A stretch of DNA of 36,013 nt from Verrucomicrobiota bacterium (lineage in GTDB: Bacteria > Verrucomicrobiota > Verrucomicrobiia > Opitutales > UBA2995). Position 1 is the first letter of the stretch. Each line of letters opens with the position of its first letter. The position numbers were made by a program, and so were the translations under genes. Location: NCBI GenBank assembly GCA_027622555.1, contig JAQBYJ010000057.1:1-36013 (forward strand), read 5' to 3'. Shown in pieces: positions 1-36,013 of the stretch. The notes beneath the pieces were generated by a model, which saw nothing but the letters and a program-made list of their open reading frames with translations, was not told where the DNA came from and made no database searches.

Positions 1-315
1 GTACTGAAAAATGATTCCACAAAGGGATTGTCATTGGGGGTTCGCGGGCGTGCGAACATTTGAGGCATCTGATGGATTTCACACAAGCGTTTGATGAGGG
101 GGAGCCTATGGGGTCGATGTTCATATTTCATATTCATAAAAATTTGAACTATCTCTCTCGGTTGAAAAGTGGATGAAGTAATACAAATAAATCACATCAC
201 TCTACCAAGAACAATCTTAGAAAATTAGTGGAAATGGGAGAAGAAGTATTCGGAGAGAGCACAAATATGAACATTGACCCTGCACGCTCGTTCTTGACCC
301 TGCACGCTTGTTGTA
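1..315. other. Unassigned DNA upstream of NRPS remnant
   Basis: No intact gene is visible. All frames are interrupted by stops at short intervals, and I recognise no domain. A 20-bp tandem repeat occupies its right edge, exactly where the NRPS-like reading frame begins, so this stretch may be rearranged or decayed DNA of the same former locus. That is inference. Confidence 0.4.
274..313. repeat. Two-copy 20-bp tandem repeat
   Basis: TTGACCCTGCACGCTCGTTC at 274-293 is followed directly by TTGACCCTGCACGCTTGTTG at 294-313, with 18 of 20 bases identical. It abuts the 5' edge of the NRPS remnant and may mark a rearrangement junction. Confidence 0.85.
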
Positions 316-700
316 GACTTTCTTTCAGAAAAACTTCCGAATTACCTGATTCCATCCGCGTTCATCAAGCTTTCAGAAATGCCTCTTACCGTGAATGGGA
401 AAATTGACATCCGCGCTCTCCCAGAATCTGAAATCGTTACCACGACTCAGGAACCAGAAAGAGAGTGTTCACCGAACGAATTGGTAGTATATATGGAAGG
501 AGATTCTTAATATTGATAAAATTGGACTGAATGATGACTTTTTCGCCCTTGGCGGTCATTCGCTCATGATCATGCAGATACTTAGTCTGACTAAGAAAAT
601 ATTTGGAATCAACTTATCCTATCGGGATCTTTTCCAATTCTCGACTATAGCAGATTTCGCTTCAGTTGTTGATAAAAACAAAACCCAATCCAAGTCGTAG
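316..700 (+). pseudogene. NRPS remnant: adenylation C-terminus plus carrier domain, frameshifted
   Basis: This is a broken fragment of a nonribosomal peptide synthetase or related adenylating enzyme. Reading from 316, the first part matches the end of an adenylation domain, with an [10 protein letters not shown]-like stretch and an NGKID motif (A10) whose catalytic lysine codon is at 400-402. The frame reaches a stop (TAA) near 508-510. Shifting frame at about 490-500 restores an IWKEIL then DDFFALGGHSL stretch. This is the core of a peptidyl carrier protein, and its phosphopantetheine serine codon is at 560-562. The reading frame ends with TAG at 698-700. Everything upstream of the A10 region is missing, and no start codon or thioesterase is visible. 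Family assignment of the two motifs is firm; the original product is unknown. Confidence 0.8.
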
Positions 701-1047
701 GTTGAATGCCTATTGCAAATTGAAACTCCAGGCAAAACATACTCCTAAATATTCAGGACCATCTATCTTTCCTGAGGGGATGAAGGTGGAATCTTAACCG
801 AAGAGGCACTACAGGATTGTAATCCGTCTGAACCTGGGAAGTAAAAGTTGATTTATATATTTTACGATTGATCCTTTTTGGCTCCCCCGATCAATACCAA
901 TTCGGAGTACTTATAAAAACCACTCTACTGTCGGAGTTCTTATAAACTTCTGGTAATCTAAAAAATAATCCTAGATTCTGGGGCCACTATTGCTGGTCCG
1001 GTCATAAGAGGAGCAGTTAACATCTATTCTTCCTTTTAATCCAAGTT
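701..1047. other. Intergenic stretch before the glycosyltransferase genes
   Basis: No coding sequence is recognisable in 347 bases. The only structure I see is a pair of near-identical 16-mers at 902-917 and 931-946. A promoter for the downstream glycosyltransferase operon probably lies here, but I cannot name convincing -35 and -10 boxes. Confidence 0.4.
902..946. repeat. Imperfect direct repeat upstream of glycosyltransferase operon
   Basis: TCGGAGTACTTATAAA (902-917) recurs as TCGGAGTTCTTATAAA (931-946), with 15 of 16 bases identical and starts 29 bases apart. It lies about 100 bases before the first glycosyltransferase start. It could be a regulator binding pair or a small duplication. 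Confidence 0.6.
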
Positions 1048-2190
1048 ATGCAAAATAAACCTCACATTGCCGTGGTATTTTCCGCATTTATGTCTGGCGG
1101 AGCCGAGACAGTTTGCTTGTGGATTCTAGAAGCACTTAAAAAGGATTACAACCTGAGCCTGGTTACGTTCACTCCTGTAAACTGGAATAAGATCAACGCC
1201 CTCTACGGAACCAATCTAGGGGAGGATTCCGTCAAAACAGTATCCCCGGTTCCGAAGTGGCTCTCCTCGGGCGTAGTCTATTTTTTTAAAAACATTTCGC
1301 AACCTCACCCATGGTTACAACATTTGTTGATGCGCTACTATAAAAAGCATTCCAAAAAGTTCGACTTGGGAATAAGCGCTTACAATGAAATGGATCTTCA
1401 AAAACCGGGAATCCAATATGTCCACGCCCCAAAATATGTGTTGGGTAGGAGACGCCACGAACGAGTATCCGGCTATTCTATTGAGAGAATGAAACAAAAC
1501 CTGACTCTCACCTGCTCCGATTTTGTCGCCAAAAAATACGAAAGATTTCATGGTGAACCGGCCACCGTTGTATTTCCTCCGGTTGACAAAGAATACCCAA
1601 AGGTAGAATGGGAAACAAAAGAGTTTTCATTTATTTCCTGTGGGAGGTTAGCGCCAGAAAAAGAGCCGCATAAGGCCATCGAACTTCTAAAGAGGGTTCG
1701 AAGTAGAGGGCATCCGGTAAAACTGCACATCGTAGGCACTGAGGTGAACAAAGCTTATTTATCCCATCTAAGAGCGCTTCAGAAAGAGAATAAGGAATGG
1801 GTGAGTTTACATGTTAGCCGTCCCAGGAAGGAATTTATACAACTGTTAAGCAATTCCCGCTTTGCTATTCACTTTCGCATCGAAGGGTTTGGAATTACCA
1901 TAGCAGAACTCATGAAGGCAGGTTGTATTCCATTCGTCTATGGTGTTGGCGGACAATTGGAAGTGGTAGGTAAAAATGAAGCCCTCATTTTCAATACCGA
2001 AGAAGAAGCTTTTGAGAAAATCATCTCTGTGTTGGAGGACAGGCAAAAACAGGAATCTCTAAGGGAATACCTAATGCAACAAGCAACCGCATTTGAAACG
2101 GAATCTTTCATGAATCGGATCCGTGAACACGTATTGACTTTCTTTAATGAACCCACTCAGAAGGTTCCGGGAATTTCAAAGACAGCGTAG
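1048..2190 (+). CDS. GT4-family glycosyltransferase
   Basis: This is a GT-B fold, retaining glycosyltransferase that probably transfers a sugar from a nucleotide donor to a growing cell-surface glycan on the cytoplasmic face of the inner membrane. The N-terminal half has an acceptor-side SGGAE loop (residues 17-20). The C-terminal half has GRLAPEK (199-205), which starts the donor-binding Rossmann domain, and EGFGITIAE (279-287), matching the E-x7-E signature of GT4 enzymes. Its 380 residues are normal for the family. No Shine-Dalgarno sequence precedes the ATG. It is followed after 73 bases by a second GT4 gene and then an asparagine synthetase, a common arrangement in capsule or O-antigen loci. 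Donor and acceptor cannot be inferred. Confidence 0.88.
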   Translation: MQNKPHIAVVFSAFMSGGAETVCLWILEALKKDYNLSLVTFTPVNWNKINALYGTNLGEDSVKTVSPVPKWLSSGVVYFFKNISQPHPWLQHLLMRYYKKHSKKFDLGISAYNEMDLQKPGIQYVHAPKYVLGRRRHERVSGYSIERMKQNLTLTCSDFVAKKYERFHGEPATVVFPPVDKEYPKVEWETKEFSFISCGRLAPEKEPHKAIELLKRVRSRGHPVKLHIVGTEVNKAYLSHLRALQKENKEWVSLHVSRPRKEFIQLLSNSRFAIHFRIEGFGITIAELMKAGCIPFVYGVGGQLEVVGKNEALIFNTEEEAFEKIISVLEDRQKQESLREYLMQQATAFETESFMNRIREHVLTFFNEPTQKVPGISKTA

Positions 2191-2263
2191 CAAATGATTT
2201 GCAGTTGTTTAAACCATGTAACAGGATGACTGAAAAGGTACTCATGAAACTCGACCTCAAACA

Positions 2264-3493
2264 ATGCGTATAGCAGTAGTCGTTTTTCAATTTCCCAAGG
2301 TATCTGAAACGTTTGTTCTCAATCAGATATGTGGACTCATACAAGCAGGTCATCAGGTAGAGATTTACGCCTATAAAAAGGGATCTGGCGCTGACCTTTC
2401 CCAGAACGCGGTAACCGGGTTTAAACTCGAAGAACGAACCTTTTATTTTCCAAGACAAAACACAAAGTCTTATCAAAAGGCACTGGCCCTATTGTTTACT
2501 ATCATCACCCGGGGTTATAAAACGCCGATGGCTGTTCTGTGGTTGATCAGGTATTCACTATCACAGATTATTAGAGGTCAAAAACCCGGCATATATAATT
2601 GCGATGCTTTCATTGGGCAGCGACCTTATGACGTAGTTCATTTTCAATTCGGGAACTTGGTACAAGATATGATTGGAATTCGAAAATTCCCTATACTTAA
2701 CGGAAAATGGTTGGTGTCGTTTCGTGGGTATGACATCACCCGGTATTTGAAAGAAAGAGGAAGAAAGGTATTTAACGAAACGTTCCAGGCAGTCGATAGA
2801 GTGTTACCTGTATCAGATAATTTTAAATCCCGATTGATCGACCTCGGATGCGATGAAGAAAAAATCACTGTTCTTCGATCCGGTATCGACATAAATCGAT
2901 TCAAATTTAGAAATGCGCTTCCCCAAAATAATAACCCAGTTCAGCTCCTCAGCTACTGCAGGTTGGTTCAGAAAAAAGGGCTGGAATACGCAGTGCGAGC
3001 AGTCGCAAGACTCGTCGAAGAGGGCTTGCCCATTGTCTATACTATCATTGGAAGCGGACCATTACGGGAAGAAATCGGAGAACTGATCATCAAGCATGGT
3101 AAAGAAAAACACATCCTTCTTCTCGAAGATATGAATCAGGACTTGATTATTGAGAAGCTAAGCGAAACCCATATCTTCTTATGCCCTAGCGTGACTGCAG
3201 ACAATGGCGACGAAGAAGGGATTCCCAATTCCCTAAAAGAAGCGATGGCTGTGGGAGTTCCAGTTATTGCCACTTACCACAGTGGAATCCCTGAATTAGT
3301 AGAAAATGATATTTCCGGCTGCCTGATTAATGAACGGGATGAGTTGGCCCTCGCTGAGAAAATAAAGGAACTTATGGGTTCTTCTCAAAAACAACTTCAA
3401 TTGGGTCGTTGCGGAAGGCAAAAGATCGAGCAAGAGTACAACATTGAAAAATGGAATGCAGAGCTCCTCAAACTATATCGTAACCATCATTAA
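2264..3493 (+). CDS. GT4-family glycosyltransferase, WcaL/AmsK-like
   Basis: This protein resembles the colanic-acid/exopolysaccharide glycosyltransferases of the WcaL/AmsK type. The N-terminus reads as a typical VSETFVLNQI segment (13-22) with GH at 29-30. The donor domain begins around residue 226 with YCRLVQKKGLEYA (231-243). The EGIPNSLKEAMAVG signature (318-331) gives the E-x7-E pair E318 and E326. Its 409 residues match the family. It ends six bases before asnB, so the two are almost certainly co-transcribed. The role in extracellular or surface polysaccharide assembly is inferred from family and neighbours; sugar specificity is unknown. Confidence 0.88.
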   Translation: MRIAVVVFQFPKVSETFVLNQICGLIQAGHQVEIYAYKKGSGADLSQNAVTGFKLEERTFYFPRQNTKSYQKALALLFTIITRGYKTPMAVLWLIRYSLSQIIRGQKPGIYNCDAFIGQRPYDVVHFQFGNLVQDMIGIRKFPILNGKWLVSFRGYDITRYLKERGRKVFNETFQAVDRVLPVSDNFKSRLIDLGCDEEKITVLRSGIDINRFKFRNALPQNNNPVQLLSYCRLVQKKGLEYAVRAVARLVEEGLPIVYTIIGSGPLREEIGELIIKHGKEKHILLLEDMNQDLIIEKLSETHIFLCPSVTADNGDEEGIPNSLKEAMAVGVPVIATYHSGIPELVENDISGCLINERDELALAEKIKELMGSSQKQLQLGRCGRQKIEQEYNIEKWNAELLKLYRNHH

Positions 3494-3499
3494 GCCCTA

Positions 3500-5344
3500 A
3501 TGTGTGGTATTGCAGGCGAATTTAGTTTTAAGCAGGCCCCCAGTGACGCTGACTGGAACCATTTGGGTCAATTAATGGATCGTCGCGGTCCTGATGGTAA
3601 GGGGCGATGGGATGATCCAGGTTTTGCTACTTTTATCTTTAGAAGATTGGCTATTTTGGATTTGAGTGAGAAGGGGAATCAACCCATGACAACCAGGGAT
3701 GGCCGGCACGTCATAGTGTACAATGGCGAACTCTATAATTTCCAGAAACTCCGAGAGGAACTCATCGCAAAAGGAGAGGTATTTTTTTCAGGCAGTGACA
3801 CGGAGGTCGTACTAAAATCTTTGGTGACTTGGGGAAAAGAAGCGTTCCACAAATTCAACGGAATGTTTGCTTTGGCATTTTATGACCGCCTCGAAAAGAA
3901 GCTACTTCTTGCCCGCGACCATGCGGGGATGAAACCTCTATATTTCCTTACAAATACCAAAGGCATATTCTTTGCGTCCCAGTATGATCAAGTGTTGGCA
4001 CACCCTTGGAGTAAATCGTGTACAGTCTCTGCTGAAGCTTTGAGGCTCTATATGAGCCTTGCGTATATTCCTGCTCCCTATGCTATTTTGAACGATTCGC
4101 AGATGATTGAACCTGGGAGTTGGGTAGAAATTGATCACACGGGACGAATTGAAACAAAGAAGTGGTATTCATTTCCAATTCCAAACGAAGAAGGAAATCC
4201 TAATTTTGAGGAAGCACTAACCGAACTAGATGAGGCGCTTAATAGTGCAGTTAAGAGACATCTTATTAGTGATGTTCCCGTGGCAGCATTCTTGTCTGGA
4301 GGAATTGATTCTCCCATGATCGCTTCCACCATCAGAAATATAACAAAAGGTGTCGTTCAAACTTTTACGATGGGGACAGACTCCCCACAATCAGATGAAT
4401 CAGCCGATGCCATGCGGTACGCCGAGAGTCTGGGACTCAATCAAAGCATATATAAAATTACGACAGAAGACTCTATCCATCTTCTCGACGACGTGATTGA
4501 TTCCTGCGGAGAACCCTTTGGAGATATTTCCATGTTTCCTTCACTCGCCATTTCCAATTTTGTTAGCAATGACTACAAGGTAGTATTGTCAGGGGATGGT
4601 GGTGATGAACTATTCTGGGGCTATCCTGAACGGGCCAATAAAATCATGAGATTGTGTGAATACTACAGATGCCCATTTGCTTTAAGATACCTTTACAAAC
4701 GACTGGTAGGAAACCTGGGGGATCAAACAAAGTTTACACCCTCTACCCAAAGAACTTTAGGAGATACCTTTCGTTCGGTACACAGTCATTTATCCGAGTA
4801 TTGGTTGAATAACATATTTATAGATTTTCCGAAGTGGCCATCTGGTTATAGCGCATTCAAATACGGTGGATGGAAAAAAACACCGAGCGCCAATTTCATT
4901 AAAAAATGTGAATTTGAAAGCCACCTTCCTATGGTGCTCTTAAAAATGGATCGGGCTTCGATGCACCACTCACTCGAAAATCGGATACCGTTTTTGGATA
5001 GGGAAGTTATTACAGCTGCCTCAAAATTTAGTTGGGAGGCTTGCCTGGATCTTGATACTATGACCGGGAAAATTCCGTTACGAAAACTGCTTAAAAGAAG
5101 AACCAATTTTCAATCCACAAAAAAAAAGGGATTTGGAGTGCCTATGGACGATTGGCTCAGAACAAGTCTTCGGCCCTTGTTCGAAGAGCTTGTATTAAGC
5201 AGAGATAATATTCTCGGATTGGAAATCAGTAAACCTCAGATGAAGGCCCTTTTTAGTGAACATTGTGAAAGAAAGGCCGATCACTCATGGGGGTTATGGC
5301 CTCTTTTGAGTCTAACTATCTGGGAAAAGAAATTTCTAAGCTAG
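3500..5344 (+). CDS. asnB: Asparagine synthetase (glutamine-hydrolysing)
   Basis: This protein is the class II glutamine amidotransferase/asparagine synthetase that makes an amide from an acyl-AMP intermediate and glutamine-derived ammonia. The mature N-terminal nucleophile is Cys2 (MCGIAG), RRGPDGKG follows near residue 28, and the synthetase domain has the ATP-pyrophosphatase P-loop SGGIDS at 266-271 and SGDGGDELFWGY near 364. Its 614 residues are normal for the AsnB type. It starts six bases after a glycosyltransferase gene. In such settings AsnB-like enzymes often amidate sugar acids of surface glycans instead of supplying asparagine. I cannot tell which applies here, because both use the same fold. 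Confidence 0.93.
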   Translation: MCGIAGEFSFKQAPSDADWNHLGQLMDRRGPDGKGRWDDPGFATFIFRRLAILDLSEKGNQPMTTRDGRHVIVYNGELYNFQKLREELIAKGEVFFSGSDTEVVLKSLVTWGKEAFHKFNGMFALAFYDRLEKKLLLARDHAGMKPLYFLTNTKGIFFASQYDQVLAHPWSKSCTVSAEALRLYMSLAYIPAPYAILNDSQMIEPGSWVEIDHTGRIETKKWYSFPIPNEEGNPNFEEALTELDEALNSAVKRHLISDVPVAAFLSGGIDSPMIASTIRNITKGVVQTFTMGTDSPQSDESADAMRYAESLGLNQSIYKITTEDSIHLLDDVIDSCGEPFGDISMFPSLAISNFVSNDYKVVLSGDGGDELFWGYPERANKIMRLCEYYRCPFALRYLYKRLVGNLGDQTKFTPSTQRTLGDTFRSVHSHLSEYWLNNIFIDFPKWPSGYSAFKYGGWKKTPSANFIKKCEFESHLPMVLLKMDRASMHHSLENRIPFLDREVITAASKFSWEACLDLDTMTGKIPLRKLLKRRTNFQSTKKKGFGVPMDDWLRTSLRPLFEELVLSRDNILGLEISKPQMKALFSEHCERKADHSWGLWPLLSLTIWEKKFLS

Positions 5345-5519
5345 TTCTGCTCCTTACTTTCTCCTCGGGAACAACCACCGACAATCTGATTGAGACTCGC
5401 GGAATAGCCCATTTGCAACTGTTCGAGGAGCTGGCCGTTGCACGATTTGGCCAAGAGATTTTCAGCTCTAAGGTACTAAAAGAGATTCCCTTTTTCACCA
5501 AACTTCCTTTGCTAGCGAA

Positions 5520-5924
5520 ATGGCCAAAGGACTCGAGACACACCGTGAAAGGCAGAACCAGCTTTCTCTGCTAGGAAAAGACTTAACCAGACGGTCCCGG
5601 GCAAAGTGTGAATTGTGCACGGAGTCAGGTGTTCCTCTATCCATCTTTGAAGTTCCGCCAGCGCCAAAAGAACCGGCATTGGATCAGGTTCTACATTTGT
5701 GCGATGTCTGCAGCTCACAGCTAGAAAAACCAAAATCCATTCAGCCTGGCCACTGGCGCATATTGTCGGAAACAATATGGTCCGAAATCCCCGCTGCGCA
5801 GGTGATGTCGGTAAGAGTCCTGAAGCATCTGGCAAAAAATGAATCCTGGGCGCAGGAAATTCTGGAAGATGCCTTCCTGGAAGAGGAAGTTGAAGAATGG
5901 GTCGCAAAAGAAGCTCTCAGCTAA
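5520..5924 (+). CDS. PhnA-like zinc-ribbon protein, short form
   Basis: This protein resembles the N-terminal part of bacterial PhnA-domain proteins. It has RSRAKCELC around residues 25-33, giving C30/C33, and CDVC at 61-64, giving C61/C64, which together form a probable four-cysteine zinc ribbon. A conserved block around GHWRILSETIWSEIPAAQV (77-95) follows. Its 134 residues are shorter than the roughly 190-residue form I know, which carries an extra C-terminal beta domain. That domain is absent here, and the reading frame stops cleanly. Despite the name, family members have no established role in phosphonate use. It lies 175 bases after asnB and 6 bases before the next gene. Confidence 0.75.
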   Translation: MAKGLETHRERQNQLSLLGKDLTRRSRAKCELCTESGVPLSIFEVPPAPKEPALDQVLHLCDVCSSQLEKPKSIQPGHWRILSETIWSEIPAAQVMSVRVLKHLAKNESWAQEILEDAFLEEEVEEWVAKEALS

Positions 5925-5930
5925 ACCGCG

Positions 5931-6830
5931 ATGCCAAAAATAATTGATGCCCCAGGAATTCTCTCTATTGAGAAATGGACAGCTTTAGAGGCGGCCCATA
6001 GTTCGCGAATTCAACCTTGGGTGGATGCATTTCACGAAAGACGGAAGAGAGGCGAAATGCATCCGGTTCACGATTTTCTGTTCGACTACTACCAGTGTAA
6101 ACGTCGACTCATTACCGAATGGCATCCTCCCACTGGAGTGGTCCTGGAAGGAGAACAGGCTAGAAAGTTATTGAAAGAGGCCGTGTACTCCGAGGACCAT
6201 CGAGGTGTTTTCATTGATCCATCCAAACTGACAGAAAACGTCGTTTCACGGATGAAGTGGATTATCCAGTTACTTGAAAATGCTCAGACCAGAAGGAGCC
6301 AACTCCATTGTTACGGTCTGCACGAATGGGCCATGGTTTATAAGGGAACCTGTATTCGCCATGAAGCTACTCCTCTCCGCCTAAGCCCGGAAGAGATCGA
6401 ACATGTAATTGAAACACAAACCATTCGATGCACCCACCATGATGCCTTCCGCTTTTTTACCGAAGCTGCTCAACCGCTAAACCAAATTCAACCCCGTCGG
6501 GACAATCGATCCGAGCATGAACAATTTGGCTGTGTACATTTCAACATGGATCTCTTCAAGTGGTGCTATAAATTGAATCCCTGGATCAGCAGTGAGTTGA
6601 CACTTGACTGCTTTTTCCTGGCGGTCGAAGCGAGGGAACTGGATATGAGAGCAAGCCCTTACGATTTGAAGGAATTCGGATATGAACCCATTAAAATCGA
6701 AACACCTGAGGGGCGCGAAGCATACCAACTGTTACAAAAGCAAATCGGAGAATTAGGCCGACAATTTGCTGCAAAATTTTTGAAAGAATGTTGTAAGCTC
6801 ACGCTTCCTATGGATTACTTAAGTCAATAA
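5931..6830 (+). CDS. Conserved protein, often labelled '3-methyladenine DNA glycosylase'
   Basis: This is a 299-residue soluble protein of a conserved bacterial family whose members, as I remember them, are often labelled 3-methyladenine DNA glycosylase without clear experimental support. Recognisable family blocks are HPVHDFLFDYY (residues 43-53), CYGLHEWAMVYKG, RCTHHDAFRFFT, and the C-terminal ELDMRASPYDL and GYEPIKIETPEGR. The many invariant His, Asp and Glu residues suggest an enzyme, but no helix-hairpin-helix glycosylase motif is visible, so I do not endorse the DNA repair label. It follows the PhnA-like gene after 6 bases and is probably co-transcribed with it. Confidence 0.75.
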   Translation: MPKIIDAPGILSIEKWTALEAAHSSRIQPWVDAFHERRKRGEMHPVHDFLFDYYQCKRRLITEWHPPTGVVLEGEQARKLLKEAVYSEDHRGVFIDPSKLTENVVSRMKWIIQLLENAQTRRSQLHCYGLHEWAMVYKGTCIRHEATPLRLSPEEIEHVIETQTIRCTHHDAFRFFTEAAQPLNQIQPRRDNRSEHEQFGCVHFNMDLFKWCYKLNPWISSELTLDCFFLAVEARELDMRASPYDLKEFGYEPIKIETPEGREAYQLLQKQIGELGRQFAAKFLKECCKLTLPMDYLSQ

Positions 6831-6858
6831 CTTCTATCAACCCCAATTTATTGATACG

Positions 6859-7707
6859 ATGAAACACACATCATTACCTACGACATTAGCTGCCAGTGCC
6901 CTCGGAATTTTCACGTTTTGTTTCATGAGTTGCGAGGCTCTAAAATCCGAGTTGGGGAAATGGATCGACCAGGTCGACGCCCACCTTTCTCAAAATGAAG
7001 GCGGCCAGTTAATGGCTGAAGCGATTGAGGCTCATGGTGGATTGAAACATTGGCTAAAGAACGAAGTTTTGGAATTTCGTTGGATTTACCACATGAATGA
7101 TCGCGGTCCGGATGTGAAGACCAACACCCTGCAAAGGGTAGATACAAGTTCTTTCAAAGCAGTGCACGAAATGCCCGATTCAGACATACGGTTCGGCTGG
7201 ACTGGAACAGAAGCTTGGCTTCACCCTGCCGATGCTCCTGCTCAACGATTGAATCCACGTTTCTGGGCCCTTACCCCTTATTACTTTATCGGGATCCCTT
7301 TCGTATTTGCGGACATAAACGCAAACTATGAAAAATTGCCTGACAATTTTGAGTTTGAAGGCACGACCTATCAACAGGTCAAAGTCACCTTTAACCCTGG
7401 AACAGGGGATGCACCGGACGATTACTACATCGTTCTTATTAACCCTGAAACCAAAATGGTTGGGGGCGCCCGTTATATTGTAACAAGTCCCATCGTTGCA
7501 CGGAATGGCCCGGGACCAGAAAAACTGATTACCCTTGAAGCATTTACTAAACTGGGAGGCGTTTCCTTACCAACAAAACATCGGTCCTTCACCATGAACG
7601 GGAATACGCTGGGTGAACATATCCGCGACGCAGATGCGCTGGAATACAAGTGGTTAAAAAGAGCTGAAGTTGATTTTGAAGCCCCGGAAGACTCAACAAG
7701 GATGTAG
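6859..7707 (+). CDS. Lipoprotein of unknown function
   Basis: The N-terminus is a lipoprotein signal peptide with a hydrophobic core over residues 8-20 and a lipobox FMSC, placing the lipidated cysteine at residue 25. The mature part of about 258 residues lacks membrane segments. It contains an AIEAHGGLKHW motif (residues 55-65) that I associate with lipoprotein carrier-like (LolA/DUF6503-type) beta proteins thought to bind hydrophobic ligands. It is therefore probably a periplasmic-facing envelope lipoprotein. The gene follows the preceding one by 28 bases. No ligand or partner can be named, and the LolA-like fold is an inference from the pattern only. Confidence 0.7.
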   Translation: MKHTSLPTTLAASALGIFTFCFMSCEALKSELGKWIDQVDAHLSQNEGGQLMAEAIEAHGGLKHWLKNEVLEFRWIYHMNDRGPDVKTNTLQRVDTSSFKAVHEMPDSDIRFGWTGTEAWLHPADAPAQRLNPRFWALTPYYFIGIPFVFADINANYEKLPDNFEFEGTTYQQVKVTFNPGTGDAPDDYYIVLINPETKMVGGARYIVTSPIVARNGPGPEKLITLEAFTKLGGVSLPTKHRSFTMNGNTLGEHIRDADALEYKWLKRAEVDFEAPEDSTRM

Positions 7708-7781
7708 GCTTCCAAAAGCTCGACTATCAAAGTAGTGGAAATCCTTCTTTCCAAACAGTCCGGATTTTTTAAACTGCCTGT

Positions 7782-8462
7782 ATGAGTAAAAAGATTGTCG
7801 TTACAGGAGCCACGCGAGGATTGGGTCGAGCACTGGTGGAGGGATTTATTAAGGGGGGCAATCAAGTGTTTGGCTGCGGCAGATCTGAGAAAGGCGTGAA
7901 TGAACTTCAGAGCCGTTTTTCCGATCACATTTTTAACCAAGTGGATGTTAGCAATTTCAAGGAGGTTGAACGATGGGCAAAGAGCATTGAGAAGGAATTT
8001 GGCGCACCCGATATCTTAATAAACAACGCGGGCATCATAAATTCAAATGCCCCACTTTGGGAGCTGGATGTTGAAGAAGTGAGAATGATATTTGATGTGA
8101 ATATTCAGGGAGTATTCCATTGTATCAGAGCTTTCCTGCCCGCCATGATTGATAAAGAATCAGGGATCGTCATTAATCTCAGTTCCGGATGGGGCCGAAG
8201 TACATCGCCCGAAGTAGCACCTTACTGTGCATCCAAATGGGCGATTGAAGGTCTGAGCAAATCTTTGGCTCAGGAGCTTCCTCGTGGTATGGCCTCCATT
8301 CCTTTAAATCCTGGAGTAATCAATACCGAGATGCTCCAGAGTTGCTTTGGTCCAAGCGCCGATAGTTTTCCGGACGCAAAAGAATGGGCTGAAAAAGCGG
8401 TTCCCTATATTCTAGCTATATCACCAGGGGACAACGGCCAGTCTCTGACAGTCCCTCAATAA
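7782..8462 (+). CDS. Short-chain dehydrogenase/reductase
   Basis: This is a classical SDR oxidoreductase with a single Rossmann domain. The cofactor loop TGATRGLG is at 8-15, the structural NNAG motif at 81-84, the catalytic serine in NLSSG (S134 or S135), and the YxxxK pair is Y148/K152. The post-catalytic NPGVINTEM loop follows at 176-184. The residue after strand two is not an obvious acidic NAD selector, and R34 could favour NADP. Its 226 residues are slightly short but complete. The substrate is unknown. The gene ends 17 bases before a strong terminator hairpin shared with the convergent groEL gene. Confidence 0.9.
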   Translation: MSKKIVVTGATRGLGRALVEGFIKGGNQVFGCGRSEKGVNELQSRFSDHIFNQVDVSNFKEVERWAKSIEKEFGAPDILINNAGIINSNAPLWELDVEEVRMIFDVNIQGVFHCIRAFLPAMIDKESGIVINLSSGWGRSTSPEVAPYCASKWAIEGLSKSLAQELPRGMASIPLNPGVINTEMLQSCFGPSADSFPDAKEWAEKAVPYILAISPGDNGQSLTVPQ

Positions 8463-8479
8463 AACCTTATCTTTGGTAC

Positions 8480-8513
8480 AAAAAAAGGTCCCTCCCGAAG
8501 GAAGGACCTTTTT
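8480..8513. terminator. Bidirectional rho-independent terminator
   Basis: An A-tract precedes GGTCCCTCC, the loop CGAA and GGAAGGACC, followed by a T-tract. The nine-base stem has one mismatch. A- and T-runs on both sides let it end both the SDR transcript (plus strand) and the groES-groEL transcript (minus strand). Confidence 0.88.
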
Positions 8514-8537
8514 GAAATAAGTGTTTTGGTGATTCGA

Positions 8538-10172
<1,635 letters not shown>

Positions 10173-10198
10173 CTAAGTGTTTTAAATGTGAAGGTTAA

Positions 10199-10489
10199 TT
10201 ATTCAACGATTCCGAGTATGTCGTCTTCATCCACCAGGATGTAGTCTACATCTCCCAACTTGACGTCAGTGCCGCCATACTTGCTGGTAAGAACACGGTC
10301 GCCAACGGCAACTGAGAACTCATGGACTTTGCCATCATCGTCTTTTTTCCCAGCTCCGAGTGCTACGACTACGGCTTCCTGGGGCTTTTCCTTGGCAGAA
10401 TCAGGAATAATAATTCCGCCTTTTACTTGTTCATCTTCTTCCACACGTTGGAGAAGTACTCGATTTCCGAGAGGTTTGATCTGACTCAT
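10199..10489 (-). CDS. groES: Co-chaperonin GroES (10 kDa)
   Basis: This protein is the 10-kDa lid of the GroEL chamber. The 96-residue sequence shows the conserved start [13 protein letters not shown], the mobile-loop region [15 protein letters not shown] (residues 24-38), which contacts GroEL, and the closing [24 protein letters not shown] block. It heads the two-gene groES-groEL operon on the minus strand. Its ATG lies about 275 bases from the divergently transcribed Cdd1-like gene, so the promoters of both units must lie in that gap. Confidence 0.99.
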
Positions 10490-10664
10490 TACAGTTCTGA
10501 TATAGGGTTTAGTTAATTTAAAAGTGCGAATTTAATAAGATTGGGAAGTTAGCAATGGAGGTGCCATGAGACTAACTTTTTACACAAGCCACTTATAACG
10601 AAGCCTTTAATTGTATTTGGCTCAATGAGGCGAGGATGAATCCGCATAAAACCTTGGCACAATC

Positions 10665-10713
10665 TGTCACACCTGTGACACACCGAGTAAATCATTATAA
10701 ACAACTGTCACAG
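10665..10713. promoter_or_regulatory. Palindromic operator candidate upstream of Cdd1-like gene
   Basis: A perfect inverted repeat TGTCACA-CC-TGTGACA lies at 10665-10680, and a second smaller palindrome CTGTCACAG lies at 10705-10713. Both are within the 275-base divergent gap between groES and the Cdd1-like gene, 53 to 101 bases before the latter's ATG. The repetition of TGTCACA suggests a dimeric regulator site; the regulator is unknown. Confidence 0.5.
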
Positions 10714-10765
10714 AGGCATACAAAGTACTTGGATTTTTTGCAAACAACTCACACAAACAAGACCG

Positions 10766-11062
10766 ATGGCGAAGAAAAAGGAAAAAGTAGACTACGAAGC
10801 ACTCAATTCCCGGCTAATGCAGATCCCTAAAATGGATATCGCTTCAGCCCGAGATTTGATGGACATCGGCCTTAAGGACATCTTCGAGTTGGAAGGCCGC
10901 AGCCCTGAGTCTCTTTTCGAAACCATCAAAAAGACCAACCCAGAGGTAGATCCCAGGCGCCTCTGGTATCTCCGCATGGCAGTTTATTATGCAGAAAACA
11001 AACATGAGCTGGATTCGAAAAAAATGACACCTTGGGCTTGGAATCTAGAGCTCCATGGATAG
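10766..11062 (+). CDS. Cdd1-like helix-hairpin-helix protein
   Basis: This small 98-residue basic/acidic mixed protein matches the pattern of the Cdd1 (pathogenicity locus) family, which is built on helix-hairpin-helix repeats. Residues 18-45 read IPKMDIASARDLMDIGLKD in part, followed by the ELEGRSPESLFETI segment (about 40-53) and the family-typical ending LWYLRMAVYYAEN (residues 66-78). HhH repeats commonly bind nucleic acid non-specifically, but no function is established for this family. The gene ends nine bases before the Lon-domain gene, so the two probably form an operon. The ATG has no Shine-Dalgarno sequence. Confidence 0.72.
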   Translation: MAKKKEKVDYEALNSRLMQIPKMDIASARDLMDIGLKDIFELEGRSPESLFETIKKTNPEVDPRRLWYLRMAVYYAENKHELDSKKMTPWAWNLELHG

Positions 11063-11071
11063 AATTATCCC

Positions 11072-11698
11072 ATGAAGCTCGAGATAGAACTCCCGTCTCG
11101 CATTCCGGTAATGACCCTCCCGGAAGTGGCGTTTTTCCCAAAGGTGATGATGCCTTTGTTTATCTTTGAGCCGAGGTATCGGAGAATGCTTCAATCAAGC
11201 CTTAAGGGACACAGAATGTTCGCAGTGGCTGGATTGGATAAATCCAAAATCGAATTTGCTGTTGAAAGAGAACCAGCACACAAGATTGCTACCCTGGGAA
11301 TAATCCGTGGGTGCAGAACTCAGCAGGATGGAACGTCACAGCTCATCCTTCATGGATTGGCCAGAATTCGGCTGGATGAGATATACGATGAAAAACCGTA
11401 TAGGGAAGCGGAGATTACCCCGCTCGAGTCGACCCAAAAAATCGAGAAAAGTGAACTACTCAAGAAGCAGAGCCAATTACTAACTTTGGTTAAACAACTG
11501 GCCCAATCAAACGACCAATTCCCTATCGACCTTTTGAAATTCATGGAGAGCCTTGAGGATCCTGAGAATTTCGTCGATATGGTTGCCTACTCAATGATCA
11601 GCGACGCCGAGCTTAAGCAGTCGGTATTAAACACATTGGTAGTAGAGGACCGCTTCGATCTTCTTATAGACGCCTTTGGTGAATTTAGATCCAACTAG
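11072..11698 (+). CDS. Lon N-terminal (substrate-binding) domain protein
   Basis: This is a stand-alone LON substrate-binding (PUA-like) domain protein of 208 residues, without the AAA+ or protease domains of Lon. The diagnostic start is LPEVAFFPKVMMPLFIFEPRYRRML (the run covers residues 16-40), followed by IATLGIIRGCRTQQDGTSQLILHGLARIRL (central, about 72-102) and a helical C-terminal half containing a basic/acidic linker near KIEKSELLKK. Such proteins are widespread and of unclear role; they may recognise unfolded or damaged polypeptides. The gene is convergent with hisI, 29 bases away. Confidence 0.88.
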   Translation: MKLEIELPSRIPVMTLPEVAFFPKVMMPLFIFEPRYRRMLQSSLKGHRMFAVAGLDKSKIEFAVEREPAHKIATLGIIRGCRTQQDGTSQLILHGLARIRLDEIYDEKPYREAEITPLESTQKIEKSELLKKQSQLLTLVKQLAQSNDQFPIDLLKFMESLEDPENFVDMVAYSMISDAELKQSVLNTLVVEDRFDLLIDAFGEFRSN

Positions 11699-11727
11699 AC
11701 CTGTTGCTAAGCAGGAGTTCGAAACAA

Positions 11728-12150
11728 TTAAACAAACTCGAGCGTACCGTCCGGAAGAATACGCCGGTAGTAACATCCAAAACGCGGCTTACCATCAGAG
11801 TTCTTGGTGTGACAGGAACCTGCTCCCTTCAATTTCACCAGATACAATATAGAGTTTTGCTCACAGTTGATACGGATCTCAACGAGTTCCAAAAAATCCC
11901 CTGAGGTTTTCCCCTTTATCCAAAGCTCGTTACGTGAAGTACTCCAAAACGTGGCCATTCTTTCTTCCTGGGCCGTCCTCAAAGCCAACTCATTGACATA
12001 GCCAATGATCAATACTTCGCCGGACTCCACATCCTGGGCAACAGCAGGGATGACATCCGTGTTACCGGAGGCAACTTTGCGAAGTTTGGTGTAATCGAGT
12101 GCAAGAGCTACTCCTTCTTCCAGGTCCTTACTCATAGAGGCTTGGACCAT
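11728..12150 (-). CDS. hisI: Phosphoribosyl-AMP cyclohydrolase-like protein, variant metal motif
   Basis: HisI opens the purine ring of phosphoribosyl-AMP in the third step of histidine synthesis. This 140-residue stand-alone protein shows family features: IPAVAQDVESGEVLIIGYVNE (a run over residues 34-54), ATFWSTSRNELWIKGKTSG (66-84) and GSCHT (111-115). Putative zinc cysteines are C96, C113 and C126. However, the usual Asp-Cys-Asp-x-Asp magnesium motif is N95-C96-E97-Q98-N99, and the last two cysteines are 13 residues apart instead of the usual 7. The gene is monocistronic, with no other his gene in the window. It may be a divergent but active enzyme or a paralogue with altered chemistry. 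Confidence 0.85.
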   Translation of the reverse strand: MVQASMSKDLEEGVALALDYTKLRKVASGNTDVIPAVAQDVESGEVLIIGYVNELALRTAQEERMATFWSTSRNELWIKGKTSGDFLELVEIRINCEQNSILYLVKLKGAGSCHTKNSDGKPRFGCYYRRILPDGTLEFV

Positions 12151-12260
12151 GCTGATAGGCTGCTACAAAATCAATCTGAAACTGAGTTCATCAGATGGTC
12201 TGACAGCAAAACACTTTACAAATGAGAAAAAATAGGCCCAATTCTGTCGTTCTGAAATTG

Positions 12261-12336
<76 letters not shown>

Positions 12337-12381
12337 CTTCTGAAGAACCAATAAAAGAAGTAAGCTTTTGCTCTGAAGGTA

Positions 12382-12409
12382 TTGACGCTAACCCTGTCAG
12401 TTAGATACT
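12382..12409 (+). promoter_or_regulatory. Possible sigma-70-type promoter for acsA
   Basis: TTGACG (12382-12387) and GATACT (12404-12409) are separated by 16 bases. They lie about 95 bases before the acsA ATG and just after the tRNA gene. The match is fair, not strong. The intervening leader is AT-rich with no obvious hairpin. Confidence 0.35.
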
Positions 12410-12503
12410 AAAATACCGGAATTATGAGTATATAGTAATTTTACAAAATAAATCTCAATTCAGATAAATTTACTCCGACCCACATTTAATTACTCCCACC
12501 ATT

Positions 12504-14462
12504 ATGGACAACCAAGAGATTGACGTCGTTCTTCACGAAAACCGTAAATTCCCTCCTTCCCAAGATTTCCAGGATCAAGCGCATATCTCGGGAATGGAAG
12601 CTTACCAGGAGCTCTACAAAAAGAGTATCTATGATCCAGATACATTTTGGGCAGAAGCAGCAAGTGAGCTACATTGGTTTAAACCATGGGACAAGGTTTT
12701 GGACGATTCGAAAAAACCGTTCTTCCAATGGTTTACAGGAGGAACAACAAACCTTTGCTACAACTGCGTTGACCGCCACTTGAATGGCCCGAATAGAAAC
12801 AAAGCTGCTCTGATCTGGGAAGGCGAACCAGGCGACAGCAGAGTACTGACCTACTTCGACCTCCATCGCGAAATCAATAAGTTTGCGAACGGACTAAAAA
12901 GCCTGGGAGTAAAAAAAGGTGACCGTGTAGCGATTTACCTGCCCATGATTCCAGAACTAGCAATGGCCCTGCTTGCGTGTGCACGGATCGGTGCAGTGCA
13001 TTCTGTCATCTTCGCCGGTTTCTCCTCGGATTCCATTAAAGACAGAGTCCTCGATATGGAGGCCAAATTTGTAATCACGGGCGACGGCGGCTGGAGGCGA
13101 GGTAAAGCGCTCCAACTAAAACCGATTGTTGACGAAGCCATTGATGACCTGGATTGCGTGGAGAAAGTAGTCGTCGTACAGCGAGACGGAAGCGATACCT
13201 TCGCGTGCAATATGAAAGAAGGCCGTGATGTTGACTACCATGAATTGGTTAAGGGCCAATCTCATTTGTGCCCACCTGAGGAATTGGATAGCGAGGACAT
13301 GCTATTCCTTTTATATACGAGTGGCACGACCGGGAAGCCCAAAGGCATTATGCATACCCAAGGCGGCTACATGGTCTACACCTATTTAACCTCCAAATAC
13401 GTATTTGATTTAAAACCCGAAGACGTTTACTTCTGCACCGCTGATGTGGGATGGATCACCGGACATAGTTATTTAGTCTACGGACCATTAGCCAACGCTG
13501 CTACATGCATTATGTACGAAGGTGCTCCAAATTATCCGGACAATGGGCGTTTCTGGGAAATTGTTCAAAAATATGGGGCCACGATTTTTTATACGGCTCC
13601 TACCGCAATTCGTGCTTTTATGAAATGGGGTGACAAATGGCCGGCAGGATACGATCTAAGTTCCTTGCGATTACTTGGAACCGTAGGCGAATCCATAAAT
13701 CCCGAAGCCTGGATATGGTACCATAAAACCATCGGTGCAGAGAAATGCCCTATAGTGGATACCTGGTGGCAGACAGAAACAGGAGGGATCATGCTCAGTC
13801 CTTTACCGGGAGTCACTCCTACTAAACCGGGGAGTGCCACCCTACCCTTTTTCGGAATAGACGCTGCGGTCGTGAATGATGCTGGTGAAGAAGCGGAAGC
13901 AGGATTGCTAGCTATAAGAAAACCTTGGCCAGGAATCACCAGAGGCGTTTATGGAGATCCTGATAGATATCAGTCCACCTACTGGTGCAATTGGAATGGA
14001 GAGTATTACTTTCCCGGAGATGGAGCAAAGAAGGATGAGGATGGATATTTTTGGATCCTTGGCCGAGTGGATGACGTTGTAAATGTTTCAGGTCACAGAA
14101 TCGGAACCGCAGAGTTAGAGTCGGTTTACGTAGAACATCCCGCTGTCGCTGAATCGGCGGTGGTGGGAATAAAACACGAAATCAAGGGCCAGGGATTGGC
14201 ATCGTTTGTAACTCTTAGAGAAGGATTCGAGGAATCAGAAAATCTCAAAAAAGAGCTGAACGACCTCGTTGCGAAAAAAATCGGGAAGTTTGCCCTGCCC
14301 GAAAAAGTCATCTTTACTGTAGATCTTCCGAAAACTCGCAGCGGAAAAATAATGCGCCGCTTACTGAGAGACATCGGCGAAGGCCGGGCATTGGGCAACA
14401 TTACTACACTCGCCGATCCAAGTATTGTTGAAAGCTTAAAAGGCCAGTATTCCGAAGACTGA
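12504..14462 (+). CDS. acsA: Acetyl-CoA synthetase (AMP-forming)
   Basis: This enzyme activates acetate to acetyl-CoA through an acetyl-AMP intermediate. The 652 residues contain the A3 P-loop-like [11 protein letters not shown] motif (near 271), the TWWQTETGG segment (A5, near 419) that contacts adenylate, and the C-terminal [11 protein letters not shown] motif (A10, near 614), whose lysine is catalytic and is the site of regulatory acetylation in known homologues. W420 in the WWQTE region is the position that limits the acyl pocket to acetate in typical Acs enzymes. The length is full. The gene stands alone, with a short gap to the next gene, so its co-transcription with the envelope genes downstream is uncertain. 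Confidence 0.97.
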
Positions 14463-14577
14463 TTTGGAACCCAAAGCGCAAAATACTGTTAATGTGTATT
14501 GGAATCATATATGTTCCGCCGCTTTATTTACTCGTTTTATTCACACAATTCTAGTTTCCTTAAACACGAATCACAAA

Positions 14578-15252
14578 ATGATGAATACCTTCGCCAAAAT
14601 ACTATTGTTGAGCCTCACGTGTCCACTCCTGCTAACTGCAGGGTTAACGTTTGAGGAGGCTCGAATCGTTCACGAGGCAACGATGGACGAATCCGAATAC
14701 ACTGGCACGTTCGTGTTTAAAAATGAGGGCGACAAGGCGGTCAAAATCCTCGAAGTGAATTCCAGCTGCGGATGCACCACCGCCTTGCCGAGCAAGCGCG
14801 TTTTTGAACCTGGCGAATCCGGAGAGATTTCAGCCACCTTCGATTATGGAGAACGCGAAGGGAAACAAATAAAGGAAATTCGCGTCGACACCGATCAGGA
14901 AAAGGATCCACGCATTTTCCTAACGCTGGAAGTAAATATCCCATCAGCGATGGAATTCAGTCCGAGCGTCGTTATGTGGAACCGTGCAAGTGAGTCTGAT
15001 TTTAAAGCAAAAGAAGTGATTATCGAATCGAAAATGGGAGACCCCATTAAGATAATGGAAATCGTCTCAAGCAGCGATCTATTCACCCATAAAGTCACCG
15101 AGATTGAAAAAGGTAAGAAGTTTTCCATATCGATCGCTCCACAAAATATTCCTGTAGAATCAGGAGGCATTATTCGCGGAACTTTTGTTGTGAAAACCAG
15201 TTTATCGAATCCGCTAAAAGGCACGCTTAAAGTCTACGCGATTATACGATAA
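14578..15252 (+). CDS. DUF1573-domain exported protein
   Basis: The protein begins at the ATG at 14578 (or 14581), since the following residues form a signal peptide with a hydrophobic core around residues 6-20. The reading frame extends further upstream, but that extension is not signal-like. The mature protein carries the DUF1573 hallmark NSSCGCTT (residues 61-68; C64 and C66) followed by an EPGESGEI turn, in an immunoglobulin-like beta fold; a second similar beta domain follows. The location is periplasm or outer surface. The gene is followed after 14 bases by a membrane-anchored rhodanese and an overlapping MauE/DoxX gene, so all three probably work together in the envelope. The function of the domain is not established. 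Confidence 0.82.
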   Translation: MMNTFAKILLLSLTCPLLLTAGLTFEEARIVHEATMDESEYTGTFVFKNEGDKAVKILEVNSSCGCTTALPSKRVFEPGESGEISATFDYGEREGKQIKEIRVDTDQEKDPRIFLTLEVNIPSAMEFSPSVVMWNRASESDFKAKEVIIESKMGDPIKIMEIVSSSDLFTHKVTEIEKGKKFSISIAPQNIPVESGGIIRGTFVVKTSLSNPLKGTLKVYAIIR

Positions 15253-15266
15253 TTACCGCCAATTTA

Positions 15267-15689
15267 TTGAACAAAGTTCTACGAGAATCTGTTATTCTAT
15301 TGCTGCTCAGCTCGGTGGGCATGGCAGGAACCTGGCTGCTTCATCCGGATCCTCCACCGTGGAATCCCATGGTTATAGGAGAAGGAGAAATATCACTCAA
15401 CGATGCACTTGCGTTGGAGAATAAGACCTGGATCGATGCGCGGGGAGACCAAGCGTTTGAAGAGGCTCACATACCTGATGCGATTCTTTTAAATGAAGAT
15501 CATTGGAACGAACTGTTTGAAACATTTATTATAAGTTGGGACGGTGTAAGCACTCTGGTTGTTTATTGCGACAGCCGAACCTGCGCTGCCAGCCATGGAG
15601 TGGCTGAGCGATTAAAGGCTTCATTGGGAACCGAAGACATTTTTGTCCTGAAAGGAGGCTGGCAATCATGGCTCGAACACCTCAACTAG
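15267..15689 (+). CDS. Membrane-anchored rhodanese-like protein
   Basis: This 140-residue protein has a hydrophobic N-terminal segment (about residues 8-24) that acts as a signal anchor, followed by one rhodanese domain. Landmarks are WIDARGDQAFEEAHIPDAI (55-73) and the active-site loop VVYCDSRTCAAS (98-109), with C101 as the likely persulfide-carrying cysteine and a second cysteine, C106. A C-terminal LKGGWQSW block (132-137 onward) completes the fold. The start is a TTG at 15267, chosen because it keeps the whole membrane segment; the internal ATG would remove most of it. The gene overlaps the next by 22 bases, and the domain probably faces the periplasm. Confidence 0.82.
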   Translation: MNKVLRESVILLLLSSVGMAGTWLLHPDPPPWNPMVIGEGEISLNDALALENKTWIDARGDQAFEEAHIPDAILLNEDHWNELFETFIISWDGVSTLVVYCDSRTCAASHGVAERLKASLGTEDIFVLKGGWQSWLEHLN

Positions 15690-16114
15690 GCATTTGGATT
15701 GAATTAACTTTCCGGTTGATCCTGGGAGTATTTTTTATTGTTGCAGGCCTTTTAAAAATCAAGGACCCCAAAGCTCTTACCGCCGCAATTGAAACGTATC
15801 AGGTCCTTCCCTACAGCATCAGCGTATTGATGGCTTTGTTCTTACCTTGGTTAGAACTGTTAGCAGGGATTGGCGTAGCTTTTCGGAAACTGTATAAAGG
15901 CAGCTTATTAATACTGGGACTCTTGTTGTTAATGTTCGTAATAGCGCTGACTCAAGGTTGGGTACGCGGATTGGATGTAACTTGCGGATGCTTTGGAAAC
16001 CCTGATCATGAGAATCAAACCAACTATTCCTGGTTAATAATCAGAGATATTCTACTTATCTTTATGGTGGCTAAACTTTGGATTCGACAGACACTGTTGG
16101 ATAAGCAGGTATAA
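15668..16114 (+). CDS. MauE/DoxX-family integral membrane protein
   Basis: This is a four-helix membrane protein of 148 residues. Helices are at about 13-30, 52-72, 78-97 and 121-140. It shows the family start RLILGVFFIVAGLLKIKDP and the DVTCGCFG motif (103-110), whose cysteines C106 and C108 lie on a loop before the last helix. MauE proteins are linked to disulfide formation for methylamine dehydrogenase; here no mau enzyme genes are present, so the substrate must differ. The ATG is preceded by an AAGGAGG run inside the upstream rhodanese gene, the only clear Shine-Dalgarno match I found in this window. The tight overlap suggests coupled translation. Confidence 0.82.
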   Translation: MARTPQLGIWIELTFRLILGVFFIVAGLLKIKDPKALTAAIETYQVLPYSISVLMALFLPWLELLAGIGVAFRKLYKGSLLILGLLLLMFVIALTQGWVRGLDVTCGCFGNPDHENQTNYSWLIIRDILLIFMVAKLWIRQTLLDKQV

Positions 16115-16198
16115 CCGCTCTTACACCGAAACCTACTCCTGAAAGTGGCCACATCAGGACATTTAATTTGCTAAATAATACCTGGAATAAGTTCCCAC

Positions 16199-16729
16199 AT
16201 GGATTCTCAAACCGACAAGACAAACGATTTGAATTTCCAGGATCTTGTGAGCAATTACTACCAGCCGTTATACCGTTTCGCATATTCCTTAGCTAGAAAC
16301 GCCGAGGAGGCATCCGACCTTACCCAACAGACTTTTCTGATTTGGGCAAAGAAAGGTTCTTCGTTAAAGGATAAGACAAAAGTGAAATCCTGGTTGTTCA
16401 CCACGCTTTATAGAGAGTTTCTGGGACTCCGCAGAAAGTCTTCACGTTTCCCCCACATTAACGCAGAGGCGATTGAACACGAATTGCCAAGTATCTCTCC
16501 CAACGTGGTGAGTTCGATGGATTCAAAAAGTGCACTCGAAGCATTGGCCGAAATCGATGAAGCATTTCGAGCCCCCTTGGTTCTTTTTTACATGAAGGAC
16601 CTGACATACAAGGAGATTGCCGAAATCCTTGAGATCCCGATTGGGACGGTGATGTCTCGCCTGTCCAGAGGTAAAGCTCAACTGAAAAAAATCCTTAACA
16701 ACACCCATTCAAACATCCTCCGATCCTAG
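16199..16729 (+). CDS. ECF-type RNA polymerase sigma factor
   Basis: This 176-residue group 4 (ECF) sigma factor has region 2 at about residues 17-46, with YRFAYSLARNAEEASDLTQQTF-like core helices that bind the -10 element. A flexible linker follows, and region 4 at about 130-160 has the YKEIAEILEIPIGTVMSRL helix-turn-helix that reads the -35 element. There is no extra C-terminal domain. It is followed after 22 bases by a membrane protein with the features of an anti-sigma factor, the usual two-gene arrangement. The regulon is unknown; the upstream envelope genes and its own operon are the natural first candidates. The gene lies 84 bases after the MauE-like gene. Confidence 0.93.
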   Translation: MDSQTDKTNDLNFQDLVSNYYQPLYRFAYSLARNAEEASDLTQQTFLIWAKKGSSLKDKTKVKSWLFTTLYREFLGLRRKSSRFPHINAEAIEHELPSISPNVVSSMDSKSALEALAEIDEAFRAPLVLFYMKDLTYKEIAEILEIPIGTVMSRLSRGKAQLKKILNNTHSNILRS

Positions 16730-16751
16730 TCGGGCAAGAGTTAAAAGAAAT

Positions 16752-17507
16752 ATGACTATTGATGAAGCAAAGTTTATCCTTCAAGCCTACCGAGTGGGAC
16801 AGGATATTTCAGACAGTCCCGACATGGAAGCTGCATTGATGATACTCGAAGAAAACCAAGAGATTCAACGATGGTACGATGAAGATCAAAAGTTCGACAA
16901 CGCATTTGCCTTGAAGCTGGAAAGTTTGGAAATCCCCGAAGACCTTAATCAAAAAATCTGCAGCCAGGTAATAACGAAGGAAAACAACGTCATTGAATTC
17001 CCATGGTGGAAACAACTTTCTGTACTCGGTGCCGTTGTATCGTTCGTATTAGTTATCAGCCTGATTTTGATACCCACTAAGGGCGACCCATTCGTTGAAA
17101 CAGTTATGACGATGGAAACGTTTCAGGACTTCGCTAATCAATCATTGAAAAGCAGTTCTGGCTTTAACGTTCGGGCGACCGACTTGAGTGCTCTGGTTCA
17201 TTATTTGAACGAACACGGTACTCCCGCTCCAGATTCGTTACCAGGCAAAATGGATCAAATGCCGCCAGTTGGGTGTATGACATTGGAATTCGATCAAAAG
17301 CCCGTCGGCATGATTTGTTTTGGCAAAAATAGTAAATCGCACCTTTTCGTCATTAATTCGGAAGATTTTCCCCTGATGCCCACGAAAAAGACCCCTATTA
17401 TCGAAAAAAACAGCTTTGCCACCTCTGTTTACTGGAGCGGAAACGACAGACACTATCTGCTCCTTTCACGAGATCCCAAAGAGTTAAAGGAATTCGTTTC
17501 ATTTTAA
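16752..17507 (+). CDS. Probable membrane anti-sigma factor
   Basis: This 251-residue protein has a cytoplasmic N-terminal region of about 85 residues. It begins MTIDEAKFILQAYRVG and is rich in acidic residues, consistent with sigma-factor binding. One transmembrane helix follows at about residues 88-108 (LSVLGAVVSFVLVISLIL), and then a periplasmic domain of about 140 residues. No zinc-binding HxxxCxxC motif of the ZAS type is visible. The assignment rests mainly on topology and position directly after an ECF sigma gene. The periplasmic domain may sense envelope state, but there is no recognisable protease site. An unrelated membrane protein cannot be excluded. Confidence 0.68.
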   Translation: MTIDEAKFILQAYRVGQDISDSPDMEAALMILEENQEIQRWYDEDQKFDNAFALKLESLEIPEDLNQKICSQVITKENNVIEFPWWKQLSVLGAVVSFVLVISLILIPTKGDPFVETVMTMETFQDFANQSLKSSSGFNVRATDLSALVHYLNEHGTPAPDSLPGKMDQMPPVGCMTLEFDQKPVGMICFGKNSKSHLFVINSEDFPLMPTKKTPIIEKNSFATSVYWSGNDRHYLLLSRDPKELKEFVSF

Positions 17508-17557
17508 TCGAGACCGAGACTTGCTCATTGTAGCAGTTATCCTTCAATCTTCCTAAT

Positions 17558-17902
17558 ATGTCAAAAGAGGCCATTCAAGACTTGGTAGATGAAGGTACGC
17601 TGGATTTCACATTAGGTGAGATAGAATCGGCCATAAGTAAACTCAAGCGCGCTGTGGACCAAGATCCGGGCTGCTTTGACGGATGGTTAGCTCTCGCTGA
17701 AGTCTATTTGAGTGAAAAAAGCCTGGATAAGGCTTTAGCGTCTGGAGAAAAAGCACATTCGATCAATCCGGATGAACTTCACATTAATACCACCCTTTCA
17801 CGCATTTGGGTCGAAAGAGGGGATAAAGAAAAAGCCGAACATTTCGCGGCTCAAGTGAGGATGATCAGTTGGAAAGAAGAGTTAAAAAGTGGCACCGAAT
17901 AG
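17558..17902 (+). CDS. Small TPR-repeat protein
   Basis: This 114-residue protein contains about two to three tetratricopeptide repeats. The best ones read IESAISKLKRAVDQDPGCFDGWLAL (around residues 22-46, split here for reading) and a second starting near residue 56 (KSLDKALASGEKAHSINPDELHINTTL). The pattern of small residues and aromatic anchors is typical of protein-protein interaction scaffolds. There is no signal peptide, so it is cytoplasmic. It follows the anti-sigma gene by 50 bases and could belong to the same transcript, but nothing ties it functionally to the sigma factor. Confidence 0.8.
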   Translation: MSKEAIQDLVDEGTLDFTLGEIESAISKLKRAVDQDPGCFDGWLALAEVYLSEKSLDKALASGEKAHSINPDELHINTTLSRIWVERGDKEKAEHFAAQVRMISWKEELKSGTE

Positions 17903-18060
17903 GGCTATTATCTTAAAACTTTACGTTTCTCTTTGATTAAAATTGAACCAATCCTACTCTAAAGTCGTCGAATCTAGCTACATCTACCTAACTTTCCGAA
18001 AAGATAGGGTCAATTTCGGCCGTTGACAGAAGAAGGCCACTCACAAAAATCCCGCCCGCT

Positions 18061-19056
18061 ATGGAACAATTTGAATTCATTCTCGACTTTGAAAAACCGC
18101 TACGCGATCTCGAGAAGCAGCTGAAAGCACTCGAAACGGTTTCTCGGGAGAACAGAGTGGATGTGCAAATTGAAATTGATTCGATACTCGAGAAGATCGA
18201 AAAAACCAAAAGGACAGTATATCAAAACCTGACTCCCTGGCAGAAGGTGCAGATAGCACGACACCCAAAGCGGCTTTACGCACTCGATTACATCCGCGCT
18301 TTGATTGAAGACTTTCAAGAACTCCACGGGGACCGTCGATTTCGCGATGACCCAGCAATGATCTGCGGTACCGGGCGACTTGAAGGCCGTCCAGTGATGA
18401 TTATTGCGCAACAAAAGGGAAGAAAAACAAAGCACAAGATTCTCCGCAATTTTGGGATGCCACATCCTGAAGGTTATCGAAAAGCACTGAGGTGCATGGA
18501 AATGGCCTCCAAATTTGGGATACCAATTATTTGTTTGATAGATACGGCAGGAGCAGCTCCTGGAATTGGTTCAGAAGAACGACACGTGGCCGAAGCAATC
18601 GCGGTCAATATTCGTGAAATGAGTCAACTCGAAGTCCCCATTATAGCCGCTGTGATTGGCGAAGGCGGATCAGGAGGAGCTTTGGGAATTGGCGTCGCAG
18701 ATCGTGTGCTTGTTTTTGAGAACTCTTACTATGCCACTATTTCTCCCGAAGGTTGTGCCGCAATCCTGTGGAAAGACCGAGCGCATGCGCGAAAAGCGGC
18801 GGAAGCCATGAAATTGGATGCAAAAGAGCTAATAAAATTTGGAGTGGCCGATGAGATTTTGCAGGAGCCACTCGGTGGAACTCATCGAGATCCAGAAAAA
18901 AGTGCTAATACACTTAAGGATAGTTTGCTGAAACATTTGCAAAACCTGAAAGGGATGGACGTAACAACCCTTCTCGATAAACGATACCAAAAATATAGAA
19001 ATATCGGGGTCTATTTGGAATCCGAGAAATTCGAATCCAACTCGAATATAGGGTAA
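18061..19056 (+). CDS. accA: Acetyl-CoA carboxylase carboxyltransferase subunit alpha
   Basis: AccA forms, with AccD, the carboxyltransferase half of acetyl-CoA carboxylase, which makes malonyl-CoA for fatty-acid synthesis. The N-terminal region is a coiled segment (residues 1-60). It is followed by TPWQKVQIARHPKRLYALDYI, ELHGDRRFRDDPA and the CoA-binding glycine-rich GEGGSGGALGIGVADRV stretch (around 200-216), then NSYYATISPEGCAAILWKD. Its 331 residues are typical. No accD, accB or accC is in the window, so the gene is monocistronic here. The start has no Shine-Dalgarno sequence. Confidence 0.97.
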   Translation: MEQFEFILDFEKPLRDLEKQLKALETVSRENRVDVQIEIDSILEKIEKTKRTVYQNLTPWQKVQIARHPKRLYALDYIRALIEDFQELHGDRRFRDDPAMICGTGRLEGRPVMIIAQQKGRKTKHKILRNFGMPHPEGYRKALRCMEMASKFGIPIICLIDTAGAAPGIGSEERHVAEAIAVNIREMSQLEVPIIAAVIGEGGSGGALGIGVADRVLVFENSYYATISPEGCAAILWKDRAHARKAAEAMKLDAKELIKFGVADEILQEPLGGTHRDPEKSANTLKDSLLKHLQNLKGMDVTTLLDKRYQKYRNIGVYLESEKFESNSNIG

Positions 19057-19207
19057 TCCCTAGTTTTCATTTAGAAAATGTACCCATAAAAGGTCGGGGC
19101 ATTCCTGTAAATCGATTGAATTCAATGGAACCGCTTCAACAGAATTGATGTTTTGAAATCAGCTCTGTAATTTTTAGTCCAACATCAAGTAAAGTTAACC
19201 TATTATT

Positions 19208-19453
19208 ATGAAGAAAATTATACTAGCATTCGTAGGCTCCCTTTTCGCTTCAATCCTCTTTTTTGGATGTGGTGGTGGAGAAGAAAAAGCAATGACAGAA
19301 GAACAGGCTGCCTCAGAAGCAGATAAGACAGCTGCAAGCATGAACTCAGATGCCGAGAAAGCCGCAGCTCAAGCAGAAGCTAAGGCCAAAGAAATGGCCA
19401 AAAAAGCTGAAGCAGAAGCCAGGAAGGCAATGGAAGATCTTAAAACCAAGTAA
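19208..19453 (+). CDS. Small alanine/lysine-rich lipoprotein
   Basis: This 81-residue protein has a lipoprotein signal peptide (hydrophobic residues 3-19) with lipobox LFFGC, so C21 is the lipidated residue. The mature part is a low-complexity helix rich in Ala, Glu and Lys, in a heptad-like pattern (KAAAQAEAKAKEMAKKAEAEA and similar). That suggests a coiled coil resembling the Lpp-type envelope spacer proteins, though without the terminal lysine-only pattern of Lpp. It is probably an envelope structural protein. The downstream Pmp3-like gene follows 26 bases later. Confidence 0.75.
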   Translation: MKKIILAFVGSLFASILFFGCGGGEEKAMTEEQAASEADKTAASMNSDAEKAAAQAEAKAKEMAKKAEAEARKAMEDLKTK

Positions 19454-19479
19454 CGCTAAAATTATACCATAAATACCAT

Positions 19480-19635
19480 ATGAATATTGTACATGTAATC
19501 TGCGCCATTCTGATTCCTCCTGTTGCTATCTTTCTAAAAGAAGGAATGGGTAAAAACGTCTGGATAGGCCTTATTTTGTGGATTCTTGGGGTGATTCCAG
19601 GAGTTGCCTTCGCCTTCTGGCGAATCACCAGATAG
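19480..19635 (+). CDS. Pmp3/YqaE-family small membrane protein
   Basis: This is a 51-residue protein with two transmembrane helices (about residues 3-19 and 28-48). It matches the UPF0057/Pmp3 (YqaE) family: IICAxLIPPVA-type first helix (here VICAILIPPVAIFL) and a second helix LILWILGVIPGVAFAFW. In yeast Pmp3 modulates membrane potential, and bacterial YqaE-like proteins are stress-related but poorly understood. The gene is between the small lipoprotein gene and a terminator hairpin and is probably co-transcribed with the lipoprotein. Confidence 0.9.
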   Translation: MNIVHVICAILIPPVAIFLKEGMGKNVWIGLILWILGVIPGVAFAFWRITR

Positions 19636-19647
19636 TCACTTACTTTC

Positions 19648-19677
19648 AAGCCCTGGGTAACATTCCGGGGCTTTTTT
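19648..19677. terminator. Rho-independent terminator after Pmp3-like gene
   Basis: AAGCCCTGG, an eight-base loop and CCGGGGCTT form a nine-base stem with one G-T pair, followed by a run of six T. It ends the lipoprotein/Pmp3 transcript. A-residues upstream are too few to be sure it also ends the convergent minus-strand gene that finishes at 19698. Confidence 0.85.
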
Positions 19678-19697
19678 GTGTACCAACCTTGATTCGG

Positions 19698-20480
19698 CTA
19701 AGGCAGCCAAAAATGGTGTGAAATCGATTCTGCCTTACCTGATAATTCGTTTACTTCCAAGATCACTCCAGAAAGACGAACATCCTTTTCAGCCACTGGA
19801 AATCGTCGAGGAATGCCATCGATAAACCGACTAATCACAGCTACCTTGTCGCGGCCCAAAACTCCGTCATAAGGCCCCGACATGCCCAAATCTGAAATAT
19901 AGGCAGTTCCTTCCGGCAAGATTTCAGCATCAGCCGTAGGAACGTGGGTATGCGTGCCAAAAACAGCACCCACCCTACCGTCCAGGTACCAACCAAAAGC
20001 GATTTTCTCGGAGGTCGCTTCTGCATGGATTTCAGCCAAAATGACATCAACCTCGGGTGCGAGTTCGAGAATCAATCGATCCGCAGTCCGAAAAGGACAA
20101 TCGACTTTTGGGCCCATAAAATTTCTACCCAAAACGGTAAATAGGCCTATTCGAATTGAACCGATTTCAAGCACAAGACGATCTTTACCAGGTACTTCGG
20201 GAGCAAAATTGGCGGGCCGACAAACGTTCTCAAGACTATCGATTTCGTCCAAAAATATTTTTTGATCCCAGGTATGATCTCCAAGCGTGAGGCCATTCAC
20301 ACCAGCATCAATCAGCTGATTCACAATTTTCCCTGTGATGCCGGCTCCCGCCGCCGCGTTTTCACCATTGGCAATTATGCAGTCAAATGGACTGATTTCA
20401 CGAAATAGAGCTAATTTCTCGACTACCAGATTTCGCCCAGGCCTTCCCACAATATCACCAAGCACTAAAATTTTAATCAT
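19698..20480 (-). CDS. YmdB-family metallophosphoesterase
   Basis: This protein belongs to the TIGR00282/YmdB family of dinuclear-metal phosphodiesterases, whose characterised members hydrolyse 2',3'-cyclic nucleotides. Motifs in order are VLGDIVGRPGR (6-16; D9), ANGENAAAGAGIT (37-49; N41 in the metal site), LGDHTWD (66-72; H69), AEIHAEATSEK and GTHTHVPTAD (about 182-191; metal histidines). The end is GMSGPYDGVLG. Its 260 residues are normal for the family. It stands alone, minus strand, with its start about 185 bases from the ilvB start. In Bacillus the homologue affects biofilm and colony form; the role in this organism is unknown. Confidence 0.93.
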   Translation of the reverse strand: MIKILVLGDIVGRPGRNLVVEKLALFREISPFDCIIANGENAAAGAGITGKIVNQLIDAGVNGLTLGDHTWDQKIFLDEIDSLENVCRPANFAPEVPGKDRLVLEIGSIRIGLFTVLGRNFMGPKVDCPFRTADRLILELAPEVDVILAEIHAEATSEKIAFGWYLDGRVGAVFGTHTHVPTADAEILPEGTAYISDLGMSGPYDGVLGRDKVAVISRFIDGIPRRFPVAEKDVRLSGVILEVNELSGKAESISHHFWLP

Positions 20481-20665
20481 ACAGGACAGATCTTAGGGAT
20501 TTCTCTAAGCGTTTGGAAAGGCATTTGCGTGAATAAGCTTAAATGAAGGTATATTTTGGCTCTCAGATATTTATCAAGAGTGTCGATATTGAGTTGCACA
20601 AAAACTCGCTGACCCTAGGTTCGGCTGAAATTTTTTCCAAAATTGGAGGACCCACGCTTTTCACT

Positions 20666-22474
20666 ATGAGCACTAAAACCGAACAACAATCGCAACCAAC
20701 AGAAACTAATCGAGAAATGATTGGAGCTGATATCGTAATTGAAGCTCTGATTCGAGAAGGAGTTAAACACGTATTCGCCTATCCCGGTGGAGCGTCGATG
20801 GAAATGCACCAATCGCTTGTAAAAAGGAAGAATGATGTTCGTACAATCCTTCCGCGTTTCGAGCAAGGGGGAGGTTTTATGGCCGCTGGATACTCACGGG
20901 CTACCGGACAAGCAGGAGTCTGTATGGCAACCAGCGGACCTGGTGCTACGAACCTGGTTACCTGTATTGCAGATTGCTTCATGGACAGTATTCCATTGAT
21001 CGCGATAACCGGGCAAGTTCCGCAACACCTGATTGGCAAGAGTGCATTCCAAGAAACGGATATCTACGGCATGACACTTTCGGCTGTAAAACACAGCTAC
21101 CTTGTTCTCGACCCATTGGAAATTCCGAAGGTGGTCAAAGAAGCATTTTACATAGCAACATCTGGCCGCCCCGGACCAGTGCTTATTGATATTCCTAAAG
21201 ATGTTCAGCAAAAAATGGCTACTCCTGTTTGGCCCGAAACCATCCATATCGCAGGATATGACCCGGTTAAAAAGGCCGAGGACAAAGACCTTATCGAAGT
21301 CCTGGACTTAATCTCTGAATCTCGCCAACCGGTTCTTTACGTAGGAGGTGGAGTTATTTCATCCAACGCATCGGAGGAGTTATATCAGTTTGTTAAAAGA
21401 ACAGGCATTCCCATAACAACCACCTTGATGGGTGTTGGTGCCTATCCTGAGACAGATGACTTATCAATGAAGTGGCTTGGAATGCACGGAACAGCTACCG
21501 GTAACTATGCGGTAGACGAATCGGATGTACTCCTGGCATTCGGAGCTAGATTTGATGATCGTGTAACCGGAAATGTTCGCAAATTTGCGGAAAAAGCGCA
21601 GATCGTTCATTTGGACATCGACCAATCTGAACATCATAAAAACAAAGTTGTACAGTACCCCATCCAATCTGATATCAAATATGCTCTAAAACGCTTTTTG
21701 GAGCTTATGGATGAGCGCGGATTTAAGGCTCCAAAGCTCGATGCTTGGCACCAACAAATCCAAAGCTGGAAGAAACAATTCCCTTTCAGCTACGAAAAAA
21801 GCGAACACATACTACCGCAAGAAGCAGTAGAAGTACTTTATGACCAAACTCATGGTGAAGCCATTATCACAACGGGCGTAGGACAACACCAAATGTGGGC
21901 TCCACAGTTTTATAACTTCAAACATGCACGCAGTTTTCTTAGCTCGCTTGGCCTGGGAACTATGGGGTTTGGATATCCGGCTGCCCTTGGAGCAAAGGTT
22001 GCTTTTCCGGATCGTCAAGTAATCGACATTGATGGAGATGGATCGTTTCTGATGAACATCCAGGAACTGGCAACTGCCAAAGTTGAGGGTATCGATGCGA
22101 AAATAATGATATTAAACAACCAACACTTAGGCATGGTTGTTCAATGGGAGGATCGCTTCTACGAAGGTGTCCGCGGCCAAACCATTCTCGGAGACCCCAA
22201 CAATATTGGAAGTCCTGACAATATGGACGCAATTTACCCAAATTATGTTCAAATAGCCGAAGGATTTGGGATCAAAGGCCGACAAATTTATAAAAAAGAA
22301 GACCTTCAGGATGCCATTGAAGAGATGCTCGAACATGACGGTCCTTACCTGCTGGATATTATCGTTCCCTACACAGAACACGTGTTGCCGATGATTCCAT
22401 CAGGCAAAACAGTGGCCGACATTATTCTGACAGCCGGTCAGCAAGTGAAACTGGAAAAAGGAAGCGGACTCTAA
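20666..22474 (+). CDS. ilvB: Acetolactate synthase large subunit
   Basis: This ThDP-dependent enzyme condenses pyruvate (or pyruvate and 2-oxobutyrate) in the first common step of branched-chain amino-acid synthesis. The 602 residues from this start contain the catalytic glutamate in [18 protein letters not shown], the FAD-binding region around [10 protein letters not shown], and the ThDP/Mg motif GDGSFLMN near residue 456. I chose the ATG at 20666, since the frame upstream from 20543 encodes a leader unlike the family and overlaps the promoter region. The regulatory subunit gene ilvN, usually adjacent, is not in the window. No leader peptide or attenuator was recognised. Confidence 0.95.
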
Positions 22475-22532
22475 AAGAGCTTCTTCACTTTCTACTTCAT
22501 GAAAGTCATTAAATAGTTGACCGAAGGCACTT

Positions 22533-22560
22533 TTGATCTATCAATTTTGACTAATCAAAA
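22533..22560 (+). promoter_or_regulatory. Tandem palindromes overlapping the troA start
   Basis: Two adjacent palindromes end at the ATG. TTGAT-CT-ATCAA is at 22533-22544 and TTTTGA-CTAA-TCAAAA at 22545-22560, the latter overlapping the first base of the start codon at 22560. A possible promoter TTGACC (22518-22523) with TATCAA 16 bases later lies upstream. The core TTTGA-n-TAATCAAA recurs before troB at 24111-24130, so this is likely the operator of a shared metal-responsive repressor. Confidence 0.65.
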
Positions 22561-23462
22561 TGAGAACTTTCATTACTCTAACTTGCATATTGATGACACT
22601 TCCACTTCATGCAAAATTACAGGTTGTAACCACGACTACCATGATCACCGACTTGGTAAAAGACATCGGCGGAGACCGCATCACGGTAACTGGCTTGATG
22701 GGACCAGGGGTCGATCCACACTTATACAAAGCAACCGCAGGAGATGTTCGAAGTCTGCAAAAGAGCCAGGTGATTTTTTACAACGGTCTCTTTCTTGAGG
22801 GGAAAATAGGCGATGTATTGGTAAAGCTATCTCGAAAAGGGAAAATGGTTTATGCGGTATCGGAAAACATAAGTGAGGACCGATTATTGGAACCACCAGA
22901 GTTTGCGGGGCATCATGATCCCCATATTTGGTTCGATCCGACGATGTGGGTGGAAACTGTTGGTGTAGTGGTTGAAGGCTTGAGTATTTCCGATCCCGAG
23001 AATGCCGAACACTACAAAAAAAGCGGGCAACGGGTAACCGAGAATTACAAGGAACTGTATAAATGGGCAGTTAAAGAACTCAACAAAGTCGATGCCTCCC
23101 AGCGCATTTTGATCACCAGCCACGACGCGTTTAATTATTTTGGAATAGCGTTCGGTTTTAAAGTAATTGGCGTCCAGGGAATTTCCACCGTAACCGAAGC
23201 GGGATTGGCAGACATCGCCAAAACAGTAGACTTTATTCGCGAGAATAAAGTGAAGGCCATTTTCGTAGAATCTTCAGTATCTCCGGCCACTATTAATCGA
23301 ATTAGCCAAGACGCAGGGGTAATCATTGGGGGTGAATTGTATTCCGATGCAATGGGAATTCCTGGAGAAACAGAAACAAGGCAAGGCGATACCTACGATC
23401 TCGGAACCTACGAAGGCATGTTAAAACACAACGTTTATCGAATCGTTGAAGCGCTAAAGTAA
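22560..23462 (+). CDS. troA: Periplasmic metal-binding protein of Mn/Zn ABC transporter
   Basis: This is the cluster A-I (TroA/MntA/ZnuA) solute-binding protein that captures Mn2+ or Zn2+ in the periplasm. A signal peptide covers residues 1-18. Four ligand positions are visible by family pattern: H54 in GVDPHLY, H122 in DPHIWFDP, H188 in TSHDAFNYF and D263 in YSDAMG. The third ligand is His, as in Treponema TroA, where the manganese-type PsaA/MntC proteins have Glu. There is no long histidine-rich loop as in ZnuA. The 300-residue length fits. Palindromes overlap its start, so metal repression is likely. Which metal is carried cannot be settled by sequence. Confidence 0.92.
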   Translation: MRTFITLTCILMTLPLHAKLQVVTTTTMITDLVKDIGGDRITVTGLMGPGVDPHLYKATAGDVRSLQKSQVIFYNGLFLEGKIGDVLVKLSRKGKMVYAVSENISEDRLLEPPEFAGHHDPHIWFDPTMWVETVGVVVEGLSISDPENAEHYKKSGQRVTENYKELYKWAVKELNKVDASQRILITSHDAFNYFGIAFGFKVIGVQGISTVTEAGLADIAKTVDFIRENKVKAIFVESSVSPATINRISQDAGVIIGGELYSDAMGIPGETETRQGDTYDLGTYEGMLKHNVYRIVEALK

Positions 23463-23590
23463 ATTGCTCCAATTCTTGGTTCAACTTGTATTTAACTGTT
23501 AAAAAACCAAAACCGGTTTTTCCTGCTGACATAGGCGGCATTTTTGGCATGCTTTCCGGACTTTAAGGACATATTACCTGATCCTCCCTT

Positions 23591-24049
23591 ATGCTGAATC
23601 TTGTTAGAAATATTTTTCGAAAAAAACCAGCTGTAGAAGAAGAGTACCTACCACTGGAAGTTGATAATGAAAATTCAGTCCCGATGGATGGTCCCTGGAT
23701 TGGAGTCGACTTAGACGGAACACTGGCTATCCACGATCTATGGGTAAGTAAAAACCATATTGGCAAGCCGGTTTTACCTATGCTCAATCGCGTAAAATCC
23801 TGGATAAACCAAGGACTTCGAGTAAAGATAGTCACTGCTCGGGCTTGAGAAGCAGATGGAATTCCACCTGTGAAAGCTTGGCTCAAGAAACAAGGTCTTC
23901 CGGACCTCGAAGTTACAAATAAAAAAGACTTTGGTATGATTGAACTCTGGGATGATAGAGCCATTCAAGTGATACCAAATACGGGTCAACCAGTCCTGGA
24001 TGGGTCACTCGCCACCAGGCCGAAAGCACCGGTTGGCGACTTAAACTAG
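23591..24049 (+). pseudogene. HAD-like hydrolase gene with in-frame TGA
   Basis: This gene encodes a small HAD-superfamily protein of about 152 codons. It has the phosphatase motif WIGVDLDGTLA (residues 36-46; D40 and D42) and a second conserved block, TARA, at residues 82-85. Directly after TARA, the TGA at 23846-23848 replaces codon 86. Beyond it the same frame continues with unchanged family pattern (KKDFGMIELWDDRAIQVIP) up to TAG at 24047-24049. No compensating frameshift is visible. A single C-to-T change from CGA would produce this codon. It is therefore a recently interrupted gene, a sequencing error, or recoding. It sits between troA and troB. Confidence 0.75.
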
Positions 24050-24110
24050 GCGTTAACCACCCAGTCGCTATAATCAAAGCACTTGCAATTTTGATAATTC
24101 CAGACCTTAT

Positions 24111-24152
24111 TACTTTGATTAATCAAAGTAGTAGTTTTTATAACTGAAAATT
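24111..24152 (+). promoter_or_regulatory. 20-bp perfect palindrome and promoter before troB
   Basis: TACTTTGATTAATCAAAGTA at 24111-24130 is a perfect 20-base palindrome. A probable -35 (TTGATT, 24115-24120) lies inside it, and TATAAC follows 18 bases later as -10, so binding would block polymerase. About 40 bases upstream an everted pair ATCAAAG / TTTTGAT (24073-24096) is also visible. The site resembles the one at the troA start, pointing to one regulator for both transcripts. Confidence 0.7.
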
Positions 24153-24155
24153 GAG

Positions 24156-24944
24156 ATGTCGCCCACAAACCCTATTCCACTTGAAATTCATGATCTAACG
24201 GTAGCTTACAACCAGAAACCGGTGCTTTACGGCATCGACCTGGAAGTGCCCGCCGGAAATCTGATTGGGATTGTGGGACCTAATGGAGCTGGTAAATCGA
24301 CCCTTATCAAAACCATCATGGGGTTGGTCCCCCCCAGTAGTGGCTGGGTAAAAATATTTGGAAAACCGTACAAGAAAAATGCAAAACGAGTCGGTTATGT
24401 TCCTCAACGTGAATCCGTAGATTGGGATTTCCCGGTAAACGTATTGGATGTCGTATTGATGGGAAGATATGGTCATCTCGGAATGTTAAGACGACCTGGT
24501 CGCAAAGATCGGGAAATTGCCATGGCCTGTCTTGAAAAAGTCAATATGGCTCCTTATGCGCAGCGGCAAATTTCAAATCTTTCCGGCGGACAACAGCAAC
24601 GCGTATTTCTTGCCCGCGCGTTGGCACAGGAAAGCGATTTATATTTTCTGGACGAACCATTTTCAGGCGTAGATGCCGCAACAGAATCGGCTATCATAAA
24701 AATCCTCATGGAACTACGTGAACGGGGCAAAACATTGCTGGTTGTTCATCACGACTTAACAACCGCCAAAAACTATTTCGACATGCTCTTACTGCTCAAT
24801 ATGCGGAAGGTCGACTTTGGTCGAACCGAGGATGTGTACACCTACGAAAAACTGCAAAAAACGTATGGTGGACGATTAACGATTCTTTCCGAGGTAGCAG
24901 AAACCCGCAGCAAACAATCCAACGACTTACCAGTCGATAAATGA
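24156..24944 (+). CDS. troB: Mn/Zn ABC transporter ATP-binding protein
   Basis: This is the ATPase subunit that drives metal import through the TroC/TroD membrane pair. Walker A is GPNGAGKST (41-49), the Q-loop lies in PQRESVDWDFP (near 88-98), the signature is LSGGQQQR, and Walker B is LYFLDEPFSGVD. A switch histidine follows in LVVHHDL. Its 262 residues are typical of the TroB/MntB/ZnuC branch. Its TGA overlaps the ATG of troC by four bases (ATGA), indicating translational coupling. A short C-terminal tail after the ATPase core is rich in polar residues and carries no domain I recognise. Confidence 0.94.
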   Translation: MSPTNPIPLEIHDLTVAYNQKPVLYGIDLEVPAGNLIGIVGPNGAGKSTLIKTIMGLVPPSSGWVKIFGKPYKKNAKRVGYVPQRESVDWDFPVNVLDVVLMGRYGHLGMLRRPGRKDREIAMACLEKVNMAPYAQRQISNLSGGQQQRVFLARALAQESDLYFLDEPFSGVDAATESAIIKILMELRERGKTLLVVHHDLTTAKNYFDMLLLLNMRKVDFGRTEDVYTYEKLQKTYGGRLTILSEVAETRSKQSNDLPVDK

Positions 24945-26404
24945 GATTATTTCAACAATTTGGTGGAGGTGCATTTTTCGCCCTCCTGCTGCTGCTCCTC
25001 ATGTTCGGGAATGAAGTATCTGCTGCAAAAATATCAGAAATTAGTGACACCCGCCTTACAGAACAATTCTTTCGTTTTTTCTCCTTCAAAGATCCGTCTG
25101 TTCAATACGCGGTGCTTGCCTCACTTTTACTTGGAACCTGTTGCGGATTGCTAGGAAGCTTCATTGTCGTTCGCAAACTGGCATTAATGGGGGATACTCT
25201 CAGTCATGCGGTTTTACCAGGCGTAGCTTTAGGGTTCTTGTGGTCCATGAGCAAAGACCCATGGGCCATTTTTGTTGGGGCTACCATTGCAGGCCTACTT
25301 GGCACCGTCGTCGTACATTGGATACACACGACGACACACATCAAAGAGGATAGCGCAATGGGATTGGTCCTATCGGGATTCTACGCCATAGGCATTTGCC
25401 TGTTTACAATGATTCAACACCTGCCTACAGGAAATAAGGCAGGTTTGGATAAGTTTATGTTTGGCCAAGCCGCGGCAATTAGCAGCGGAGATCTGACCAT
25501 GATCGCTATAGTGACTGCAGTGGCAGTGGTTCTTATTATTATTTTTTATAAAGAATTTCTGGTTACCAGCTTTGACTCCAATTTTGCTACTGCTCTTGGA
25601 TTACCTGCCCGCTTCATACATTATTTGCTCATGCTTCTGTTGGCATTTTCAGTGGTAATTGGGCTTCAAGCGGTAGGAATAGTTCTTGTTTCGGCGATGC
25701 TAATTACACCAGCAGCAACGTCGTTCTTACTGACTGACCGAATGCATCTTATGCTTATATATTCCAGTCTGTTTGGAATGACTGCCGGTGTTTTGGGTGC
25801 GTTCTTTTCTTACCTGGGAAACAGCCTACCTACAGGGCCTTTCATGATTGTGAGTGCCAGCGCTTTGTTCGCATTGGCACTGCTGTTTGGGAGGCGCTAT
25901 GGAATTGTCCCACGATGGGTTAGACAATTGAACAAGGACCGTCGTATCCAAATTGAAAACACGTTAAAGGCGATTTATCAAATTCGAGAAAAAGCTGATT
26001 TTCGGAAAGACGGAGTTTCTGTTCAACAACTGGGAGAACAACGCAACCTTCCGTTAATTGATATAAGCAGGGAAGTGAAGCGACTCGTCAAAGAACGATT
26101 TGTCACGTTAAGTGAGCAGGAAATGGATGAATTTCATCAGAGCCGGATGATTTATCTGACGCCTTCCGGATGGGGAAACGCGTGTCGAATTGTCAGGAAT
26201 CACCGTTTGTGGGAGCTATATTTAACGGAGTCAGTTCATTACGCACCCGACCACGTGCATGATGACGCTGAAGAAATCGAACACGTATTGGGTGAAAATA
26301 TTGTGCGCGATCTGGAACGAAAACTCAATTTCCCCACAGTTGATCCTCACGGGAAACTTATTCCGAGCATCATCGATCTTGGAGAAGCCGAAACAACGAT
26401 TTAG
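24941..26404 (+). CDS. troC: Metal ABC permease fused to DtxR/MntR-type repressor
   Basis: Two modules are visible in 487 residues. The N-terminal 50-325 region is a TroC/MntC-type permease (SFIVVRKLALMGDTLSHAVLPG at about 73-94), preceded by an additional hydrophobic segment (11-28). From about 335 the sequence changes to a soluble DtxR-family winged helix (IENTLKAIYQIREK) with a dimer/metal domain. The ancillary-site residues H421, E425 and H440 and primary-site E444, E447 and H448 align with DtxR/MntR, and DPHG (468-471) is conserved. The first ligand position (D8 in MntR, M10 in DtxR) is N340, and MntR E11 aligns with K343. Such fusions occur in other bacteria; function of the fused domain is inferred. 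Confidence 0.88.
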   Translation: MRLFQQFGGGAFFALLLLLLMFGNEVSAAKISEISDTRLTEQFFRFFSFKDPSVQYAVLASLLLGTCCGLLGSFIVVRKLALMGDTLSHAVLPGVALGFLWSMSKDPWAIFVGATIAGLLGTVVVHWIHTTTHIKEDSAMGLVLSGFYAIGICLFTMIQHLPTGNKAGLDKFMFGQAAAISSGDLTMIAIVTAVAVVLIIIFYKEFLVTSFDSNFATALGLPARFIHYLLMLLLAFSVVIGLQAVGIVLVSAMLITPAATSFLLTDRMHLMLIYSSLFGMTAGVLGAFFSYLGNSLPTGPFMIVSASALFALALLFGRRYGIVPRWVRQLNKDRRIQIENTLKAIYQIREKADFRKDGVSVQQLGEQRNLPLIDISREVKRLVKERFVTLSEQEMDEFHQSRMIYLTPSGWGNACRIVRNHRLWELYLTESVHYAPDHVHDDAEEIEHVLGENIVRDLERKLNFPTVDPHGKLIPSIIDLGEAETTI

Positions 26405-26407
26405 AAA

Positions 26408-27382
26408 ATGATGGATTTGATCCCCCCATTCGAAATGAGAAACTTTTTTACCGCACCCTGGATGGATGGAGCGTGGGAAAGTTCGATGTGGATTGTTGTA
26501 ATGGGAGTTCTGGTTAATTCAGCCTGCGGACTTGTCGGTAATTTTTTGATACTCCGGAAGATGGCTTTGGTTGGAGATGCAATCAGCCATAGTATCCTTC
26601 CAGGGATTGCTATTGTTTTCCTCATGTCCAACTCACGATCAACCGGGCTCATGGTAACCGGTGCCTTAGCTGCAGGTTTAGTAACCGTCTGGTTGATTGA
26701 ATTTATTCACACAAACTCACGGGTAAAAAAAGATGCAGCGTTGGGAGTTACTTTCACAACCTTGTTTGCAATAGGTGTAATTCTAATTTCGGTGTTTGCC
26801 GATCACGTTGACTTGGACCTGGAATGCGTACTTTACGGTGAAATCGGCTTTGTTTATTTTGAAGACAGTCAATTGATCCTGGGGCTAGACATTCCCTGGT
26901 CCGTTTTAAGAATGGGAGGTACCTTAGTGTTGGTGTCCTTGCTAGTTTTTGCGTTTTATAAAGAAATAGTGGTTACCTCCTTTGATTCTGGTTTGGCTAC
27001 CTCCCTTGGAATACCAGCTGGATGGATTCATTATGGACTCATGATGATGCTTTCATTGGTTATTGTTTTTTCCTTTGAATCCGTTGGAGCCATTTTGGTG
27101 ATAGCTATGTTAATTTTGCCCGGGACAACCGCAGCGCTACTCTCCGAACGACTTCCGCATATATTAATCCTCAGCCTTGTCTTTTCAGCTTATTACGCAA
27201 TTAGCGGTCTTCACCTGGCAACTTTGCTCAATTGCTCACATGCAGGAGCAATGGTAGTTTCAGGATTTTCGCTTTTCTGTCTCGTATGGATCATAAGCCC
27301 AAAAAGAGGACTCCTAATCCAAAGCATTAAGAGATACCGCGGAAGAAAAAGTGCGGCGGCGGATCCAGGCTTTGGCGGCTAA
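26408..27382 (+). CDS. troD: Metal ABC transporter permease
   Basis: This is the second integral membrane subunit of the Mn/Zn importer, pairing with the TroC-like permease. The 324 residues hold about eight to nine helices. Family landmarks are GNFLILRKMALVGDAISHSILPGIA (around 43-67, split when read) and VVTSFDSGLATSLGIPAGWIHYG (around 189-211). The gene starts 3 bases after troC and its stop overlaps the stop of the convergent MBL gene by 4 bases. The start could also be the second ATG at 26411. Unlike troC it has no fused cytoplasmic domain. A final basic tail ends the protein. Confidence 0.92.
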   Translation: MMDLIPPFEMRNFFTAPWMDGAWESSMWIVVMGVLVNSACGLVGNFLILRKMALVGDAISHSILPGIAIVFLMSNSRSTGLMVTGALAAGLVTVWLIEFIHTNSRVKKDAALGVTFTTLFAIGVILISVFADHVDLDLECVLYGEIGFVYFEDSQLILGLDIPWSVLRMGGTLVLVSLLVFAFYKEIVVTSFDSGLATSLGIPAGWIHYGLMMMLSLVIVFSFESVGAILVIAMLILPGTTAALLSERLPHILILSLVFSAYYAISGLHLATLLNCSHAGAMVVSGFSLFCLVWIISPKRGLLIQSIKRYRGRKSAAADPGFGG

Positions 27383-28197
27383 TATTTTCCGGCAAAAAAC
27401 GGATTCACCTTTTTCTGCTCCTCAACGGAGGTTAATGGCCCATGACCAGGGCAAACAACCGTGTTGTCGGGTAAGGTCATGATTTCAGCACCGCTGGTTC
27501 GAATGGCGTCTTCATAAGATACCATTCCTCCACCCATAGATTGGGCAAAAAGAGCATCCCCTACAATGGCAACAGGTCGATCCAAACCTGCTACTACAAA
27601 AGTTATTCCTCCTTTAGCATGACCCCAGGTCAGTCTGGTTTCAATGTTTAGGCTACCGACCGAAAATGTTTTTCCCGCATCAAAAGGCTCACCAAAATTG
27701 GCAAATTCCTTTTTACCAACGTAGACAGGACAATTTACATGCTTAAGAATAGAGTTAACGTCCGCTATATGGTCTCCGTGGGTATGAGTTATCCAAATTC
27801 CTTGAACATCCAATCCTTCCGATTTCACAAATTCAAGAAGCTCTGACGCGTCGGCACCGCTGTCAAAAATTGCGGCCTTTTTTGAAGAATGATCCCAAAC
27901 CACATAAGCATTCACAGTCATGTCATGAAAAGGTGAGTTAAAACAAGCCAAGCCGGACAATTGGATCTCGGCAGGTCGCCATGTTTTTTGACCAAGCAAC
28001 ACAAGTGCCTCAGGATCGAGATCCAGAATGGGTGCCAACTTTGCGGCCTCCTCCTCCACAAAATTCCCGCGCAGGGCTTCCCGAATTGCATCTTTTTTCA
28101 AACCACTTCTTTCTGAAAGCTGGGTGGTAGAAAGCCCCAAACCGCGGGCAGCTTTTGCAAGGACATCTTCGTAAAAGTCTTCAATAGGAATTTGCAT
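27379..28197 (-). CDS. HTH-MBL fold hydrolase
   Basis: A metallo-beta-lactamase fold hydrolase carries an N-terminal helix-turn-helix-like domain. From the start used here (second in-frame ATG, chosen because IPIEDFYEDVLAKAARGLGLS matches the family start), the first ~65 residues form an XRE-like helix bundle. The metal site follows: THTHGDH (137-143), then H193, D214 and H252. This pattern is typical of glyoxalase II-like MBL enzymes that hydrolyse thioesters or sulfide compounds. The HTH domain may bind DNA or only mediate folding. The gene's stop overlaps the stop of troD by four bases, but they are convergent, so no operon link exists. Substrate is unknown. Confidence 0.85.
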   Translation of the reverse strand: MQIPIEDFYEDVLAKAARGLGLSTTQLSERSGLKKDAIREALRGNFVEEEAAKLAPILDLDPEALVLLGQKTWRPAEIQLSGLACFNSPFHDMTVNAYVVWDHSSKKAAIFDSGADASELLEFVKSEGLDVQGIWITHTHGDHIADVNSILKHVNCPVYVGKKEFANFGEPFDAGKTFSVGSLNIETRLTWGHAKGGITFVVAGLDRPVAIVGDALFAQSMGGGMVSYEDAIRTSGAEIMTLPDNTVVCPGHGPLTSVEEQKKVNPFFAGKY

Positions 28198-28377
28198 AAA
28201 AATAAAGAATTTCTCCAACCCTTCGGAAAAGGACCAGGCAAGTAAATGTAAAAACAGGCGTAACCAATTTTACCAGTAGAGCGAGCCAAGCAAAGAGTGA
28301 GTAAATATTTTTTAAAACGCTAAATTCTAGTCACAGCTACTTTGCGAGCCATGAAAGAGTGCTTTGACTGACGAAAT

Positions 28378-28707
28378 ATGACTATCCAAGAGTTAGAGCG
28401 CTACCTTTCCTATTGCTCCAACAATTCGCTCCTATCTTTCGAACGCTCAAGAAGTTTAATTCCTGATAAGCTCGAAGTATGCGAGCACGTTCTCAGCGAT
28501 GGCAAACTAGTCGAACTTACTTTGGACCGGGAGAGAGGGAAAATGATTTTGGAAGTTTACCGAAATGGAGATTTGGTGGGAGAACCTCTAAACTTTTTTG
28601 TGAAATCAATAACCGACTGTTTGCTGGGCGAAGACTGGGTACGTTTAGAACCAATTGATATTATCAAGCGCGTACTGGATCGAGAAACCGGTCTAAGAAG
28701 TGCCTGA
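28378..28707 (+). CDS. Unknown small protein
   Basis: This 109-residue protein has an acidic/polar composition and no signal or membrane segment. It contains a beta-rich middle (KLVELTLDRERGKMILEVYRNG, read in two parts at about 43-64) and a helical C-terminus ending IIKRVLDRETGLRSA. I do not recognise the family. The coding pattern is good in this frame and there is no competing long frame. It lies alone, 180 bases from the MBL gene start (divergent) and 50 bases from a small convergent open frame. Confidence 0.6.
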   Translation: MTIQELERYLSYCSNNSLLSFERSRSLIPDKLEVCEHVLSDGKLVELTLDRERGKMILEVYRNGDLVGEPLNFFVKSITDCLLGEDWVRLEPIDIIKRVLDRETGLRSA

Positions 28708-28758
28708 AAAACCTCCTCAAATTGAAAGTGCTTTAGTCGAAGACCGATAGCACGATAA

Positions 28759-28989
28759 TCAAGCAGTTGTGTTGGATAACACGCAGTGGACTTGATACCA
28801 AAAATTCCAAGGAGCTGGGTTGTTACCTGTTTTTCTGGATGCTTCATCCAAGGCTCCTTGATGTCCAAACTGTTGAATCAGCTCCCCGGCGGCCTCAGCT
28901 GGTTTTAGCGCTCCTCCAGGAATACCGAAAATGTTAGTTCTTTTATGGGCAGCTGACTTGTAGATATGAATTAATTCTCCTGTGGACAT
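28759..28989 (-). CDS. Possible small protein, unknown
   Basis: The 76-residue frame begins MSTGELIHIYKSAAHKR and contains a glycine/proline-rich centre (IPGGALKPAEAAGEL) and a C-terminal Trp-rich stretch (APWNFWYQVHC). I do not recognise it. The composition is plausible for a real protein, and its ATG is preceded by an AT-rich leader. Against it, the frame is short and there is no family evidence. It faces the slyX leader, where an inverted repeat lies (29054-29096). Confidence 0.4.
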   Translation of the reverse strand: MSTGELIHIYKSAAHKRTNIFGIPGGALKPAEAAGELIQQFGHQGALDEASRKTGNNPAPWNFWYQVHCVLSNTTA

Positions 28990-29053
28990 ATGATTGGTGG
29001 TTTTTGATTAAATACTAGATTGCCTCCAGTATACCAATCCATCGGAGAATAGA

Positions 29054-29096
29054 TATAGGGGAGTAAACAGAACATGGCATAGGGAATTCCCCTATA
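29054..29096. promoter_or_regulatory. Inverted repeat / alternative hairpins upstream of slyX
   Basis: TATAGGGGA (29054-29062) and TCCCCTATA (29088-29096) form a perfect nine-base inverted repeat with 25 bases between. A second, nested palindrome ATAGGG-AATT-CCC(C)TAT lies at 29080-29095 with one bulged base and uses part of the same right arm, so the two hairpins are mutually exclusive. It lies 67 bases before the slyX start. Confidence 0.5.
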
Positions 29097-29162
29097 CTAA
29101 TTCGCGTATTACCTCTTCTTTTTTCCTATTGCTAGTAACACCACAAATGAGAGCTTTGAGAC

Positions 29163-29378
29163 GTGTCAGAAGCAGATCCATCTTATGCCAAACAGATTCG
29201 TAAACTTGAAGAAGACCTTACATTCCTGGACGATCACGTCGTAAAACAGGATAAGGAGATTCTCAGGATTCAACAAAAACTCGATAAATCCATCCAGGAA
29301 TTGAAAGAGCTCCGTGGGCACTTCGAATCCGGGGGTCTAACGGCAGGAAACGAGGACGCAAAACCGCCTCATTATTAA
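29163..29378 (+). CDS. slyX: SlyX-family coiled-coil protein
   Basis: This 71-residue protein is almost wholly helical with heptad-like spacing (IRKLEEDLTFLDDHVVKQ, residues 12-29, then IQQKLDKSIQEL) and ends in PPHY, the C-terminal signature of SlyX proteins. SlyX is a small soluble protein of unknown role. The start is a GTG at 29163; no ATG is available in the right place. The gene is 53 bases before the PatB/MalY-like aminotransferase gene and may share its transcript. Confidence 0.82.
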   Translation: MSEADPSYAKQIRKLEEDLTFLDDHVVKQDKEILRIQQKLDKSIQELKELRGHFESGGLTAGNEDAKPPHY

Positions 29379-29431
29379 GCCGAAGTGAGTGAACCGCTTG
29401 GGAAAGCTGAGTAAATCGCTAACGAATTTCT

Positions 29432-30577
29432 ATGGAATACGACTTCAATAAACCTTTAGATAGAAAAAATACGGCCAGTCTTAAATGGGATAAATATAAA
29501 GACCGCGACGTTATCCCATTCTGGGTCGCCGACATGGATTTTGAAATTGCGCCCGAAATTCAAAAGGCCATCGCAAAACGAAACGAACATGGCGTTTACG
29601 GCTATACGGTACCTGACGAAAACGTAACCAGGAGTGTCGTAGATTACCTTGAAAGAGAGCATGGTTACGAAATTGATCCTTCATGGATTATGTGGACTCC
29701 CGGTGTTGTCCCGGCTCTGAATCTTTTTTGTCGGGCATTCGGTGAACCAGGATCAAGCGTGATGACGGCAACTCCCGTCTACCCACCATTCCTAACCTCA
29801 CCCGTAAATTCCGATAGGAAGCTTATTTCCGTTGATCTTAAATGGGACGGAAACCGTTGGACCTTCGATTTTGAAAAAATGGAGGCGAGTATCCGTCCGG
29901 ATACACGTAGTTTTATTTTGTGTAATCCGCACAATCCTGTCGGCCGGGTGTTCGACAAAAAAGAACTGGAGCAGTTGTCTGAATTCTGTGTGAAGCACGA
30001 TCTCGTCCTTTGTACCGATGAGATACATTCGGACTTAATTTTGGAGCCAGGACTTAAACACACACCAACGAATCTGATTAGCCCGGAAATTAGCAAGCGG
30101 TCTGTCATGCTCACATCCCCGAGTAAAACTTACAATTTACCAGGCCTCTGCTGCGCTTATGCAATCATTGAAGACCCTGGAATCAGAATGGCATTTAAGA
30201 AAGTCGCCAGAGGTATCATCACAGAAATAAATACGTTTGGTTACGTGAGTTGCGAGACTGCCTACAACCAAGGCGGAGAATGGAGGTTAGCGCTTATCGA
30301 ATACCTAAGATCGAACCGGGATTTTCTTTATTCATTTATATCGCAGCACATTCCCAAGATAAGAATGCGCCCAATGGAGGCAACCTACTTGGCATGGATG
30401 GATGTGAGGGAATTAAATCTGGATGATCCAATCAGCTTTTTCGAATCGCATGGAGTTGGACTTTCGGACGGAAGTTTTTTTGGAGCCAAAGGGCACGTCC
30501 GATTTAACTTTGGATGCGCTCGTGGTTTATTGGAGAAAGGATTGCATCGAATGCAAAAAGCAGTCGCTGACCTTTGA
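29432..30577 (+). CDS. PatB/MalY-type PLP aminotransferase (cystathionine beta-lyase)
   Basis: This is a fold-type I PLP enzyme of the MalY/PatB subgroup, which usually cleaves cystathionine or related C-S bonds in methionine synthesis. The N-terminus FNKPLDRKNTASLKWDKY and FWVADMDFEIAPEI (30-43) are typical of the subgroup. CNPHNPVGRVF (164-174) binds the cofactor, CTDEIHSDL (194-202) carries the PLP-ring aspartate D196, and SPSKTYNLPGL (229-239) contains the Schiff-base lysine K232. The final FGCARGL includes the carboxylate-binding arginine. Its 381 residues fit. Some homologues also act as regulators or aminotransferases, so the exact substrate is uncertain. Confidence 0.93.
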   Translation: MEYDFNKPLDRKNTASLKWDKYKDRDVIPFWVADMDFEIAPEIQKAIAKRNEHGVYGYTVPDENVTRSVVDYLEREHGYEIDPSWIMWTPGVVPALNLFCRAFGEPGSSVMTATPVYPPFLTSPVNSDRKLISVDLKWDGNRWTFDFEKMEASIRPDTRSFILCNPHNPVGRVFDKKELEQLSEFCVKHDLVLCTDEIHSDLILEPGLKHTPTNLISPEISKRSVMLTSPSKTYNLPGLCCAYAIIEDPGIRMAFKKVARGIITEINTFGYVSCETAYNQGGEWRLALIEYLRSNRDFLYSFISQHIPKIRMRPMEATYLAWMDVRELNLDDPISFFESHGVGLSDGSFFGAKGHVRFNFGCARGLLEKGLHRMQKAVADL

Positions 30578-30603
30578 TATCTCCTCAATATCCAGTCCGG
30601 TTT

Positions 30604-31095
30604 CTATTTGGACTTTTTATTCAGTTTTCTGAACCAATCGGTAATAAGTTCTTTGTCGTAAAATAATTCGTCATTATAGTTGATCCGGATCTTATAGTTA
30701 AAACTCAGATCCGATAAATGTTCGTCTCCGGATTCGAGAACGTTTCCATCCGCATCCTTAAGTTCATAACTAAACTTAATACGAGGAGGGTAAATGGATT
30801 TCACAATTCTGATATCCATGGCATCGGCAGATCTCCATGGTTCGTAATCTCCGGCCAAGTCGATATCAGTTATCACCATGCTAAGAACCTGACCTTCCTC
30901 AAGATAACGCTCAGCTTGTTTGTTAATGTGTTTTTCAAACTGAGGGAGGTAGAGCTTCTGGCCCCGCTTGTTGCCGGCGTATTCATAATCGATATCACGA
31001 TAGTTATCCGGATTTTCAAAAGTAAGCTCAACTTCAGCGGCAAGATTTACCGCTAGGAAACATAGGCTACAAAAAAGAATTGAAAAGAATTTCAT
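30604..31095 (-). CDS. DUF3016-family exported protein
   Basis: This 163-residue protein has a cleavable signal peptide (hydrophobic residues 3-18, likely cut near NLAAE) and a mature domain matching the DUF3016 pattern, with VELTFENPDNYRDIDYE after the signal and ITDIDLAGDYEPW followed by DIRIVKSIYPPRIKFSYEL near residues 93-119. It is probably periplasmic. No function is known for the family. It is convergent with the aminotransferase gene, 26 bases apart, and its start is about 75 bases from the phosphoesterase gene on the same strand. Confidence 0.82.
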   Translation of the reverse strand: MKFFSILFCSLCFLAVNLAAEVELTFENPDNYRDIDYEYAGNKRGQKLYLPQFEKHINKQAERYLEEGQVLSMVITDIDLAGDYEPWRSADAMDIRIVKSIYPPRIKFSYELKDADGNVLESGDEHLSDLSFNYKIRINYNDELFYDKELITDWFRKLNKKSK

Positions 31096-31171
31096 AATTT
31101 TGGGTGGGTTTAAATTCAGTTATCATGCGCTATCGAAACAGGAGTCAAAAGTATGCTATTCCTATAATACG

Positions 31172-31672
31172 TCAATCCTGCGCTAACTGGATGAGCTCAG
31201 GGGTCAGCTTCTCTCCTTTTCTCCAAACAAGCTTCGCTAAGGTTATGGGAAGATTGAACCGCCTGGGACCGGCACTACCTGGATTGAGAAATAAAACTTC
31301 CTGTTCTTCAAATATTTCAGGTCGGTGAGAATGACCATAAACCACCATGTCAACCAGTTCCAGTACGGTGCGATCCAATTTCGAAATATCATGAATCATA
31401 AAAACCTTCAGCCCGCCCAAAGTTAAAGTTAATTTAGGGGGTAAACGTTTGCACCAGAGCTCGAAATCAACGTTCCCCCGCACCGTAAAAATCGGAGCAA
31501 TGTCACTCAACCGGGCTAATATTTGCTCATCTCCCACATCGCCGCCATGCAAAATAACATCTGAACCTTTCAGTGCTGATAAAGCTTGAGGTCTGAGTAG
31601 ACCATGAGTGTCGGAAATAATTCCAATCGAAAGCACTTCTTTCCCTTCAAACTCGCGCACCGTTATTTCCAT
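31172..31672 (-). CDS. YfcE-like metallophosphoesterase
   Basis: This is a calcineurin-like phosphodiesterase of the YfcE/MJ0936 group. Motifs in order are GIISDTHG (D and H ligands), ILHGGDVGD (Asp), TVRGNVDF (GNxD, Asn), MIHDI (His in place of the usual H-G, only one conserved His), VVYGHSHRPEIF (GHxH, two metal His) and NPGSAGPRR. The domain starts just before GIISDTHG. The frame extends to 31744, but that extra N-terminus is not family-like; the ATG at 31672 is used here, and a GTG at 31636 is equally possible. Note that the MIHD segment lacks the Gly typical of the H-G motif. Substrate is unknown. Confidence 0.85.
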   Translation of the reverse strand: MEITVREFEGKEVLSIGIISDTHGLLRPQALSALKGSDVILHGGDVGDEQILARLSDIAPIFTVRGNVDFELWCKRLPPKLTLTLGGLKVFMIHDISKLDRTVLELVDMVVYGHSHRPEIFEEQEVLFLNPGSAGPRRFNLPITLAKLVWRKGEKLTPELIQLAQD

Positions 31673-31862
31673 AGATCTGCGCAGAATCATAGGGTCGTCG
31701 GTTGTTCTGTGAATCTTAAAAGAGAAGCGTCCGACGATCGCCAAAAACTTGTAAATCTTATCAAACCCATTGCATCAATGAACTCCCGGTTCGACCTTTA
31801 TAGAGAAACCCGAAATCTTTGTTCCTCAGAACAATCTCACTAAACACTCGACACGTATATCC

Positions 31863-32582
31863 ATGGGCAAAATTACCTACGAATTTATAATAGACAGCGG
31901 TGAAATCTTCACTTTCGACATTGATCCTCAAAAACCTACAAACACAGGATCAGAGCCCGTCCAAACGTCCGCAGCCTGGACAAGCCTTGAATATCATAAA
32001 TGTGAAAACTGCCCGCTGAAACTTAAAGATCACCCTCACTGCCCGGTGGCACTCGATATTGAAGAAGTAGCCAAAAAGTTTTCGTCCTTACTTTCCTGGA
32101 AAAAAGCAGAAGTTTGGGTGCATACGGAAGAACGAAGCTATTCCAAAACGTGCGACCTACAGACCGGACTACGTTCCATGTTGGGGTTAATGATGGCTCT
32201 GAGCACATGTCCGATTCTCTCCAAGCTCAAACCACTGGCAGCAAGCCACCTACCCTTTGCGACCTTTCAAGAAACCGTTTCCCGCGTAGTGGGGAATTAC
32301 TTAATCCGCCAATTTCTAAAGGACCAAAAAGGCGAAGAGCCGGACTGGTCACTCACAGACCTCAAGTCTATGTATAAGGAATTGGTTACGGTTAATTTCA
32401 GCATGCTTGAACGAATTCGGGCAGCTTGTGAAAAAGACGCCAACATGAATGCCATATCGATTTTCTTCTCCATGTCTTCCATTGTAAATATGGCTTTGGA
32501 AGAGCAGCTGGATGAGATGGAAGAACACTTTATCGGTGGGAAAAATAATTCAGCGGAATTGCCCTCTATTCCAGTTGCTTGA
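31863..32582 (+). CDS. Conserved protein of unknown function (DUF6901-like)
   Basis: This 239-residue protein begins ITYEFIIDSGE and shows a four-cysteine-like ECxNCPL-type motif, here CENCPLKLKDHPHCPVA (residues 47-63), which likely binds a metal. A middle stretch EERSYSKTCDLQTGLRSMLGLMMALSTCPIL (about 89-119) and LAASHLPFATFQETVSR (127-143) are family-like blocks that I recall under DUF6901. No signal or clear transmembrane helix is seen. Function is unknown. It is the last recognisable gene before about 400 bases without coding content. Confidence 0.68.
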   Translation: MGKITYEFIIDSGEIFTFDIDPQKPTNTGSEPVQTSAAWTSLEYHKCENCPLKLKDHPHCPVALDIEEVAKKFSSLLSWKKAEVWVHTEERSYSKTCDLQTGLRSMLGLMMALSTCPILSKLKPLAASHLPFATFQETVSRVVGNYLIRQFLKDQKGEEPDWSLTDLKSMYKELVTVNFSMLERIRAACEKDANMNAISIFFSMSSIVNMALEEQLDEMEEHFIGGKNNSAELPSIPVA

Positions 32583-32988
32583 TTTTGCCGGAATTATTCA
32601 CTCCGTTTTTTTGAGGAGCAAAAATAAAAACATCCGAGGCTCTCCCCCGGGGTGTCTCTCGCGTATATTCCCATCTGAAATCCTACGGTTGTGGACGATC
32701 CAGACAACTGCAGGTGTTATTAACCATACTTGTACAAAATCTGAATTTGCTCGGCTGTGCTGAAACCGGGAAGTGGTTCGCCGCTAAACTGCTTTCTATT
32801 CTTGCAGGCGTCGAAGGACACTGTCGCGCATTGGGGCTTGATGAATCGCAAAAGTCAGCGACGAAGCAAGTTTCGAAGAATGAACCCGGTTGCGATTCAG
32901 CCTCCTGGAGGGGCGATAAAATTAGCCGCCATGAATAAATCGCTTTGCGCTCCTTTGATCATCAGGTTTGTGTGGCGAATCATCATTC
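32583..32988. other. Gene-free stretch before waaA
   Basis: The 406 bases contain only short overlapping frames with no recognised family, and I found no hairpin of terminator quality. Promoter elements for waaA probably lie near its right end, but none is convincing by eye. Confidence 0.4.
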
Positions 32989-34287
32989 ATGATCTGGATC
33001 TATAGATTACTTTTTTTCCCAGTATTCATTCTCTCTGTCCCGTGGGTACTTTGGCATGTAAAACGACGAGGCGGCTATGGGAAAGACCTGACGCAAAGGT
33101 TCGGCAATATTCCAGGTTCCTTGGAGAAAACCCAAAACATCAAGCGAATTTGGATCCAGGCGGTGAGCGTGGGTGAGGTAAGAGCTTTGAGATCATTTTT
33201 AACAAAGCTGGACTCAGAAAAACGAGTAGAAGTATTTCTAACCGCAACAACGAGTACCGGCTACAAAATCGCGAAAGACAATTACTCCGAGCTCATCAAA
33301 GGGATATATTATTTTCCTATCGATTTCCCGCTGTTTAATCGAAAGACTTGGAATCGAATTCAGCCCGACCTTTGTATTCTTACGGAAGGCGAACTATGGC
33401 CGGAGCATATTCACACGGCTAAAATGCGTGGAGTTCCGATCGTGCTTATAAATGCAAGAATGTCCGATTCGACTCTTAAAACTTATCTCTCGTTGAGAGG
33501 TTTGGCCAAAAGCATTTTCAAAAGCCTGGACCTGATTATCGCTTCAAGCGAAGGAAACGCCAAGAGATTTAGAAAACTCGGCTGCGCTCACGAAAATACA
33601 AAAGTCGCAGGGAACCTTAAATGCGACATTCCAATACCGGACCTGCTTTCTGAAGACGAAAGAAACACTTTGGCAAAAGAACTGGGTTTACCGCTTAGGG
33701 CATCAACGGATAGCAACACTGTTATACTGTGTGGGGCTTCAACCTGGCCAGGGGAAGAGGCCGCACTTTTCAAGATTTCTAAACAATTACGCAGCGAAGG
33801 TATTGATCTGCGATTAATTGTAACCCCTCGACATGCGGAGCGGAAAAAAGAAATCAAGACAGACCTCGAACCTTTCGATCTCTCATCACATTTTCGCTCA
33901 GACGGTCCTGCTGAGAAGGTAGTAGAAATCAGTATCGCCGATACCACCGGTGAACTTCACAAGTTTCTGCAACTCTCCGACCTTGTTTTCGTTGGGAAAA
34001 GCCTACCGCCACATAAAGGAGGACAAACACCCATCGAAGCCGGGATGCTTAAAAAGCCGATCCTTTTGGGGCCAGGAATGTCGAACTTTCGTGATATCGC
34101 AAACAGCCTCATTCGATTTGGAATAGCAATTGAGGTTCAAGATGAACAAACATTGGAAAACGCGATTCGTACTTTCTGCCTCGATCCGAATCGGAGTCAG
34201 AACCAAAGCGAAAAGGCTGATGATTGGCTGAAGGCCAATCAGGGTGCCACTGAACGAACCCTTCAGTTTCTAAGCGATTTTCTATAA
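32989..34287 (+). CDS. waaA: 3-deoxy-D-manno-octulosonic acid transferase (KdtA/WaaA)
   Basis: WaaA transfers Kdo from CMP-Kdo to lipid A precursor at the inner membrane, the first inner-core step of LPS. The start used here is the ATG at 32989, where MIWIYRLLFFPVFILSVPWV gives the N-terminal membrane anchor; the frame has a TTG seven codons earlier. Landmarks follow in order: RFGNIPG, IWIQAVSVGEVRA (family hallmark) and TTSTGYKIA in the N-terminal GT-B domain, then CGASTWPGEE, VTPRHAERK and SLPPHKGGQTPIEAGMLKKPILLGP in the C-terminal donor domain. The resulting 432 residues are normal for the family. Presence of waaA supports an LPS-bearing outer membrane. Confidence 0.96.
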   Translation: MIWIYRLLFFPVFILSVPWVLWHVKRRGGYGKDLTQRFGNIPGSLEKTQNIKRIWIQAVSVGEVRALRSFLTKLDSEKRVEVFLTATTSTGYKIAKDNYSELIKGIYYFPIDFPLFNRKTWNRIQPDLCILTEGELWPEHIHTAKMRGVPIVLINARMSDSTLKTYLSLRGLAKSIFKSLDLIIASSEGNAKRFRKLGCAHENTKVAGNLKCDIPIPDLLSEDERNTLAKELGLPLRASTDSNTVILCGASTWPGEEAALFKISKQLRSEGIDLRLIVTPRHAERKKEIKTDLEPFDLSSHFRSDGPAEKVVEISIADTTGELHKFLQLSDLVFVGKSLPPHKGGQTPIEAGMLKKPILLGPGMSNFRDIANSLIRFGIAIEVQDEQTLENAIRTFCLDPNRSQNQSEKADDWLKANQGATERTLQFLSDFL

Positions 34288-34413
34288 CGGATAGCCGTTT
34301 AGAAACGTTCCAACATTAACCAGAAATATTAAGGTACAAAAAATGTCTTTGGTTATGATGCTAGAGGTGGCGGGAATTTCGTTTTGCTAAAAAGAACGCC
34401 GAGCCTTCTCATG

Positions 34414-34438
34414 GAGAGATGCTGCACCGCAGCTTCTC
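34414..34438. repeat. Hairpin downstream of RAYT gene
   Basis: GAGAGATGCTGC, a three-base loop ACC and GCAGCTTCTC form a stem with a two-base bulge. It lies 125 bases from the 3' end of the RAYT transposase gene. RAYT transposases act on REP hairpins, so this could be a cognate element, though only one copy is seen in the window. Confidence 0.4.
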
Positions 34439-34481
34439 GGAATTGAGCATGGTTGCTTGTTCGAATTAGTTAATAGTTTAA

Positions 34482-34495
34482 GTATCATGTGATAC
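34482..34495. repeat. Small palindrome near RAYT gene
   Basis: GTATCA-TG-TGATAC is a perfect 6-base inverted repeat with a two-base centre, lying between the hairpin at 34414 and the transposase end. It may belong to the same element or be a regulatory site. Confidence 0.4.
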
Positions 34496-34533
34496 GACAG
34501 GATCAGGGGAAACTACCGTCCATGTGGTCGTAA

Positions 34534-34561
34534 GAAGGGAAATAAAGGAAGGGAAATAAAG
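34534..34561. repeat. Two-copy 14-bp tandem repeat at RAYT gene end
   Basis: GAAGGGAAATAAAG occurs at 34534-34547 and again directly at 34548-34561, both copies identical. It ends two bases before the stop end of the RAYT coding region. Origin by slippage or as part of the element edge is possible. Confidence 0.8.
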
Positions 34562-34563
34562 GG

Positions 34564-35547
34564 TCATTCCTTGATTCTTGAATTGAGTTCAGCCAACAAT
34601 TCATTCGCTTCCGGCAACTCTCCTGACAGCGTTCGCTTCGACAGCTTACTGACCCCCGATTCACTTCCCATGGATAGTGCATCTGCAAGCCATCCATTGG
34701 GGCATAGGAGTTTTGTTTTCATGTGACAAGCGATCGCACATTTCCAGGGAGCGGATTTGGATTCCAATACGATCTTCTTCGAAGTCTTCTTAAAATGCTT
34801 CAGACACAGTTTGAGTCTTTTTTCCCATGCCAGTTCTCTCGCCTCTCTGGCCCCACCAGTGCCCAACTCTATAGCCGCCGCTATATGTTTCTCTTCTTCG
34901 AGCAAGCCAGTTTTGAACTCCTTGGTCCCCAGAGCCCAGCCTTTGCTCATCTTCTCAAAATTCATAGACTTCTTTTCGGCATCCGACTCATTCAACCACT
35001 TCAGGTATTGGGAATACTTGTTTCTTCCGTAGGTGGTATCTTTCAATTCTCCTGCTCCTAATAAGCTACTTTCCAAAGAAAGAAACGGTGGTCGCTTCCT
35101 CTTGTTCCTCAAATACCAGTAACTACTGTAACGATAATCCTTAAGCTCTGCTACCTTGCAGATACCTTCCCGTACGGGATTGAGATGAATATAGTGGCAC
35201 AACCAGAACAAACGATCAAAATCCTCCACCAGAATACTTTTGAAGCGCCCCTGGAAGAGACGACCGTTTTCCTTCCGAAAGCGGTTAAACCGCATCGCGA
35301 ACACACTTTGCAACCAACGCATCCCTTCACTGAGATTCGGCTCAGGGGTCTCCAGTGACAAGTGGTAATGATTGCTCATCACCACATAAGCATGCAGTTT
35401 CCAGCCTGCGTATTCACACGCTTCGAACAGGGTTTTCTCAAAGGACTTCTTTGCGCCTTCACTCTCGAATATCCAACTGCGGTAATTACCGCGGTTGATG
35501 ATGTGGTAAATTGCGCCAGGGTACTCAAATCGTAACTTACGGGACAT
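34564..35547 (-). CDS. REP-associated tyrosine transposase (RAYT)
   Basis: This single-strand transposase of the Y1/HUH type (Transposase_17) has the metal-binding NHYHL motif (59-63; H60 and H62) and the catalytic-tyrosine helix YIHLNPVREG (119-128; Y119). The N-terminus RKLRFEYPGAIYHIINRGN is typical of the RAYT group. At 327 residues it is much longer than a minimal RAYT (about 150-200); the extra C-terminal region contains a helix-turn-helix-like block (NGWLADALSMGSESGVSKL, about 277-295). RAYTs are domesticated relatives of IS200/IS605 that mobilise REP hairpins. The gene lies 43 bases downstream (in its own direction) of a group II intron end. Confidence 0.93.
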   Translation of the reverse strand: MSRKLRFEYPGAIYHIINRGNYRSWIFESEGAKKSFEKTLFEACEYAGWKLHAYVVMSNHYHLSLETPEPNLSEGMRWLQSVFAMRFNRFRKENGRLFQGRFKSILVEDFDRLFWLCHYIHLNPVREGICKVAELKDYRYSSYWYLRNKRKRPPFLSLESSLLGAGELKDTTYGRNKYSQYLKWLNESDAEKKSMNFEKMSKGWALGTKEFKTGLLEEEKHIAAAIELGTGGAREARELAWEKRLKLCLKHFKKTSKKIVLESKSAPWKCAIACHMKTKLLCPNGWLADALSMGSESGVSKLSKRTLSGELPEANELLAELNSRIKE

Positions 35548-35589
35548 GACTCAAAAGAGAATCATCCCAAATCCAATCAGTCATCAAGG

Positions 35590-36013
35590 TAGGAACCGCC
35601 AGTTACCCGGCGGCCCCCCTCGCAGATCCCTGCGTGCGGTTTTCCCGCACAGGGCTCCTCTCAGCGACGCGCAGTGTAGAGGTCAGGTGTATCCATACGA
35701 TAGTTGGAGGCGGGTTTGAGGTTCTAAGGCTCCTTCAACCATGCGGGGAGCTGGCATTCCCCAACTCTTCCACATCTCTCTGAAGCCATGCCAGTTATAG
35801 CTACGCCGCTGGCTGCGCCGATTCAACCATTTGAAAACGAGACGCTGACAAAGGTGCTGGTATTTCCACAGACTCTTTGCATTGCCTCTCACTCCATAAT
35901 AGTGGTAGTGCCCTTGCAGTTTTCTTTGAGCCTGCCCCGAAAAATGGGAGACATGTTGTGCTAAACAATGCATAAAATGAGAACAATGAGTCAAAGACGA
36001 AAGTATACGAAAG
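35590..36013 (-). mobile_element. Group II intron, 3' part, cut by window end
   Basis: On the minus strand this region ends an intron. Domain V is visible at 35624-35657 as a 34-base hairpin starting GAGCCCTGTGCGGGAAAACC, with the catalytic GAAA-like tip and long stem. Domain VI follows at about 35590-35622, with the GGCGGTTCCTACC arm and a bulged-A-type region near GGTAACT; the 3' splice site is near 35590. Upstream (toward 36013) lies the maturase coding end. The 5' part is outside the window. Insertion is close upstream of the RAYT start, so it may affect that gene's promoter. Confidence 0.88.
35683..36013 (-). CDS. Group II intron maturase/reverse transcriptase, C-terminal part
   Basis: Only the last about 109 codons lie in the window; the gene continues beyond 36013 at its 5' side. 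Visible features are the maturase X-domain block GHYHYYGVRGNAKSLWKY, followed by WLNRRSQRRSYNWHGF and a terminal MPAPRMVE segment. All are hallmarks of the GIIM domain, which helps splicing and binds intron RNA. The reverse transcriptase palm is not in view, so activity cannot be judged. The stretch before KLQGHY is less typical than usual, but no stop is seen. The gene ends with TGA at 35683-35685, 25 bases before domain V. Confidence 0.9.
   Translation of the reverse strand, partial: FRILSSLTHCSHFMHCLAQHVSHFSGQAQRKLQGHYHYYGVRGNAKSLWKYQHLCQRLVFKWLNRRSQRRSYNWHGFREMWKSWGMPAPRMVEGALEPQTRLQLSYGYT

What the first reader, a model, noticed from the sequence alone, without database searches (positions are those of the whole stretch)
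22533..24152. Matching palindromes in front of both halves of the metal transport locus
Tandem palindromes end at the troA start codon (22533-22560), and a perfect 20-base palindrome overlaps a probable -35 box before troB (24111-24130). Both contain TTTGA-n-TAATCAAA. The match suggests one regulator for two promoters, plausibly the domain fused to TroC. The site is not a Fur or DtxR consensus as I know them.
Basis: partly seen in the sequence, partly recalled or inferred. Interest (0 to 1): 0.6.

Follow-up and report, generated by a model that had tools for sequence, protein, structure and literature searches.

The report
TroR-type operators of a metal-uptake locus
Two matching DNA palindromes in front of a bacterial manganese/iron-type transporter are binding sites of the same kind as those of the known metal repressor TroR, most likely read by a separate TroR-like protein encoded elsewhere in the genome and not by the look-alike domain fused to the transporter.

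Summary
The palindromes are real, at the stated coordinates, and not chance. TTTGANTAATCAAA occurs exactly at three places in the 6.0 Mb genome: before troA, before troB, and before an outer-membrane barrel gene. All six relatives of the same family that hold the locus keep a version before both troA and troB; more distant Opitutales keep it before the tro operon. A weaker second box lies exactly 22 bp downstream in most of 48 sites, suggesting two cooperating dimers. 'One regulator, two promoters' is supported. 'The domain fused to TroC' is not: all 27 genomes with the motif hold a separate TroR-like protein; in 14 sampled loci that gene is divergent from troA with an operator between; five nearly complete genomes have the operator but no fused domain; one genome with the fusion but no TroR has a different palindrome. 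The fused domain keeps the DtxR fold and metal ligands but no conserved recognition helix. Overall: ordinary repressor biology in a new phylum, plus an open question about the fused sensor domain.

The parts
22545..22560 (+). troA operator, box 1: TTTTGACTAATCAAAA, overlapping the A of the troA ATG
   Evidence: same position touching the start codon in relatives L093, L094, L096, L097, L098 (and the ATT start of L026)
22567..22582 (+). troA operator, weaker box 2 at +22 bp (CTTTCATTACTCTAAC, 8 of 12 arm bases), inside the first troA codons
22531..22546 (+). imperfect palindrome upstream of the troA operator (TTTTGATCTATCAATT); not conserved in relatives, role doubtful
24111..24130 (+). troB operator, box 1: perfect 20-bp palindrome TACTTTGATTAATCAAAGTA (core 24113-24128)
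   Evidence: TTTTGACTAATCAAAA or a 1-2 base variant at the same place before troB in six relatives
24135..24150 (+). troB operator, weaker box 2 at +22 bp (TTTTTATAACTGAAAA, 10 of 12 arm bases)
22560..23462 (+). troA, periplasmic metal-binding protein (ZnuA/TroA family PF01297)
24156..24944 (+). troB, ABC transporter ATPase
24941..26404 (+). troC, ABC-3 permease with a C-terminal DtxR-like domain
25895..26401 (+).
26408..27382 (+). troD, second ABC-3 permease

Best explanation
The two palindromes are operators of a TroR-type metal repressor (DtxR family). When Mn(II) or Fe(II) is sufficient, dimers of a separate TroR-like protein (in this genome the 218-aa protein at G000:C96:8126-8335, minus strand) bind box 1 and, with help, the weaker box 2 22 bp (about two helical turns) downstream, and block transcription of troA and of troBCD. 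When metal is scarce the protein leaves and both transcripts are made. The same repressor probably also controls an outer-membrane barrel gene on contig C87. Shown here: the sites, their rarity, conservation, second box, and association with the separate TroR. Inferred: binding, metal dependence, cooperativity, repression.
For: The arms TTTTGA/TCAAAA are those of the tested TroR operators (PMC2628430 Table 2). Only three exact sites in 6 Mb, all in front of genes. Conserved before troA and troB in the family. 27 of 27 motif genomes among 132 hold a separate DtxR protein scoring over 100 bits, against 54 of 132 overall (Fisher p 2e-13, not corrected for phylogeny). In 14 of 14 sampled loci where a separate troR gene is divergent from troA, an operator with at least 10 of 12 arm bases lies between or at the gene starts; 0.84 expected from shuffles. 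In G142 the operator abuts the start of a troABCD with an unfused 318-aa TroC, and the only DtxR in that genome is the separate one. The recognition helix of the separate protein is conserved (mean pairwise identity 0.77) while that of the fused domain is not (0.31), at equal conservation of the metal domain (0.78, 0.80). The separate protein has PF01325, PF02742 and FeoA domains; the fused domain has no PF01325 match. Second box at +22: mean 7.75 of 12 against 3.49 at other offsets.
Against: No binding or expression data. In the window's genome the troR gene is on another contig and carries no recognisable operator of its own. The TroR proteins of Treponema could not be fetched, so recognition helices were not compared directly. 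The fused domain keeps the complete DtxR fold including the winged helix, and its Chlamydia counterpart YtgR is a proven repressor, so a role in DNA binding is not excluded. The association is over related genomes. Half of the genomes with the separate protein lack the exact pattern, although several of those have variants of it.
Confidence: 0.85

Rival explanations
1. The DtxR-like domain fused to TroC is itself the repressor, released by cleavage or acting from the membrane as YtgR of Chlamydia does, and reads both palindromes.
For: The fusion is conserved over much of Verrucomicrobiota and in Hydrogenedentota; full DtxR fold with the metal ligands kept; the Chlamydia YtgC-YtgR fusion is cleaved and represses its own operon (PMC5599777).
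Against: The operator occurs in nearly complete genomes without the fusion (G142, G049, G056, G066, G124). G132 has the fusion but no TroR and carries a different palindrome, AAATTAGCCTTACCTAAATT, before troA. The recognition helix varies among genomes with the same operator, for instance LPLIDISREVKRL in G000 against LSPSEVEKEIRQL in G002. No PF01325 match.
Confidence: 0.1
2. Both the separate TroR and the fused domain bind the same operator, as homodimers or mixed dimers, giving a two-input switch.
For: Both are DtxR-fold proteins, and the metal-binding/dimerisation part is equally conserved in both.
Against: Same as for the fused domain alone; nothing in the sequence calls for the fused domain at the DNA.
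Confidence: 0.12
3. The palindromes are chance AT-rich sequence or transcription terminators.
For: AT-rich palindromes do arise by chance; the looser pattern is not enriched genome-wide.
Against: Rarity, position before genes, conservation in relatives and the fixed second box. The low G+C arms are not terminator-like.
Confidence: 0.01
4. Another known regulator reads the site: Fur/Zur, an FNR/ANR-type protein (TTGAT-N4-ATCAA) or a short MntR.
For: TTGAT and ATCAA half-sites resemble those of FNR (consensus from own knowledge).
Against: The spacing is N2 here against N4 for FNR; the sites are in front of metal-uptake genes; genomes with a short MntR in place of TroR carry another palindrome.
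Confidence: 0.02

Closest known systems
TroR / tro operator of Treponema denticola and T. pallidum (PMC2628430)
   Same: Operator arms TTTTGA/TCAAAA before a troABCD Mn/Fe-type ABC transporter; DtxR-family regulator with an SH3/FeoA-like C-terminal domain.
   Different: Here the regulator gene lies elsewhere in the genome (divergent neighbour of troA in many relatives), there are two operators in one locus, a second box at +22, and TroC carries its own DtxR-like domain.
YtgABCD and YtgC-YtgR of Chlamydia trachomatis (PMC5599777, PMC6504234)
   Same: ABC permease fused to a DtxR-like domain in a metal-uptake locus.
   Different: [quoted passage not shown] here a separate TroR is present and fits the operator better. 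The YtgR operator sequence could not be compared.
SloR of Streptococcus mutans, SRE elements (PMC12096823)
   Same: Mn-responsive DtxR-family repressor binding a strong and a weaker neighbouring palindrome cooperatively; SloR is among the solved-structure matches of both proteins.
   Different: Another palindrome sequence; spacing not compared.
DR2539 of Deinococcus radiodurans (PMC3327659)
   Same: Mn/Fe-responsive DtxR repressor of a manganese importer; best fold match of the fused domain by Foldseek and second-best sequence match of the separate TroR.
   Different: Single protein at mntH; no transporter fusion.

Membership tests
TroR operator | Dyad with arms TTTTGA....TCAAAA as in the tested Treponema operators | tested here: met
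   troA box 12/12 arm bases, troB box 10/12 (outer ends C and G; T. pallidum's site also begins CTTTGA)
TroR operator | Located at the promoter/start of a troABCD-type transporter | tested here: met
TroR operator | Genome encodes a DtxR-family regulator with HTH, metal-binding and SH3/FeoA-like domains | tested here: met
   separate protein at G000:C96: PF01325, PF02742, PF04023
TroR operator | Mn(II)/Fe(II)-dependent binding and repression | not testable with these tools
   needs EMSA or reporter assay
Classical DtxR/IdeR box (TTAGGTTAGCCTAACCTAA) | TTAGG half-sites | tested here: not met
   half-site is TTTTGA; consensus from own knowledge
FNR/ANR box | TTGAT-N4-ATCAA | tested here: not met
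   spacing is two bases; consensus from own knowledge
YtgCR-type permease-repressor fusion | ABC-3 permease fused to a DtxR-like domain with metal ligands | tested here: met
YtgCR-type permease-repressor fusion | Fused domain acts as DNA-binding repressor of its own operon | tested here: inconclusive
   Fold kept, but recognition helix not conserved, no PF01325 match, operator independent of the fusion across genomes
YtgCR-type permease-repressor fusion | Proteolytic release of the domain | not testable with these tools
   needs protein blots

The most novel reading that the evidence does not exclude
The DtxR-like domain fused to TroC is not a transcription factor but a metal-sensing domain that acts on the transporter itself (for example shutting transport when cytoplasmic metal is bound), so that a DtxR fold with kept metal sites and a drifting recognition helix works next to a separate TroR that does the gene regulation.
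Probability: 0.35. Interest if true: 0.7.

Novelty: new member of a known kind. Interest (0 to 1): 0.42.

Why it matters
It extends the TroR operator type from spirochetes to Verrucomicrobiota and names its likely reader. It also predicts a metal-uptake regulon that includes uncharacterised outer-membrane barrels (Phenol_MetA_deg family, four genomes), TonB-dependent receptors and feoA. The coexistence of a true TroR with a DtxR domain fused to the permease raises a testable question about what such fusions do, which bears on how the Chlamydia YtgR fusion arose.

Tried and rejected
The first genome pattern (TTTGANNNTAATCAAA) was mistyped and found nothing. The upstream troA palindrome (22531-22546) as a conserved tandem partner was rejected: absent in relatives. 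The looser pattern YTTTGANNNNTCAAAR is not enriched over its control in the genome; the +22 box separates the three promoter sites (scores 8, 10, 11) from three sites inside ORFs (2-5). Selenocysteine at the in-frame TGA of the ORF between troA and troB: no tRNA-Sec over the Rfam cut-off. No papers were found on DtxR permease fusions or MntR regulons in Verrucomicrobia. The YtgR operator sequence was not found in the text of the papers read. Absence of other folds from the structure list was not used.

Full report
OBSERVATION. The palindromes are in the sequence as described: TTTTGACTAATCAAAA at 22545-22560, its last base being the A of the troA ATG, and the perfect 20-mer TACTTTGATTAATCAAAGTA at 24111-24130 before troB (24156). 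The pattern TTTGANTAATCAAA (13 fixed bases) occurs exactly at three places in the 6,017,364-base genome: the two named and G000:C87:1566. The reversed control pattern gives none.

LOCUS. troA is a ZnuA/TroA-type binding protein, troB the ATPase, troC an ABC-3 permease with a C-terminal DtxR-type domain (PF02742), troD a second ABC-3 permease. Related loci are annotated as Opitutales and other Verrucomicrobiota.

CONSERVATION. In relatives at 67-80% TroA identity the operator touches the troA start codon and recurs shortly before troB (L023, L024, L025, L026, L052, L096). In more distant loci (L030, L034, L035, L037, L049, L076, L077) one copy lies upstream of the tro operon. The TTGAC-like element upstream of the troA operator and the lack of room for a leader suggest a very short or leaderless troA mRNA; this is inference.

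WHAT KIND OF SITE. A text search for the palindrome found one paper: the study of Treponema denticola TroR, PMC2628430. Its tested operator fragments contain ATTTTGATATATCAAAAT (T. denticola) and CTTTGATGCATCAAAA (T. pallidum). The window's boxes share the arms. TroR is a Mn/Fe-dependent DtxR-family repressor.

SECOND BOX. Over 48 operator sites (related genomes included) the score against TTTTGANNNNTCAAAA peaks at offset +22 (7.75 of 12; other offsets 3.49, sd 0.74). In this genome the three promoter sites score 8, 10 and 11, while three other palindromes, all inside ORFs, score 2 to 5. SloR offers a precedent for cooperative binding to a strong and a weak neighbouring element (PMC12096823).

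WHO READS IT. The genome has two proteins with PF02742: TroC and a separate protein on contig C96, the latter with N-terminal HTH (PF01325), PF02742 and FeoA domains. In 132 genomes of the order, 27 hold TTTGAYTAATCAAA (15 genera), and all 27 hold a separate protein of this kind (54 of 132 do) (Fisher p 2e-13, not corrected for shared ancestry). In 14 sampled loci where a separate troR gene is divergent from troA, an operator with at least 10 of 12 arm bases lies between the genes or at a start codon; shuffles expect 0.84. Five genomes that are 93-97% complete have the operator and a single PF02742 protein, the separate one: G142 (before troABCD with an unfused 318-aa TroC), G049 (before another metal ABC transporter), G124 (at feoA), G056 (outer-membrane barrel) and G066. 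G132 has the TroC fusion but no TroR; its only other PF02742 protein is short (163 aa), and its troA upstream region has AAATTAGCCTTACCTAAATT. Other clades with the fusion and a short MntR-like protein also show palindromes of that or a TGTAGC..GCTACA type by eye; these classes were not tested statistically.

THE FUSED DOMAIN. AlphaFold2 (41 sequences, mean pLDDT 89) gives a complete DtxR fold with winged helix; Foldseek's best match is DR2539 (E 2.4e-10) and VIA-align gives Z 18.9 to DtxR over 137 residues, rmsd 2.0. Metal-ligand positions inferred from the SloR alignment are kept (H103, E107, H122, E129, H130 invariant, E126 nearly), while the N-terminal ligand position is an asparagine. Across 28 genomes with both proteins, the metal domain is equally conserved (0.80 fused, 0.78 separate), but the recognition helix is 0.31 against 0.77, and PF01325 does not match. 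So it looks like a metal sensor whose DNA reading is relaxed. What it does is open; action on the transporter is the novel case.

REGULON. Operators precede Phenol_MetA_deg outer-membrane barrels in G000, G149, G056 and G087, TonB-dependent receptors in G036, G092 and G006, feoA in G124, and a CobW protein divergent from a tro locus in G036. Some other sites lie inside ORFs and are probably chance (G086, G142:C29).

LIMITS. All evidence is comparative. Binding, metal, cooperativity and repression are inferred. Genomes are related, so counts overstate independence. Treponema TroR and the Chlamydia operator were not compared directly.

Noticed in passing
window 23591-24049: HAD-like ORF between troA and troB with an in-frame TGA at 23846-23848 where three relatives have Cys and two have Gly; the copy in G003 is also broken. 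No tRNA-Sec over the Rfam cut-off, so probably a decaying gene.
   Followed up: partly
L099:1565-1602 (G000:C87): Third exact operator, with a second box scoring 11 of 12 at +22, directly before a Phenol_MetA_deg outer-membrane barrel gene and divergent from a MerR-type regulator with mercury-transport-like genes.
   Followed up: partly
L203 (G132), L033, L048, L050, L055, L071, L075: Loci with the same TroC fusion but other palindromes before troA/troB (TTAGCC....CTAA or TGTAGC..GCTACA) in genomes with a short MntR-like protein: the operator type seems to follow the separate regulator.
   Followed up: partly
L029, L046, L069: Contigs labelled Desulfobulbus, Sumerlaeota and Rhodothermaeota carry tro loci like those of Verrucomicrobiota/Hydrogenedentota; the labels may be wrong or the genes transferred.
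   Followed up: no
G005 (same genus as the window's genome): 75% complete genome without the TroC fusion or the motif, but with two separate DtxR proteins, one matching the fused domain better than usual (38% identity over residues 337-476).
   Followed up: no
L199 and L200 (G036:C67 start, G036:C83 end): The same operator sequence stands at the ends of two contigs, probably one site split by assembly or a repeat; one side leads into a TonB-dependent receptor gene.
   Followed up: no
L035, L045, L049 and others, between troA and troB: In many related loci another gene of about 1.2 kb lies between troA and troB, ending like an outer-membrane porin; in the window its place is taken by the HAD-like ORF.
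   Followed up: no
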